Part shown: in pieces, positions 1 to 64,000 of the stretch
Position numbering within the stretch: position 1 is the stretch's first letter
How the letters are laid out: every line of letters starts with the position of its first letter
NCBI RefSeq assembly: GCF_030685535.1
Contig: NZ_CP131599.1
Coordinates: forward strand, 248,001 to 312,000
Direction: 5' to 3'
Source: Photobacterium leiognathi
GTDB taxonomy: Bacteria > Pseudomonadota > Gammaproteobacteria > Enterobacterales > Vibrionaceae
Length of the DNA: 64,000 nucleotides
Translations under genes and position numbers: made by a program
The notes under the pieces: model-generated
Database searches by the model: none
The model's input: the letters and a program-made list of their open reading frames with translations, nothing else
Told to the model about the DNA's origin: nothing

Positions 1-969
1 ATCATAAGCGCCATCTGAGGTTGTGTTACCTGCTACAGTGCCATGTCGACCACGGCAAGCATAGAGCTCATAGCCGTGTGGTTGAGGCGTTTTATCATCA
101 GGTGCTAATGGATCTTTTTGTTGAGCGTCGTCAGCTAATACACTCCAGACATGTTCACGTTTAATCCAATTTGCCCAAGATTGATCATGGAGTGTGATTT
201 CGTTGCTTTCACCGCGCATACGGCCATTTGGACGAGGAACAACGGCTTGGAAAGTGTGATCGTATGATTTGACGTTGTTACACATATCCCATGCATACAC
301 ACCGACATAATTTACAACATTTGGTGGTAGCTGAGTGAGCAAGCCGTACCATTCTCCGGGACCTGGTACTGGTTCGATAGCAAAGATATTAACGGGTGTA
401 TTGCGCACCTTTTCATCGCCATAAGCATATAAAAACCATGCGGCGATAATTGCTTCACATGCACCACGGCTGTGACCGATAAGGTTAATCGTATCGGCTT
501 TACTTGCGGCAGCAATGTTTGCACCATGAAGAGCAAGCGCTGGCATTGAGCTGCCACGTGCAGCTTCTACCATTGACTTTTGGTCACCTGAAATATAGCT
601 ACTGATATCAGATAATAAAGATGCCGGAGCCTTTAAGGGACCATTAACCATGAGGCGGCTATAGTTTGAGTTTTGTGAGCCCCAATCATTTTGTCCCACT
701 CCGCGTACACTTTTACCAAATCCATCCAGTTCTTTAATGATGCGTACTGGAATATAACCCGTAGATGGAAGATAAATATTTTTATCACTATCACTACGTG
801 TTACTTCGCCTTCATCACGAGTACAACTGGTACCACAGAATGAAACGGTAATAGCGTTCGAGTCTTCTGACATTGAAAAGCTAGGTAATGCTGATACTGG
901 TGAACTTAAAAACAGACCAGCAGAGCCTAGTAATCCTGACTTTATGAATTGACGTCTTTTTAATTGCAT
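1..969 (-). CDS. Tat-exported alpha/beta hydrolase (lipase-like), 3' end outside window
   Basis: The frame is open from an ATG at 969 to the window edge (323 codons), so the C-terminus is missing. The N-terminus reads MQLKRRQFIKSGLLGSAG, a twin-arginine signal with a hydrophobic stretch, which predicts folded export by the Tat system. About 165 residues in lies GHSRGA, a nucleophile elbow (G-H-S-R-G) of the alpha/beta hydrolase fold, in a setting (NLIGHSRGACEAI) like lipases and DUF2235-type hydrolases. The substrate cannot be read from the sequence. The His of the triad may lie in the visible part or beyond the edge. I am sure of the Tat signal and the fold, not of the substrate. Confidence 0.75.
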   Translation of the reverse strand, partial: MQLKRRQFIKSGLLGSAGLFLSSPVSALPSFSMSEDSNAITVSFCGTSCTRDEGEVTRSDSDKNIYLPSTGYIPVRIIKELDGFGKSVRGVGQNDWGSQNSNYSRLMVNGPLKAPASLLSDISSYISGDQKSMVEAARGSSMPALALHGANIAAASKADTINLIGHSRGACEAIIAAWFLYAYGDEKVRNTPVNIFAIEPVPGPGEWYGLLTQLPPNVVNYVGVYAWDMCNNVKSYDHTFQAVVPRPNGRMRGESNEITLHDQSWANWIKREHVWSVLADDAQQKDPLAPDDKTPQPHGYELYACRGRHGTVAGNTTSDGAYD

Positions 970-1003
970 GAAATATCTTATTGAGCTTATTAGTATTTAT
1001 AAG

Positions 1004-1054
1004 AAGCCAGTTCGGCGTAATTATTGTTATATGCCGAATCTGGCTCTTTTTTTT
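1004..1054 (+). terminator. Intrinsic terminator-like hairpin with no obvious gene before it
   Basis: Arms AGCCAGTTCGGC and GCCGAATCTGGCT (one bulged base) are followed on the + strand by a run of eight T. It lies just upstream of the start of the minus-strand hydrolase, so it does not end that gene. It could end antisense transcription or a small RNA. Confidence 0.5.
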
Positions 1055-1652
1055 ATAAAATGCAGTTGTTGAGCGCCTACATTTTTTTATATGACGATTG
1101 CGGGTATTGCACGTTATTGGATAGATAACATTACAACCGTCATTTTTTTGACGGATGGTATAGATGACATTTCTGATTGTAAACAAGTAAAATTATTCAT
1201 ATTTCATATGATTTAATGTGCGGTATATTTTTATCCATAATTTTTATGTGTGTATGTATTTGTGCTGATTATGGATTTATTGCAAAGATAAAAGGAAACT
1301 TGAAAGTGTTATTTATTGCTAAGTCTTTTAATATAAAAGATGAAATATACGGGCCAAAAGAAGTGTTTTATATACATTAATTAAAGGTGGTAATTTATCG
1401 CTTGTATATATTTTCTGTTCTATATATTTACTTCATTAATAATATAATTGTTATACAAATTAAAATTTATTGATAAAGTTATTTTGTTTTTTTATAAAAT
1501 CGATTTTTTAAATTTACTTGAGTGATTATTGTGCGAATGAATTTATAAAACTTTTATTATTCGCAAAACTTTTGATAACACTTGCTATAACACAAGTTAT
1601 AAAAATGAAAACAATATCGATATTTAGGTGAATGTTGATCAAAAATCATGCG
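1055..1652. other. AT-rich intergenic region without a recognised gene
   Basis: About 600 bases, strongly AT-rich, with no supportable reading frame and no recognised RNA. It should hold the promoter of the minus-strand Tat hydrolase, but I could not pick a single convincing -35/-10 pair. Confidence 0.4.
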
Positions 1653-1701
1653 GAGAATAGAGAATAGAGAATAGAGAATAGAGAATAGAGGATAGAGAAT
1701 A
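1653..1701. repeat. Seven tandem copies of the heptamer GAGAATA
   Basis: Seven head-to-tail 7-mers; the sixth reads GAGGATA, the rest are identical. The array lies downstream of the minus-strand lipoprotein gene and beside an inverted repeat (GCAGCTACAA ... TTGTAGCTGC, about 1703-1733). It is non-coding, so copy-number change would not shift a frame. Confidence 0.9.
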
Positions 1702-1752
1702 GGCAGCTACAAATTTGGCATATCTTGTAGCTGCTAGTGTAAAAGGGGAGAT

Positions 1753-2367
1753 TTAATACAGCTTATTGAGTTTATCTTGTAGCTTAGTCAGCTGCTTTTT
1801 AAGTCGATTCACTTCTTGTAGCTTTCTGTGTACATCATTAGGGCGATTGTTAAGCTCTTCAATTTCATCCAACTTTTCGCGGCGTTCACGAGAAGAAAGG
1901 TTGTCGTAAATCAAACTGTTTTTTAAGTCTTTTAATCTGTCTTTTTGGTGTTCAACTTCGTATTTTTCACTACGTAGTTCTTGCTCTGCTTGATTAAGTT
2001 CTTGTTTCAGCTGGTAAAGCTCCTGCCCATGGTGGTATCCCGTTAAGAAAGCGGAAGCCGTCTTTGCTGGACAAACACCTTGGTACTCCTTACCCCGAGA
2101 GCCAACGTAAAAGCCCTTACTTTTAGTACAGTAGCTGATTAGGCCTTTTTGATAACCTGCTTGATACTGAGTAAAGTCAGCGTGAACATTGTATTCCGAA
2201 CATGCGGAACTGCGCTCAGTAAATTGTGATGATGCAGCACCTTGTGAACCATCAACATAACCAAGTGCATTCCAGTTGGCTGTCTCACATTCTTGTTGAT
2301 TCATTACCGAACAAGCCGTCAATGTTGAGCATAGAAGGAGTGTTGCTGTTAGAGTTTTTATCGTCAT
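1753..2367 (-). CDS. DUF2799-type outer-membrane lipoprotein
   Basis: 204 residues. A short hydrophobic signal ends in the lipobox L-T-A-C (Cys19), so the mature protein should be lipidated at the outer membrane. Residues 25-115 carry repeated W/Y-G-x-x-x-G patterns (NALGYVDGSQG, YQAGYQKGL, TGYHHGQ) and paired Cys typical of DUF2799. From about residue 115 to the end there is a long charged coiled coil (E/K/L/R-rich heptads). No function is established for the family. The gene stands alone; an inverted repeat without a T-run follows the stop. Confidence 0.75.
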   Translation of the reverse strand: MTIKTLTATLLLCSTLTACSVMNQQECETANWNALGYVDGSQGAASSQFTERSSACSEYNVHADFTQYQAGYQKGLISYCTKSKGFYVGSRGKEYQGVCPAKTASAFLTGYHHGQELYQLKQELNQAEQELRSEKYEVEHQKDRLKDLKNSLIYDNLSSRERREKLDEIEELNNRPNDVHRKLQEVNRLKKQLTKLQDKLNKLY

Positions 2368-2544
2368 GGCTAACTTGTTATCAGAAATAAAGGCAATACT
2401 TTATAGGTATCATTATTGAAAATAAAGCTGGATACCTTCTTTGATATAGAAATAAATGCAGTATGTTTTATATTGAAAGCCAGTATAGCATCGAACAATA
2501 AACGACCGATAATTTATCGTAAATGTAGAAAATGGCGCGAGCAT

Positions 2545-2579
2545 AAGCCCTTAGCTGTTATAACAGTAAAGGCTTTTTT
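2545..2579 (+). terminator. Intrinsic terminator, possible end of a small RNA
   Basis: A long stem (AAGCC ... CTGTTATAACAG ... GGCTT, with small mismatches) is followed by six T on the + strand. The 180 bases before it contain no convincing protein gene, so it may end a small RNA that starts near 2400-2470. Confidence 0.6.
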
Positions 2580-2694
2580 GTCGGAAATGGTGTGGCTACT
2601 ACACCTGAGTTGATGTGTATTCTTTTGTCTAACAATCGCCAATTAACTAATAAAGAAAGATCGCGAGGAAAATGCGGTTAGTTAATGATCGTAG

Positions 2695-3267
2695 TTATAG
2701 ACGGAAAAGTTCGATGCGTAGATGTTGCTCATCTTCATAAGCAATAACAGATTGGAAGCCTGCACTCTTTTCAATAATGGCAGAGAAGCGATCTTTTAAC
2801 GCTTCATCACCAATGAATAAGATTTGAGTTGATTTGATCATCAAACCATCTTCATCAAAGCTTGAGGTTAAATCTTCATCGACGACACAGACTAATACTT
2901 TGCCAAAGCGTGCATTGAGATCAATGGCGTGAGCAAGGGAGTATTGTGCCTTGGTGTGCAGCTCTGTTTCGATTTCTTGGATCAGGGCTATGAATTGATA
3001 GAGATCCGTTGAACTGTTTTGTACTAAGCGTTCACGTTCTTGATTTAGGGTTCCTTCTAAATCAGCGTTGAGCTTACGTCCGATTTGCACCCATTGTTTG
3101 GTGTTTTTCTTTACTAATCGATATTGATTAGCTTTCACGATCGGCTTTAGATATTGAACCAGTACATTATTTTTTTCTGCGAGGCTTAGGCGTTGATCTA
3201 GCTTTTTGAACGCTAAGTGCAATAAAGCGTTCGTACTGATGTCTAATAATAGTTGGGAATGGTTCAT
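2695..3267 (-). CDS. Conserved hypothetical protein, 190 aa
   Basis: I do not recognise this protein. It has no signal peptide and no membrane segment, and looks soluble and cytoplasmic. The first 120 residues are rich in Lys, Gln, Leu and Glu and probably helical; the last 70 (from KVLVCVVDEDL) alternate in a beta/alpha manner. Codon usage and length suggest a real gene. An inverted repeat (ATTAACTAA ... TTAGTTAAT, 2641-2688) lies downstream without a T-run. Nothing in the neighbourhood suggests a function. Confidence 0.6.
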   Translation of the reverse strand: MNHSQLLLDISTNALLHLAFKKLDQRLSLAEKNNVLVQYLKPIVKANQYRLVKKNTKQWVQIGRKLNADLEGTLNQERERLVQNSSTDLYQFIALIQEIETELHTKAQYSLAHAIDLNARFGKVLVCVVDEDLTSSFDEDGLMIKSTQILFIGDEALKDRFSAIIEKSAGFQSVIAYEDEQHLRIELFRL

Positions 3268-3509
3268 TCGCGTACCGAGTTGGAACAGGTATTAAAAATA
3301 TGATCGCACTATTACTGATGTAAAAGTGTTGCTCATGGTTATGAACAATTTTGCTAAGCGACTAATACTAACATGTTTATAGAAAGAGTGGCAGAGGCAA
3401 TCAGAAAGCTTATCAATATTAGATGTTTGCTATCTATTTATTTAAGGAATATCTCACTCTTTAGTTCGTATTATTTGCGATAAAGAGCGAGATAAATCAA
3501 TACTAATGC

Positions 3510-3854
3510 TTAGTGCACAAACGTGGTTTTTTCTGTCTGGCTGGTGGCGGTAATGTCACCAGCAGGATTTAGCAAATGCGGTAAGATTTTCGGTAGATTC
3601 AATTCAATGTCTTTATCTTCTACTGGGTTAATAACCTTATTGTACCAACCGAGTAAACCTAATACGGCATACCCAATGGCATCGTCGCTGTCACGATGTT
3701 CTAAGATGATTTGTAGAAAACGTAGGATAGCTTTATCAGTGGTTTTTGCTTGCTCTAACGTTGCGTTATATACCGCTGTTGATTCGTCGATTAATCCTTC
3801 GTATTCCGTTTCAATCGATACTTTGAAAGAGCCGCCGTCTACTGTAATTTTCAT
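3510..3854 (-). CDS. Conserved hypothetical protein, 114 aa
   Basis: Small acidic protein starting MKITVDGGSFKVSIETEYEG, with no signal or membrane segment. The middle (RFLQIILEHRDSDDAIGYAV) looks helical. I do not recognise the family. The + strand frame over the same bases (3523-3861) is its shadow. It lies 104 bases downstream of the VRR-NUC gene on the same strand and may be cotranscribed with it. Confidence 0.55.
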   Translation of the reverse strand: MKITVDGGSFKVSIETEYEGLIDESTAVYNATLEQAKTTDKAILRFLQIILEHRDSDDAIGYAVLGLLGWYNKVINPVEDKDIELNLPKILPHLLNPAGDITATSQTEKTTFVH

Positions 3855-3958
3855 GTTCTAAACGTACCTGTTATTGCGAATGTCGGCATCTTATCTTATT
3901 CATGAGCGGCTTTTGTTACGCTATCTCAATAAATATGCGCGATAGGCAACAATACTTA

Positions 3959-5608
3959 TCATTTATCTAGATAGGTAACATAAGCGACTTGCGCTGGGAT
4001 CTGATGTTGTTCAAAAAATGCCAACCAGCGAAGTTGATGGTTTTGTAATTTATCGCCAGGGCCTTTGACTTCTACCCATTGATAACTCGTGTCGTTAAAC
4101 ATGATCAAATCAGGCATACCTGAGCGGTGGTGGCGTAAGTCTTTCAGTAATCGGCGAAACATAGCTACTAATTGGCTCGGTGGTATATGGCTTAACGCTA
4201 ATGTAAGTGCTTGCTGACTAAATTGCTCCCAATGTACCCAGTAGTTAGTGATCCCTTGTTTCTGCTCAAAGTGTTGTTGCCAACCGTCAAAGTGACCTTG
4301 TTCAATTGTTTGTAGCCGTTCATCTATCAAGTCTTGTCGTTTGAGGTAAAACTCTTCACTAAACATATCCAGTGGCGCTAATTGATAAGGGTTAATAAAG
4401 CTGCCTTTGATGGGAGCAAAGATAATATCCCACATTGCTAGCCCAAAAAGACTGTTGAGAAATTGGTTCTCAAGATAGAACACCGTCCAGCCTTGGGATT
4501 CAAAATAACCAGCGCTACAGTGTTCCACTCGCTGTTGTTTAGGATTGGCGAGTTGGAGCAGCAATGCCTTTGGAGTAAACGTTTCGGGAGCAGTGAAAAC
4601 TTGGTTAACTGATTTAGCGAGCTTTTTCTCTAGTCGGATACTGACTTCGTATTCTTCTTCATTTCGTGGATGACGCTGAATATTTTTCACTAAGTCATAG
4701 GCTGCTTGGTATTGCTGTTGCGCCATAAGAATACGTGCTTGTCGCTCGCGGCTTGGTGTACGTTCGCTTTGACGAAATAGCGCGAGTGCGGAGTTATATT
4801 GCTGGTTACGCTCTAGATCTCGCGCTATATGATTGATCAGTTTTTGGCGTTTGTTTTCTAGTGGTACCCATGCTGATTTATTAGGTAAGGATTGCGAAAG
4901 AGTCGCAATTGCAGTGTAGTCTTTTGCGTCATGGGCGTGCCAATATAAGTCAGATAATTGAGTTAGAGCTAACCATTGATCAACCTGTTCTACGGTATGA
5001 AACAGCTGAGTACTGGCATCAATGGGGTAGCTTTCAAACTTATGTAGTCCTAAATCACTTAATACAAATTGGCTGAGATCTTGATGACTATTACCAAAAA
5101 ACAGCAGTAGAAATTTAGCCAGTAGTACTTGTTGTTGCACCATAACGACTGGCTCATTAATAACACTAAGTAAGTATTCGCTATCATCATATTGCTCAAT
5201 TTTCATGATGATTTCATTTTTCTTATCTGTTTTGCTAACAAGTTCTGGTAATAAGGTGAGTAATTCTGGCTTGGTATAGAGACTAAAAATGTCAGTCAGG
5301 GTAATAACGTGCTGCTTATATAATTGAGAGATGTCAGCACTGATCATGCCATGCTGAATCAACTGATCTTTTGCTTGTTCAATATTTGTGATTTCAGCGT
5401 ATTTCAATTTATTGAAACGAAATAATACCCCTTTACGTGATAGTAAGCGGATCAATAGCATTTGTGCATTGGTTGAAAGCAGATAAAAAGAGTGCAACCA
5501 GCGTTTTTCATCAGCACTTAATAATGACGAATGGTATTGCGATACGGTTTTAAGTAACGCGTTAAAGTTGTGAAGGTAGTAATCTTGTTCGAGTTCGATG
5601 GCTGCCAT
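3959..5608 (-). CDS. VRR-NUC domain nuclease, FAN1-like
   Basis: 549 residues. The C-terminal 58 residues form a VRR-NUC (PD-(D/E)XK superfamily) core: PD at 499-500 (SGMPDLIMF), then EVK at 513-515 (WVEVKGPGDKLQ) and a conserved QLRWL helix. This order matches the catalytic site of FAN1, a structure-specific nuclease for crosslink repair. The upstream part (residues 1-440) is helical, with TPR-like stretches around 240-310, as in bacterial FAN1 relatives. The protein is presumably cytoplasmic and acts in DNA repair; exact substrates are inferred. It follows trpS by 97 bases on the same strand. Confidence 0.85.
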   Translation of the reverse strand: MAAIELEQDYYLHNFNALLKTVSQYHSSLLSADEKRWLHSFYLLSTNAQMLLIRLLSRKGVLFRFNKLKYAEITNIEQAKDQLIQHGMISADISQLYKQHVITLTDIFSLYTKPELLTLLPELVSKTDKKNEIIMKIEQYDDSEYLLSVINEPVVMVQQQVLLAKFLLLFFGNSHQDLSQFVLSDLGLHKFESYPIDASTQLFHTVEQVDQWLALTQLSDLYWHAHDAKDYTAIATLSQSLPNKSAWVPLENKRQKLINHIARDLERNQQYNSALALFRQSERTPSRERQARILMAQQQYQAAYDLVKNIQRHPRNEEEYEVSIRLEKKLAKSVNQVFTAPETFTPKALLLQLANPKQQRVEHCSAGYFESQGWTVFYLENQFLNSLFGLAMWDIIFAPIKGSFINPYQLAPLDMFSEEFYLKRQDLIDERLQTIEQGHFDGWQQHFEQKQGITNYWVHWEQFSQQALTLALSHIPPSQLVAMFRRLLKDLRHHRSGMPDLIMFNDTSYQWVEVKGPGDKLQNHQLRWLAFFEQHQIPAQVAYVTYLDK

Positions 5609-5705
5609 ATTACCGCACTGTGTGATGGGCTATGTTTATCTGAAAACCGAGTCAGTATAAACATAGCTGTCTTTATACCCAAGTGACTTAGAGATAGGAA
5701 AGCGA

Positions 5706-6722
5706 TTAGAATAGATTAAGTCCAAATGCACTCTTTACATCTTGTAATACAAGTTGCGTTTCTTGATTGGCTTTTTCGGTGCCTTTTTTTAGCACTTCGA
5801 CTAAATATGCTTTATCACTTAAGTATTCCTCGCGACGCTGACGAATAGGTGTGATTAAGTCTTGTAAGCACGCCTCTAAGATTTTCTTGGTTGTACCGTC
5901 GCCTAAACCGCCACGTTGGTAATGCTCTTTTAGCTCTGCAACATAGTTTTGATCTGGGTGGAAAGCATCAAGGTAAGTAAACACCACATTCCCTTCAATG
6001 GTACCCGGATCTTCAACGCGTAGGTGATTTGGGTCGGTGTACATTGATTTCACCGCTTGGCTAATTTGCTTACTGTCAGCACCTAACGTGATGGCATTTC
6101 CCATGGATTTAGACATTTTATTTTTACCGTCAGTACTCGGTAGGCGTGCCACATTACTCAATAGTGCTTGGCATTCGACCAATATCTCTTTACCTGCAAT
6201 ATGGTTAATTTTACGAACGATTTCGTTGGTTTGCTCCAACATCGGTAATTGATCATCACCGACAGGGATCAAGTTAGCTTTAAACGCTGTTATATCGGCT
6301 GCTTGCGAGATTGGGTAAGTTAAAAAGCCAGCAGGAATCGAACGACCAAATGCTTTTGATTGGATTTCATTTTTAACGGTTGGATTACGTTCAAGACGAG
6401 AAATCGACACCAAGTTTGAGTAGTACATTGTTAGTTCGGCTAACGCTGGCAGTGATGATTGTAAACAAATCGTGGTTAAGTTGGGATCGATACCGACTGC
6501 GAGATAATCAGCGACCACGTTTAAAATATTCGATGCGACCTTCTGAGGGTTATGTCCGTTATCTGTCAGTCCCTGCATATCAGCGACAAGGATGGTTTGT
6601 TGGTACTGATGTTGTAACTGAATACGCTGTTGAAGGGAACCCACATAGTGACCAAGGTGAAGTGGCCCTGTTGCGCGATCGCCAGTAAGAATAACGTTAG
6701 TGTGTTGAGTCGATGTTGTCAT
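5706..6722 (-). CDS. trpS: Tryptophanyl-tRNA synthetase (attenuator-controlled)
   Basis: A class I aminoacyl-tRNA synthetase that charges tRNA-Trp. The HIGH-type motif is PLHLGHYVGS (about residue 20) and the KMSKS loop is KNKMSKSMGN (about residue 197). I chose the ATG at 6722 (338 aa, normal family length) because GGAG lies seven bases upstream. The in-frame ATG at 6785 would put the start before the attenuator hairpin and add 21 unrelated residues. The upstream leader contains a Trp-codon leader peptide and mutually exclusive hairpins, so expression should rise when charged tRNA-Trp is scarce. It may be a second, inducible TrpRS; that needs the rest of the genome. Confidence 0.92.
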   Translation of the reverse strand: MTTSTQHTNVILTGDRATGPLHLGHYVGSLQQRIQLQHQYQQTILVADMQGLTDNGHNPQKVASNILNVVADYLAVGIDPNLTTICLQSSLPALAELTMYYSNLVSISRLERNPTVKNEIQSKAFGRSIPAGFLTYPISQAADITAFKANLIPVGDDQLPMLEQTNEIVRKINHIAGKEILVECQALLSNVARLPSTDGKNKMSKSMGNAITLGADSKQISQAVKSMYTDPNHLRVEDPGTIEGNVVFTYLDAFHPDQNYVAELKEHYQRGGLGDGTTKKILEACLQDLITPIRQRREEYLSDKAYLVEVLKKGTEKANQETQLVLQDVKSAFGLNLF

Positions 6723-6730
6723 AGTGCTCT

Positions 6731-6803
6731 CCAAAAAATAATTGTTGCTACCGGAGAGGGATGAAACGAGATCTTGTCTGTTCATGGCAAACCTTCCGGC
6801 AGC
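6731..6803 (-). terminator. Attenuator terminator hairpin before trpS, with competing antiterminator
   Basis: On the minus strand GCTGCCGGA (6803-6795) pairs over nine bases with TCCGGTAGC (6755-6747), followed by an AT-rich stretch ending in six T that runs into the trpS ribosome site. Upstream, GCGGCG (6842-6837) can pair with CGCTGC (6804-6799), which would break the terminator. A first hairpin (about 6835-6860) overlaps the end of the leader peptide. This is the 1:2 / 2:3 / 3:4 arrangement of amino-acid attenuators. Confidence 0.75.
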
Positions 6804-6843
6804 GTATGAACATAAAAATAAGGTGTGTTAGTTCAGCGCCGCT

Positions 6844-6900
6844 CTAGTAAGAGCGCCACCAACAAAATGAGGAGTGAGGTGTACTTAATCGTAATTTCAT
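6844..6900 (-). CDS. Trp-rich leader peptide of the trpS attenuator
   Basis: An 18-residue frame, MKLRLSTPHSSFCWWRSY, ends in TAG. It has two adjacent Trp codons at positions 14-15, just before the first hairpin of the leader. Ribosome stalling there would free the antiterminator segment. An AGGA lies 14 bases before the ATG, which is longer than ideal, so translation efficiency is uncertain. An inverted repeat TCAAGCAT-AAA-ATGCTTGA lies further upstream (about 6934-6952) near the likely promoter. Confidence 0.75.
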   Translation of the reverse strand: MKLRLSTPHSSFCWWRSY

Positions 6901-7055
6901 AATAAAAACAATATTCCTTTCATCTTTTTATATCAAGCATTTTATGCTTGATTTCGTTTATTAAAATTGAAAACTAAGCCCCGATTTATTGAACATACGT
7001 TATCGTTCAAAAGGTATAAAATGCAGCTAATAAAAATTAATTAGAGGTATAAGTC

Positions 7056-7142
7056 ATGTCTTTTAAGTTTACATATTTCTTTTTTCTAATTTTTGCATCG
7101 GTTCTTTGGATTGGTATTCCACTACTTGCTGTGTCAGTTTAA
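7056..7142 (+). CDS. Small single-span membrane protein, 28 aa
   Basis: The reading frame starts MSFKFTYFFFLIFASVLW and ends in a stop at 7142. Almost the whole peptide is hydrophobic, with one basic residue near the N-terminus, as in small membrane subunits. AGAGGT lies eight bases before the ATG, a good ribosome site. I cannot name the family. It stands alone, so its partner is not evident from position. Confidence 0.5.
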   Translation: MSFKFTYFFFLIFASVLWIGIPLLAVSV

Positions 7143-7704
7143 TAAGTTGATATTCACCTTATTTGTGGTTAATTATGCTTAAATTTTTGACAATTGACCG
7201 TTCATAACAATATATCTAGATAGCCAGCAATATTTCGTCGTACCTTAATAAAATCTTATGAAATCATGTTTTTATATTCAAAAGTTATGACTTTTTATTC
7301 CGTTTTGGCTTTCTAGTTTAAACGCTGTATCAGATATTCCTCTCATTTATACAGATAAAAATAGTAGTTTGTGTAAGATATAACCCATTAACACTGCTAT
7401 TTTTTGTAAGAAATATGCGTTAATCCTTGTCTGTCTTTCTCCTTATTTTTCCCCTTTATATCATCTAAATGTAATAACTTGCTCCTTACTTTGTTTTTAT
7501 CTGATTGTTTTAAAATGAATTTTATTGATTTAACAATTGGTGGTGATTCGTGTCTTATAGCTGTTTTAGTTATATGAAAAGCCAGTTTCATAATTATATA
7601 GTGGGGGTTTATTCATTATCAGGATGTTGTTATGTTAAAAGTGTAATCACAATGTGAAAAATAAATAATAAATTGAATGTTATGCATTCAAACAAGGATG
7701 TTGT
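7143..7704. other. Intergenic region before the alanine symporter
   Basis: About 560 AT-rich bases. A minus-strand frame of 64 codons (7397-7591) is Lys-rich with no recognisable features and I do not support it as a gene. I saw no riboswitch. The symporter promoter should be here; AAGGATG before 7705 is its ribosome site. Confidence 0.4.
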
Positions 7705-9234
7705 ATGAAAAAATATTTAATGACTGCTGCGATGCTAGGAGCATCAAGCAGCGCGTTTGCAAGTACGCTTGACGATAAGATCAACGAAGTCGTTGCGCCT
7801 ATTGTTAATCCTTTTGTTGGGATGATTTTCTCTTCTATTCCTCTACCATTTACTGATGTACAAGCACCATGGATTGTTCTTTGGTTAGTGGTTGCTGCCG
7901 TCTTCTTTACCGCTTACATGGGCTTTATTAATATCCGTGGTTTTAAGCATGCGGTTAAAATTGTAAAAGGCGATTATGCTGATCCTAAAGACAGCGGTGA
8001 TGTTACTCCGTTCCAAGCCCTTTCTACTGCGCTGTCAGGTACTGTTGGTCTAGGTAATATTGCAGGTGTGGCTGTTGCTATTACGATTGGTGGTGCAGGT
8101 GCCACATTCTGGATGATCCTTGCGGGTCTTCTAGGTATGTCGACTAAGTTCGTAGAGTGTTCACTTGCTGTTAAATACCGTACTTATAACCCTGATGGCA
8201 CGGTTTCGGGTGGTCCTATGTACTACCTAAGTCAAGGTTTGGAGAAGCGTGGTAATGCCGCATTTGGTCGTACGCTTGCAGTACTATTCTCTATCTTTGC
8301 CATTGGTGGTGCGCTAGGTGGCGGTAACATGTTCCAAGCAAACCAAGCTTATAAGCAGGTTGTCGGTGTTACTGGTGGTGATCTGTCGTTCTTTGCAGAT
8401 AAAGGCTGGTTGTTCGGTTTACTACTAGCGGTATTGGTTGCATTCGTTATCATTGGCGGCATTAAGTCGATTGCGAAAGTTACGGCGAAAGTTGTTCCTT
8501 TTATGGCGATTATCTACGTTGGTGCTGCGCTTGTTATTCTTGCGATGAACTACAGCTTAATTGATGATGCTTTTGCTGAAATTATCAATGGTGCATTTAC
8601 TGGTGAGGGTATTACTGGTGGTGTGATTGGTGTGTTAATCCAAGGCTTTAAACGTGCTGCATTCTCGAATGAAGCGGGTGTGGGTTCGGCGGCGATTGCT
8701 CACTCAGCAGTTAAAACCAAAGAGCCAATTTCTGAAGGTTATGTATCACTACTAGAACCATTTATCGATACAGTTGTGATTTGTACCATGACTGCTCTAG
8801 TTATCATCATCACAGGTCAACTTAACTCTGGTCTTGCGGGTGTAGAGCTTACGTCAGCAGCGTTTGGTAGTTCAATCTCTTGGTTCCCACTAGTGCTTGC
8901 TGTAGCGGTTGTACTGTTTGCTTTCTCAACCATGATCTCTTGGTCTTACTACGGTCTAAAAGCATGGACATACCTATTCGGTGAGAGCAAAAAAGCGGAA
9001 ATGGCGTTTAAACTGATGTTCTGTACGTTCGTCGTGATTGGTGCATCAATGAACCTAGGTCCGGTTATCGACTTCTCTGATGCGATGATCTTCTCAATGG
9101 CACTGGTTAACATTGTTGGTCTATACATCATGGCACCAGAAGTAAAACGTGATTTGAAAGATTATCTACTGCGTTTGAAAAAAGGTGAGATAAAAGAACA
9201 AGGTAAAGAGGCAGCGAAGTTAGCAAAACAATAA
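7705..9234 (+). CDS. Sodium:alanine (AGCS family) amino acid symporter
   Basis: 509 residues, an integral inner-membrane protein with about ten hydrophobic segments that imports alanine or glycine with Na+. The family signature [15 protein letters not shown] (about residues 112-126) is followed by the conserved [11 protein letters not shown] and GGPMYYL segments. A cleavable-looking signal (to AFA, residue 19) precedes the first long span, as in many marine members. The C-terminal tail is charged and cytoplasmic. It is monocistronic, with its own terminator at 9257. The exact amino acid is inferred from the family. Confidence 0.93.
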
Positions 9235-9256
9235 ATAGCTAGCTGTTAGACAACAA

Positions 9257-9288
9257 AATGCCGAGCGATATGCTCGGCATTTTTGTTT
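9257..9288 (+). terminator. Intrinsic terminator of the alanine symporter
   Basis: AATGCCGAGC and GCTCGGCATT form a ten-base stem with a short loop, followed by TTTTGTTT. The group II intron begins directly after the T-run at 9289. Confidence 0.9.
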
Positions 9289-9927
9289 GTGCGCCGAGCA
9301 TGGTGTCAACCTAAGAGGTGAAAGTCCTTTACGCGCCTTGTCGAGCGAGAAGCGTTAGTCTATGCAAGGGTGTCCATCGTGAGGTGGAACCTGAAGGAAG
9401 CAAATGGCAAAACATAGCTTTGACGAACAGAAACCTGATAGTAGGCATAATCAACTTGGGTAACCTAGCAATAGATAGAACAGCCCAAAGTCTCGAACAG
9501 AAGTGTGATTATGTAAATCAGGCAGAGCTATGGGAAAGGGTGACATCTTACCTTGGGAGGTCTTATCGATTGTCTCCGTGACTAGGCTAGCAGTGATGCT
9601 AGACGAAGATTGATAAGAAGTCAGCAGAGGGCATAGTACCTACGCAGTAGGGAAGGCCTGAACCAAGGTTTTAGATAAAACGGTAACAAATTCTCAGTGT
9701 GTGCGGAGTTTCAGTAAAGAGTAGAGTCCCTACAGCTACGTTATGAATATGCGGTGAAGTCGGAAATGGAACTGCAACTAACGAAGAGAGACAAGACACA
9801 GTGGCGTTGAAGTTAGATAGTTCATCTAGGCCAACAAATGTTGGTATACCTTGGAACCGCCGTATGCGACCCACGCTTGTACGGTGGTGTGAGAGGACGG
9901 AGGCCGCGAGGCCTCCTCCTACTCGAT
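9289..9927 (+). mobile_element. Group II intron without an ORF (internally deleted)
   Basis: A 639-base ribozyme-like element. The 5' end GTGCGCC fits the GUGYG consensus. The 3' part holds a domain V-like hairpin (CGCCGTATGCG ... TGTACGGTG, 9857-9884) and a domain VI-like hairpin (GAGGCC ... GGCCTC region), ending CTACTCGAT. No reverse transcriptase gene of the usual 400 or more codons is present. A short frame near 9766 (ATGGAACTGCAACTAACG) may be the remaining start of the maturase. It sits right after an intrinsic terminator, the preferred target of class C introns. It could splice or move only with an RT/maturase supplied in trans. Confidence 0.8.
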
Positions 9928-9936
9928 TAGATGGAG

Positions 9937-10494
9937 TTACTTACATGGAGTGAATGTTAACTGATAGCCTGACGTAGTTGACGAAGCAGGAATATAAGTT
10001 AAGTAACAGTTATCACGATTCATTTTATAGCCAATGAATTGACCTTTGTCGTTTTTGGCTTCTTCTGCAAATTGCTTAAATGTTATGCGGTTCTCACCTG
10101 TATGATTTGTGATACGCCAATCAGTATTAAAGTTTTCAATAAGATTTTTTAATGTACCGCTATCATTTAGAGGATAGCCATAAGCAAATACACAGTCATG
10201 ACCTGGTTTACTTGAACAGCCAGGAATGTTCAAATCTGCAGCATATACACCAGCTCCATCTGAACTGCCTTTGTTACGAGTTGCAACATAGGCTTCATTT
10301 TCAAGTCCAGCAACGGCAAGTTTGGAGTAGGTTGTACCAAAAGCAGATTTTAAAGAACCTTCTAATCCTTTCAATGAAGCATCTCTAGCATCATTTTGTA
10401 AATTCATAAATTTAGGCGCAGCAACAACAGCTAGAATACCTAATATCACGATCACAACGACTAATTCTATTAAGGTAAAACCATTTTTTTTCAT
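9937..10494 (-). CDS. MSHA-type type IV pilin (prepilin)
   Basis: The prepilin leader MKKNG precedes the cleavage and N-methylation site [18 protein letters not shown], which forms the hydrophobic helix of type IV pilins. The following [15 protein letters not shown] closely resembles MshA of Vibrio. The globular domain has paired Cys near the C-terminus (NCYLTY ... FTPCK) and one in NIPGCSS. I place the start at 10494, because the six-residue extension from 10512 does not fit a short prepilin leader. The pilus subunit would be assembled by a machinery elsewhere; no assembly genes are adjacent. The group II intron ends nine bases past its stop. Confidence 0.88.
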
Positions 10495-10750
10495 AAGGAA
10501 TAACTCATGCACTAATCGAATAAATTGGTTTTTTTGTTTGAATTTTATGTCTAATTATTATTAATGCAAGGTTATTATTGATAATTTAGTTGTTTAAGAT
10601 GAGTTTTTATTCTCTTTTGGATGGCTTAGTTAATAATATAGTGAGTGATTATTTTTTAACTTGTTAGAAATACATAAGAAATAGTGCCAATATCGGTTTG
10701 AACGTATAGCTTATTATATGTGGTTGATGTAAATCTGCGGAAGTAGATTG

Positions 10751-10813
10751 TCAGCATGCCCATTAGCTGATAGTGTCGCACCCCTTACGCATGCTGAGAG
10801 TTCAGTATGCTGA
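10751..10813 (+). promoter_or_regulatory. Alternative hairpins in the dbpA leader
   Basis: TCAGCATGC (10751-10759) can pair with GCATGCTGA (10789-10797) or with a second near-copy, GTATGCTGA (10805-10813). The two pairings exclude each other. They lie 50-110 bases before the dbpA start and could form a switch in the mRNA leader; the role is inference only. Confidence 0.4.
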
Positions 10814-10863
10814 TCTTCTAAAAACATGCTACCTAGTGTGTTAGACGTATACAGGACATTATT

Positions 10864-12249
10864 GTGAGCCAGACTGCTTTTTCTACGTTAAACCTAAATC
10901 CTGATTTGCTCAGTAACTTAACGTCATTAGGTTATGACGCAATGACGCCAATTCAGGCGCAAAGCTTGCCTTTGATCCTTGAAGGTAAAGACGTTATCGC
11001 ACAAGGTAAAACAGGTTCAGGTAAAACAGCGGCATTTGGTTTAGGATTACTGCAAAACTTACGTGTGAAGCGTTTCCGTGTGCAAACCTTAGTGCTATGT
11101 CCTACTCGTGAATTAGCAGATCAGGTAGCGAAAGAAATTCGTCGTCTTGCACGTGCTATTCATAATATCAAAGTGCTAACACTATGTGGTGGTATGCCAT
11201 TTGGCCCACAAATTGGCTCACTTGAACATGGTGCCCACATTATCGTAGGTACACCGGGTCGTGTTGAAGAGCATATTCGTAAAGGCTTCTTATGTTTAGA
11301 TGAGCTTAATACGCTTGTACTGGATGAAGCTGACCGCATGCTTGAAATGGGTTTCCAAGATTCATTAGATGCAATCATTGAAGGCGCACCGCGTGATCGT
11401 CAAACACTACTATTTAGTGCGACATACCCAGATCAAATCGCCTCTATTGCGAAGCGTATTATGCGCAATCCGGTACAAGTAAAAGTAGAGTCTAACCACG
11501 ATAACAGCAGCATCTCTCAGCATTTCTATAAAGTAGATAATAATGAAGAGCGTATGCGTGCAGTACGTTTATTGTTAAGCCAACACCGTCCTGAATCTTG
11601 TGTTGTGTTCTGTAACACCAAGCGTGAAGCACAAGAGATCTCTGATGATTTAGAAGCTTACGGTTTTAGCTCTATTGCCCTACACGGTGATTTGGAGCAG
11701 CGTGAACGTGACCGTACTTTAGTGCTGTTTGCTAACAAGAGTCGCTCAATCTTAGTGGCAACCGATGTGGCAGCTCGTGGTTTGGATATTGATAACCTTG
11801 ATGCGGTGATTAACTACCATCTTGCACGTGATACTGAAGTGCACGTTCACCGTATTGGTCGTACAGGCCGTGCAGGTAGCAAAGGGATTGCATGTTCACT
11901 GTTTAGCGATAAAGAGCATTACAAAGTCGCGTTACTTGAAGATTACCTTGATCGCCCAATTGAAGGTGAAATGCTACCGCCTGATCATTTGTTAGATCAG
12001 CCAACATTCCGTCCTGCGATGATCACACTAATGATTGATGGTGGTAAAAAGCAGAAAGTACGCCCTGGTGATATTTTAGGTGCGCTTACTGGTGAAAACG
12101 GTATTGCAGGTAGCGATGTAGGCAAGATCAACGTGTTTGATTTCTGTGCTTATGTTGCTGTGAAGCGTGAAGTTGCCCGTGCTGCATTGAAGAAGTTAGA
12201 AAATGGTCGTATTAAAGGCCGTAATTTCCGTGCTCGTCAATTACGATAA
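10864..12249 (+). CDS. dbpA: ATP-dependent RNA helicase DbpA
   Basis: 461 residues, a DEAD-box helicase with all core motifs: Q motif (TPIQAQSLP), Walker A (GKTGSGKT, about residue 48), PTRELA, VLDEAD (about residue 153), SAT, and HRIGRTGRAG. The C-terminal 70 residues (KVRPGDILGALTGENGI ... GRNFRARQLR) are the DbpA RNA-binding domain, which in the known family recognises hairpin 92 of 23S rRNA during large-subunit assembly. The start is GTG at 10864, with AGGA eight bases upstream. It is followed by its own terminator. Confidence 0.95.
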   Translation: MSQTAFSTLNLNPDLLSNLTSLGYDAMTPIQAQSLPLILEGKDVIAQGKTGSGKTAAFGLGLLQNLRVKRFRVQTLVLCPTRELADQVAKEIRRLARAIHNIKVLTLCGGMPFGPQIGSLEHGAHIIVGTPGRVEEHIRKGFLCLDELNTLVLDEADRMLEMGFQDSLDAIIEGAPRDRQTLLFSATYPDQIASIAKRIMRNPVQVKVESNHDNSSISQHFYKVDNNEERMRAVRLLLSQHRPESCVVFCNTKREAQEISDDLEAYGFSSIALHGDLEQRERDRTLVLFANKSRSILVATDVAARGLDIDNLDAVINYHLARDTEVHVHRIGRTGRAGSKGIACSLFSDKEHYKVALLEDYLDRPIEGEMLPPDHLLDQPTFRPAMITLMIDGGKKQKVRPGDILGALTGENGIAGSDVGKINVFDFCAYVAVKREVARAALKKLENGRIKGRNFRARQLR

Positions 12250-12274
12250 CTAATTATCTATCGATCATAAAAAG

Positions 12275-12302
12275 AAAAGCCGATAGCGATATCGGCTTTT
12301 TT
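12275..12302 (+). terminator. Intrinsic terminator of dbpA
   Basis: AAAAGCCGATA and TATCGGCTTTT with a four-base loop, then further T. The A-run before the stem lets it also work on the minus strand for the gene ending at 12340. Confidence 0.85.
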
Positions 12303-12339
12303 GTCTCTGCTCGTAACTGATACTGCTTACTCTGACTCT

Positions 12340-12558
12340 TTATAAGAAGTAGTGTTGGTAGTGAGAGTAAATATACTCACTCAAATAGTAAGACAGTTTG
12401 AATGAGTGCTCATCAATACATAAGGTGCAATCACGTTCGTCGTCATCAACAGAATTTAAGGCAATCGCAATCGTCTTCCATAATTCTAATTCGCGATTAC
12501 GGGGTATATCAGCAACGAGTTTTTCATCGCTGTTTAAGTTAATAGTTAAAATAGCCAT
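12340..12558 (-). CDS. Small conserved protein, paralog of the gene at 12831
   Basis: 72 residues from the ATG at 12558, chosen because MAILTINLNSDEKLVADIP aligns from its first residue with the paralog at 12831-13052. Both share the pattern MA-x-L-x-I, (D/E)EK, ELxLWK, a short acidic loop, HSFK, YL and a C-terminal YQHYFL. It is soluble, acidic, with no signal or membrane segment. I do not recognise a family. The ribosome site is weak. Confidence 0.6.
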   Translation of the reverse strand: MAILTINLNSDEKLVADIPRNRELELWKTIAIALNSVDDDERDCTLCIDEHSFKLSYYLSEYIYSHYQHYFL

Positions 12559-12762
12559 ACTACATCGCACTAGAATAAAAGTGGGCGAGAATATGTATAA
12601 TTATGCATTTTAATAATAACTATGCATTCCTTATTGTATTAATATCTCAAAATTACGCATTTTAATCTGTATTTTTGAATATTTATTATAAATGGGCAGA
12701 TTAAGCTCATGAAGACTTTGAGCCTGCGATTAGAGCTGTTAAAGAAGATGAGATGATAGAAG

Positions 12763-12790
12763 AAAAGCCGATGTAATATCGGCTTTTGTA
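12763..12790 (+). terminator. Intrinsic terminator-like hairpin between the paralogs
   Basis: AAAAGCCGAT and ATCGGCTTTT with a five-base loop, almost the same stem as the dbpA terminator. On the minus strand it ends in TTTT and could end the gene at 12831-13052. A 24-codon open stretch before it on the + strand (ending TAA at about 12777) may be a gene remnant, which is weak. Confidence 0.65.
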
Positions 12791-12830
12791 ATAAAGGCTG
12801 AATAATATCATTTATGGATTCAGGAAAAGC

Positions 12831-13052
12831 TTATAAAAAATAATGTTGGTACTGAGCATAAATAGTTTCGCCTAGGTATTGGGGCACTTTAAAAGAGTGG
12901 TCATCAATACTTAAAAAACTGTAGATGTCATCTGCTTCATCCTCTTCTTTTAAAGAAATTGCGACCATCTTCCAAAGTTGCAGTTCATGAGTTGGAGGGA
13001 TGTTAGCAATGAACTTTTCATTAGCAGTTAATGTAATATTTAATGTAGCCAT
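12831..13052 (-). CDS. Small conserved protein, paralog of the gene at 12340
   Basis: 73 residues starting MATLNITLTANEKFIANIP. AAGGAT lies seven bases before the ATG, a good ribosome site. It matches the neighbouring small protein along its whole length, ending in the same YQHYFL, so the pair arose by tandem duplication. It has no signal or membrane segment and is acidic in the middle (EEDEADD). Function unknown. Confidence 0.65.
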   Translation of the reverse strand: MATLNITLTANEKFIANIPPTHELQLWKMVAISLKEEDEADDIYSFLSIDDHSFKVPQYLGETIYAQYQHYFL

Positions 13053-13431
13053 ACTGATATCCTTATAATTTTCTTGTGCATGAAGAATAGTGAAAAGATG
13101 CTTACAGGCAATTATTTATGCTTACAGCGTTATTGGGATCTCATTTTTTACTTTTAGTTGTTTATTTCGAAGAAACTTATTTGCGTAAAAATGACAGCAA
13201 ATAGTCTCGTCTCTTTATCCTTGTCTTTGAAATCCTCATTTTTGTCATCTCTTTGTTCTAAAAATGAGCAATAAAACGATATGATTGAACTCAGGGCTTG
13301 TTTGTTAGTCTGATGGTGGCAAAGAAAAGCTTTTAACTAGATTAGGCATTATCAAATGTCGGGATCTATATTCGTATTATTTTAAGTTCACGCAATTGTG
13401 TGATTTGTATTAAGCAATAGAGTATGACTTC
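13053..13431. other. Intergenic region before the antiporter
   Basis: About 380 AT-rich bases between divergent genes. It must hold the promoters of both. I saw no recognisable operator or RNA. Confidence 0.35.
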
Positions 13432-15249
13432 ATGCATGAAGAAATGATTGGCTTAACCATTGCTGGCCTAGGAGTTTTAGGGCTGAGTTGTCAATGGTTA
13501 GCATGGCGAATGAAATTGCCTGCGATTTTATTATTACTAATGGCGGGATTGATCATTGGTCCTGCTACAGGGCTATTTAATCCCAATATTTTATTTGGTG
13601 ATTTACTGTTTCCTTTAATTTCATTATCCGTTGCGGTCATTCTATTTGAAGGTAGTTTGACACTTAATTTTGATGAAATTAAGAATGTTCGTCGAAATGT
13701 AAAAAGCATTGTGACTGTTGGTGCGATCATCACCTGGATGATCACCAGTGCGGCCACCCACTATTTATTGGACTTTAGTTGGTCATTGGCATTGCTGTTT
13801 GGCTCGATGACAGTTGTAACAGGTCCAACGGTAATTGTGCCGTTACTACGAACGGTTAGACCACAAGCAAAGCTCGCGAATATTCTGCGCTGGGAGGGGA
13901 TTCTAATTGACCCAATCGGTGCGATTTTCGTAGTGATTGTATATGAATTTATTGTTTCAAGCAGTACGGTACACAGTCTTGAAGTCTTTGGCTTGATGTT
14001 GCTGGTGGGTCTTGTTATCGGTGGTGTTGCAGGTTGGTTGCTTGCACATGTCTTACGTCGCCACTTATTGCCGGAATACTTACAGCCATTTGCGGTATTA
14101 GCTCTAGTGCTTGGCGTGTTTGCTGGCTCTAATGCGCTTGAATCTGAAGCGGGTTTATTGGCAGTAACAGTAATGGGTATGTGGTTAGCAAATGCTAAGG
14201 GTGTGAATATCCAGCATATTCTGCACTTTAAGGAAAACCTCACCATTTTATTGATATCTGGTTTGTTCTTGATTTTGGCATCGCGTATTCAAGTGGCTGA
14301 TTTCCATGCTTTAGGCTGGGGCGCATTAACGCTGTTTGCTGTGATCCAACTAGTATCTCGTCCAGTGTCTATTTTCGTTTCAACCATGTTTAGTCAGTTG
14401 GAAGTTAAAGAGAAATTATTCCTCGCCTGGGTGGCGCCTAGAGGTATTGTTGCGGCAGCTATTTCTGCGTTATTTGCATTAAAACTGTCAAAAGATGGCG
14501 TGGAAGGTGCTGATCTTCTTGTGCCATTAACCTTTATGGTGATTATTGGAACGGTTGTTTTACAAAGCTTAACTGCACGCCCAATGGCGAAACTGTTAGG
14601 TGTTGCAGAGCCATCACCGAAAGGCTTCCTTGTTGTTGGTGCTAACGATGTGGCGCGTAATATTGCATTGGCACTACAGAAATATGATTGTCGTGTCGTG
14701 CTAACCGATTCTAACTGGGATTACATTCGCTCTGCACGTATGGCAGGGCTGGAAACCTATTACGGCAATGCGGTATCAAGCCATGCTGATGAATATCTCG
14801 ATGTGATTGGTATTGGTCATTTGTTAGCAATCACACCTGATAAACACTTTAACGCTGTGGCTGCGATGCACTTTGAAAGTGACTTTGGTAGCCGTAATGT
14901 GTTTCGTTTAAATGGGCGTCGCCATAATAGTGGCTTAGAGAAGCACTCAGCGTCGCAAGCACATAATGGTGCAGCGTTGTTTGGTGAAGATATCAGTTAT
15001 AAGAAGCTGGCAAGTTTGATTAACCAAGGTGGGGAGATTAAGCATACTAAGCTAAGTGATAACTTTACGTTAGAAGACTATTACGCTCAGTATAAATCGA
15101 GTCAATTGATCCCAATGTTTGCAGTGGATCCGAAAGGTTATATTTATACTTACACAGTAAATGATGAGTTTGTTGTGAAAGCAGGATGGACGATTGTTTC
15201 ATTAATTAAAGAAGTGAAAGCGCAAGAAGACGCAAAAACAGATGCTTAG
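13432..15249 (+). CDS. Cation:proton antiporter (CPA1 type) with C-terminal nucleotide-binding domain
   Basis: 605 residues. Residues 1-385 contain about twelve hydrophobic spans of a Na+(K+)/H+ exchanger; the family core is visible in FEGSLTL and in the VTGPTVIVPLL and EGILIDPIGA segments, where the conserved Asp of the ion site lies. From about residue 400 (KGFLVVGANDVARNIALAL) a Rossmann-type TrkA-N/RCK-like domain follows (ending near FRLNGRR), probably binding a nucleotide to gate the transporter. It acts in the inner membrane in pH and salt balance; the preferred ion is not readable. Its terminator is interrupted by an IS. Confidence 0.88.
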   Translation: MHEEMIGLTIAGLGVLGLSCQWLAWRMKLPAILLLLMAGLIIGPATGLFNPNILFGDLLFPLISLSVAVILFEGSLTLNFDEIKNVRRNVKSIVTVGAIITWMITSAATHYLLDFSWSLALLFGSMTVVTGPTVIVPLLRTVRPQAKLANILRWEGILIDPIGAIFVVIVYEFIVSSSTVHSLEVFGLMLLVGLVIGGVAGWLLAHVLRRHLLPEYLQPFAVLALVLGVFAGSNALESEAGLLAVTVMGMWLANAKGVNIQHILHFKENLTILLISGLFLILASRIQVADFHALGWGALTLFAVIQLVSRPVSIFVSTMFSQLEVKEKLFLAWVAPRGIVAAAISALFALKLSKDGVEGADLLVPLTFMVIIGTVVLQSLTARPMAKLLGVAEPSPKGFLVVGANDVARNIALALQKYDCRVVLTDSNWDYIRSARMAGLETYYGNAVSSHADEYLDVIGIGHLLAITPDKHFNAVAAMHFESDFGSRNVFRLNGRRHNSGLEKHSASQAHNGAALFGEDISYKKLASLINQGGEIKHTKLSDNFTLEDYYAQYKSSQLIPMFAVDPKGYIYTYTVNDEFVVKAGWTIVSLIKEVKAQEDAKTDA

Positions 15250-15281
15250 AAAGCGCTCTCACTGAGTAAAATAGAAAGGCA

Positions 15282-15290
15282 CGTTAACCG
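15282..15290. repeat. Target-site duplication, left copy
   Basis: CGTTAACCG, identical to 16793-16801. Nine bases is the standard duplication length for IS50/Tn5-type elements. Confidence 0.95.
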
Positions 15291-16792
15291 CTGTCTCTTA
15301 TACACAAATCCCTAAGCCAATGCTTGGGGATTTTTTGAACTAATTTTATGTTTCATGATCTGATCATCTAAGCAATGATAAGGATGATTATGATGACCTA
15401 TATAGAACCAACGCTTTGGGCTCAAAAACAATTCGGTCAAGCCGATCTTAATGACCCAAGACGCACTCAAAGACTCGTTGCTCTAGCTACCTCTCTGGCT
15501 GAACAACCTGGTGTCCCTATCTCAAAACTCATCATCTCCCCAGCCGATATGGAAGGGGCTTATCGCTTTATTCGTAATGACCAAATCAAAGCAGAAGATA
15601 TTGCAGAAGCTGGATTCTATGTCACAGCACAAGAAGCTTTAGAGCAACAAACACTGCTTGCATTGGAAGATACCACTTCTCTAAGTTACTCACATCACAG
15701 CATACAAGATACACTCGGGCATTCCAATCAAGGTAATCGACACCGAGCAATGTTCGTTCATTCAACATTGCTTTTTGCTCCCGAAACTCACACTGTGGTT
15801 GGTTTAATCGAACAACAACGCTGGACCCGAGATATTGAAAAACGTGGTCAAAGACACCAGCACGCAACTCGACCATACAAAGAAAAAGAAAGTTATAAAT
15901 GGGAACAAGCATCTCGCCATGTTGCAGAGCGACTAGGCGAGAAAATGTCAGAGGTTATTTCTGTATGTGATAGAGAAGCCGATTTATTCGAGTACCTCAC
16001 TTACAAGCACGAGCAACAACAACGATTTATCGTTCGCTCAATGCAAAGTCGCTGTATCGAGGAGCATGATAATCGTCTTTATGACTACGCTTCCAAGTTG
16101 TTATCAGCAGGAAGCAAAGAGCTAAAAATACCGCAAAAAGGCGGTCGTAAGTCCCGCACGGCTCATCTAGACATCAAATATGCTCCCGTGACACTTAAGT
16201 CTCCCGCCAATAAAAAAGAGTTCGATAATATCTCTCTCTACTATGTTGGATGTATAGAGCAAGGTGAGAGTGACGACAAGCTCGCATGGCATTTACTGAC
16301 ATCAGAGCCTGTAACGAACAAAGAGGAAGCACTTAACATCGTCAGTTATTATGAGCGTCGTTGGCTGATAGAAGATTTTCACAAGGTTTGGAAAAGTGAA
16401 GGCACGCAAGTTGAACAACTGAGAATGCAAAGTAAAGATAACTTAGAAAGGCTCAGTGTTATTTTGGCATTTATTGCTACTCGTTTACTCCAGTTAAGAT
16501 TTATGAACGAATCTAAAGAGTTATCTAGTAGCTGTTGTGAACGGGTGTTAAAAGGTAAAGCGTGGAAGCTTATGTGGTTAAAATTAGAGAAGAAAAAAAT
16601 GCCCAAAGAAGCACCAAATATATCGTGGGCTTACAAAAGTATTGCACGGTTAGGTGGTTGGAAAGATACCAAGCGGACGGGTCGCGCTTCTGTAAAGACA
16701 TTATGGCAAGGATGGTTTAGGTTACAAACCATCCTTGAAGGATATGAACTAGCTAAGTCTCTTGAACACAATGACTTGTGATCAAGAGACAG
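15291..16792 (+). mobile_element. IS4-family insertion sequence, IS50-like, complete
   Basis: 1502 bp. The left end is CTGTCTCTTATACACAA and the right end, read inwards, is CTGTCTCTTGATCACAA. These closely match the outside and inside ends of IS50 in Tn5. One intact transposase gene fills the element, and perfect 9-bp target duplications flank it. All this suggests a recent insertion that could still be active. Confidence 0.95.
15375..16781 (+). CDS. Transposase, IS4 family, Tn5/IS50-like
   Basis: 468 residues, or about 462 from the ATG at 15393, which is preceded by AAGGA and matches the family start better. The DDE triad is visible: Asp in ALEDTTSLSY, Asp in VCDREADLFEYL, and Glu in YYERRWLIEDFHKVWK, with the Y-(2)-R-(3)-E-(6)-K signature of the IS4 family. 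The N-terminus (DPRRTQRLVALATSLAEQPG, EGAYRFIRND) is the DNA-binding region of Tn5 transposase. The C-terminus (WAYKSIARLGGWKDTKRTG) also matches. Length equals the family norm. It performs cut-and-paste transposition at the 19-bp ends. Confidence 0.96.
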   Translation: MIRMIMMTYIEPTLWAQKQFGQADLNDPRRTQRLVALATSLAEQPGVPISKLIISPADMEGAYRFIRNDQIKAEDIAEAGFYVTAQEALEQQTLLALEDTTSLSYSHHSIQDTLGHSNQGNRHRAMFVHSTLLFAPETHTVVGLIEQQRWTRDIEKRGQRHQHATRPYKEKESYKWEQASRHVAERLGEKMSEVISVCDREADLFEYLTYKHEQQQRFIVRSMQSRCIEEHDNRLYDYASKLLSAGSKELKIPQKGGRKSRTAHLDIKYAPVTLKSPANKKEFDNISLYYVGCIEQGESDDKLAWHLLTSEPVTNKEEALNIVSYYERRWLIEDFHKVWKSEGTQVEQLRMQSKDNLERLSVILAFIATRLLQLRFMNESKELSSSCCERVLKGKAWKLMWLKLEKKKMPKEAPNISWAYKSIARLGGWKDTKRTGRASVKTLWQGWFRLQTILEGYELAKSLEHNDL

Positions 16793-16801
16793 CGTTAACC
16801 G
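16793..16801. repeat. Target-site duplication, right copy
   Basis: CGTTAACCG, identical to 15282-15290. Confidence 0.95.
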
Positions 16802-16867
16802 TGCCTTTTTTTATATCTGTTGTGTTACTATCTCGCGCTTAGTTAAACAGAATATAATTGGTTTATC

Positions 16868-18370
16868 GTGAAACAAAAAATAAAAATGTTTATAAAAAAT
16901 AAGCATTTACTCTTCGATCTCGCAATTTCCCTTTTGCTGGTTATATTAACCACCACAGCAATGGGCGCTAATCATTGTAATTATCTGTTAACCATTGTGG
17001 TCTATTTTGTTGGCTTTGTGATTGCTGCGGGATATAAGCGTGTTAAATATTGGCTGCTTGTGCCACTACTTATTATTTGCTGGCTATATTTACCTGTCGG
17101 CATGATATATGGTTCACCGAATATTGGCTCTGTTGCTTCATTATTTGATACCAATAAACAAGAAGCGTGGGAGTTTATTACTAATCTTCCATCCGATGTT
17201 ATTCCATGGTCAGTGAGTTTATTTGTTTTAATTGTTATTTTTTCTTTTAAAAAGACATCTTACCAATTAAAACATGATATCCCATTACTCATTGCTGTGG
17301 CGTTGCTGTATTTCTCGCCATACCATCATTTCTTTGTTCGTGGGTATAAATCCGTCACTGATTACTTTGTTCAAGAGCAGGCATTAGAAGCCGCTTTTTC
17401 TCATAAAGTGAATGTAGATATTGAGCAAGTATCACCAAAATATCAGAACTATGTGTTAGTGATTGGCGAGAGTATGCGTCGTGATTATATGTCGCTTTAT
17501 GGCTACCCAACTCAAACGACCCCATACTTAGATAAAGCTAATGGCTTGTTTGTAAATGGTTATATTTCAACGGCACCGAATACAACGACGTCATTGCCAC
17601 GTACATTATCGTTAAGCCAAGGGCTGACATTTGAGCCGAACATCAACCTGATTAATTTAGCCAACAGTGCAGGTTTTAAAACCTATTGGTTATCTAACCA
17701 AGGCAAAATGGGGCGCTATGATACGCCTATTTCAGAGTTCGCAATACTAAGTAATGAAACGCATTTTTTGAAAAATGGCAGCTTTAATGGCTCGATTAAT
17801 TATCAAGATTCCGACTTATTGCCCGTATTTAAACAAGCATTGTCAGAGAAAACGCCTGAACATAAATTAATAGTGGTGCACTTGATGGGATCACATGCGA
17901 AATTTTGCCACCGTATTAAACGTGATCAATTTAATTTAAAAGATAAGCAGCTATCTTGTTATTTATCGACCTACCGTGAATTTGATCAATTAATGAAAAA
18001 TATGGTGGGAATACTAAATAATAGCCATCAATCGTATTCATTATTATATTTTTCTGATCATGGTTTAAGTGATAGTCATAGCAAAGGACAGCCTGTTTAT
18101 TTAGTACATGGATCCGATCATAAATCTAATTATGAAGTGCCATTTTTTATCTTATCTAGTGATAACCATGAGCATAAACTGCTTAATAAACCTGTAAGTG
18201 CTTACCACTTTTTATCGCTATTTTCAGATTGGACTGGGATCTCTTCGAAAAAGGTGACACCGCTATCCATCGATCAAATTAACGATAAAAACATTAAGGT
18301 ATTTAACTATAACAAGATGGTTAATTTTAATGATTTAGCCTCTGATCCTGCGGTAAAAATATCAAGCTAA
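16868..18370 (+). CDS. Phosphoethanolamine transferase, EptA/OpgE-like membrane sulfatase-fold protein
   Basis: 500 residues with a GTG start. Five hydrophobic segments fill the first 170 residues, followed by a periplasmic sulfatase-fold domain: VIGESMRRDYMSLYGY (metal site Glu, typical of the family), then TAPNTTTSLPRTLS with the Thr nucleophile, VVHLMGSH, and FSDHG with metal ligands near the end. Such enzymes move phosphoethanolamine from phosphatidylethanolamine to lipid A, core sugars or glucans at the outer face of the inner membrane. The acceptor here is not evident; polymyxin resistance is possible but not shown. Confidence 0.85.
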   Translation: MKQKIKMFIKNKHLLFDLAISLLLVILTTTAMGANHCNYLLTIVVYFVGFVIAAGYKRVKYWLLVPLLIICWLYLPVGMIYGSPNIGSVASLFDTNKQEAWEFITNLPSDVIPWSVSLFVLIVIFSFKKTSYQLKHDIPLLIAVALLYFSPYHHFFVRGYKSVTDYFVQEQALEAAFSHKVNVDIEQVSPKYQNYVLVIGESMRRDYMSLYGYPTQTTPYLDKANGLFVNGYISTAPNTTTSLPRTLSLSQGLTFEPNINLINLANSAGFKTYWLSNQGKMGRYDTPISEFAILSNETHFLKNGSFNGSINYQDSDLLPVFKQALSEKTPEHKLIVVHLMGSHAKFCHRIKRDQFNLKDKQLSCYLSTYREFDQLMKNMVGILNNSHQSYSLLYFSDHGLSDSHSKGQPVYLVHGSDHKSNYEVPFFILSSDNHEHKLLNKPVSAYHFLSLFSDWTGISSKKVTPLSIDQINDKNIKVFNYNKMVNFNDLASDPAVKISS

Positions 18371-18391
18371 TTTAGTGAGATAAGTGATAAC

Positions 18392-18430
18392 AAAAAAGGC
18401 AGAGTACGTATTGTGCTCTGCCTTTTTTAT
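18392..18430. terminator. Bidirectional intrinsic terminator
   Basis: AAAAAAGGCAGAG and CTCTGCCTTTTTT flank an 11-base loop. It serves the two convergent genes ending at 18370 (+) and 18465 (-). Confidence 0.92.
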
Positions 18431-18464
18431 TGAGTGTTTGTTATTGAGATACTGAATATAGCGC

Positions 18465-19364
18465 TTATAGCGAGACAAAAAACAAGATCAGCACAGGGAC
18501 TAATAAACTTAAAATAAAGCCACTAACAATGGCGACAGGCACACAACGAATACCGCCTGAGCTTTGGATCACAGGTAGGGTAAAGTCCATCGCTGTTGCG
18601 CCAGCATAACCTATTGCAGTGTTAGGATAGCGTTGAATTAACAGTGGTATTAATACTAGCGCTAACATCTCTCTCAGTAACTCATTGAGCAATGCTGCAC
18701 CACCCAATATGCTGCCTAAGCTATCACCAATTAAGATGCCTGCCAGTGAATACCAGCCAAAACCTGACGCCATGGCTAAACCGTGGTTGATAGGTAAACC
18801 GAGCAGTAGTGCAGCGATAACGCCACCACAAAAAGACGTCACAATCATCACTAATGCAATGGTCGCGCCTTTCTTATTTAACACGATTTGCTTAAGTGTC
18901 ATGCCACTGTTACGTAGTTGAATACCAATAAAGAACAGTAAGAGTAACAAAATAATCTCACTGGCTTGTGATACCCATGACAGATCGAAATTAAGTAACA
19001 ACCCTACCAACAAACCGCCAGCCACGACCAACACTAATTTAAGTGATTCAGCCATCATATGCAGGATAGGTAATTTATGTTGCTTATGATCGGATGCGGT
19101 TGGCATTAAGCGATCGATCATTGGCAAAACGAGTAGATTACAAGTACTGATACAGCTAAAAAAGGTCAGTGTGTAGAGCAAAATTTGGTTGAGGTTTTGG
19201 CTTAGATTATCGAGCCCCGCAAGGCTTAGTCCCATCAATGCCAATATCAATAAAACTAAACGGCTGGTTTGAACATTAATAAAATGGAGGATCTTCTTAC
19301 TATGAACGGGTATGAGGTAACCAATCACAAGCGGTAAAAAGATCAGTAAAAATCCTGAGAACAT
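18465..19364 (-). CDS. lysO: Lysine exporter LysO (DUF340) family
   Basis: 299 residues with eight or more hydrophobic spans. Family features are the GWYSLAGILIGD segment, the GGAALLNELLREMLAL stretch, and GATAMDFTLPVIQSSGG near the C-terminus, as in E. coli LysO (YbjE), which exports lysine and thialysine across the inner membrane. Acidic residues lie inside the spans. The gene stands alone. I saw no lysine riboswitch upstream. The substrate is inferred from the family. Confidence 0.88.
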   Translation of the reverse strand: MFSGFLLIFLPLVIGYLIPVHSKKILHFINVQTSRLVLLILALMGLSLAGLDNLSQNLNQILLYTLTFFSCISTCNLLVLPMIDRLMPTASDHKQHKLPILHMMAESLKLVLVVAGGLLVGLLLNFDLSWVSQASEIILLLLLFFIGIQLRNSGMTLKQIVLNKKGATIALVMIVTSFCGGVIAALLLGLPINHGLAMASGFGWYSLAGILIGDSLGSILGGAALLNELLREMLALVLIPLLIQRYPNTAIGYAGATAMDFTLPVIQSSGGIRCVPVAIVSGFILSLLVPVLILFFVSL

Positions 19365-21497
<2,133 letters not shown>

Positions 21498-21523
21498 AAT
21501 AACCAGCAATAATAAGCTTTAAT

Positions 21524-21560
21524 AACAGCCACTGATGTTTGTCAGTGGCTGTTTTGTTTT
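21524..21560 (+). terminator. Intrinsic terminator of the permease
   Basis: AACAGCCACTGA and TCAGTGGCTGTT flank a six-base loop, followed by TTGTTTT. Confidence 0.9.
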
Positions 21561-21655
21561 AGGTTATTTTTAGAATAATAAAGTCTTTCTAATGTCACAA
21601 AGCCAACAAATAAAGTGTGATCAAGCAATGTAATAGCAGCATATTTGATTGTTTG

Positions 21656-21669
21656 TGTAAGCGTTTTCA
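21656..21669. promoter_or_regulatory. GalR/LacI-type operator before the tRNA-binding protein gene
   Basis: TGTAAGCGTTTTCA fits TGnAAnCGnTTnCA exactly, and the longer GTGTAA ... TTACAC is itself palindromic. It lies about 50 bases before the gene at 21718, at a promoter-proximal position, and the GalR-like gene is the next one downstream. Confidence 0.6.
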
Positions 21670-21702
21670 TTACACTGTTTCTATTAATTACTAATCTGTT
21701 AG

Positions 21703-22050
<348 letters not shown>

Positions 22051-22189
22051 TGCTTGAGTGGCTACAGAAGATATACGTTGACAGCCTGTAGCCACATTTG
22101 CAAATAGAAATATCACTAATGCTTGGAAATTCATTGCGTTGTAACGGTTCACACGGTTAAATGAGCGCAGTTAAAAAAAGAGAGCAATT

Positions 22190-23197
22190 ATGGCAACCAT
22201 CAAGGATGTCGCTCGTGAAGCTGGGGTGTCGATTGCCACTGTCTCGCGGGTGATCAACAAGTCTCCAAAAGCAAGTAAACAGTCTATTGAAGCGGTGACT
22301 AACGCAATGAAACAGTTAGGTTATCGCCCCAATGCGGCAGCCAAAGCGTTAGTGCGACAAAATACCGATACCATAGGTGTATTAGTGGGGGATGTATCAG
22401 ATCCTTTCTTTGGCACTTTGGTTAAAGCTGTCGATGTTGTCGCTCATCATCATGGTAAGCATATTCTGATCGGTAATGGTTATCACAATGCTGACGATGA
22501 ACGACGTGCCATTGAACATTTGATCAATAGTCGTTGCGATGCGTTAGTGATCCACGCTAAAGCACTCACTGATGAAGAGCTGATTAACTATGCCAATGAA
22601 GTGAAAGGCTTAGTGATCATTAACCGCCATATCCCTTCTATTGCTGAGCGTAGTATCTCGCTTGATAACCATAAAGGTGCGTATTTAGCGACCGAATATT
22701 TGATCCGTCACGGTCATAGTCATATTGCGTGTATCGCTTCTAACCATGATATTGAAGATGCCAATGAACGTGTACAAGGCTATTTAGATGCGTTAGCGGA
22801 TAATAATATTAGTTTATCAGCAAGCTATATTGAAAAAGCGACTCCAGATAGTGATGGTGGCGAAACAGCGATGATAAATCTGATCACCAAATCATTACCG
22901 ATGACAGCGTTGGTGGCTTATAACGATTATATGGCTGCGGGCGCATTAGCAGTGTTACAAGAAAACGGTATTCAATCACCGCAGAAGATGTCGCTGGTGG
23001 GGTTTGATGATGGCTTAATTGCCCGTTATACCACTCCAGGGTTAACAACGGTTCGTTACCCGATTCAGATGATGGCAGAAAAGGCCGCTAATCTCGCATT
23101 AGCTTTGGCTGATGAGCAGGGTGTTGATACTGAAGCGATGCGTTTCTCACCCACTTTAGTGCGTCGAGGCTCCGTCGAGCGATTAGCATCTGAGTAG
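22190..23197 (+). CDS. galR: LacI/GalR-family transcriptional repressor
   Basis: 335 residues. The helix-turn-helix (MATIKDVAREAGVSIATVSRVINKS) and hinge helix (NAAAKALVRQ) are followed by a periplasmic-binding-protein-like domain (TIGVLVGDVSDPFFGTLVKAVDVVAHHHGKHILIGNG and so on). Length and motifs fit GalR, with the galactose-type VGFDDGLIARYTTPGLTTVRYP end. Operators of the GalR type lie upstream of the permease and the tRNA-binding gene; none is obvious before galM. The gene is followed by its own terminator. The assignment to GalR rather than another LacI member is likely but not certain. Confidence 0.82.
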   Translation: MATIKDVAREAGVSIATVSRVINKSPKASKQSIEAVTNAMKQLGYRPNAAAKALVRQNTDTIGVLVGDVSDPFFGTLVKAVDVVAHHHGKHILIGNGYHNADDERRAIEHLINSRCDALVIHAKALTDEELINYANEVKGLVIINRHIPSIAERSISLDNHKGAYLATEYLIRHGHSHIACIASNHDIEDANERVQGYLDALADNNISLSASYIEKATPDSDGGETAMINLITKSLPMTALVAYNDYMAAGALAVLQENGIQSPQKMSLVGFDDGLIARYTTPGLTTVRYPIQMMAEKAANLALALADEQGVDTEAMRFSPTLVRRGSVERLASE

Positions 23198-23212
23198 TAT
23201 TGAATTGATATA

Positions 23213-23246
23213 ACAAAGCCGACATCATGTCGGCTTTGTTGTTTTA
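23213..23246. terminator. Bidirectional intrinsic terminator
   Basis: ACAAAGCCGACAT and ATGTCGGCTTTGT form a long stem followed by TGTTTT. It separates the convergent galR-like and EAL genes. Confidence 0.9.
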
Positions 23247-23251
23247 GGTGA

Positions 23252-24694
23252 TTATGGTTTATCACTTTTGGCGATTAGCTGACTAAAAGCCTTTAAATCC
23301 ATTGGTTTATAGAACAGAAAGCCTTGGAAGTATCGGATCCCTAATATTTTTAGTATGTTTTTTTGAATATCCGTTTCGACCCCTTCAGCCACTAACTCTA
23401 AATTCAGCTTTTTAGCTAAAAAGACAATACTTTCAATAAGGTGTGTTGATTTCTCTTTGCTATCATCAAGGTTGTCAATAAAGCATTTATCTATCTTCAG
23501 GTAATCAAATTTATACTCTGTTAGATAGTGAGGTGCTGAAAACCCTGTCCCATAATCATCTATCGCAAATTCAACCCCATGTTGGCGATAAACCAGCATT
23601 TTTTCCGGTGTATCTTTGCGGATAAAAGGGGTTGATTCTGTAAATTCCAACACTAAACGGCAATGTTGAGCGAGGCGTTTACTTAATGCATAGACCTTAG
23701 GTTCAAACAGGCATAACTCAGTTAAATTAAAGCTTAGCTTGAACTCTTTAGTGTTATTGAGCACATTACTATTATGTATTTGAGCCAGTAGAGAGCAAGT
23801 TAACAAAGGTGTGAGTTTTTCTTGTTCAATGTATGGAATGAACAAATACGGCGCTACAAGTTCACCTTTGTTTGTTATCCAACGAGCCAAAATTTCAGCA
23901 CCAATGATATGTCCATCGCGATCAACAATAGGTTGAAGGTAAGGCTTTATTCTATGATGACGAATTTGGTACTTTATGAACTCTTGCTTGATCTTCTTTG
24001 ATAGTAAATAACATGAAATCAATAAGATAATCACGATAGCAATGATGTAACCCAATTTGTAAATCATAAACACTTTAATCGCTGCAAGGTGATTTACATC
24101 GATATTGAGTGTGATAGTTTCTGGGTTAAATTGGTTGTTAATACTACGTATATTATTTTTTATAACCTTATTGTCCGTTGCTAAAATAATACTACCGAAA
24201 TCAATATACCCATCACCTATTCTATCTATCACATCTAAAGTGAGTGGCTTAAAGTAGATACGAATGTATGTCTTATCATTAAGCTGAAGTTGATAATAAA
24301 TGATCGGTTTTTTGGTTAGTGCACTTTTGGGCTTTACATAAAAGCCTGGTTCTAAAGCTTTCTCTACTTTTCTATCGCGAATACCATAAGTGCTGTAGAC
24401 AAAATAGCCGTCATGGATCACTGCAATGCTACTAATACTTTTATGTTTGGCGACAACTTTTGTCAGTGCTGTTTGCTGACTTTTGTTAGGTATAGCTAAT
24501 GTTGAGAACTGCTTTTTAAATGCGATCTCTTTTTCTTCTATTACTCTTAACTCTTCTAATGAAATTTGTCGTTCTTCGATCAGAAAGGTGTTGATAAAGT
24601 TGTAATACATAAAGGTAAAAATAACGCCCAGAACACCAAAGCCAATGAGTGAACTAAGAGTTATTGAAATAGGTTTTATAGATTTTATATTCAT
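23252..24694 (-). CDS. Membrane EAL-domain cyclic-di-GMP phosphodiesterase
   Basis: 480 residues. Two membrane spans (about 10-32 and 213-235) enclose a periplasmic sensor region; a cytoplasmic EAL domain follows from about residue 245. The EAL signature is GAEILARW, with catalytic features N-L (SFNLTEL), EFTES, the DDYGTGFS loop, KIDKCF and AEGVET intact, so hydrolysis of cyclic-di-GMP to pGpG is expected. It overlaps the start of nothing downstream but shares four bases with the GGDEF gene upstream (24691-24694), so the three cyclic-di-GMP genes form one operon. Confidence 0.9.
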   Translation of the reverse strand: MNIKSIKPISITLSSLIGFGVLGVIFTFMYYNFINTFLIEERQISLEELRVIEEKEIAFKKQFSTLAIPNKSQQTALTKVVAKHKSISSIAVIHDGYFVYSTYGIRDRKVEKALEPGFYVKPKSALTKKPIIYYQLQLNDKTYIRIYFKPLTLDVIDRIGDGYIDFGSIILATDNKVIKNNIRSINNQFNPETITLNIDVNHLAAIKVFMIYKLGYIIAIVIILLISCYLLSKKIKQEFIKYQIRHHRIKPYLQPIVDRDGHIIGAEILARWITNKGELVAPYLFIPYIEQEKLTPLLTCSLLAQIHNSNVLNNTKEFKLSFNLTELCLFEPKVYALSKRLAQHCRLVLEFTESTPFIRKDTPEKMLVYRQHGVEFAIDDYGTGFSAPHYLTEYKFDYLKIDKCFIDNLDDSKEKSTHLIESIVFLAKKLNLELVAEGVETDIQKNILKILGIRYFQGFLFYKPMDLKAFSQLIAKSDKP

Positions 24695-26001
24695 TTAACA
24701 ACAACCTGATTACGACCATTATTTTTGGCTGTATAAAGTGCTTTATCAGCAACTTTTATCGATTCATCTAACGTCATATTATGTGCAATCGTACAGCCGA
24801 TAGAGATGGTGAAATTAATATCAAGCTCTGTTTGAGCTTCGATAGCTTTTCTTAATTGTTCTGCTTTTCTAAGTGCTGCATCAGGTTCACTAATATTTAA
24901 GATAAGTACGAACTCTTCTCCGCCCCAGCGATAAAGTTGCTCTGATTTACGAATATTACGTTTAATGATTGCTGCTGTTGCGCTGATAACTTGATCACCT
25001 ACATCATGACCATAGGTATCATTAATTTTTTTAAAATGGTCAATATCAAAAATAAAAACCGACTTATTGCTAATCAGTTTATTCTTAAATTTATTTTCGC
25101 CATAATCTCGACGAAAACACTTTGTCATATTGTCTAATCGAATTAAGTTCATAACATTTGATGATAACCTGTATAATAAAAATAAAGTTACAGTCATCAA
25201 AAAGGAAATCAATAAACTAAATTTTATGACATCAATATAGTTAAGATAAATGGGTAGTATTTCGCCATTATTAAGGTATTTTAGCTTTTTATCTTTAAGC
25301 CTTTTATGATATGTGTCTTTTTCAGTACTATAGAGTGTCCATTGCGATTTATTAAACTCAGATACCCAGTTTTTCAAAATCCCACACTTTACATCTAAGA
25401 TCAGTAATGCAGACATGTTATTCTTTATATAAATTGGAAGAATAATTGAGCGAATATGCTCATGAGAGAACTTTTCTTTATAGGGTAGTGTTAACTTTAA
25501 TCTTGTTGATTTTAAGTACTCTTCATAAGTTTTAGGTATATTATTTCTTTTTGCGATTTCGCCTAATAGATCAAGATTATATTCATAGAGGTCTTTAATA
25601 TGAGCAACACGCAAAGGTAGACAATATAGAATATCTTTGTGATCTTTATCGATAACAGCTAACGTCCAGTAGTCATCATTGACTAAGTCTTTTAATTTTA
25701 TAGATAACAAATTCAGTTGCTCAGAAAATTTTCTGATCTCTTTAGGTTCTGGATTAACAATGCCTACACTATTAAAGTGATGAATGCCTTTTTCGATAAA
25801 TACATTTTCACTGTTAATATAATATTGAGTAAAACTATGTAGTTCATCATAGATTAGGTTCACCTTACTACGGATGTAAAAGGAGAGCTCTTTTTGTTTA
25901 ATTTCATTAAAGGTCATAATAGTATGAAATGTCGCAACAAATAGAATCATATTCATGAGGATAAGTTTCAGTGCTAATGTGTGTTTTTTTAAAAACATCA
26001 T
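24691..26001 (-). CDS. Membrane GGDEF diguanylate cyclase
   Basis: 436 residues. A membrane span near residue 10-28, a periplasmic sensor region of about 210 residues and a second span (about 248-270) lead to a GGDEF domain with RWGGEEFVLIL as active site and FDIDHFKKINDTYGHDVGDQV as the substrate and metal loop. No RxxD inhibitory site is seen five residues before GGEEF. It should make cyclic-di-GMP. The neighbouring gene (25998-27288) is a paralog with the same layout; the two overlap by four bases. Confidence 0.9.
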   Translation of the reverse strand: MMFLKKHTLALKLILMNMILFVATFHTIMTFNEIKQKELSFYIRSKVNLIYDELHSFTQYYINSENVFIEKGIHHFNSVGIVNPEPKEIRKFSEQLNLLSIKLKDLVNDDYWTLAVIDKDHKDILYCLPLRVAHIKDLYEYNLDLLGEIAKRNNIPKTYEEYLKSTRLKLTLPYKEKFSHEHIRSIILPIYIKNNMSALLILDVKCGILKNWVSEFNKSQWTLYSTEKDTYHKRLKDKKLKYLNNGEILPIYLNYIDVIKFSLLISFLMTVTLFLLYRLSSNVMNLIRLDNMTKCFRRDYGENKFKNKLISNKSVFIFDIDHFKKINDTYGHDVGDQVISATAAIIKRNIRKSEQLYRWGGEEFVLILNISEPDAALRKAEQLRKAIEAQTELDINFTISIGCTIAHNMTLDESIKVADKALYTAKNNGRNQVVVK

Positions 26002-27288
26002 AGATACATACTCTTGTTACGTCCTTGATATTTGGACTGATACAGCGCAATGTCAGCACGGTATATAGCCTGAAAAATTGACTCTTCTCGCTTTTGTTCT
26101 GTTACACCCAGTGAAATCGTTACTCTAGAGCCATCTTGTAATGTGTAATCAAGATTAGTTCTGATTGATTCCGCTTTATTTAATAATGCTTTTTTTGACA
26201 ACTTTGGTAATACAATTAAAAATTCTTCCCCCCCCCAACGGAAAACACGTGTGCTATTACTATTTAATTGATTCAGATTTTTTGCTAGGTACTTAATGAC
26301 CTTATCACCTTCATCATGTCCATATTGATCGTTAATGCGTTTGAAGTGATCAATATCAAGTAGGATAAGTGACTTATTACTTTTGTTTTTGTAGTAAAAA
26401 TCAAAAATATTACGGCGATAACATCCCGTCATTGAGTCTTTAATAATTAATGATAGTAATGATTTTTTAATAAAAACGGATAAATGAATAATTAACTCAA
26501 TAACAAATGCTAGCGATAGCGAAATTGATAAAATCTTACTCCAGTTTAGCCCTATTACCTTATTTGATAACTTATTTTTGGTGTATGGGATGGTAATATA
26601 TCGAGTGAAAAAATTATGCTGATTACGTCTTTCATATTGCGTTAAGTTTTCCGCATTGTAATTTTTAATATAGTTTTCCATATGACCAAACTTAAGATCA
26701 ATCATAAGGATCGCCTGCAACTTCTTCTCAACATAGACAGGCATAATAATACTTCTTAGATGATCGTTAGAATATCTCTCTATATAATCATGAGTGATGG
26801 TAATATTGTGAACTGTAGAATATTTTTTATTTATCTTTACTTTTTCAATAGCGACATCGAAAAGGTTAAACTTTTTCGTCTAGATCTACGTATTCAGGAT
26901 AAAAGGGTAGAAAGAATGAAGCTGTTGGTGTGACAACCGATAAGGTTTTTATCTTATCTTTATCTATAAAAGACGTAAGATCTTTATATAATAAATTGAT
27001 ATATTTATTGAGATTAGGTACGTCGCTTTTTTCAGATACTATAAATCCGCCTTGCGACAGGTCGTAATCACGATGTTTTTCACCTGATAATGTATATATA
27101 CCCGGCTCTTTATTCTCGACTTCTGTGTTTAAATAGTGTTGATAAAACTCGTTACTGGCAGAAATAATTCGGTCGTAATGGTTTTTAATATCATACTCAA
27201 TCATATTAATATGTACGTAGTTGTACAAGATCATGCAAAGCACAAAAATGATATTTAATGATAAGAAACGAATGATACTTTTCTTCAT
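25998..27288 (-). pseudogene. Membrane GGDEF diguanylate cyclase split by a frameshift
   Basis: The N-terminal part (27288 to 26866, MKKSIIRFLSLNIIF ..., one span and part of a periplasmic region) ends at a stop right after an A-run in GACGAAAAAGTT. Dropping one A joins it to KFNLFDVAIEKV and on to the ATG-containing frame at 26744, giving one protein that aligns with the neighbour at 24691. The C-terminal part keeps a second span and a complete GGDEF domain (RWGGEEFLIVLP, LLDIDHFKRINDQYGHD). Translation of the distal fragment alone would give a 248-residue protein with one span and an intact catalytic domain. Confidence 0.85.
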
Positions 27289-27554
27289 GGAAGTTAATAC
27301 CAAATTTTACTTTCTCTAATTTATAAAATTACTTGAATTATAGGTTTGAGGCATGAATTATCAAATTATCCAATCTAGCTGGATATACAATTAAGTATCT
27401 ATTTATCAATTACTTACTGTTTTGTGTTGTATTCCTTTACACTTTATTACAAAACATAGAAAGTATTAAAAAAAGATTATGTTAAGAATTGTTTATTCTA
27501 TGTGGTGTTTAATTACACGTTGTTTTATTTTTGTTTCTCTAATGTTTGATTGAA

Positions 27555-27587
27555 TAAAAAAAGACCTTAAAACAAATTTAAGGTCTT
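27555..27587 (-). terminator. Intrinsic terminator of galM
   Basis: AAGACCTTAAA and TTTAAGGTCTT, read on the minus strand, are followed by TTTTTTATTC just after the galM stop. Confidence 0.9.
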
Positions 27588-27597
27588 GGGGTTTTAG

Positions 27598-28656
27598 TTA
27601 ATAACTAAATTGATATGTCGTTTTGTAGTTGTATTGCTCTTGGGGGGAGAGGTAACAACTGGGTTGTTCCCATTCAGGATGGTTAGGGGAATCGGGTAAA
27701 AACTGGGTTTCTAATGCCAATCCTGCGTAATCTTGATACGGGTTACCGTCTTTGGCTGGGGTACCTGCTAACCAATTTCCGCCATATAGTTGCACTGCAG
27801 GTTTATTGGTTTTTACCGTCATGTTGACTTTGCTATCAGGGGAAATTACTTCAGCAATAATCTCATCAGGCTTTCTTGCTGGGTTTAGCACAAAGCTATG
27901 ATCGTAACCTTTAGCTTGTTGCTGCTGTTCATCTACCAGTAAGTCCTTACTTAGTGTTTTACTTGTTCGGAAATCAAAGCTGGTATTTTCAACCGATTGT
28001 GGCTTATCGAGCGGTATACCAAGGCTATTAGTCGGTAAATAGTAGTCAGCATTAATACGCACTGTATGTGAGCGATTATCACCGTCCCATGTCGCTCCTT
28101 GCAGATTAAAGTAACCGTGATTGGTTAAATTAACTGGTGTAGTTTTATCACTGTCAGCAAGGTAGTGAATGGTCACTTCGTTGTTATCGGTTAGGGTATA
28201 ACGCACAGTAACATTCAGTGTACCGGGAAAGCCCTGATCGCCATCTTCAGAGACTAAGCTAAATAAAACGCTATCTTGGAGTTGCTCTACTATCTGCCAA
28301 CGGCGTTGATTAAAGCCATTTTCACCACCGTGAAGACAATTACCGTTTTGATTGGTCGATACTTGGTATACCTTCCCATCAATACTAAAGCGACCATTGG
28401 CTATACGGTTAGCGTAACGACCGACAGTCACACCCATGTAGCTTTGTTGGGCATAAAAATCAGCAAGATTATCGACGCCTAGTAACACTTCACGTTGTTC
28501 GCTGTCGTTTAATGGCAGGCAACAACTTAACCAAGTAGCACCAATGTCCATTAGCACGATACGCATTCCATGGCTATTAGTGAGTTCAATGACATTCGCT
28601 GGCTTATTATCATGGGCGAGCTGCTGAGTCATAGCGTGCATGAGTGGGCTTTGCAT
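27598..28656 (-). CDS. galM: Galactose mutarotase (aldose 1-epimerase)
   Basis: 352 residues, the usual GalM length. It interconverts alpha and beta anomers of galactose. Family features visible are GVTVGRYANRIANGRF, NGNCLHGGENGFNQRRW (with a catalytic-type His), VNLTNHGYFNLQG (second His) and the C-terminal LALETQFLPDSPNHPEW with the catalytic Glu. GGAG lies five bases before the ATG. A galK stop lies 29 bases upstream, as expected for a galETKM-type operon, but galK is only a fragment here, so the gene may have lost its own promoter. Confidence 0.93.
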   Translation of the reverse strand: MQSPLMHAMTQQLAHDNKPANVIELTNSHGMRIVLMDIGATWLSCCLPLNDSEQREVLLGVDNLADFYAQQSYMGVTVGRYANRIANGRFSIDGKVYQVSTNQNGNCLHGGENGFNQRRWQIVEQLQDSVLFSLVSEDGDQGFPGTLNVTVRYTLTDNNEVTIHYLADSDKTTPVNLTNHGYFNLQGATWDGDNRSHTVRINADYYLPTNSLGIPLDKPQSVENTSFDFRTSKTLSKDLLVDEQQQQAKGYDHSFVLNPARKPDEIIAEVISPDSKVNMTVKTNKPAVQLYGGNWLAGTPAKDGNPYQDYAGLALETQFLPDSPNHPEWEQPSCYLSPQEQYNYKTTYQFSY

Positions 28657-28685
28657 TGGTGCTCCTTACCTGTTAATTGAATGAA

Positions 28686-28841
28686 TTAAGCAATCTTGCC
28701 TGCGCCATTTTTAGCTTGGCAGACGTAAATTGACTCTTTTAGCCCTGTTGCTGCTTGGTATTTTGCTTCAACGGCTGCTTTTACATCATCCACTAATGTT
28801 GGTGGCACGAGTGCGACAATACAGCCACCAAAGCCGCCGAC
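28686..28841 (-). pseudogene. galK: Galactokinase, C-terminal fragment
   Basis: About 51 codons that match the end of galactokinase: [19 protein letters not shown] (the conserved GGGFGG region near the C-terminus) and [16 protein letters not shown]. Upstream of that motif the resemblance stops and the sequence becomes the chitinase fragment on the other strand. The first 85 percent of galK, and any galE and galT before it, are missing at this site. Confidence 0.85.
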
Positions 28842-30185
28842 GTTGTTATAAACGATAACCAGTTATATCGTTGTAAAGAAGGACCAACCACAGCTTGGTG
28901 TTCAGGCGCTGCATGGGCGTATGAGCCGGGTAAAGGAACGGCATGGTTTGATGCTTGGAAAGCGATTTCGGAAGATGAAGTTGAACCGACCCCAAATCCG
29001 ACACCAGACCCAACTCCAGATCCTGAGCCGACATCGAATCCCGATCCCACTCCAAACCCTGATGGCTATACAGTGATGCAAGCACAGCTTGACGCTAAAG
29101 AAGCAGAGCTAACTAGTGATCCGTTATTAGAACAAGTTAAGAAGTCAATTCGTACGCGTGATAATACGATTGTTGAATCTATTATGCCGGGTGCTAGTAA
29201 CAACCCAGAAAACGTTAAGCGTGTAGAACACCTCATCGATGCCCATACTTGGGAATACTTATTCCCTAAACGTGCACCTGAATACACTTATCGTCATTTT
29301 CTGCAAGCGGTGGGTAAATTCCCTGCATTTTGTGGTGAGTATAACGATGGCCGAGATTCTGATGCGATCTGTCGTAAATCATTGGCAACAATTTTCGCTC
29401 ACTTTGCCCAAGAGACGGGAGGACATACAGCGCACTGGGATGTACCGGAATGGCGTCAAGCCTTAGTTTATGTTCGTGAAATGGGCTGGGATGAAAACAT
29501 GCGAGGGGGATATAACGGTGAATGAAATCCAGATATTTGGCAAGGTAAGCGTTGGCTTTGTGGTACGTTTGAAAATGGTGAACTCAAATCATACTTTGGC
29601 CGTGGTGCGAAACAGTTAAGTTATAACTACAACTATGGTCCGTTTTCTGAAGCTATGTTTGGTACGGTGAGAACCTTGCTTGATAAGCCTGAAATGGTGG
29701 CGGATACATGGCTAAACTTAGCTTCTGCACTATTGTTCTTTGTCTACCCTCAACCACCAAAACCTTCCATGTTGCATGTTATTGATGGTACTTGGCAGCC
29801 TAATGAGCAAGACAAAAAAGATGGTTTAGTGCCGGGCTTCGGAGTGACAACGCAGATCATCAATGGTGGTGTGGAATGTGGTGGGGCAAAGGAAATTCAG
29901 CAATCTTTAAATCGTATTGATTACTACGAAAACTTTACGCATTTCCTTCATGTACCGATTGCACCTGATGAAGTACTGGGTTGTAAAAATATGAAGCAAT
30001 TCTCTGAAGCAGGGGCGACACTGACGTACTGGGAGCAAGACTGGAGTTGGTCATCAGAAACGCCAGATGGAAAATCGTATGCTTGTAAGCTGGTCGGTTA
30101 CCAAACACCTTATTCAGCACTAAAACAAGGTGACTACACCTTGTGTGTAAAAGAGCATTTCCCTGATATTAATATTGTTGACTAA
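28842..30185 (+). pseudogene. GH19 chitinase with chitin-binding domain, 5' truncated and with an internal stop
   Basis: The frame opens inside a CBM5/12 chitin-binding domain ([32 protein letters not shown]), followed by a Pro/Asp/Thr linker (about 28990-29060) and a GH19 catalytic domain with LATIFAHFAQETGGHTA, where Glu is the likely acid, and FGRGAKQLSYNYNYGPFS. A TGA at 29523-29525 interrupts GGYNGE / NPDIWQGK, where relatives have Cys. The signal peptide and promoter are missing, cut off at the junction with galK. The gene is therefore non-functional as it stands. Confidence 0.88.
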
Positions 30186-30248
30186 TGGCGATAAACATTC
30201 GACAAATAATACGATAAAAAACAGGTTAAATAGCTAAATGTTAATTTT

Positions 30249-30284
30249 AAACGAACTCATTTTTACATTGAGTTCGTTTTTTTT
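30249..30284 (+). terminator. Intrinsic terminator after the chitinase pseudogene
   Basis: AAACGAACTCA and TGAGTTCGTTT with a nine-base loop and a run of eight T. Confidence 0.9.
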
Positions 30285-30585
30285 AAAGGAAAATTGGCGC
30301 TTATATTCGCTCTTATAATGGCAGTAAGCAGCGATTTTTTACTTTCCAATGCTAGTTTTCAATAGGTTAAGTGTGACTCTTGTCACTCTTTTTTAAATAA
30401 ATATAAGGTTAAAATGAAAACTTATTCGCATTAATTAATCTAATGCTAATTTGGTGTTTTTCTCGTTTTTAAATTAAGTCTGCCTGATTATAATTCCCCA
30501 CATAGCAACAAGGTCGAAGCTTATAAAACATGACTTTGTGTGCTGTTTTAACTTTCTTAATACTTAATTTTCTGAGGAATTAACC
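30285..30585. other. Intergenic region before a small ORF
   Basis: About 300 AT-rich bases with no recognisable gene. They should carry the promoter of the 27-codon frame at 30586. Confidence 0.35.
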
Positions 30586-30669
30586 ATGTCTACAATCATG
30601 AATAAAATTATCAAACTATACGTACCTGTTTTCTCACCAATGTACAAAAGCAACAACATGGTGAAATAA
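30586..30669 (+). CDS. Small protein, 27 aa
   Basis: The frame starts MSTIMNKIIKLYVPVFSP and ends NMVK. GAGGAAT lies nine bases before the ATG, a strong ribosome site, and a good intrinsic terminator follows 32 bases after the stop, so the unit looks like a genuine monocistronic small gene. The peptide is basic and partly hydrophobic (IIKLYVPVF). I do not recognise it. Confidence 0.5.
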   Translation: MSTIMNKIIKLYVPVFSPMYKSNNMVK

Positions 30670-30701
30670 TTTGATAGGACTATTAGTAAATAACAATACT
30701 T

Positions 30702-30738
30702 AAAGGGCTTTGAAGATGAATTCAAAGCCCTTTTTATA
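30702..30738. terminator. Bidirectional intrinsic terminator
   Basis: AAAGGGCTTTGAA and TTCAAAGCCCTTT flank a six-base loop, with T-runs on both strands. It ends the small ORF (+) and the phytase gene (-). Confidence 0.92.
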
Positions 30739-30742
30739 TTAA

Positions 30743-32854
30743 TTATTTATTCAATGCGTTGGCGATGTCACGCCAGTCTGCAATTTTGAAGTTTTGATTT
30801 TGATCGTCATACGAGGCATCAACGTTATAGCCATCTTGAACAAGGAATAATCCTTTCGGGAAACGATCACTAATAGTGGCAGAAACAGCATGAATACCAT
30901 CGGTTTCACTTGCACCATCTAAGCCATTATCATCATCGGCGGTGAGTGCAAAGCTGCCTTTGTATTGGTAGTTATTATCAAGATCGTAAACAGCATAAGT
31001 GTGGTTACCTTGGCTTGATACAATCAGTTCATTCACCGTACCATCGTTGTAAATTGTTAGCCCTTCTGCGTCTGCAACAATCTGTTTGCCATCTATTTCA
31101 ATAATGAACTTTCCGTCAGTTGAACCTGCTTCATCTGCGGTAAATGCCCAAATCCCCGCATCTTCTTCACCGACATAGAGAGTATCGGAGGTCGGGTCAA
31201 CGACACATCCTTCAGGTTGGCTACTTACTTGCAGTTTACGCACAAGTGCACCTTCAATGCCATTATCCGTAATATCTAAGCGCCATTGTTCAATGTTGCC
31301 ACTCTTACCGTTAATGAACACATAGTTAGCGCCAGTAGATGATTGATAGGTACATAAACCGTACACTTCATTAAGCTCGGAGCGTAGTTGAGCCACTTCG
31401 TTGTGAGCATTATCACCAATAGCATTAAGCGCTACGATTGGTTCATTACCATCTGTAGCAGCTTGAATTTTGTATAGGGCAATAGTATTAAATTCACGGT
31501 TGCTGGCAGCCGCAAGAGAATAAGTTGCGCCACTTGGTGTCGTTACAGCTTGGATGATATCGACATTGTTTGGCTCTCCTTCATCAAGGTATTGCAGCTC
31601 TTTACCATCAAGATCGTAAGCGACCAGTCCACCTTGTTTATTGGTACCAATAATCAAGCTTTTGTTAGGTTCTGCTTCGTTTAACCAAAATGCAGGATCA
31701 TCTGCCGCATCACCATCATCATCGACAGGTGCTGTTTCGCCAACGACTTTCACCAAAGCAATACCCGTTGCTGCAAGGTTAGCTGAACTAAGTGTTTCAT
31801 TAATTGGAGATTGAGCAAAAGAAGGGGCACTATTTAAGGTGCTATAACTTAGTTTTTCATACACTGGCTTATCGGCTTCTGAGTTACCGACCCAAATCCC
31901 GTTATTGGCTACAGCAAGAGATTTAATCTCATCGACACCGTCTAGTTGGATGTTTGCTTTCAACGACCAGTCATCACGGTTATATAGCATCATACCTTTA
32001 CCTTCATCACCCATAACGAGGTAGCCTTTACCGTCAGAAAGGTAGAGTAAATCTAATGCTTCAATTTCTTGCAAATTACCTAAAGGCGCAATGCTATCAA
32101 CAATTTGACGAGAGTTTATATCTTCTGGATCGGCGCCGTATGCCCAAATACCTAAGTCTTGCTCTGCGATATACAGCGTAGACGTTTCATCATCCACAAT
32201 ACATGCGCTGAGTTCACCGCCTACTTCCAGTTCACGAACCGCGATAGGCAACGCATTATCGTCAGCTAAAACACTTTTGATTTCACCATCTTGGTATTTC
32301 AGCTTGTATTGCACCGCCACCCCATCATCAGTCACGCCCGTTAAGAGCAATGCACCGTTAGTGGTGTTTTTATGTAAACAGACACCTTCAGCGGCATAAT
32401 CTGCTGTAAGCGTGCCAATATCATTAAGAACAACACCGTCTTTATTGCTCACGCTATAAAAACCGATGCTGTTATCTTCTGGTAAAGCAACGGCGAGTAA
32501 ATCAATACTGTCACCGTTATCGGCTTTAATACCGTAGCGTATATCTGCGCCAGTGACTTCAATGTTTTCTAAGCGTTCAACTTCATCGCCTGCTGGGTTA
32601 TAGACCGCCAACCCATCACCTTCTAAGGTGACAAAAAGTAAGCTCTTTGTTTCATCTTCACTATTTAGCCAGTAAGCCCCATCACCAATATCGTCATAAC
32701 TTGTTTTTGCTGTTGTTGATGTAGCGAGTGATTCGGTTTCTACCACATCAGACTTTGGTATTTCTGTTTCAACATAAACGGTTTCAGTTTTATCGCTATT
32801 ACATCCTGTTAGCAGTGATAAAGCGATGATTGAGCTTAATAATGAACGACGCAT
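30743..32854 (-). CDS. Two-domain beta-propeller phytase-like lipoprotein
   Basis: 703 residues. The signal ends with lipobox LTGC (Cys18), so the protein is likely outer-membrane anchored. Two phytase-like propeller domains follow: a degenerate one (about 45-350: DIGDGAYWLNSED, SLLFVTLEGDGLAVY) and a more canonical one (about 365-700: DDAADDPAFWLNEAEPNKSLIIGTNKQGGLVAYDLDGK, GEPNNVDI). The DPAxW and NKQGGL motifs are typical of Ca2+-dependent beta-propeller phytases (PhyH-type dual-domain enzymes), which release phosphate from inositol phosphates. It is monocistronic. The first domain probably does not catalyse efficiently. Confidence 0.88.
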   Translation of the reverse strand: MRRSLLSSIIALSLLTGCNSDKTETVYVETEIPKSDVVETESLATSTTAKTSYDDIGDGAYWLNSEDETKSLLFVTLEGDGLAVYNPAGDEVERLENIEVTGADIRYGIKADNGDSIDLLAVALPEDNSIGFYSVSNKDGVVLNDIGTLTADYAAEGVCLHKNTTNGALLLTGVTDDGVAVQYKLKYQDGEIKSVLADDNALPIAVRELEVGGELSACIVDDETSTLYIAEQDLGIWAYGADPEDINSRQIVDSIAPLGNLQEIEALDLLYLSDGKGYLVMGDEGKGMMLYNRDDWSLKANIQLDGVDEIKSLAVANNGIWVGNSEADKPVYEKLSYSTLNSAPSFAQSPINETLSSANLAATGIALVKVVGETAPVDDDGDAADDPAFWLNEAEPNKSLIIGTNKQGGLVAYDLDGKELQYLDEGEPNNVDIIQAVTTPSGATYSLAAASNREFNTIALYKIQAATDGNEPIVALNAIGDNAHNEVAQLRSELNEVYGLCTYQSSTGANYVFINGKSGNIEQWRLDITDNGIEGALVRKLQVSSQPEGCVVDPTSDTLYVGEEDAGIWAFTADEAGSTDGKFIIEIDGKQIVADAEGLTIYNDGTVNELIVSSQGNHTYAVYDLDNNYQYKGSFALTADDDNGLDGASETDGIHAVSATISDRFPKGLFLVQDGYNVDASYDDQNQNFKIADWRDIANALNK

Positions 32855-33113
32855 TTTTCCTCTCCATGTGTGTAAGTCAGGAGGGAAGCTAAGCCAGTAC
32901 TATTACAAAAAAGTGACTGTTAATTTTCTTTATTGATTAATATCAATGCTTTAGGTGTATTTGTGTTAAGGCGTGAGCTGTTTGGACTAGAAGCAATATC
33001 AGGCTACTTCTCAATATTAATATCAATAGGCTGTCATATTTGTATGGGAGGATAGATCACTTGAGCTTTTCGGACTTTTCTCATTACAACAATTAAAATA
33101 GATATTGATTACT

Positions 33114-34085
33114 ATGCATACCTTCACAATAAGATCCTTTTTTACCCGTTTTAATTATCAGTTATTTGATGTGCTTTATGGTATACGTGCGCACTATCGG
33201 TGGCTTGTTTTATTAGTTTTAGCGTTACTGAGTCTGATTGTGTTTAATATTACAAACGGCACGATTAAGAGCCATGAGCAAGTTAATTGGTTAGATGTTG
33301 TAGGGGAGGGCTCGTCGGCAATCATGGTATTCGTGTGGCTGGTGGTGATTCTATCCACTCGATCACCAGGGAAAATTACCAACTATTTTGCGATGGGGTT
33401 TACCTGTATTTTTTTAGCGTTAACCCAAGACGTTATTGATGAGTTTATTCGTTTAAAAAATTACACCATGATTGGAAATACCATGGAGTACATGATCCTT
33501 GGGCTTGCTATCGTAACTTATGCATTTTGCTTGTGGCGTAAAGAGCTTACGGTGGTAAAAAATTATTTGATGCAACGTCAACAGTTAAATGCGCGAACGC
33601 CGCTCCATCCTGAAAATTATCGCCTCCCAGAGCTGAGTTATTTACACAGAGCACTGACAGCGCAATACACAGAGTCTACCAAACAAAATGATAGTTATTT
33701 GATAGCGATTAACTTACAAAACAGTTATCAACTTTTACCTCAACTTTCACCTCAAGAAGCAGAAAGACTAAGAGTCTCGATCTCTGAATTGTTGTTAATT
33801 GCATCTCGCCATAATGATTTAGTGTGCCAAGTTGCAGGGCATCACTACCTTATTTTACTGGACGGCTTAAATAAGAAAGATGCAGTAATATATACCCGCT
33901 ATGTTGAGCAGTTACTCAGCACTTACCAATTTTATTTAGATTCTAATATTAATATTGAGATGCAATGGCAAATAGCTATTGTTGAAGTAAAACAGTCCAC
34001 TTACTCATTACAGTCATTATATAAACAGATAGATGAAGCGATAAACCTTTCAACTAAACCTCAAGTTTATAAAGGTAGCGCATGA
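33114..34085 (+). CDS. Membrane protein with a degenerate GGDEF-like domain
   Basis: 323 residues from the ATG at 33114; a TTG at 33105 is possible. Four hydrophobic spans (about 30-150) precede a cytoplasmic domain (from about 180) with the predicted fold of GGDEF proteins, but the active-site loop reads CQVAGHHYLILLDG, so the catalytic GGEEF is lost and no cyclic-di-GMP synthesis is expected. It overlaps the AraC-type gene by four bases, so the two are translationally coupled; it may sense a signal for that regulator. Confidence 0.65.
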   Translation: MHTFTIRSFFTRFNYQLFDVLYGIRAHYRWLVLLVLALLSLIVFNITNGTIKSHEQVNWLDVVGEGSSAIMVFVWLVVILSTRSPGKITNYFAMGFTCIFLALTQDVIDEFIRLKNYTMIGNTMEYMILGLAIVTYAFCLWRKELTVVKNYLMQRQQLNARTPLHPENYRLPELSYLHRALTAQYTESTKQNDSYLIAINLQNSYQLLPQLSPQEAERLRVSISELLLIASRHNDLVCQVAGHHYLILLDGLNKKDAVIYTRYVEQLLSTYQFYLDSNINIEMQWQIAIVEVKQSTYSLQSLYKQIDEAINLSTKPQVYKGSA

Positions 34086-35101
34086 AAGGGCATCATGCAG
34101 TGATGGCACCATGGTTGGAATGCCACGATAAAACAATTCCTGCAAGGCAACACATTGCGTTATTACTGGATTTACTCAGTAGCCGTGGTGTTAACATGCA
34201 CTACGTATTACGGCATACAGGGATTTTTTATGATGATTTAATTGCGCGGGATTTACAGGTAAGCCCCGTACAATTCTCTCGTTTAATTAGTAATGTAGCG
34301 AAGTTAGAGCAGTTTCCTGAATTGAGCTTTCTGCTTGGTCAGCAATTGATCCCGAGTGTATTTCCTACTACTAGCCATATATTGATCCATGCCCCGACTG
34401 TAAACACCTTGATGAATAATATAGCGCTTTACTCTGAGAGCTATTTCCCTTTATCTAAACTCACCACACAATTTGATGATTCGGGCGTTTATGTTTTCGT
34501 CGAAGATCCTTATGGGATTGAGGCTTCATTGAGCTCCCGAGATCGTATTACTTATTTTCGTTGGCTAACAGAGTATGTATTTACTTCGGTTATATCCCTA
34601 GTTAATTGGCGAGCTGATACCAAATTATCTTGGTCTGTTATGGTGGATTGGTTATGCCCACAATGGCAAGAGCATTATCATATGTATTGGGGAAAGGTAA
34701 ATTTTAATCAACCGATGATTGCCCTGCATTTACCCAAGCAGTATCTAGATGTAACTTTGAAAGATAGCTCTTCAACGTTGTATAAAGTGGCACGAAAGAT
34801 CACACCTATCCCAAGTTGTGGTTTATTAAGTCATATTCGAAATGTGTTTCGTCAAAACCTTGTTCAAGTGCCTTCGTTAAATGAGCTATCTGAAATGATG
34901 TTAATGAGTCCTGCGACTCTAAAACGTCGATTAAAAGCACATAATCATACTTACCGTTCATTATTGGGCGAGGTTAACCAGCAGCATGCGTTATATTTAC
35001 AACAGATAAAGCAATGGGATGATCACCAGATCGCTCAAGAAATGCAATTTTTTGATGTAAGCAATTATCGCCGTGCAATTCGGCGTTGGAAGACAAGTTA
35101 A
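34082..35101 (+). CDS. AraC-family transcriptional regulator (OruR-like)
   Basis: 339 residues. The N-terminal two thirds match the arabinose_bd (PF12625) ligand domain of OruR/ArgR-type regulators (GVNMHYVLRHTGIFYDDLIARDLQVSPVQFSRLI). The C-terminal 90 residues hold two helix-turn-helix units: LNELSEMMLMSPATLKRRLKAH and HQIAQEMQFFDVSNYRRAIRRW. The second lacks the usual FxxxFK ending but keeps the pattern. It binds DNA as an activator or repressor; targets are unknown. Coupled to the membrane gene upstream. Confidence 0.8.
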   Translation: MKGHHAVMAPWLECHDKTIPARQHIALLLDLLSSRGVNMHYVLRHTGIFYDDLIARDLQVSPVQFSRLISNVAKLEQFPELSFLLGQQLIPSVFPTTSHILIHAPTVNTLMNNIALYSESYFPLSKLTTQFDDSGVYVFVEDPYGIEASLSSRDRITYFRWLTEYVFTSVISLVNWRADTKLSWSVMVDWLCPQWQEHYHMYWGKVNFNQPMIALHLPKQYLDVTLKDSSSTLYKVARKITPIPSCGLLSHIRNVFRQNLVQVPSLNELSEMMLMSPATLKRRLKAHNHTYRSLLGEVNQQHALYLQQIKQWDDHQIAQEMQFFDVSNYRRAIRRWKTS

Positions 35102-35405
35102 ACAATCAATTTATATATAATGCTTAATAATATAGATGACGGTGTATGACTTTCACGACCAAGTAAATATAAGCATTTATCAATAATCACCAATATTGGT
35201 AATTAAGATTTCATTAGCAATTGAAATAATCATTTTAAAAAGTGAGTTTGTTTTTTATAAATTAAATATCTTTTTGATATCCAATTAAAAAATAAAACAG
35301 AGAAAAGTTAGCTCTTATTTAATGCTCTTATATTTAATGATAATAAATCGTCACTAATTAATTAATACTGCTTCTCTTAGATATATTCGAACTATTAAAA
35401 ATAAA
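35102..35405. other. AT-rich intergenic region before the zinc transporter operon
   Basis: About 300 bases, very AT-rich, with no gene that I can support. It ends at the Zur site. Confidence 0.35.
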
Positions 35406-35425
35406 GAAATGTTATAACATAACAA
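35406..35425. promoter_or_regulatory. Zur-box operator of the znu operon
   Basis: GAAATGTTATAACATAACA closely matches the gammaproteobacterial Zur site (GAAATGTTATAnTATAACA). It lies 50 bases before the znuA start and overlaps the probable -10 (TTATAA). Zn-bound Zur should repress the operon when zinc is plentiful. A perfect hairpin, AATCCTGAGTG-ATT-CACTCAGGATT, follows at 35424-35448 in the mRNA leader. Confidence 0.8.
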
Positions 35426-35475
35426 TCCTGAGTGATTCACTCAGGATTAATAATGTCATGATTAGGAATAGATCG

Positions 35476-36366
35476 ATGAAAAAGAAGTCTTCATTTGTAG
35501 CATTGATGACAACGCTGTGCGTCTTGTTTTCAGTATCAAAAGCAATGGCTGCAGAAGCGCCAATTGATGTAACGGTAAGTATTGCCCCACAAAAGTATTT
35601 TGTTAAAGAAATTGGCGGTAATAACGTTGATGTCAATGTAATGGTACCAGCAGGAGCTGAGCCAGATGATTACGAGCCAACACCAAACCAAGTTGTATTA
35701 CTTAACAAGAGTAAGCTTTACTTTTCTATCGGTGTGCCATTTGAAAAAAGCTGGTTAAACAAATTTAAAAGCTCAGCAAAAGATCTAACGATTGTTGATA
35801 CCCAGCAAGGTATTGAGCGTATGCCAATGGCTTATAATGACGATGGTGAGCGTATTCCTGCAACATCAGGCATTAAAGACCCACACATTTGGTTATCACC
35901 AGCACTTGTGCGCATTCAAGCAATGAACATTCGTGATGCATTAATTAAGGTTGATCCTCAGCATCAGCAAGAATATCGCGAAAATTACCTGAAGTTCTCT
36001 AAAAAGATCAATCAAATTGATGATGCTCTCATTGCTATTACGGCGAAGATCCCAGCAGCACACAATCAATTCATGACTTATCATCCAGCGTGGGGTTACT
36101 TCGCGACAGATTACGGCTTACGTCAGCTTCCTATCCAAGATGAAGGTAAAGAAGCCAGTGCTCAACGTCTAAAATCACTGATTGATACAGCAAAGAAACA
36201 GCACATTAAAGTTATCTTTATTGAGCCGCAATTCTCGAAAGAACAAGCAAAAGTTATTGCTAATGCAATTGGCGGCAAAGTGGTAGCAATTAACCCACTT
36301 GCAGAAGATTGGGGTAATAACTTGCTAACTGTTGCGAACGCGTTTGAATCTAACGTGAATCACTAA
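35476..36366 (+). CDS. znuA: Zinc ABC transporter, periplasmic binding protein
   Basis: 296 residues from the ATG at 35476. The signal peptide ends at AMAAEA. It is a cluster A-I metal-binding protein: VTVSIAPQKYFVKEIGG at the start, VMVPAGAEPDDYEPTPNQ with the usual D/E replacing a His, then ligand His in DPHIWLSP and YHPAWGYFA, and IFIEPQFSKEQAK. It lacks the long His-rich loop of E. coli ZnuA. It delivers Zn (possibly Mn) to the membrane complex. First gene of a three-gene operon controlled by Zur. Confidence 0.88.
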   Translation: MKKKSSFVALMTTLCVLFSVSKAMAAEAPIDVTVSIAPQKYFVKEIGGNNVDVNVMVPAGAEPDDYEPTPNQVVLLNKSKLYFSIGVPFEKSWLNKFKSSAKDLTIVDTQQGIERMPMAYNDDGERIPATSGIKDPHIWLSPALVRIQAMNIRDALIKVDPQHQQEYRENYLKFSKKINQIDDALIAITAKIPAAHNQFMTYHPAWGYFATDYGLRQLPIQDEGKEASAQRLKSLIDTAKKQHIKVIFIEPQFSKEQAKVIANAIGGKVVAINPLAEDWGNNLLTVANAFESNVNH

Positions 36367-36376
36367 GAGTTAATAA

Positions 36377-37135
36377 ATGAAAAAGATTGTAGATGTACAG
36401 AATGTCAGTTTTGCTTATAAGAACCATCAAGCATTAATTGACATAAACTTCGAGCTTTACGAAGGTCAACGTTGTGCATTACTTGGACCCAATGGCGGTG
36501 GTAAAACGACATTAGTCAAACTACTACTGGGTATATTATCGGGTTATCAGGGCAATCTAGCACTGTTTGGCGACCATCCCGGTCGCCATCCAGCGCTTAT
36601 TGGGTATGTTCCTCAACAATATAAATTGAATCCAATATTACCTGTCACCGTAAAAGATGTTGTATTAATGGGGGCAAATGCTGCGCAGCTAAAAGATAAG
36701 AAATTGCTGTCAGCCTTATTAACCCAAGCATTACAACAAATGCATATCGAGCATATAGAAAATACGCTGTTTAAAGATCTTTCAGGCGGACAGCGTCAAC
36801 GTGTGTTAGTAGCTAGAGCGTTAATTGCTCAACCTAAGCTATTAATACTTGATGAGCCAACCAGTAATGTTGATCCAAGCATGACGGCACAATTTTTTGC
36901 CTTGCTATCAGCGCTGCCCAAAGATGTTGCGGTATTGGTGGTAAGTCATGACATGAGTATTTTAGAGTATCAGATTGATGTGATTTTAGGGCTAAACCAA
37001 ACCATGAAAGTGCAGCAGAGTAAGGCATTAACGTCTGATATGTTGCAACACTTATACGGCGTGAACAGCCATTTTATTAAAGATCTTGTTCAGTCAACCA
37101 CATCCAATAACGAACCAAGTCCTGCTTTAGTATGA
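36377..37135 (+). CDS. znuC: Zinc ABC transporter, ATP-binding protein
   Basis: 252 residues with Walker A (GPNGGGKTT, about residue 37), Q-loop (YVPQQYKLNP), ABC signature LSGGQRQRV, Walker B (LLILDEPTS) and the switch His (VVSHD). It powers the metal importer from the cytoplasmic side. Only ten bases separate it from znuA, and its stop overlaps the start of the permease by four bases. Confidence 0.9.
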   Translation: MKKIVDVQNVSFAYKNHQALIDINFELYEGQRCALLGPNGGGKTTLVKLLLGILSGYQGNLALFGDHPGRHPALIGYVPQQYKLNPILPVTVKDVVLMGANAAQLKDKKLLSALLTQALQQMHIEHIENTLFKDLSGGQRQRVLVARALIAQPKLLILDEPTSNVDPSMTAQFFALLSALPKDVAVLVVSHDMSILEYQIDVILGLNQTMKVQQSKALTSDMLQHLYGVNSHFIKDLVQSTTSNNEPSPALV

Positions 37136-37965
37136 TTGAGCTCTTACAATATAACTTTATTCAACATGCATTAATTGCAGCAGTGCTTGTTAGCATTGTT
37201 GCAAGCATTATTGGCGTATTAGTCGTAACCAATCGATTAGTCTTTCTCTCTGGTGGTATTGTTCACACGGCATACGGTGGTGTGGGGTTAGCTTTCTATG
37301 CAGGTACAGCGGTAATGCCAACAACCTTGGTATTTACTTCTATTAATGCTTTGTTATTAGGGGCGCTAAGTCAGCGTAAACTAGAGCAGTTAGATATTTT
37401 TATCGGTCTGATTTGGTCGTTAGGCATGGCAATCGGCATCATCTTAATGGCGTTAACACCGGGATATGGCGCAGACTTAAGCAGTTACCTGTTTGGTAGT
37501 ATTCTCACCGTTCCAGTATCGACGCTATACCTAATGGGGGGCAGTGTTCTGATCATTGGTGCTTACACGATTTATAACTATCGTTCGCTAGTCTTGATGT
37601 CTTTTGATGCTGATTTTGCGCAGAGTAAAGGCGTAAAAGTAAAACGCATGTACTTATCATTATTAGTGCTGGTGGCAATTGCTAGCGTGATCTTAGTGAA
37701 AGTGGTGGGTATTGTATTGGTGATGGCGCTGCTAACTATGCCTGCGTATATGGCGGCTCAATATACAAAATCCATGTTATCCATGATGTGCCACAGTATT
37801 TTATGGTGTCTTGGCTTTACGTTAACGGGGTTGATTTTCTCTTACCAGATGAATCTACCGTCAGGGGCAACCATTGTTGTTACCGCGTCTATTTGTTTAG
37901 CGTTGCAACTGGGGCTTAGAGAAACCCTGAAATTCTTCAAAAAAGGCGCAGTTCAAGCTGCTTAA
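37132..37965 (+). CDS. znuB: Zinc ABC transporter, permease
   Basis: 277 residues with about eight spans, of the ABC-3 family that pairs with metal-binding proteins. The coupling region is visible around DADFAQSKGVKVKRMYL. It starts within the last codons of znuC (four-base overlap), so translation is coupled. The transported ion is assigned from the Zur site and the ZnuA features. Confidence 0.88.
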   Translation: MIELLQYNFIQHALIAAVLVSIVASIIGVLVVTNRLVFLSGGIVHTAYGGVGLAFYAGTAVMPTTLVFTSINALLLGALSQRKLEQLDIFIGLIWSLGMAIGIILMALTPGYGADLSSYLFGSILTVPVSTLYLMGGSVLIIGAYTIYNYRSLVLMSFDADFAQSKGVKVKRMYLSLLVLVAIASVILVKVVGIVLVMALLTMPAYMAAQYTKSMLSMMCHSILWCLGFTLTGLIFSYQMNLPSGATIVVTASICLALQLGLRETLKFFKKGAVQAA

Positions 37966-38457
37966 TGGTACAGTAAGTAGAAGCACTCCTTCTGCTTGCT
38001 GCCTCTTCTATTTAGTGACTACTCTCTTCCTGTTATTCCCACGTGACCAACACTTTTTACATCCGTTGATAGGCAGGTTTTCTGCTTTATTTCACTGAAA
38101 ATGCTACAAAATGTAACGACTAAGTATTTGTAATCAGTATTCAGCTGTTATTTTTAATTTCTTTTGGTTATTAGTCATCTGCTGATTTGATCTTCTTCGC
38201 GTCAAAAAAGTATCGTTGGTTATCAAAAAACAATATTTTTCTGAAAGCAGGTCTAAATTTTGAACGCTGTTCTATATTGGTGTCGCCAAAAAAATAACGA
38301 GTGAATGCCATAAATTTGAATAGGGAGGAATACTAGCTTCAGGGGAAGATAATAACTTTCTGTTACATCTCGAAAAGTTGAAATTATACAAGCTCCGTTA
38401 TGCTCCACGCATCTTAGGCACTCTGATTAAAGATACACGCCTATCCAATGTCGATTT
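37966..38457. other. Intergenic region before the GH18 chitinase
   Basis: About 490 bases with no reading frame or RNA that I recognise. It should contain the chitinase promoter. I looked for cyclic-di-GMP riboswitch features and saw none. Confidence 0.35.
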
Positions 38458-40656
38458 ATGAGTAATAAAATGAAAAAAACATCTCTATTTGCATTGAGTG
38501 CAGTGGCACTGTCTTGCGCAATTAGCTTTACCGCTCACGCTGGCGATGAAATGGTTAACCCAGAAGGTGGCGTTGTTGTAGGTTACTGGCATAACTGGGC
38601 TGATGGACAAGGTTATAAAATGGGTAACGCACCAGCAATGACACTAAAAGACATTAACCCAATGTATAACGTGGTTGATGTGTCTTTCATGAAAGTTTAT
38701 GACGTTGCTGCAGGGCGTATTCCTACTTTCCATTTAGATCCTGCTACAGGTCTAACAGAGCAACAATTCATCGAGCAAATCAAACAGCTTAACGATCAAG
38801 GTCGTGCAGTGCTGCTTGCGCTAGGTGGTGCAGACGCGCACGTTGAAATGAAAAAAGGCGACGAGCAAGCTTTTGCTGATGAAATCATTCGTCTAACGGA
38901 TCTATACGGTTTCGATGGTCTAGATATCGACCTAGAACAAGCAGCGATTGATGCAGCTGATAACCAAACGGTTATTCCAGCAGCCCTACGCATGGTTAAA
39001 GATCACTACCGTGCCCAAGGTAAAAACTTCCTAATTACCATGGCACCAGAATTCCCATACCTAACGGCATCTGGTAAATACATTCCTTACATCACAGGTC
39101 TTGAAGGTTACTACGACTGGATCAACAACCAAGGTGGTGACGGCGTTTACGTTGAGGGCATTGGCTGGATTGCACAAAGTAAAGATGAGCTAAAAGAAGA
39201 GTTTATCTACTACATGTCTGATTCATTGATCAACGGTACCCGTGGCTTCACTAAGATCCCACACGACAAGCTAGTATTTGGTATTCCAACCAACATCGAT
39301 GCGGCAGCAACAGGTTACGTGCAAGATCCACAAGACTTGTTTGATGCATTCAAACGCCTTGAAGCGCAATCTCAGCCACTACGTGGTGTGATGACATGGT
39401 CTATCAACTGGGATATCGGTACAAACGCTGCAGGTCAAGCGTACAACAGCAGCTTCATTAACACTTACGGCCCGTTCATTCACAGCCAAGTGCCACCTGT
39501 TGTTCAACCGGGTAAACCTGTGATCACTGGCTTAACCGATGCCCGTGTTCAACACCGTTCTAACTTTGATCCAATGGCTGGCGTAACAGCAACCGATAAA
39601 GAAGACGGCACACTAACATCGGCAATTAACGTGTCAGGCTCTGTAGATACACAACGTGTAGGCGAGTACGTACTAACTTACTCTGTATCAGATTCAGACA
39701 ACAATGAAACTGTATCACCACGTAAAGTAACCGTATTCAGCGCATTACCAACTTTATCTGGTGTAGCAAATGCAGTAGTGAAAATGGGTGAAAGCTTCGA
39801 TCCAATGGCTGGCGTATCAGCATCGGATGCAGAAGATGGTGATCTAACAGCAAACATTACAGTATCTGGCACAGTAAACACAGCAGTTGCTGGTCAATAC
39901 GAGCTTGTTTACTCAATCACAGACAGCGCAAACCAAACAGTAACAGTGAAGCGTACTGTGGTGGTTAATGATGGCTCTATCGTGTGTACTAACCCGTGGA
40001 AAGCCGATGCAACTTATGTTGAAGGTGATGTAGTAAGCCATAACGGTAAGAACTGGCAAGCTGGCTGGTGGACACAAGGTGACGAACCAGGCACAACAGG
40101 TGAGTGGGGCGTTTGGCGTGAAGCGGGCGACAGCGACTGTGGCGGCGTTGTACCACCACAACCAGAAGCGGATTTCACAGCATCTCTAGCTGGCGTAAAC
40201 AGCACGTATAAGATCACTAACGGTACAGCTACACTGAATCTGAATTACACAGCGAACAAAGCAAGCTCTGTACAGATTGATGTGATTGACGCAATGGGCT
40301 ACCCAGTAAACGGCGGTAACTTCACTGCTGACTTTACAGGTAACAGCGCAATTAAACTGGTACTTGATAACGTAGCGGAAGGTAAACACTCACTACGTAT
40401 GATTGCAGAATCAAAAGGTGAGCAAGTGGAATCTCGTCACCACTTCACACTAGAAGAGCAAGGTACGGTTGAGCCGCCAGTAACCGATGTTCCAGCTTAT
40501 GAAGCGGGTAAAGCGTACCAAGCGGGCGATCAAGTATTAGGCACAGACGGTAACGTATACCAATGTAAACCATGGCCTTACACTGGCTGGTGTGCAAGTG
40601 CTTCATACGCACCAGGTTCAAGCCAATACTGGGCTGATGCATGGGATAAGCTATAA
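38458..40656 (+). CDS. Secreted multidomain GH18 chitinase
   Basis: 732 residues. The ATG at 38467 is an equally good start, giving MKKTSLFALSAVALSCAISFTAHA as signal peptide. The GH18 catalytic domain (about 38-340) has YGFDGLDIDLE, the DxxDxDxE motif with the catalytic Glu. Two Ig-like DUF5011-type repeats follow (about 355-500, both with FDPMAGV-A-DxEDG), then one CBM5/12 chitin-binding domain (WKADATYVEGDVVSHNGKNW), a beta domain and a second CBM5/12 at the C-terminus (AYQAGDQVLGTDGNVYQCK). It hydrolyses chitin outside the cell. With the lost GH19 enzyme, this is the remaining chitinase in the window. Confidence 0.93.
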   Translation: MSNKMKKTSLFALSAVALSCAISFTAHAGDEMVNPEGGVVVGYWHNWADGQGYKMGNAPAMTLKDINPMYNVVDVSFMKVYDVAAGRIPTFHLDPATGLTEQQFIEQIKQLNDQGRAVLLALGGADAHVEMKKGDEQAFADEIIRLTDLYGFDGLDIDLEQAAIDAADNQTVIPAALRMVKDHYRAQGKNFLITMAPEFPYLTASGKYIPYITGLEGYYDWINNQGGDGVYVEGIGWIAQSKDELKEEFIYYMSDSLINGTRGFTKIPHDKLVFGIPTNIDAAATGYVQDPQDLFDAFKRLEAQSQPLRGVMTWSINWDIGTNAAGQAYNSSFINTYGPFIHSQVPPVVQPGKPVITGLTDARVQHRSNFDPMAGVTATDKEDGTLTSAINVSGSVDTQRVGEYVLTYSVSDSDNNETVSPRKVTVFSALPTLSGVANAVVKMGESFDPMAGVSASDAEDGDLTANITVSGTVNTAVAGQYELVYSITDSANQTVTVKRTVVVNDGSIVCTNPWKADATYVEGDVVSHNGKNWQAGWWTQGDEPGTTGEWGVWREAGDSDCGGVVPPQPEADFTASLAGVNSTYKITNGTATLNLNYTANKASSVQIDVIDAMGYPVNGGNFTADFTGNSAIKLVLDNVAEGKHSLRMIAESKGEQVESRHHFTLEEQGTVEPPVTDVPAYEAGKAYQAGDQVLGTDGNVYQCKPWPYTGWCASASYAPGSSQYWADAWDKL

Positions 40657-40678
40657 AGCACCATTAGCTAAATAAAAG

Positions 40679-40710
40679 AAAGCCAGCATGTTAAGTGCTG
40701 GCTTTTTTTT
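40679..40710 (+). terminator. Intrinsic terminator of the GH18 chitinase
   Basis: AAAGCCAGCA and TGCTGGCTTT with a seven-base loop and a long T-run. Confidence 0.92.
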
Positions 40711-40742
40711 ATTTGAAAGAGCTGTTTAAATAAAGGCGTATT

Positions 40743-41352
40743 TTAGGAATTAGCAATTATCGAATTAGGATTTAACAAATATCATTGTGCAATATGATCA
40801 GTATAAACACTGGTATCTGAAAGTGAGAATAAATGACTAACAATATTATTTACAGTAACCAGCTTTTTATTCCCTAAGTTCATTTTCTTTACATTTATCT
40901 TCATTAAATAATTTTCCTATATAATCAATATTTTGAGTGATTTTCATTGTACTTATATTAAACTCCATGGATTCTTTTTCGTTATTACACTCATTATTGA
41001 AAGAGCTCCTCCTAGCGTCAGATAAAAATTCACTTTTACCTGTTCCTTTTGGATCTATCGCTAATACATCGAAACGATCTGTAACGTATTGAGGAGTTCT
41101 ATTTTCATAGATCATATTGGTAGCCGCTTCGACAGCTTCAGCGCCTGGACTACCGAAGTTGACGACTAAAAAGCCTATTCTACTTTTCTTATCTTTAGCT
41201 CTGTGGATCATAGCATTGAGTTTTATTTTCTCTGATGAAATATCGTCATAATCATTTGGAACATAAAAAGTGACTTCCTCAAAATCTTTATCTTTTTGAG
41301 TGGTTGCACAACCTGAGACTATGAATAATAAAAATAATACGCTCTTTTTCAT
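40743..41352 (-). pseudogene. Lipoprotein alpha/beta hydrolase, internally deleted paralog
   Basis: The first 150 codons (MKKSVLFLLFIVSGCATTQKD ..., lipobox ending at Cys15) align closely with the intact gene at 41675-43000. After FNEDKCKENELRE the frame ends, but in another frame the sequence continues as MNLGNKKLVTVNNIVSH and on to the paralog's last residues. The catalytic GYSYG region and roughly 280 codons are missing, and the remaining tail has further stops. It is a decayed copy from a tandem duplication. Confidence 0.85.
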
Positions 41353-41613
41353 TAGTTATATTTACCCTTGTCTACCTCACATATAACGCTACTAAAGAGT
41401 GGTATAAAAATTTTAACTTTCAAATTTAAATTATGATGTTTTTAATTATTGTAGTTTTTTATAAAAATGGAATATTTTTAATTTAATCCGATTTTATTAC
41501 GTGTTCCATCTATTAAAGCTCATGTTTCAACAGCAGGATAATACAGAAAAGAGTAAAGTGAAATATTGTAAGTTTATTAAAATATTTCATCGGGTAAATA
41601 ATTAGATAAAAAC

Positions 41614-41642
41614 AAAAGCCAGCATATAATGTACTGGCTTTT
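41614..41642 (-). terminator. Hairpin terminator of the intact hydrolase
   Basis: AAAAGCCAG and CTGGCTTTT around an 11-base loop; on the minus strand it continues into TTTTGTTTTT. The stem is the same AAAGCCAGC type as at 40679, 45574 and 52633. Confidence 0.8.
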
Positions 41643-41674
41643 AAATTAAAAAGAGTTTTAAGTAAAAGATTGAT

Positions 41675-43000
41675 TTATGTATTTTCAATTATATAATTAG
41701 GATTTAACAAATATTTTTCTGTAATATAATCAACATAATCATCGGCATATGAAAATGAGAATCCATGACTAACAATATTATTTACGGTAATCAATTTTTT
41801 ATTCCCTAAGTACATTTTGTCTACTTTTATAGCCTCTTCGTAAGGGGTTACACTATCTAATTTTCCACCGATTATTAATATAGGGACTCTGTTGTTAACT
41901 TTTGATATATAAGGTAGGGGATCTCTCTTTGCTTTCCATCCCAAACACATATTGTAATAAGCGTTATAAGCTAATGAACCAAACAAGGAAGATTTTCGCT
42001 CAAATAAAGATAGCGAATTCTCTATCTCTGAATCTAATAGAGGTTTATTTTCATCGGAACAATTTATAGTTCCTATAGATGCACGTGCAATTGCTGCTGC
42101 AAGAGATGAATCACTAGAATCGTTTGAATCACTAGATTCAATTTCTTGTATTTTTACAATGTAATCATAAAATATTTCTGTTTTCAAAAAAGATATCAAG
42201 GAAGGTTTTATATTACTCCAGTCATCATCGTTCGTTGATATAATAGTTGCAAGTAATTTGTCAAAATTATCTTGATCGATTTTATAGCCATCTTTTGTTG
42301 TATAAATCTCATGTTCTTTTATTTTGTTATTAATATTTTTGATTAACTCTATTTCTGATTTTGATAACCTGTGATACATGATTCTTTCATAGGAAAATGG
42401 CATTGTCATAGACTCCTCTATAGCATTTCCATGCTCTATTGATGTTGGTGAGTCTAATACTACCCCTCTAATATTTTGGGGATATAAAAAGGAATATAAT
42501 TGTCCTATTTTTGTACCGTAGGAATATCCTAAGAAGGTTATTTTCTCTTCATTTAATGATTTTCTTATATAATCAATATCTTGAGTAAATTTCATTGTGC
42601 TTATATTAAAACCCACGGACTCTTTTTCGCTATCACATTCACTATTGAAAGAGCACCTTGTAAGGTCAGATATAAATTCACTTTTTCCTGTTCCTCTCGG
42701 ATCTATCGCTAATATATCGAAACGATCTATAATGGATTGTGGAAAACTTTTTTCAGAGATCATTTTGGAAGCCGATTCGACAGCTTCACCGCCAGGCCCA
42801 CCGAAGTTAAGAACTAACAAACCTATTCTATTTTTCTTATCTTTAGCTCTGTGGATCATCGCATTGAGTTTTATTTTCCCTGATGACATATTGTTATAAT
42901 CTTTTGGAACATAAAAAATCATTTCCTCAAAGTCTTTGTCTTTTGGCGTGGCTGCACAATAGGTTAAGATTAATAATAAAAATACTACGATTTTATCCAT
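41675..43000 (-). CDS. Alpha/beta hydrolase, tripeptidyl aminopeptidase-like lipoprotein
   Basis: 441 residues from the ATG at 43000, chosen by alignment with the paralog's start; the longer start at 43033 lacks a signal. The signal ends in LTYC, a possible lipobox. The oxyanion region NFGGPGGEAVE, the nucleophile elbow FLGYSYGTK (Ser), the late Asp in IIGGKLDSVTP and the His in NIVSHGFSF form a full catalytic set, as in the SCO7095/TAP group of peptidases. It probably cleaves short peptides or esters in the periplasm. Base composition is AT-rich like the island. It lies next to a peptide-type cassette on the other strand; any link is speculative. Confidence 0.85.
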   Translation of the reverse strand: MDKIVVFLLLILTYCAATPKDKDFEEMIFYVPKDYNNMSSGKIKLNAMIHRAKDKKNRIGLLVLNFGGPGGEAVESASKMISEKSFPQSIIDRFDILAIDPRGTGKSEFISDLTRCSFNSECDSEKESVGFNISTMKFTQDIDYIRKSLNEEKITFLGYSYGTKIGQLYSFLYPQNIRGVVLDSPTSIEHGNAIEESMTMPFSYERIMYHRLSKSEIELIKNINNKIKEHEIYTTKDGYKIDQDNFDKLLATIISTNDDDWSNIKPSLISFLKTEIFYDYIVKIQEIESSDSNDSSDSSLAAAIARASIGTINCSDENKPLLDSEIENSLSLFERKSSLFGSLAYNAYYNMCLGWKAKRDPLPYISKVNNRVPILIIGGKLDSVTPYEEAIKVDKMYLGNKKLITVNNIVSHGFSFSYADDYVDYITEKYLLNPNYIIENT

Positions 43001-43455
43001 TATTATGTTTACCTTCACATGAAACACCTTCATATCATGGTATGAAAATTAGTAATTACAAATTTAATTTTACTAATTTTTATTATTTATCATGAGAATA
43101 AGATAACTATAATAAACGTGCATTTTATATGATTCTTTATCGATGCATTTGTAGATTTAAGAAGATGAGTAGCGATAAAGAATATTTCAATCGTTTGAAT
43201 AATAAAATAGTAGTTTGATTTGCTTTGATACAAATAATTATATTTAATTTTTATACATCATATAGTTAACATGTTTTTATCGTGATTTTATATTTACTAA
43301 TAGGGAGTAATGAGATCTCTATCAATTTTTTAAAGGTATAATACTTTCGTATAATAGTTCTTTTGGCAATCATAATGTTAACTTTTAGCTGCAAATGGCG
43401 CTCTTGATTGAGCTTATTTGTGAATTATAAAAATTAGATAATTAAGGACTAAAAA
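43001..43455. other. Divergent intergenic region; part is duplicated at 52141
   Basis: About 450 AT-rich bases between the hydrolase and the small peptide gene. A stretch at 43130-43175 (TGATTCTTTAT ... GATGCAT ... TTAAGAA) recurs with changes at 52141-52185, just before a fragment of the MFS gene. It should contain the promoter of the peptide cassette. Confidence 0.5.
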
Positions 43456-43587
43456 ATGAAAGATAAATTACAAGCAGCCATGTCAGTGAAGCTAAAAGGT
43501 TTAAAAACTGAAGAGCAATCACCACGATTAGTGCGCTCTAATGCTGATTTTGAGTCAAACTCAGATGTAGAAAGCAAAAAGAAATAA
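43456..43587 (+). CDS. Small peptide, 43 aa, candidate modified-peptide precursor
   Basis: The frame starts MKDKLQAAMSVKLKGLKTEE and ends ESNSDVESKKK. AAGGA lies eight bases before the ATG. The first half is amphipathic and basic, like a leader; the second half is polar with many Ser, Asn, Asp and Glu, and no Cys. A diiron ferritin-like enzyme and an MFS exporter follow on the same strand (78 bases, then 1 base), an order seen in peptide natural-product cassettes. That it is a precursor is inference; it may be an ordinary small protein. Confidence 0.55.
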   Translation: MKDKLQAAMSVKLKGLKTEEQSPRLVRSNADFESNSDVESKKK

Positions 43588-43665
43588 CGGATTAAGATAT
43601 TAAAAAAACTCATCTTTTGATGAGTGTTTTTCAAACATTAGGCACATAAAGATGAATAATATGCA

Positions 43666-44367
43666 ATGCTTGAAAGCTTCAATGTTAATCCATCGGATGA
43701 ATATAGAGAATGCATTGAGAAATATTTAACGGCGGATCTTTCTTTTACTTCTGAATTAATGGAAGGGCTAGCGAAGACAATCTTTAGAAGTAAAAAGATG
43801 ATGGCTTATTGCCTGCTTCATAACTCAATTGATGAGGCAAAAGGTGCAGCAAGGCTTCGTTTAATGGCAAATCGTTATGCAGATGACGAATTGAAACAAA
43901 AAATGCTAAGGCATTATAACGATGAAATGAATCACTCCAAAATGTTTGCCAGCCTTATCCCTTTGACAGGTTATGAAGCTGAGGTTGATAACAATGGCGT
44001 CGAAGAAGAATTAACAAAAATATTAGACTTTGATGATGATATTAAAACGTTTATTTTTAGAGTTCATTCCATCGAAGTGCGTTCTTGGCGACTGTTATTA
44101 CTCCATCTTAAAATCATCGAAGAAAGTAATAAACAATATATGAAAGACATGCAGCCAACCATACAAAATATCCTTGAAGATGAAATGAGGCATGTTTCTT
44201 ATACCGCGCAATATGTTAGCCAATGGCTACATCAAGATCCTTATTTATCTCAATCCTTTATAAACTGTATTACTCATACGAACAGAGAAACATGGGAAGA
44301 TTTATCGGCCATGTCTAATTTCATGCGTGATAACGTTTTTCAATTAATGCAAGAAGCCGAGGTATAA
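43666..44367 (+). CDS. Diiron ferritin-like oxidase/oxygenase
   Basis: 233 residues, all helical by appearance. Metal-ligand pattern of a four-helix diiron protein: Glu in SIDEAKGAARLRL (about 58), E-x-x-H in NDEMNHSKMF (about 89-92), Glu in HSIEVRSWR (about 136), and E-x-x-H in EDEMRHVSY (about 170-173). This spacing fits ferritin-like oxygenases such as MiaE relatives or the iron-dependent enzymes of natural-product pathways. No precise family is recognised. It lies between the small peptide gene and the exporter, with one base to the latter, so it probably acts on the same substrate. Confidence 0.7.
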   Translation: MLESFNVNPSDEYRECIEKYLTADLSFTSELMEGLAKTIFRSKKMMAYCLLHNSIDEAKGAARLRLMANRYADDELKQKMLRHYNDEMNHSKMFASLIPLTGYEAEVDNNGVEEELTKILDFDDDIKTFIFRVHSIEVRSWRLLLLHLKIIEESNKQYMKDMQPTIQNILEDEMRHVSYTAQYVSQWLHQDPYLSQSFINCITHTNRETWEDLSAMSNFMRDNVFQLMQEAEV

Positions 44368-44368
44368 A

Positions 44369-45547
44369 ATGAACGCTTGGAGGCACCATTTATTTTCACG
44401 CTCACCAATATCTATGCTCATCATTATTGGTATTGCATCGGTGATTGCCAATACTGGATGGCGAGTGGTGATGAACAACTTTGCTGTTGATACGGTGGGT
44501 ATGACGGGGGCAAATATTGGTGTCCTTCAAAGTATCCGAGAAATTCCCGGTTTACTGTCATTTACTGTCATGTTCTTACTAATGTTAATGTCAGAGCAGC
44601 GAGTCGCCATTCTTTCACTTTGTTTACTGGGGATCGGGGTGGCGATAACGGGCTATTTACCCTCGATTTATGGTTTTTATTTCACGACGGTTCTAATGTC
44701 TATCGGCTTTCATTATTTAGAGGCAGTCAATCGCTCCCTTTCAACTCAAGTCTTAGAAACGGAAAGCTTCGGACAATCAATGGGAATGATACGGGAAGCT
44801 TCTTCATTCATTGGCCTAGCCACCTTTATTGCCATTATTCTTGCGATACAGTTTTTTGACGCATCAGCCAAAACCATCTTCTTTTTCTGTGGGCTAACTT
44901 GTGCAGCCTTAGCGGTATATTTACTTTCTTTTGCCCATTTTAAAGAACATAAAGTCGAGCAGAAAAATAACATCATTTTAAGAAAAGAGTATTCGGTCTA
45001 TTACCTGCTAACGTTTCTTGGTGGGGCAAGAAGACAGATCTTTGTTGCCTTTGCTGGTTTATTAATGGTGCAAAAGTTTCATTATTCCATCACAATGATG
45101 GCAGTGCTATTTATGATCTCAAGTTTGGCGACAACCCTTACCGTTGCATCTATAGGGAGGTTTATTGATCGAATCGGAGAGAAAAGAGCATTGATGATTG
45201 AGTATGTGGCATTAGCAGTGGTTTTTACATCGTATGCTTTTGTTGAGAATCATTATCTCGCAGGTGGGTTATACATTCTCGATAGTATTTTATTTAGCTT
45301 CACCATTGCACTTGCAACATACTTTAAGAAAACCATTCGCAGTGATGAAATCGCCTCATCTTCCAGTGTCTCATTTACGATTAACCATATTGCAGCGGTG
45401 TTTTTACCTTTCTTATTAGGTTTATTGTGGGTATCAAATTACCAAATCGTATTTTTCTGTGGTGCTATTATTTCCTGCATGAGCTTAATGGTGGCATTCA
45501 CCATTAAATCTGAGCCATTAAATAGTCAAACAATAAAACAGGTTTGA
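44369..45547 (+). CDS. MFS transporter, probable exporter
   Basis: 392 residues with about eleven to twelve spans in two halves; the second half begins near REFSVYYLL-like LRKEYSVYYLL. A short loop (GRFIDRIGEKRALMIEY) matches the MFS motif between spans. It follows the diiron gene by one base, so it is cotranscribed and likely exports the product. The last third of the gene (45131-45600) is repeated with about 90 percent identity at 52187-52657, a decayed second copy. Confidence 0.85.
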   Translation: MNAWRHHLFSRSPISMLIIIGIASVIANTGWRVVMNNFAVDTVGMTGANIGVLQSIREIPGLLSFTVMFLLMLMSEQRVAILSLCLLGIGVAITGYLPSIYGFYFTTVLMSIGFHYLEAVNRSLSTQVLETESFGQSMGMIREASSFIGLATFIAIILAIQFFDASAKTIFFFCGLTCAALAVYLLSFAHFKEHKVEQKNNIILRKEYSVYYLLTFLGGARRQIFVAFAGLLMVQKFHYSITMMAVLFMISSLATTLTVASIGRFIDRIGEKRALMIEYVALAVVFTSYAFVENHYLAGGLYILDSILFSFTIALATYFKKTIRSDEIASSSSVSFTINHIAAVFLPFLLGLLWVSNYQIVFFCGAIISCMSLMVAFTIKSEPLNSQTIKQV

Positions 45548-45573
45548 AGGGCGTTTAGCTAAGTATTAATGAA

Positions 45574-45599
45574 CCAAAGCCAGCGTGTGCTGGCTTTGG
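45574..45599 (+). terminator. Hairpin after the MFS gene
   Basis: CCAAAGCCAGC and GCTGGCTTTGG around a four-base loop. There is no T-run after the stem, so termination may be inefficient. Confidence 0.55.
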
Positions 45600-45957
45600 A
45601 GATGTTATTTAGCAATAAGTCTATTTATGCGAGCTGGAAGTACTTAACTCATTATTGAACAGGAACGAGCTTAAAGTTTGCTCTATTCAATCTGGAGGTA
45701 TTAGGAAAAGTTACAATGTCATGTCCAACTTTATAATATTCCGGATATGCTCCTGCTGTATAGTTAATCCTTTTAAAGAACGTATTTCTTTTCTAATTCA
45801 CAGAGGATATACAAACTTTATGGACTTTTATGAGTTATAACACATTAGCCCCTACTCTATATTGGAAGCAATTTTGTTATGCAGATAACATGCGGTAAAT
45901 AAACCCCACATACCAATAATACCAACGTTTTGTCATAGTACTTTTTTAACGGAGGCA
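45600..45957. other. Intergenic region of decayed sequence
   Basis: About 360 bases between the MFS gene and IS66 remnants. A 61-codon frame (45655-45840) has no recognisable features and I do not support it. Confidence 0.35.
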
Positions 45958-46320
45958 CTATGAATCAAGCACAAAAACGCGACCACTGGATATACATCAT
46001 AGATCGACAGAAGCAAAGTCAACTATCTATCAAGCAGTAACTATAAAACCTTCTTTTACTGGTCTAAACGTTTGTGTTCCCCTAATGCCGTCCATGCCTG
46101 TATCCATCGAATTTGATGGATCCACATCATTCAACTACTGAAGCAGTTGTACTGTTCTTTACCAACGGTTTTTGGCTTTATTATCACAGTTTGGAGAAAG
46201 GGATCTTCAGGTGGCATCGCCCCGAACTTTAGGAAGTATCATTATTAGCAAACACAACTTCACTGGTTACTCTCAGGGTTAGCACTCGAGAACGACAAAG
46301 AGCATACACCTTTAAATGGC
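45958..46320 (+). pseudogene. IS66-family transposon remnant (tnpA and tnpB pieces)
   Basis: MNQAQKRDHWIYIIDRQKQS with SIKQ resembles the start of IS66 TnpA. After stops and frame changes come TNGFWLYYHSLEKGIFRW and WLLSGLALENDKEHTPLNG, which resemble the C-terminal half of IS66 TnpB. The element is thoroughly degraded, with no intact frame and no visible ends. Confidence 0.7.
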
Positions 46321-46467
46321 AGTAGTGTGACGCATGATGTTAGTGAATCTATGACGCTAATTACGGAGTATTCACAATCAACACGAGAAAAAACATTTGA
46401 AATAAAAGAAATATCAGCAGAATTTAAAACACAGTCTGAACTTATGGATACAGTGATAAAACAGTAA
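46321..46467 (+). pseudogene. C-terminal fragment of a methyl-accepting chemotaxis protein
   Basis: 49 codons to a TAA, including VSESMTLITEYSQSTREKT and a helical tail (EFKTQSELMDTVIKQ), which fits the last helix of a chemoreceptor signalling domain. The rest of the gene is absent, apparently replaced by the IS66 remnant just upstream. Confidence 0.55.
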
Positions 46468-46788
46468 TCTCCTTCAGGTAAGATAGCTCGAATCTATTTG
46501 TAACTACCGTATCTACACATATACCTTATTTATAAATTGAAATTTAATATAAATTATTAAAAATTCACATTTTTAACTTTTTTACCATTGGTTTAATTAA
46601 CAAAAAAAACTGAAATTAAAGTTTAAAATATTGTTTTTAAACGTTTTTAATTGTGAAAGATGTTAAGTTTAGATTTTTTGTTAACATTATAGCTGTAGAT
46701 ATATTCTTAACTTTTCCAATTTCTAATAAAGTAATTTACGAAATGAATCATCAATTGATTCATTAGGTTTATAACTTAAAAAGGGAAT
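46468..46788. other. AT-rich promoter region of the oxidoreductase cluster
   Basis: About 320 bases, extremely AT-rich, with several A and T runs. An inverted repeat AATCAT-CAATTG-ATTCATT lies near 46744-46764. No gene is visible. Confidence 0.4.
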
Positions 46789-47184
46789 ATGTTTATGCTA
46801 CCTATAGTAGATAATGTTCGTCATGAACTTGGTGTTAAAAAATTAGAGCAAATGGGTACTAATGCGAAAAATTGTATAATGAAAGATCTTGTCAATATTT
46901 CTCCAGATATGGCTCGCTACGCTGTAGAGTCAACATGCGGTGATATTTACTCTCGCCCTGGATTAACTCATAAAAATAGAGAAATGATAGCAATAGCAGC
47001 TCTAACAACTTTAGGCTTCGCTTTACCTCAACTTAAAATTCATATTGAAGCGGCACTTGAAAGTGGCTGTACACGTAATGAAATCGAAGAAATTATAATC
47101 CAAATGTCTGTGTACATTGGATGGCAAGCGGCATTTAATGCGATGGGAGCTGCTAATGAAGTTTTTGAAAATTATTTTTCTTGA
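46789..47184 (+). CDS. Carboxymuconolactone decarboxylase / AhpD-like protein
   Basis: 131 residues (129 from the ATG at 46795). The family core is visible: YSRPGLTHKNREMIAIAALTTLG followed by KIHIEAALESGCTRNEIEEIIIQMSVYIGWQAAFNAM, where the conserved E-x-I and the helical H-x-x-x-A-L-x-x-G pattern match CMD proteins. There is a single Cys in the segment where AhpD has CxxC, so alkylhydroperoxidase activity is unlikely. First gene of a five-gene, same-strand cluster. Confidence 0.85.
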   Translation: MFMLPIVDNVRHELGVKKLEQMGTNAKNCIMKDLVNISPDMARYAVESTCGDIYSRPGLTHKNREMIAIAALTTLGFALPQLKIHIEAALESGCTRNEIEEIIIQMSVYIGWQAAFNAMGAANEVFENYFS

Positions 47185-47211
47185 TGGAAGAAATTAATAA
47201 GAGCTATAAAA

Positions 47212-48048
47212 ATGGATATCATAACAAAACAGAGCACAAAGCCGCTACACAACTTAGAACAAGATTTAGTAATTGAAGCACAAGGAATTACAGCTGAAGA
47301 TCTTTATTTGTTAGCAACGAAAAAAATTGCAGCAATAAAAATAGTAAATTACTACCCTATAGATCTCTGCAATCAAATAATAACTAAAATTATGAGTGAA
47401 AATGAACCAGGACACTTTGAAAAAGCAAAACATGTTCAAAGAATTGGTATGCCTCATTTTGATATTGTTGATGCTCACTCCTTCAATAAATACCATGAAA
47501 CAGCATTACAAAATATAAGAAAACTACGCAATATACACGCCCCTTACCTGTCACCAATAGATAAATTTCGCCTTGAACTGGACGAATCATAGGCAGCAGG
47601 AGCAAATATCGAAAGCCTGTACGGAAAAAAATGTTTTGTTGGTTTATGCCGCATTATAAATGGTATTTCAGGTTCAGTATTAGAGCCACATATAGACAAG
47701 TTAAGCAGAGACTCTAATGATTCATATGCGGCACATAGCCTTGAAAGCCAATTAGCTGCAAATATTTATATAGCAACACCTGATGTAGGTGGAGAGGTGG
47801 AGATTTGGCTAAAAGAACCAGAAATTGAAGTCTATGAAAAAGAATTAGAAAAAACTCAGAGTTATCATGTAAACAGAGACATACTAGGTCAACCTGATGC
47901 CGTAATCTCCCCAAAAGTAGGTGACTTACTTATTTTTAATTCACGATGTTTTCATGCTGTAAGAGAAAGCTCTGGCGGTATTCGCAGTAGTATCGCTGCT
48001 TTTGTTGGTTACCGTGGCATAAACCATTCCTTAAGTTTATGGAGTTGA
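47212..48048 (+). pseudogene. 2-oxoglutarate/Fe(II) dioxygenase with an in-frame amber codon
   Basis: One frame of 279 codons is broken only by TAG at 47590-47592 (codon 127). Upstream is an N-terminal domain (LKKI..NYYPIDLCNQI...). Downstream the double-stranded beta-helix core remains: H-x-D in VLEPHIDKLS, a strand NIYIATPDVGGEVEIW, and the distal His and Arg in SRCFHAVRES...GGIRSS. Related proteins commonly have Trp at this place (DES-W-AAGA), so TGG to TAG is a simple explanation. As annotated, the iron site is not translated. It is the second gene in the cluster; the enzyme would have hydroxylated or oxidised the pathway's substrate. Confidence 0.85.
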
Positions 48049-48055
48049 TAGTCTA

Positions 48056-48985
48056 ATGAGTACTGGAAAAATAGAACAAATTTCTGTTGTTGGTGCAGGC
48101 ATACTGGGGCACAGTATAGCCCAAAGATTCGCATCAGAAGGATTTAATGTTAATTTATATGACTCTTCAAAAGTAAATTTACTAAAAGCAAAAAATAATA
48201 TTTTTAATAACTTAATAAGCTTATCTAAATCTAATTTACTAAAATCAACACCAACATCAATTTTTAAAAAAATTAATTTTTTTGAAGGGCTCAGTAGAGC
48301 AGTTGCAGATTCAAACCTTGTAATAGAAGCGGTTACTGAAGATTTAGAATTAAAAAAGATAGTATTACAACAAATTGAAAGTGCTGTTTGCGATGAATGT
48401 ATTATTGCTAGTAATAGTTCATCTATAATTCCAAGTGAATATAACTCAGAGTTAAAAATAAAATCTAGAGTATTAGGTACACATTTTTTTAACCCACCAC
48501 ATCTATTGCCATTAGTCGAGCTAATTTATAGTCATTGTACAAGTAACTATGTAAAGTCAGAAATGGAATCATTATTTACAAATATGGGAATGCATCCTAT
48601 CGTAGTATATAAAGAAAGTCCTGGATTTATTGGAAATCGACTACAATTTGCATTATTAAAAGAAGCAATTTCAATAGTACAAGAAGGTATATCAACGCCT
48701 CAAGATATTGATATTGTGGTGAAATATGGATTTGGTCGTCGTTTATCAATTATGGGGCCTTTCGAAGTTTTCGATTATGGCGGTTGGGACACTATAGAGG
48801 CAGTATATCCTAATATAATAGGAGATCCTGTTCCTCAAGAAATACTCGAAAAAGTATCCCAAGGAAAACTTGGTGTTAAAACGGGTGAAGGGTTCTATAA
48901 ATGGGATCCGATAAATCTTAATAAGAAGCAAAAACTCATTAATGATGTATATACCTACCTTGAAAAAAAGGTAAGTAAACAATGA
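48056..48985 (+). CDS. 3-hydroxyacyl-CoA dehydrogenase family protein
   Basis: 309 residues. The NAD site is GAGILGHSIAQRFASEG (about residues 12-28). The catalytic His is in GTHFFNPPHLLPLVE with the partner Glu, and the C-terminal helical domain starts at ESPGFIGNRLQFALLKEA. It should oxidise or reduce a 3-hydroxyacyl substrate, CoA-bound or free acid (beta-hydroxyacid members exist). Its last four bases overlap the next gene's start, so the two are translationally coupled. Confidence 0.88.
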   Translation: MSTGKIEQISVVGAGILGHSIAQRFASEGFNVNLYDSSKVNLLKAKNNIFNNLISLSKSNLLKSTPTSIFKKINFFEGLSRAVADSNLVIEAVTEDLELKKIVLQQIESAVCDECIIASNSSSIIPSEYNSELKIKSRVLGTHFFNPPHLLPLVELIYSHCTSNYVKSEMESLFTNMGMHPIVVYKESPGFIGNRLQFALLKEAISIVQEGISTPQDIDIVVKYGFGRRLSIMGPFEVFDYGGWDTIEAVYPNIIGDPVPQEILEKVSQGKLGVKTGEGFYKWDPINLNKKQKLINDVYTYLEKKVSKQ

Positions 48986-49926
48986 TCATAAATAATGAAA
49001 AAAATGATAGTTCAGAAAACTTTTTTAATACAACATTACTTATATCTAATAAATCATTATTCCCTGCTGTTAAATACCTTAAAAAAAGGTTTAACATTTT
49101 GTATAACGATGAAATAGAAAAAAACAACGTATTACCAAGTGTCACTGGACTATTAAGTAGTGGATATGACCTAGTAGATAAATCATTCTTAGACAGATTA
49201 CCAAACCTTAAAGTAATTTCTCATTTCGCTAGTGGATTAGATTCGATAGATGTAGATGAAGTTAAAAAAAGAAATATTGTAGTATTAAACACACCAAATG
49301 CAGTGGTTAACGATACAGCAGATCTTGCAATGGCATTCATTCTCAATTTATCTCGACGTTTTTTTATAAATCATCGATTTGTTGAAAATGGTTTATGGAG
49401 GAAGCATGTATATCCGCTAAGCCATAGTGTAACTAATAAGTGTGTTGGAATTGTTGGTTTGGGTAAGATTGGTAAGGCAATAGCCAAAAGATGTTCAGCA
49501 TTCAATATGAATATTCATTATTGGGGACGAACAAACCAGAAAATTAGTAATTATACCTTTCATAATAACCTATCTGAAATGAGTAAAAAAGTTGATTTTT
49601 TAGTCATTAGCTGTGCTGGAAATGAGCAAACAAAGGGAATTATAGATGAAAATATTTTAGCTAATTTACAGTCAACAGCTTACGTTATTAATGTAGCTAG
49701 AGGTTTTATTATTAAACAAGATGCTCTAATAATAAGTTTACAAAACAATCAAATAGCAGGAGCTGGCTTAGACGTTTTCGAAGATGAACCAAATGTTCCT
49801 CATGTATTTTTTCAGATGAAAAATGTTCTCCTGCAGCCACATGCAGGATCTGCAACGGAAGAAACACGTAATATTATGTTTCACCAAGTCTCAAAACATT
49901 TAATTAATTTTTACAGTACACATTGA
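48982..49926 (+). CDS. D-isomer-specific 2-hydroxyacid dehydrogenase
   Basis: 314 residues. The Rossmann motif is GIVGLGKIGKAIAKR (about 152-166). The catalytic Arg is in INVARGFII, Glu in DVFEDEPNVP and His in LQPHAGSATEETR, so all three active-site residues are present. It interconverts a 2-keto acid and a D-2-hydroxy acid with NAD(P)H. The gene overlaps the preceding gene by four bases and is 18 bases before the SDR gene. Confidence 0.9.
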   Translation: MIINNEKNDSSENFFNTTLLISNKSLFPAVKYLKKRFNILYNDEIEKNNVLPSVTGLLSSGYDLVDKSFLDRLPNLKVISHFASGLDSIDVDEVKKRNIVVLNTPNAVVNDTADLAMAFILNLSRRFFINHRFVENGLWRKHVYPLSHSVTNKCVGIVGLGKIGKAIAKRCSAFNMNIHYWGRTNQKISNYTFHNNLSEMSKKVDFLVISCAGNEQTKGIIDENILANLQSTAYVINVARGFIIKQDALIISLQNNQIAGAGLDVFEDEPNVPHVFFQMKNVLLQPHAGSATEETRNIMFHQVSKHLINFYSTH

Positions 49927-49944
49927 TTATAAAAAGGTATTAGG

Positions 49945-50667
49945 ATGGATATTTCAAATAAAGTTATCTTAATCACTGGAGGAAATGGTGGCATTGGTTG
50001 GGCTTTAGCTAAGTCACTATGTACCAAAGGAGCTAAAAAAATATATGTTACGTATTTAAATGATGGTGATATAAATATAGATTCGATAATAGGAGCAACA
50101 GTTATAGAACCATTAAAACTAGACGTCACAAAAAAAGAACAAGTTAAAAATATTGCACTAAAATGTGCAGATGCAGATATAGTAATAAATAATGCTGGTG
50201 TAGAATACGCAACGTCATTTACTGATGCTAATACACTAGAAGCCGCAGAGCTTGAAATGAAAGTAAATTACCATGGTACACACTATGTTTCGTATTACTT
50301 TTTACCCTATTTAAGACAAAAGCCTAAAGCGTTATTAATTAATATACTTTCGATTGGTGGATTCGTTTTAGTCAATAAATTAGGAACCTATTGTGCTTCT
50401 AAAGCTGCAACACACTTTTTAACTAAAGGACTTCGACAAGATTGTAAAAACTCGAATGTAACAGTTATGGGTGTTTACCCTGGTTATGTCGATACTGATA
50501 TGACAACAAATTTGAATGTAGAAAAAGTAACACCTGACTCTATTGCAGAATCAATTATACTTGGCATTGAAAATGATTCAGAAATTGTTTTCCCTGATAT
50601 TATGTCTAATAATTTAAAAGATACTGTTTTCTGGGACAATGCTATTTTCGAAACATTAACAAGTTAA
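49945..50667 (+). CDS. Short-chain dehydrogenase/reductase
   Basis: 240 residues. The cofactor motif TGGNGGIGWAL (about 11-21), NNAG (about 80-83), the catalytic Ser in ILSIGG and Tyr/Lys in GTYCASKAA are present and complete. AAGGTATTAGG lies just before the ATG. It is the last gene of the cluster, oxidising or reducing a carbonyl/alcohol of unknown identity. Confidence 0.9.
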   Translation: MDISNKVILITGGNGGIGWALAKSLCTKGAKKIYVTYLNDGDINIDSIIGATVIEPLKLDVTKKEQVKNIALKCADADIVINNAGVEYATSFTDANTLEAAELEMKVNYHGTHYVSYYFLPYLRQKPKALLINILSIGGFVLVNKLGTYCASKAATHFLTKGLRQDCKNSNVTVMGVYPGYVDTDMTTNLNVEKVTPDSIAESIILGIENDSEIVFPDIMSNNLKDTVFWDNAIFETLTS

Positions 50668-50757
50668 TATTTTAGTGAGTACATAGTATTTATATAAATA
50701 TGTACTCACTTTAAATGTTTTTAATGCTTTGATTAAATGATATTAAATTTTATATAT

Positions 50758-51744
50758 CTAAAAATTGCGGTTATATTTTCGCATTGATAGTAGACTTATC
50801 AGTTGACTTTCATACTTCTTTCCAATTGATATTGTATGTATAGTTCCTTTTATATCGAGCAACAATTGATGATTACTTTTATCTGTTGATAAAGAAATAT
50901 CACCGAAGCTGAAAAGATGCTGTTTAACCACCATGCAAGAGCGATTGACTCGAATAAACTCTAGTTCAAAAGAGTTCTCTAACTCAGCTAAAGAACATCG
51001 AAGACGATCATTTTTCCCATCAATAAAATGAATGATAGTATAAGGATGATAATAAGAGGCTATTATTAACTTATCATTCGTTGGAAAAGAGCGTTTATTT
51101 TTTAAAACTATATTTTTAACATTGTTTATCTTTTGTATCATTATTTTATTTTGATTTTCAAGATCTTTTATTATAACCTCATTTGTTTTTTTATTGATTA
51201 AAAATAATGTTGAAGTTAATAATAACAAAATTTCTAAAAAAAATAAAAAATCAGCAAAGGATGAATTTAAATAAAATTTCGATAGTATGTTTTTTTCATT
51301 AGCAGAAATATACCACATTAAAATACCAAAATTTTTATCATTAAAAGTAATATTACTTGATCCTGATGCATTTTTAACAATAAAATTATTTCCAATATAT
51401 CTAATTGAATTATATTCTGCACACGAAATTATCGAATTATCCTGTTTTTTAGAAAAACTATTAACATTAAGAGATAAGCATATGAATAGATTTGGATATA
51501 TTTCGTTATAATATTTAACAATACTATCTAAACTTTCTTTTAAATCTTCAATATTATCAGTGTAAATATTATCCTGGAATTCATGTGATACGATGAGTTT
51601 AGAAATCAGGTTATTTAAATTATTTTTTTCCTCGATGAAGTTAAATTTCTTATTTTTAGAAAGGAAATAAATTGATGAATTAATTAAAATAAATAGTATT
51701 ACAGAAGTAATAATAAATAAACGGTGTTGATATATATTTTTCAT
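50758..51744 (-). CDS. Membrane-anchored LytTR-domain regulator
   Basis: 328 residues. A span at about 10-30, an extracytoplasmic region of about 125 residues with three Cys, and a second span at about 168-188 lead to a cytoplasmic linker and a C-terminal LytTR DNA-binding domain (about 225-320: IHFIDGKNDRLRCSLAELEN ... FIRVNRSCMVVKQH). The layout suggests a one-component sensor that binds DNA while in the membrane. It is convergent with the oxidoreductase cluster and is the only regulator next to it, so it may control it. Confidence 0.82.
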   Translation of the reverse strand: MKNIYQHRLFIITSVILFILINSSIYFLSKNKKFNFIEEKNNLNNLISKLIVSHEFQDNIYTDNIEDLKESLDSIVKYYNEIYPNLFICLSLNVNSFSKKQDNSIISCAEYNSIRYIGNNFIVKNASGSSNITFNDKNFGILMWYISANEKNILSKFYLNSSFADFLFFLEILLLLTSTLFLINKKTNEVIIKDLENQNKIMIQKINNVKNIVLKNKRSFPTNDKLIIASYYHPYTIIHFIDGKNDRLRCSLAELENSFELEFIRVNRSCMVVKQHLFSFGDISLSTDKSNHQLLLDIKGTIHTISIGKKYESQLISLLSMRKYNRNF

Positions 51745-52140
51745 TATAAGAAATCACTTCCAACAAAATAAAGGTTGAACACCTGTTTCATATTGTATTA
51801 AGAATCATCTAATAGGACCTTTGCCTACCTTATTATTATTTTTAAACTACATAGGTATGAGAGACTCCACCAAGCAGAAGTTAATGACTAAGGTTAATAT
51901 CTTTATCATTTACGTCTAAGTTATCTACTTATGTACATTGATCTTAACAATTGACAACGTTTAATTACATCTCTATAGGGTATATATTTGATTAGAGTCA
52001 CATTTTTTGGTGAGTTAAAACTACTTAAAAAGATTATTATATTCTTAGAACACAACATAGCTAACCAGAGAACGGTTTAAGTCATCGCCATTAATTTTGA
52101 TTTTTGAGTTTTCGTGATGTTAAGTGCTGACTTTTTTGTT
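51745..52140. other. AT-rich intergenic region before the MFS fragment
   Basis: About 400 bases holding the LytTR gene's promoter and sequence with no recognised gene. Confidence 0.4.
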
Positions 52141-52186
52141 TGATTCTTTATTGGTGCATCTGTAGTGGTTAAGAATATTAGCAGCT

Positions 52187-52615
52187 ACAACCCTTACCGT
52201 TGCATCTATAGGGCGGTTTATTGATCGTATCGGAGAAAAAAGGGCATTGATGATTGAGTATGTGGCAGTAGCAGTGGTTTTTACATCGTATGCTTTTGTT
52301 GAGAATCATTATCTCGCAGGTGGGTTATATATTCTCGATAGCATTTTATTTAGCTTCACTATTGCACTTGCTACCTATTTTAAGAAAACCATTCGCAGTG
52401 ATGAGATCGCCTCATCTTCCAGTGTCTCTTTTACGATTAAGCATATTGCGGCAGTGTTTTTATCTTTCCTATTAGGTTTATTGTGGGTATCCAATTATCA
52501 AATCGTGTTTTTCTGCGGTGTTGCTATTTCTTGCATGAGCTTAATGGTGGCATTCACCATTAAATATGAGCCTTTAAAAGGGGCAAACAATAAAACAGGT
52601 TTGAGAGGTGTTTAG
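52187..52615 (+). pseudogene. C-terminal fragment of the MFS exporter (decayed second copy)
   Basis: 142 codons that match 45131-45547 nearly base for base, in the same frame, up to the stop. An upstream stretch (52141-52185) matches 43130-43175, which precedes the peptide gene in the intact copy. So a whole peptide-diiron-MFS cassette once stood here and lost about 2 kb internally. The fragment lacks the N-terminal half of the transporter. Confidence 0.9.
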
Positions 52616-52632
52616 ATGAATATTCATGGACT

Positions 52633-52654
52633 AAAGCCAGCATGTGCTGGCTTT
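52633..52654 (+). terminator. Hairpin after the MFS fragment
   Basis: AAAGCCAGCA and TGCTGGCTTT, the duplicate of the hairpin at 45574. No T-run follows. Confidence 0.5.
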
Positions 52655-52672
52655 GGGGAAGGGAAAGGTAGA

Positions 52673-53956
52673 TTAAATTTTATTAATTTCTGAATTAAGT
52701 CGTCCAAATAGAGGTGATAATTGTCTACGAATAGAAGAACTATTCATTTTTTTTGCAGCTGAATATCCATATGTTATAAAATTTCTTTTACCTAAGTGAG
52801 AATATCGACTATATAATTTACGTTTAAAAATCAATCTTTCTTCTTCTTGGTTAGCTCTTCTTATCTTGTTATATTTTATCATTGTATTTTTAGCTAATCT
52901 TACCCCTTTATGCATTCTGCTGGAATATATTGCTAAAGATGATGAGCGTATATATATTTCTTTACCATCAAAAATGAAGCCTAAATATTGTAAAGGCTTA
53001 TCTGATTTTAATTTATTATCTTTAAATTGAAAATTTCTAATTTCTGTTTTCTTTTTATTTAATTCTAACTTTAGGTTCTCTATTTCAATGGATGCTGTTT
53101 GTTCAACTATATTTTTATATTCAGTAGGGATGATGAAAAGAATATCATCACAGTAACGAAAATACTTACCACCGAATTGAGTTATAAAAGAGTTCATCTT
53201 CAAATCAAAATCAAACATATAAATGTTTGATAGCATAGCACTTAAAGGCGTCCCTTGAGGTATGCCAAATGAGTCTTTATGTACCTTTATAAGTTTATAT
53301 TTTCTTACGATCCCTCTGAAATCATGAGGTTCACAAATTCTACGTCTTTTTTTGTTTGGATTATTTAACGATATTCCTAGAGCCTTATATAAGTCTTCTT
53401 TTTTTACTTTAGAATATTTAGTTATTGATTTGAAAATATTGTAATGATCATTAGGAAGTCGTTTAACATCAAGTAAATTACACCATTTTAATTTAAGTGT
53501 CTCATGATCTAAAGTGTCAAAAAATTTAGTAATATCTAAGGCAACAGCACTACATTCACCTAATTTCTTAATTTCGTTAAATGCATTTAAAGAGAAATCG
53601 ATATTACTTTTACCGAGTGTTCTAAAAGCAAGTATTGAGTCACTTAGCCCATTTTCTTTTATCATTTTTTCATATTTATAGTTTAAAATTTTAGAGTAGT
53701 AAGAATATATATGACTATCAATATGAGCAGGATATGAAATCGGTCTTGGTTTAGGTTCTAATACCATAATATTTTTAGTTATGGGATTTTTGGTGATCTT
53801 ATTAATTACGATATCGTAATTAATAAGAGGATAAAAAGCATGTTTTGCAACAACTTCCGAGTCTGTAACTATTTTAGATGCTTTTTTGGAGTTTATAGGT
53901 AAATCGAAATGTATATATTTACGAGGTTTAAACCAATCTTTAATTAGAATTTTCAT
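52673..53956 (-). CDS. drt2: Antiviral reverse transcriptase, DRT2 (UG2) type
   Basis: 427 residues, one RT domain. Motif A: ALDITKFFDTLDHETL (Asp141, Asp147). Motif B: GIPQGTPLSAMLSN (231-244). Motif C: YCDD (268-271). Motif D/E region: LELNKKKTEI and LQYLGF. A basic C-terminal thumb follows (about 335-427). There is no maturase or HNH domain, so it is not a group II intron protein. Length, YCDD and a structured RNA just upstream on the same strand fit DRT2, in which the RT copies its own ncRNA by template jumping into a concatemer and phage infection then triggers expression of a toxic repeat protein. AAGG lies five bases before the ATG. The class assignment rests on architecture, not a database search. 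Confidence 0.85.
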   Translation of the reverse strand: MKILIKDWFKPRKYIHFDLPINSKKASKIVTDSEVVAKHAFYPLINYDIVINKITKNPITKNIMVLEPKPRPISYPAHIDSHIYSYYSKILNYKYEKMIKENGLSDSILAFRTLGKSNIDFSLNAFNEIKKLGECSAVALDITKFFDTLDHETLKLKWCNLLDVKRLPNDHYNIFKSITKYSKVKKEDLYKALGISLNNPNKKRRRICEPHDFRGIVRKYKLIKVHKDSFGIPQGTPLSAMLSNIYMFDFDLKMNSFITQFGGKYFRYCDDILFIIPTEYKNIVEQTASIEIENLKLELNKKKTEIRNFQFKDNKLKSDKPLQYLGFIFDGKEIYIRSSSLAIYSSRMHKGVRLAKNTMIKYNKIRRANQEEERLIFKRKLYSRYSHLGKRNFITYGYSAAKKMNSSSIRRQLSPLFGRLNSEINKI

Positions 53957-53960
53957 TGTT

Positions 53961-54220
53961 ACCTTAGAGGGGCAAAACCGAAGGAGCTAGGACTGCGGCG
54001 CTCCATCTGAAAAATCAGAGCGCTCCTTCGGATATTAACAGGTGCAGAGACCGTCATTCGTAGCCTTAAAAACTACCAATAGCCGCGGTATGTTCAATAT
54101 CGAATATGCTATCACTGTAACAGTAACACTGGAGGTATCTATGAAGACACTCATCTATGCATTGCTGTCATTCTGCACAACAAGCTTGTTGGACAGGTTT
54201 GACAGCTTGTTAAGCACTTT
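53961..54220 (-). ncRNA. DRT2-type template RNA upstream of the reverse transcriptase
   Basis: A GC-richer, structured block in AT-rich surroundings, read on the RT strand. Visible stems: GCTGTCA (54206-54200) with TGACAGC (54170-54164); GTGCAGA (54178-54172) with TCTGCAC (54048-54042), closing about 125 bases; and CCGAAGGAGC (about 54031-54022) with GCTCCTTCGG (about 53987-53978), enclosing GCGCTCTGA-TTTT-TCAG-GAGCGC. The first two stems interleave, so a pseudoknot or a switch is possible. GAATGAC occurs at 54173-54167 and 54059-54053. The 5' end is uncertain; a TTGACA lies at 54286-54281 but no good -10 follows it. Confidence 0.8.
54053..54173. repeat. Direct repeat GTCATTC bounding the predicted 114-nt template unit
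   Basis: GTCATTC at 54053-54059 and 54167-54173 (+ strand; GAATGAC in the RNA), exactly 114 bases apart. If the RT jumps between them, the concatemer unit is 54053-54166. The length is 38 codons, so a frame can continue from unit to unit. Confidence 0.8.
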
Positions 54221-54224
54221 TTAA
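54141..54224 (+). other. Seed frame of the predicted endless repeat ORF (cDNA strand)
   Basis: On the strand complementary to the ncRNA, GGAGG at 54131-54135 lies five bases before ATG 54141. In the chromosome the frame runs 27 codons to a TAA at 54222 (MKTLIYALLSFC ...). In the predicted concatemer it would instead continue at TCA TTC into the next unit (MKTLIYALLSFVALKTTN) and never meet a stop, giving a 38-residue repeat. The frame is open from 54039 through the whole unit. I found no confident promoter within the unit; TTAAAA-17-TATGTT (54066-54094) is weak. Confidence 0.75.
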
Positions 54225-54608
54225 TCAATTGCTTACGCAAATATTAAAAGCGATTCTAGTTTCTTTAATAACTATAATGATGTCAATAAAATTAAACATA
54301 ATGGCAAGGTTTTTTATCTTCACGTTGTATAAATAGTATTAATATTTGTTATTGGTATAAATTCATCTGTAAGTTGTTACTGAATATAAGTGATTAATAA
54401 ATAAATGTTTAATTTATTTGTTGAGCACTCGTTATTCTCTTTATTTCGTAAGTTACACTTTCACAGCTGCGATTTATATCACGCTCTTTTGTCTAACTTT
54501 TTAGATATTGGTTTAATTTTTAAAGCTATTTGCTTTCAAGCTACTTTGAAAGCGTCATTTAACGTATAAATTACTGTTATTAAAGTTAATATCACCTAAT
54601 AACGGGTT
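54225..54608. other. Intergenic region between the defence locus and the nuclease-like gene
   Basis: About 380 AT-rich bases. They must hold the ncRNA promoter (minus strand) and the promoter of the gene at 54624. No gene or other RNA was recognised. Confidence 0.4.
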
Positions 54609-54623
54609 ATGAGAGAGCCTTGT

Positions 54624-55493
54624 ATGACAGCTAAAATTTCGACCTCACAGCTTGCGAAAGCGAGAGGTCTTGCAGCAAAAGCGCTATTTAATCAATTAGC
54701 CGATGCAGGCTATATCACCCGAGATAACGATGAATGGCATTTAACAGAAGTGGGTAAAAACGCCCAAGGTGAATACAAACAATCACCTAAGTTTGGGCAA
54801 TACATTGTCTGGCCTGATTCGTTAGAGATCGTTGAACAACCAGAGTTTGATGGTAAGAAGCTATCAGCGACCCAAATTAGCACTCATTTCAATTTAACAT
54901 CTCAGAAAATAAACCAAATTTTAGATGAGCTAGGTTGGATCAATAAAGCGGTTAAAGGTTGGAAAGTCAGTAACTCAGGGCTTCGTCTTGGTGGGGTACA
55001 AAAAGAAGACTTTAGAACTGGCGTACCTTATGTGATGTGGGATGAAAGCGTGCTTAAAAACAGCAGCTTAATTCACTCGGTTAACGAGATCACAGGAGCA
55101 AATGCCGAAGCGAAAAGCACTGATAATTCAGTTTCGAATTTCCGTCAGAAGTTTGAAGCCAAACACCGCGCCGCAGATGGGCATTATGTTCGCTCGAAAG
55201 CTGAAATGCTGATTGATAACTGGCTGTATATGGCTGGTATCGTTCATGCCTATGAGCGTAAGTTGCCGATTGAAGAAGATCTGTACTGTGATTTCTATTT
55301 ACCGACAGGCAAGGTATATATCGAATTTTGGGGCTTGGAAGATGATCCTAAATACGCCGATAGAAAAAAAGTGAAGCAAGATCTGTATGCTAAATACGGT
55401 TTTAATTTGATTGAATTAAACGATGACGATGTGCAGAACCTTGATGATGTGTTGCCTCGTATGTTGCTTAAATTCGACATTAAGGCGTATTAA
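54624..55493 (+). CDS. Putative PD-(D/E)XK nuclease-like protein with N-terminal winged-helix regions
   Basis: 289 residues from the ATG at 54624, chosen because GAGAGCC lies upstream at good distance. Residues 1-60 (STSQLAKARGLAAKALFNQLADAGYI) and 85-130 (LSATQISTHFNLTSQKINQILDELGWI) look like two winged-helix domains. Residues 185-285 carry VRSKAEMLIDNWL, DLYCDFYLP and KVYIEFWG, an E-D-ExW arrangement like Vsr/PD-(D/E)XK endonucleases; the last Lys is replaced by Trp. It is probably a DNA-binding nuclease-like protein. Whether it belongs to the defence locus or to the core chromosome is not clear. Confidence 0.6.
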   Translation: MTAKISTSQLAKARGLAAKALFNQLADAGYITRDNDEWHLTEVGKNAQGEYKQSPKFGQYIVWPDSLEIVEQPEFDGKKLSATQISTHFNLTSQKINQILDELGWINKAVKGWKVSNSGLRLGGVQKEDFRTGVPYVMWDESVLKNSSLIHSVNEITGANAEAKSTDNSVSNFRQKFEAKHRAADGHYVRSKAEMLIDNWLYMAGIVHAYERKLPIEEDLYCDFYLPTGKVYIEFWGLEDDPKYADRKKVKQDLYAKYGFNLIELNDDDVQNLDDVLPRMLLKFDIKAY

Positions 55494-55540
55494 TCGCTTA
55501 TTGTCTTGAAACACACTGCTTTGAAATAAATCCTGAAATG

Positions 55541-55577
55541 AAAAAGCGATAGTGCCTTAATGTGCTATCGCTTTTTT
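55541..55577 (+). terminator. Intrinsic terminator
   Basis: AAAAAGCGATAG and CTATCGCTTTTTT with a 12-base loop, after the nuclease-like gene. Confidence 0.92.
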
Positions 55578-55874
55578 ACTATTTACTACGTCACCAAATA
55601 CTTTCCATTTCTCAAAAACGCGGCTTAGTCCCTTTGGCTTGGTTGTTTTATGAGCGTTTTATTTCTTGTTAATAAAAACGTCATGATCACCTTATATGTT
55701 TAAAGCGTGATTATGTTCTTACTAAGTATATCTAATTGGTTGAATATTCCATTTTTTAACACTAATTAAACCTCTATCACAGAAATTTAAATTTAAGTCC
55801 ATACAATTCAGCGAGTTTCGTTTGTGAGTGAAAATGCTCGTTTTTAACAATATATGGATAACAATGAGGCTCTG

Positions 55875-57242
55875 ATGTTTGGAATATTCAAACCGAAGGC
55901 GCATATCGCACCTTTATCAAGCGGTAAAGTTGATAGCACTTATTCTCGTCTGCGGTGGCAATTATTTTTCGGTATTTTCATAGGTTACGCAGGTTATTAC
56001 CTTGTACGTAAGAACTTTAGTTTGGCGATGCCTTATTTGATTGAGGAAGGCTTCAGTCGCGGAGAGCTAGGTGTTGCTTTGGCTGCCGTTTCTATCGCGT
56101 ATGGTTTATCCAAATTTTTAATGGGGAATGTGTCAGACCGCTCGAACCCAAGATACTTCTTAAGTGCTGGTCTTGTCATGTCGTCGCTCGTTATGCTCTG
56201 TTTTGGCTTTATGCCATGGGCGACAGGTAGTGTGGCAGCTATGTTTATCTTGTTGTTCTTAAATGGTTGGTTCCAAGGGATGGGGTGGCCTGCCTGTGGA
56301 CGTACCATGGTGCATTGGTGGTCACGTAAAGAACGTGGCGAAATTGTCTCGGTTTGGAACGTGGCCCACAACGTGGGTGGTGGCTTAATTGGCCCACTGT
56401 TTATTCTTGGTCTTTGGGCATTTAATGACGACTGGCGTACCGCTTTTTATGTACCCGCTTTCTTTGCTTTGCTAGTTGCATTTTTTGTTTGGTTAACAGT
56501 GCGTGATACACCGCAATCATGTGGTTTGCCGCCGATTGAAGAATACAAAGATGATTACCCTGATGGGTACGATAAGTCGTTTGAAACGGAAATGACGGCG
56601 AAAGAAATCTTCTTTAAATATATTTTTAACAACAAGTTACTGTGGTCAATTGCGATTGCCAATGCCTTTGTTTATCTGATCCGTTATGGGGTTTTAGATT
56701 GGGCTCCGGTGTACTTGAAAGAAGCGAAAGATTTTTCTGTCGATAAAACATCATGGGCTTATTTCCTATACGAGTGGGCAGGTATTCCGGGCACCTTATT
56801 GTGTGGCTGGATCTCCGATAAGTTATTTAAAGGACGTCGTGCTCCTGCTGGCATTTTATTTATGGTGTTGGTAACGCTGGCGGTGTTGGTTTACTGGTTT
56901 AACCCGGCAGGTAATCCAACGATTGATATGTTAGCGCTGATCGCTATCGGCTTCTTAATTTATGGTCCAGTTATGTTAATCGGTTTGTATGCGCTAGAGC
57001 TGGCACCGAAGAAAGCAGCAGGGACAGCTGCAGGTTTAACTGGTCTATTTGGTTACCTTGGTGGCGCAGTTGCCGCCAATGCCATTCTTGGTTACACCGT
57101 TGATCTTTATGGTTGGGATGGTGGTTTCATTATCTTAGTGGGTTCATGTGTGACATCTATTGTTTGTCTCGTCTATGCACTATTAGGTGAGCGAGCTATT
57201 CATGAACGTAAAGCGAAAGAAAAGGCTGTAATAGCACAATAA
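55875..57242 (+). CDS. glpT: Glycerol-3-phosphate:phosphate antiporter
   Basis: 455 residues from the ATG at 55875, which has GAGG upstream and matches the family start MFGIFKP; the ATG at 55854 would add seven residues. Twelve spans, MFS organophosphate family. The signature [20 protein letters not shown] and the substrate-binding Arg in [23 protein letters not shown] are intact. It imports glycerol-3-phosphate in exchange for phosphate across the inner membrane. glpQ follows 48 bases later, as in the E. coli glpTQ operon. Confidence 0.96.
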
Positions 57243-57290
57243 GTATATAGAGGGGTTAGTTTGCCCCTCATTTTTTATCAAGGATATAGG

Positions 57291-58358
57291 ATGAAAAAAA
57301 TCTCAGTAGGCTTAACTTTTTTGGCCCTTAGTATCTCGGCAGGTGCTATCGCTAAACCGCTTGTTATTGCGCACCGTGGCGCATCGGGTTATTTACCTGA
57401 ACACACGCTTGAAGCGAAAACGCTCGCATATGCTATGAAACCTGATTTTATTGAGCAGGATGTGGTGATGACGAAAGATGATCAATTAGTGGTATTGCAT
57501 GATCACTATTTAGATCGCGTCACTGATGTGGCAGAACGTTTTCCTGATCGTGCGCGTAAAGATGGACGTTATTACGCTATAGATTTTACGCTTGCTGAAA
57601 TTAAATCGCTTAAGGTAACGGAAGGGTTTAATGTCAATGATAAAGGCGATAAAGTCGCTGGTTTCCCGCAACGATTCCCAATGTGGAAGTCACAATTTAC
57701 GGTTCCTACTTTTGCGGAAGAAATTGAATTAATCCAAGGTTTAAATAAGACGCTAGGCTACGATATTGGTATTTACCCTGAGATCAAAGCGCCTTGGTTC
57801 CATCGTCATGAAGGCAAAGACATTTCGAAAGCGGTACTGAAAGTGCTAAAACAATACGGCTATACCACTAAAAACGACAAGGTATATCTGCAATGTTTTG
57901 ATGCCAATGAGTTAAAACGTATCAATGATATCTTGATGCCTGAAATGGCAATGGATTTAAAACTGATCCAATTGATGGCTTACACGGATTGGAACGAAAC
58001 CATGGTATATAACGGCGATAAAGCAACACCGTATAGCTATGATTGGATGTTCAAACCTGATGGTATGGCGAAAGTTGCGCAATATGCGGAAGGGATTGGC
58101 CCTTGGAAGCCAATGTTAGTGGATGATAAATCGACCAAAACGAACATCATTATCAAACCATTAATGGCACAAGCGAAAGCGGCTGGTTTAAAAGTGCATC
58201 CTTATACTTTCCGTGCTGATGAAGGCCGTATTCCGTCATATGCAGAGAACTTCGATGGCATGTTAGATGTTTTCTATAATCAGGTAAAAGTCGATGGTGT
58301 CTTTACTGATTTTCCTGATAAAGCGGTAACGTTTCTTAACAAAGATCATAAGCACTAG
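57291..58358 (+). CDS. glpQ: Periplasmic glycerophosphodiester phosphodiesterase
   Basis: 355 residues from the ATG at 57291 (AAGGATATAGG before it). The signal peptide ends at AGAIA. The catalytic AHRGASGYLPEHTLEAK is the GDPD signature with both His, EQDVVMTKDDQLVVLHDHYLDRVT follows, and EIKAPWFHRHEGKD gives the Glu. It cleaves glycerophosphodiesters to glycerol-3-phosphate, which GlpT imports. Confidence 0.95.
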   Translation: MKKISVGLTFLALSISAGAIAKPLVIAHRGASGYLPEHTLEAKTLAYAMKPDFIEQDVVMTKDDQLVVLHDHYLDRVTDVAERFPDRARKDGRYYAIDFTLAEIKSLKVTEGFNVNDKGDKVAGFPQRFPMWKSQFTVPTFAEEIELIQGLNKTLGYDIGIYPEIKAPWFHRHEGKDISKAVLKVLKQYGYTTKNDKVYLQCFDANELKRINDILMPEMAMDLKLIQLMAYTDWNETMVYNGDKATPYSYDWMFKPDGMAKVAQYAEGIGPWKPMLVDDKSTKTNIIIKPLMAQAKAAGLKVHPYTFRADEGRIPSYAENFDGMLDVFYNQVKVDGVFTDFPDKAVTFLNKDHKH

Positions 58359-58369
58359 TTAACTATTGA

Positions 58370-58402
58370 GCCCTCTCGGTGACGATAGATCACCGAGAGG
58401 GC
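58370..58402 (+). terminator. Intrinsic terminator of glpTQ
   Basis: GCCCTCTCGGTGA and TCACCGAGAGGGC, followed by TTGTTATT. Confidence 0.85.
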
Positions 58403-58467
58403 TTGTTATTACCGCACTTCAATTCCACTCTTTTGTTATCGTATCGCCTTTACTTTTCTCTCACCAT

Positions 58468-58479
58468 CGAAACGTTTCG
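58468..58479. promoter_or_regulatory. RbsR-type operator, distal
   Basis: CGAAACGTTTCG, a perfect palindrome of the LacI family, 130 bases upstream of a second copy. The spacing would allow looping. Confidence 0.75.
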
Positions 58480-58596
58480 CTAATTGAACTGTGAGCCACA
58501 TTTCATTTTTCTTTCGATCTTTACGTTCAAAACCGATCACTCTCACATCTTGTTGAACAGGGGATAGTCAAAAAATCTTGTCGGATTATTATGCTA

Positions 58597-58610
58597 TCGA
58601 AACGTTTCGA
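58597..58610. promoter_or_regulatory. RbsR-type operator, proximal
   Basis: TCGAAACGTTTCGA, a perfect palindrome. It lies just downstream of a possible -10 (TATTAT, 58587-58592), so a bound repressor would block transcription of the ribose operon. rbsR is the last gene of the operon. Confidence 0.8.
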
Positions 58611-58690
58611 TGGTGTTTTCTAAAACGGTAATTTTTTACCTATTAGCCGATGCCTTTAGTAAGAAAACGTATAACCGAAAGGTCAATAAC

Positions 58691-59110
58691 ATGAAAAAAA
58701 GTACCCTTATTCACTCTGAACTGTCTTACTTAGTTGCCACCTTAGGGCATACCGATGAAATCACTATTTGTGATGCAGGTTTGCCTATTCCTGCTCAGGT
58801 TCAACGTATTGATTTAGCGTTAACTCATGGCGTACCGAGCTTTTTAGATACGGTGCGTGTGATGCTCTCAGAAATGCAAATTGAAGGGGTGATCATGGCA
58901 GAGGAATTTGCCCAAGTGAGTCCTGAACATCACCAAGCGCTACTGGCTGAACTTGAGCAAGAAAAAGCGCTAACAGGTAAAACCATAAACATTGGTTATA
59001 TAAGCCATGAGCAATTTAAACAGCGTACTAAGCAAAGCCGAGCTGTGGTGAGAACCGATGAATGTACCCCTTACGCCAATGTGATTTTCCAATCGGGTGT
59101 GGTGTTTTAA
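58691..59110 (+). CDS. rbsD: D-ribose pyranase
   Basis: 139 residues, family length. It converts the pyranose to the furanose form of ribose so that ribokinase can use it. Features visible are HSELSYLVATLGHTDEITICDAGLPIP with the catalytic His of RbsD at residue 20 or nearby, and the C-terminal VVRTDECTPYANVIFQSGVVF. The ATG at 58691 is used; the frame is open to 58610 but the extra residues are not part of the family. First gene of the ribose operon. Confidence 0.95.
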   Translation: MKKSTLIHSELSYLVATLGHTDEITICDAGLPIPAQVQRIDLALTHGVPSFLDTVRVMLSEMQIEGVIMAEEFAQVSPEHHQALLAELEQEKALTGKTINIGYISHEQFKQRTKQSRAVVRTDECTPYANVIFQSGVVF

Positions 59111-59209
59111 GCCGTTGTCGATGTTGTAAAAGCGTTATGTAAATTCCCCCTAATTTTGCAATACAGAGTATCACTCAGCGATGGGTGATCGGTTATGGAA
59201 GATAGATCA

Positions 59210-60532
59210 ATGTTTATTAAAAATAACACCATCCAACATTCGGATGGTTACTTAAATAAAACACCGTTATTCCAGTTCTTGTTATTGTCATCGGTTTTTG
59301 CGTTGTGGTCTGCTGCCGCTGCGCTGAATGATGTGTTGATCACCCAATTTAAATCGATTTTCGATTTGTCTAATTTTGCATCAGCACTTGTTCAATCTGC
59401 ATTTTATGGTGCGTACTTTTTAGTGGCTATACCAGCCTCTATGGTAGTAAAGAAAACATCGTATAAGTTAGCGATTTTATTAGGTTTAGCCCTGTATATT
59501 TTCGGTTGTTTGATGTTCTTCCCTGCATCACATGCCGGTACTTATACCATGTTCCTTGCTGCCATTTTCTGTATTGCAATTGGTTTATCTTTCCTTGAAA
59601 CCTCGTGTAATACCTATTCTGCAATGATCGGTGAGCCTGAACGTGCCACTTTGCGTTTGAACGTATCGCACACCATTAATGCAATGGGTTACATCATTGG
59701 TTTGCTATTAGGTAAGCACTTAATTTTCCAAGAAGGTGTCGATGTTGGGCACATGATGGACACGTTAACAGGGCCAGAGTTGGCTGCATTTAAAGAGCAA
59801 TTGCTGCAACAAACGCTTGAGCCATACAAATGGTTAGTGGGCATCATTGCAACCGTTGCGATTTTAATTGCCATCACTGAATACCCGAACTGTAAAGCTG
59901 AAAGCGACAGTAAAGATAATCAACCATCATTTGGCGAAACCTTATCCTACCTTGCTGGCAACGTGCGTTTCTTCAAAGGTATTGCGACTCAGTTTGCTTA
60001 TGTGGGTATGCAAGTGGCTGTGTGGTCGTTCACTATTCGCCTTGCGCTAGAGCTTGATCCAAATATGATTGAGCACGATGCAGCAAACTACTTACTGTAC
60101 TCTTTCATTATGTACTTCCTTGGTAAGTTATTAGCTAACTACTTGTTTACTAAAACATCGCAAGAAAACGTGTTAATGGGTTACTCAGCTATTGGTTTTG
60201 CTTGCTTAATGTACGTGACCTTTATTCCTAGCTTTACTGCAGTATGGGTAGCCGTCGGTACTTCAGCATTGTTCGCACCTTGTTGGGCGACGATTTTCGC
60301 TTCAACACTGCAATCGGTTGATACTCGCTACACAGAAACAGCAGGTGGTTTTGTGGTGATGTCTATCATCGGTGGTGCAGCTATTCCGGTATTACAAGGT
60401 TTAGTGGCAGATAACATTGGTATGCAAAGCTCGTTCATCGTAAGCGCAGTGTGTTTTGCGGTGGTGTTCTTCTACTTCTTTAGTGAGAAGAAAGCAAAGC
60501 AAGCATTTACTTACTCTGTGGCTAAGGCGTAA
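59210..60532 (+). CDS. MFS sugar transporter (FucP-like), probable ribose importer
   Basis: 440 residues from the ATG at 59210 with about twelve spans. The N-terminal region (FALWSAAAALNDVLITQFKSIFDLSNFASALVQSAFYGAYF) and SFLETSCNTYSAMIG match the FHS family of fucose/galactose/glucose symporters. It lies between rbsD and rbsK, so ribose is the likely substrate, and it takes the place of the usual RbsACB ABC transporter. Confidence 0.88.
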   Translation: MFIKNNTIQHSDGYLNKTPLFQFLLLSSVFALWSAAAALNDVLITQFKSIFDLSNFASALVQSAFYGAYFLVAIPASMVVKKTSYKLAILLGLALYIFGCLMFFPASHAGTYTMFLAAIFCIAIGLSFLETSCNTYSAMIGEPERATLRLNVSHTINAMGYIIGLLLGKHLIFQEGVDVGHMMDTLTGPELAAFKEQLLQQTLEPYKWLVGIIATVAILIAITEYPNCKAESDSKDNQPSFGETLSYLAGNVRFFKGIATQFAYVGMQVAVWSFTIRLALELDPNMIEHDAANYLLYSFIMYFLGKLLANYLFTKTSQENVLMGYSAIGFACLMYVTFIPSFTAVWVAVGTSALFAPCWATIFASTLQSVDTRYTETAGGFVVMSIIGGAAIPVLQGLVADNIGMQSSFIVSAVCFAVVFFYFFSEKKAKQAFTYSVAKA

Positions 60533-60600
60533 TAGGATTGTATGACCATTCTTTCATGATGTGAGTTATCTAAGAATGGTCATGTTTCATTGAGGTTATT

Positions 60601-61611
60601 ATGTTTACTCTTCCTCTTTATAAAGAGCAGTTTTCTAAAACGAAAACCCGTGTTGCCCAATCTGAGCATTTCGATATTCATACGTTTATTTATAACTCAG
60701 GTGTTCATGCGGTTGAAATTCAGAACAGTAAAGGTCGTTTAGTGATTTTGCCTTTTATGGGGCAAATGATTTGGGATGCGGAGTTCTTAGGTACAGATCT
60801 TTGCATGAAGAATATGTTCTCTGAACCTAAACCAGCTAAAACCATTGTTGAAACCTACGGCTGTTTTGCTTTCCATGCTGGTATGCTGCGCATGGGTTGC
60901 CCAACACCACAAGATGATCACGTTCTACACGGTGAAATGCCATGTGCTGTAATGGATTCAGCATGGCTTGAAATCAGTGAAGAGATGGTTGCGGTAAAGG
61001 GACGTTATGAATACGTGATGGGCTTTGGCGATCATTATTTGGCAACACCATCGGTGACGTTAGCCAAAGATGCCAGCGTGTTTGATATTCAAATGGTGGT
61101 GAAGAACTTAGCCACGGTAGCCATGCCGCTGCAATACATGTGTCATATCAATGCCACTTACATCGAAAATGCGCAAATGAGCCAGAATATCCCTGATAAT
61201 GCATTCATTTTACGTGAAAGTATTCCAGCGCACGTTCAGCCGAATGCACAGTGGCTCGCTTATAATGAGCAACTAAAAGCCTCGCCACCGATTGCGGTAT
61301 TAGATAAACCAGCCATGCACGATCCTGAAATTGTCTACTTGATGGATGATATCGACCAATATACCGATCGTGCGGTGTTTAAGATGGCGTTTGAAGATAA
61401 GTGCTTTATTACTGAGTTTGATACCAAAGACTTTAATCACGCAACACGCTGGATCTTGTGCAATGGCGATCAGCAAGTGAACGCTTACGCACTGCCTGCG
61501 ACTTGTCGTCCTGAAGGTTTCTTAGCGGCGAAAGAAAAAGGCACTTTGCAATATTTAGCACCAAATGAAACCCGCACCTTTACGGTTCGTACGGGCATTA
61601 CCCAAGCTTAA
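60601..61611 (+). CDS. Aldose 1-epimerase-like protein (DUF4432 type)
   Basis: 336 residues of the galactose mutarotase-like fold: RLVILPFMGQMIWDAEFLG near the start, then LHGEMPCAVMDSAW with the His expected for sugar binding, and YMCHINATYIEN with a second His. DUF4432 members act on sugars, possibly as epimerases. The gene is inside the ribose operon, so it may interconvert ribose anomers; that is inference. Confidence 0.8.
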   Translation: MFTLPLYKEQFSKTKTRVAQSEHFDIHTFIYNSGVHAVEIQNSKGRLVILPFMGQMIWDAEFLGTDLCMKNMFSEPKPAKTIVETYGCFAFHAGMLRMGCPTPQDDHVLHGEMPCAVMDSAWLEISEEMVAVKGRYEYVMGFGDHYLATPSVTLAKDASVFDIQMVVKNLATVAMPLQYMCHINATYIENAQMSQNIPDNAFILRESIPAHVQPNAQWLAYNEQLKASPPIAVLDKPAMHDPEIVYLMDDIDQYTDRAVFKMAFEDKCFITEFDTKDFNHATRWILCNGDQQVNAYALPATCRPEGFLAAKEKGTLQYLAPNETRTFTVRTGITQA

Positions 61612-61748
61612 AATTTTGTCTGCGTGTTAATTTCCCCTATGGTTAGTGCGCAGACGAGATGCCTTTGACGTTTTCTAATTGAAGAAATTAAAGTCATCTT
61701 ATTTATAACAATGAATGTAAAAGGCTCGATAGAGCTGAGGATAACGAT

Positions 61749-62669
61749 ATGAGCAAGTTAGTGGTTTTAGGTAGTGTGAATGCGGATCATGTTCTTCAAG
61801 TGCCTTCATTTCCTCGTCCGGGGGAAACGTTGCATGGTCGCAACTACCAAGTTATCCCTGGTGGTAAAGGGGCAAACCAAGCAGTGGCTGCGGCACGCTT
61901 ACATGCTGATATCGGTTTTATTGCCTGCGTGGGTGATGATGCGTTTGGTATGTTTATGCGTGGTAATTTCGTCAAAGATGGTATTGATACCCGTGGTTTA
62001 AAAACCGAGAAAGGTTGCCCAACGGGTATTGCGATGATCCAAGTTTCTGACAGTGGTGAAAATAGCATTTGTTTATCTCCTGAAGCTAACGAACGTTTAA
62101 CCGCAGAAGCCATTGAAGCAGATCTTGATATGATCCGAGATGCTGAATATTTGTTAATGCAGCTTGAAACGCCAATGTGTGGTATCGAAAAAGCAGCAAA
62201 AGTTGCGAAATCAGCCAATACCAAGGTGATTTTAAATCCTGCCCCAGCTCGTGAACTGTCAGATGCGTTATTAGCTTGTGTTGATGTGATCACCCCAAAT
62301 GAAACCGAAGCGGAAGTGCTAACGGGCGTGACAGTAACCGATAACCAATCGGCACAAAAAGCAGCTGATATTCTTCACACTAAAGGTATTGATACCGTGA
62401 TGATCACCTTAGGTGCAAAAGGTGTGTGGTTAAGCCGCATGGGTAAGGGCGATATCATTTCAGGTTTTCGTGTCGAAGCAACAGATACCACAGCTGCTGG
62501 CGATACCTTCAATGGTGCGTTAGTAACTGGTTTATTAGAAGGATTGTCTTTAGAATCAGCGATTAAGTTTGCTCATGCTGCTGCTGCAATCTCAGTGACT
62601 CGCTTTGGTGCGCAAACGTCTATTCCAACGCGTGAAGAAGTCGATGCTTTTTTAGCGCAACACGCTTAA
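61749..62669 (+). CDS. rbsK: Ribokinase
   Basis: 306 residues, pfkB family. Signature 1 is GGKGANQAVAAARLHADIGFIACVGDDAFG and signature 2 is DTTAAGDTFNGALVTGL with the catalytic Asp. LNPAPARELSD and TPNETEAEVLTG are typical of ribokinases. It phosphorylates ribose to ribose-5-phosphate in the cytoplasm. GAGGATAACG lies just before the ATG. Confidence 0.95.
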   Translation: MSKLVVLGSVNADHVLQVPSFPRPGETLHGRNYQVIPGGKGANQAVAAARLHADIGFIACVGDDAFGMFMRGNFVKDGIDTRGLKTEKGCPTGIAMIQVSDSGENSICLSPEANERLTAEAIEADLDMIRDAEYLLMQLETPMCGIEKAAKVAKSANTKVILNPAPARELSDALLACVDVITPNETEAEVLTGVTVTDNQSAQKAADILHTKGIDTVMITLGAKGVWLSRMGKGDIISGFRVEATDTTAAGDTFNGALVTGLLEGLSLESAIKFAHAAAAISVTRFGAQTSIPTREEVDAFLAQHA

Positions 62670-62683
62670 CTAGGAGAAATAAC

Positions 62684-63694
62684 ATGGCTACGATGAAAGA
62701 TGTCGCAAAACTGGCAGGAGTTTCTACCTCGACAGTGAGCCATGTTATTAATAAGACCCGTTTTGTCAGTGAAGAAATTTCAGAGCGGGTCAACAAAGCT
62801 GCCAAAGAGCTTAATTACTACGCGCCTTCAGCCTTGGCGCGTAGCTTCAAAGTTAACCGTACAAAAACCATTGGTATGTTAGTGACAACCTCTACCAACC
62901 CTTTCTTTGGTGAAGTAGTAAAAGGTGTTGAACGCAGTTGTTACCAACAGGGCTATAGCTTGATTTTGTGTAATACCGAAGGTGATCACCAGCGTATGCA
63001 CGAATCAATCAATACCTTGCTGCAAAAGCGGGTTGATGGTTTGATCTTAATGTGTGCCACGCTTGAAGGTGAGCATTTCGATATTTTCGAGCACTATGCC
63101 GATATTCCCGTAGTAGTCATGGATTGGGGTCCAATGCAGTTCACTAGCGATAAAATTCAAGATAATTCGCTACGTGGTGGCTATATGGCGGCAAAATACT
63201 TAATTGACGCTGGACATAGCGAGATTGGTTGTATCACAGGTCCATTAGATCGGATCCAAGCTGAGATGCGTTACAACGGTTATTTACAAGCCATGGATGA
63301 AGCAGGCTTTAGCGTGGAACCATCATGGGTAGTGGAAGCGGATTTTGAATGTGAAGGTGGCTATAACGCTTTTACTCAATTGCATGCTAATGGCACATTA
63401 CCGAGTGCTTTAGTTGTTGCCAATGATATGATGGCTATGGGCGTGATCAATGCTGCGAATGAGCTTGGTATTCAGATCCCTGAGCAGCTTTCTATTATTG
63501 GTTACGATGATATTCATATTGCCAAGTTTATGTCGCCATCGCTAACGACTATTCACCAACCTAAATACCGTTTAGGGCAAGCGGCGGTCGAGACGTTATT
63601 AACACGTTTAGATGAGCCAGAAACTGCCCCTCGAATCATTGAACTCGAACCAACCTTAGTTGAGCGCAACAGTGTGAAATCATTACGCTCATAG
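62684..63694 (+). CDS. rbsR: Ribose operon repressor
   Basis: 336 residues, LacI family. The helix-turn-helix is MATMKDVAKLAGVSTSTVSHVINKTRFV; the hinge is SALARSFKVN; the core has TIGMLVTTSTNPFFGEVVKGVERSCYQQGYSLILCNTEG, close to E. coli RbsR. It starts 14 bases after rbsK with AGGAG. It should bind the two CGAAACGTTTCG palindromes before rbsD and release them on binding ribose. Confidence 0.93.
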   Translation: MATMKDVAKLAGVSTSTVSHVINKTRFVSEEISERVNKAAKELNYYAPSALARSFKVNRTKTIGMLVTTSTNPFFGEVVKGVERSCYQQGYSLILCNTEGDHQRMHESINTLLQKRVDGLILMCATLEGEHFDIFEHYADIPVVVMDWGPMQFTSDKIQDNSLRGGYMAAKYLIDAGHSEIGCITGPLDRIQAEMRYNGYLQAMDEAGFSVEPSWVVEADFECEGGYNAFTQLHANGTLPSALVVANDMMAMGVINAANELGIQIPEQLSIIGYDDIHIAKFMSPSLTTIHQPKYRLGQAAVETLLTRLDEPETAPRIIELEPTLVERNSVKSLRS

Positions 63695-63703
63695 TAATAA
63701 TCA

Positions 63704-64000
63704 CTAAACAGCTTTGACGCTAAATAGTTGTGAAAGGGTATCTAATACCATTTGAATACGCGCGGTATGAACAATATCTGCGTGTGTAACCAGCCAGATC
63801 TCGTAGTTTGAATTAAAGTCTTTTTCAGGAAAAATCGGTACGAGATTATCAATATCTGCCATAAATTTTGGTAAGAAACCAATCCCTACACCATTTTTAA
63901 TCGATGTTCTTAATAGCAAGCTACTGTCTGCAAGCAGTGCGATTTTTGCCTTATCGATAGCTAAACCGAACAGTTTATCTGGAGATTTCTCCACCATAGG
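63704..64000 (-). CDS. LysR-family transcriptional regulator, C-terminal part only
   Basis: 97 codons end at a stop at 63704 and run out of the window, so the N-terminal DNA-binding domain is not visible. LLLRTSIKNGVGIGFLPKFMADIDNLVPIFPEKDF matches the second half of the LysR substrate-binding domain (the G-x-G-I/F-L-P core). The effector and targets are unknown. Confidence 0.85.
   Translation of the reverse strand, partial: PMVEKSPDKLFGLAIDKAKIALLADSSLLLRTSIKNGVGIGFLPKFMADIDNLVPIFPEKDFNSNYEIWLVTHADIVHTARIQMVLDTLSQLFSVKAV

Follow-up and report, generated by a model that had tools for sequence, protein, structure and literature searches.

In the DRT2 system of Klebsiella pneumoniae (KpnDRT2; chain 9c0i), cDNA synthesis on a noncoding RNA ends at a TGT copied from a first ACA triplet (ACA-1). 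This end re-anneals to a second triplet (ACA-2) beside the template start, and synthesis repeats (PMC11100668, PMC12039810). The -35 and -10 elements are joined across the resulting junction at 17 bp, and units are divisible by three in 42 close homologs, with lengths of 120, 117, 111 and 129 nt named. Annotation of Neo is described as "more challenging" in divergent DRT2 (2024 preprint, PMC11100668), and the accessible text of PMC12596737 holds nothing further on the junction. In a 64,000-nt window of the Photobacterium leiognathi chromosome (NZ_CP131599.1, positions 248,001 to 312,000, forward strand), we examined a locus that, by sequence and comparison, is a DRT2 antiviral reverse transcriptase (RT) with an upstream noncoding RNA.

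The RT gene (52673-53956, minus strand) encodes a full-length protein of 427 aa with a YCDD motif and, as in the Drt2 family (about 425 aa), no further domain. It scores 577 bits against the NCBIfam Drt2 model NF041746 (cut-off 390) and 493 bits against the solved Drt2 chain 9c0i, and is assigned to Drt2 by PADLOC. The nearest named protein, 86% identical, is also from Photobacterium leiognathi. The genome holds one Drt2 gene; two other RT matches are short parts of other open reading frames, of 430 and 566 aa (L002, G000:C1:373350-373610 and L003, G000:C3:3006594-3006875). A plus-strand gene (54609-55493) adjoining the noncoding RNA has a 404-bit match to PDC-S69, which PADLOC lists as a candidate defence protein. 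Given this match, DRT2 may belong to a small defence island next to glpT.

The noncoding RNA is predicted to span 53969-54238 on the minus strand, its 3′ end set by a match to the Rfam family RT-12 (RF03016) and its 5′ end placed, after Klebsiella, 28 nt before the take-off triplet. Alignments support a conserved 3′ scaffold (53969-54095, minus strand) which begins at the landing triplet, as RT-12 itself does; the RT-12 match is sub-threshold (31.8 bits, E 0.0011; gathering score 44.2) and carries an insert in one hairpin. RT-12 exceeded its gathering score in 9/10 relatives scanned, the exception being the Psychromonas locus L034 described below. Folding of the RNA was only moderately more stable than that of shuffled sequences (z -2.36; 3/200 shuffles as stable). 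For wider searches, a scaffold model (R1) was built from 30 loci. Since the P. leiognathi locus is one of its training rows, its own R1 match is circular, and since RNAalifold gave only five base pairs for the scaffold, R1 is nearly a sequence profile. A search of E. coli genomes for the noncoding RNA gave no match.

Upstream of the scaffold lies a predicted template of 117 nt (54094-54210, minus strand; neo read on the plus strand), equal to 39 codons. It is bounded by matching triplets, a take-off ACA-1 at 54208-54210 (TGT on the cDNA strand) and a landing ACA-2 at 54091-54093, both on the minus strand; these were assigned from the sequence and an alignment of relatives, the landing triplet also from the RT-12 match. 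On the plus strand, a perfect -35 element (TTGACA, 54199-54204) and a -10 element matching at 4/6 positions (TATGCT, 54105-54110) become adjacent, at 17 bp, only across the 117-nt junction, and would form a sigma-70 promoter there. AATAT (54096-54100) stands where Klebsiella has its DNA primer GATAT, and may play the same role. When the unit is circularised, one frame, on the cDNA strand and antisense to the RNA, is endless, and the other five contain stops. The unit includes a Shine-Dalgarno sequence (GGAGG, 54131-54135) and an in-frame ATG (54141-54143), and lies within a linear 60-codon open frame (54042-54224, plus strand). Taken alone, the endless frame is weak evidence, as 260/1000 shuffles of this unit also gave an endless cDNA frame. 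The first-pass annotation, which had proposed a DRT2 with a neo-like endless frame, was right about the system, strand and reading frame. It had also located the GGAGG and ATG correctly, and had rightly expected a unit somewhat below the 120 nt of Klebsiella in length.

KpnDRT2 and the P. leiognathi locus share RT family and length, an upstream noncoding RNA, ACA-1 and ACA-2, a promoter rebuilt at the junction with 17-bp spacing, a Shine-Dalgarno sequence with start codon, and an endless frame antisense to the RNA. In the published accounts available to us, KpnDRT2 differs in its 120-nt unit, its TATAAT -10 and its GATAT primer; its Neo sequence is presumably different too. The nearest relatives, Aliivibrio sp. 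EL58 (L033) and Psychromonas sp. Urea-02u-13 (L034), are sister rows in the RT tree (SH-aLRT 99), with RTs 69% and 66% identical to that of P. leiognathi. Both have the same triplets, -10 and position of the Shine-Dalgarno sequence and ATG, and a similar Neo repeat. The L033 unit is 117 nt, like that of P. leiognathi, whereas that of L034 is 129 nt; the distance from ACA-2 to the RT start is 100 nt in L033 and L034, compared with 137 nt in P. leiognathi. Upstream of its RT, L034 carries two tandem copies of TGTCAA (a doubled -35 complement) beside ACA-1, and two matches to the TwoAYGGAY RNA farther upstream.

When 22 upstream regions, P. leiognathi included, were aligned, most rows showed a single order of the triplets, the complements of the -35 and -10 elements, and the complement of the ribosome binding site. 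In L040 the motifs are missing, and the landing triplet of L046 and L047 is ATA. We then searched 100 sources with R1; 80 had a match, giving 81 matches. A weak additional match in L116 was set aside, and merging of duplicates reduced the remaining 80 to 74 distinct loci. Three weak loci (L099, L101 and L206; E 0.28 or more) were dropped, one of which (L101) also had no -35 anchor, leaving 71 strong-scaffold loci that include P. leiognathi. Within 80-200 nt, the -35 served as the anchor for placing the take-off triplet, a rule blind to triplet identity, divisibility and frame. It replaced two earlier motif finders that mispicked or missed loci (the second, for example, L034, L053, L061, L076 and L080).

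Unit length was divisible by three in 70/71 loci, and the unit was endless in the same phase in 69/71; single-base shuffles of 70 units predicted 7.6 endless in the neo phase. Two ties (L034 and L080) were settled by their ACA candidate, and counting L080 as a miss gives 69/71 and 68/71. A Shine-Dalgarno sequence with an in-frame start was present in 64/71 loci, a count without a shuffle control. The exceptions were L085, from a Thiotrichales MAG, with ACA/ACA bounding a 108-nt unit and a stop in the neo frame, and L040 (Marinomonas fungiae), without template motifs. In L040 the RT is 57% identical and the scaffold matches (L040:1863-1987), and the template upstream of it has neither triplets nor promoter parts; its sequence would fit a decayed or altered neo. 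A triplet-blind motif rule was applied to 24 loci that were divergent or weakly matched, L206 again included; it added 10, and the 14 without a unique good candidate were left out.

Between the P. leiognathi unit and that of L033, we counted 7, 4 and 7 changes at codon positions 1, 2 and 3, and 5 synonymous against 10 other codon changes. Codon-position counts among near relatives gave no pattern of purifying selection on Neo codons, and hence no sign of selection on the Neo protein sequence itself. This agrees with a published comment that the DNA motifs can account for most of the conserved residues of Neo (PMC12039810).

Additional searches extended the set little. A locus in the same genus (G399) was treated as a duplicate of L046 (Photobacterium aquimaris), which it equals in identity and length. 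Among 11 genomes of the G144 genus, DRT2 was present in one, which was already part of the set. Viral contigs searched with the P. leiognathi RT alone and with an Acinetobacter RT gave nothing useful, and a phage search returned three distant records. The Acinetobacter RT found 28 plasmid records, and among the 15 listed, most repeated the earlier plasmid set. Genome searches at class and phylum level yielded a single additional locus (L204), the upstream region of which duplicates that of L048.

Where the jump occurs is the point on which the first-pass annotation and the present analysis part. It had proposed that the enzyme jumps between two copies of GAATGAC, making 114-nt repeats in which the peptide ALLSFVALK would span the junction. 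The two copies are indeed present (GTCATTC on the plus strand, 54053-54059 in the scaffold and 54167-54173 in the template), 114 bases apart, and of the six frames of the circularised 114-nt unit just one, a cDNA-strand frame, is endless, with stops in the other two cDNA frames and the three opposite ones. However, such a repeat is expected by chance: the 304-nt region 53957-54260 contains six repeated 7-mer pairs, while 1000 dinucleotide shuffles averaged 3.0 and 90% of them had at least one pair, and we read both copies as chance. The open frame does not discriminate either, since the linear frame 54042-54224 is itself open and most start and end choices within it are endless (1236/1278 for lengths of 90-150 nt divisible by three); openness cannot pick the junction. 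Because the RT-12 model begins at the landing triplet, the copy at 54059-54053 lies about 32 nt beyond it, inside the scaffold, and among 81 units only the P. leiognathi locus has GAATGAC in both template and scaffold. The 114-nt unit also stops short of the -35 (54199-54204) and takes no account of the triplets that relatives conserve. A stem considered as framing that unit (GTGCAGA, 54042-54048, with TCTGCAC, 54172-54178) was absent from the predicted fold and from the conserved order of the relatives, and was rejected. By the published ACA rule and the comparison with relatives, the unit is predicted to be 117 nt and the 114-nt proposal is probably wrong; we regard jumping between the GAATGAC copies as highly unlikely. 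With the junction at the triplets (54208-54210 and 54091-54093), ALLSFVALK is not predicted and FDSLFNIEYAITV is expected in its place.

Two other readings concern what the 117-nt unit does. The system may look intact and be inactive, owing to a weakened -10 or scaffold; the TATGCT hexamer and the sub-threshold Rfam match with its hairpin insert would fit this, and the frame and motifs are insufficient to establish activity of a DRT2 system. Against it, the RT is full length, the frame and all the motifs are intact, and the -10 complement AGCATA recurs in L033, L034 and several Vibrio-type relatives; we consider inactivity very unlikely. Alternatively, the 60-codon frame could be a small gene of the usual kind, translated directly from the chromosome, being open and containing GGAGG and ATG. 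It has no Pfam or PADLOC match, though, the promoter elements stand in the wrong order on the chromosome, and the stretch that stays open in relatives is the circular unit (69/71 endless across the junction) and not a linear gene, which makes an ordinary gene extremely improbable.

A concatemeric neo gene is thus our preferred reading: very probably, the noncoding RNA is copied head to tail from 54094-54210 into a concatemer with a promoter at each junction and an endless 39-codon neo frame. Sequence and comparison establish the DRT2 identity of the enzyme, both triplets, the spacing of the motifs, a frame free of stops and the conservation of these features in relatives; template use, promoter function, translation and defence are proposed by analogy with the Klebsiella work. 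By that analogy, the RT would copy the RNA up to the take-off triplet (54208-54210), and the TGT end of the cDNA would re-anneal to the landing triplet (54091-54093) and prime further rounds. On phage infection, double-stranded cDNA would accumulate, the rebuilt promoter would be read by host RNA polymerase and ribosomes would begin at 54141. The repeat protein (NIEYAITVTVTLEVSMKTLIYALLSFCTTSLLDRFDSLF)n would then arrest the cell, likely halting phage-infected cells.

Across the 71 loci, take-off and landing triplets were paired as ACA/ACA (48), ACA/GCA (9), ACA/ATA (8) and GCA/GCA (2), with single cases of ATA/ATA, GAT/GCA, GCT/GCC and TGT/AAG (L040). On paper, the landing triplets of the 17 ACA/GCA and ACA/ATA pairs can still bind the cDNA end by standard or wobble pairing; a further one-sided change, ACA/ACT (L089), cannot. 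With the ten added divergent or weak loci included and L040 excluded, 14 loci had a take-off triplet other than ACA, and in 7/14 the landing triplet was identical: L008 (ATA), L081 and L090 (GCA), L102 (ATC), L104 (TTG), L206 (ACT) and L086 (ATT). Permuted pairings gave a mean of 0.78 matches and reached seven in 0/20000 cases. Among 221 offset pairs the expected offset was highest (7), followed by a one-base shift of both ends (5); the others averaged 0.36. The seven loci without a match were L088, L083, L096, L111, L120, L207 and L210, and the 14 are partly non-independent, L111 and L207 being sisters in the RT tree. By eye and outside this count, L095 (ATC), L112 (ATT), and L099 and L101 (TTG) also match, L101 and L112 being among tied candidates. 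L206, on a Nitratidesulfovibrio vulgaris plasmid, combines ACT/ACT and perfect -35 and -10 elements with a 145-nt unit that is not divisible by three.

In the RT tree, L008 (ATA/ATA) groups with seven ACA/ATA rows in a set of eight (support 100), the pattern to be expected from drift that began at the landing site; long branches leave the positions of L104, L120, L206 and L210 uncertain. Identical non-ACA triplets would represent natural covariation that favours jumping by triplet homology, and may be new. We found no report of such covariation in the main texts of the literature searched, as far as these were available; the preprint's fig. S6 may show some. We consider it likely that the DRT2 jump signal is a free address and not a fixed ACA, with take-off and landing sites changing together (ACA, AUA, GCA, AUC, AUU, UUG, ACU) through wobble-paired intermediates such as ACA/AUA and ACA/GCA, so that neo would exist in divergent clades missed by a search for ACA.

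The locus would thereby be a Photobacterium member of the known group of systems in which a gene is made from an RNA. The peptide prediction separates the two junctions, as the tryptic peptide spanning the 117-nt junction would be FDSLFNIEYAITVTVTLEVSMK and that from the 114-nt junction TLIYALLSFVALK. The covariation would provide evolutionary evidence for short-homology template jumping that is independent of the published Klebsiella mutants. It also suggests a rule for finding neo in divergent DRT2 systems, which is to anchor on the promoter parts and not on ACA.
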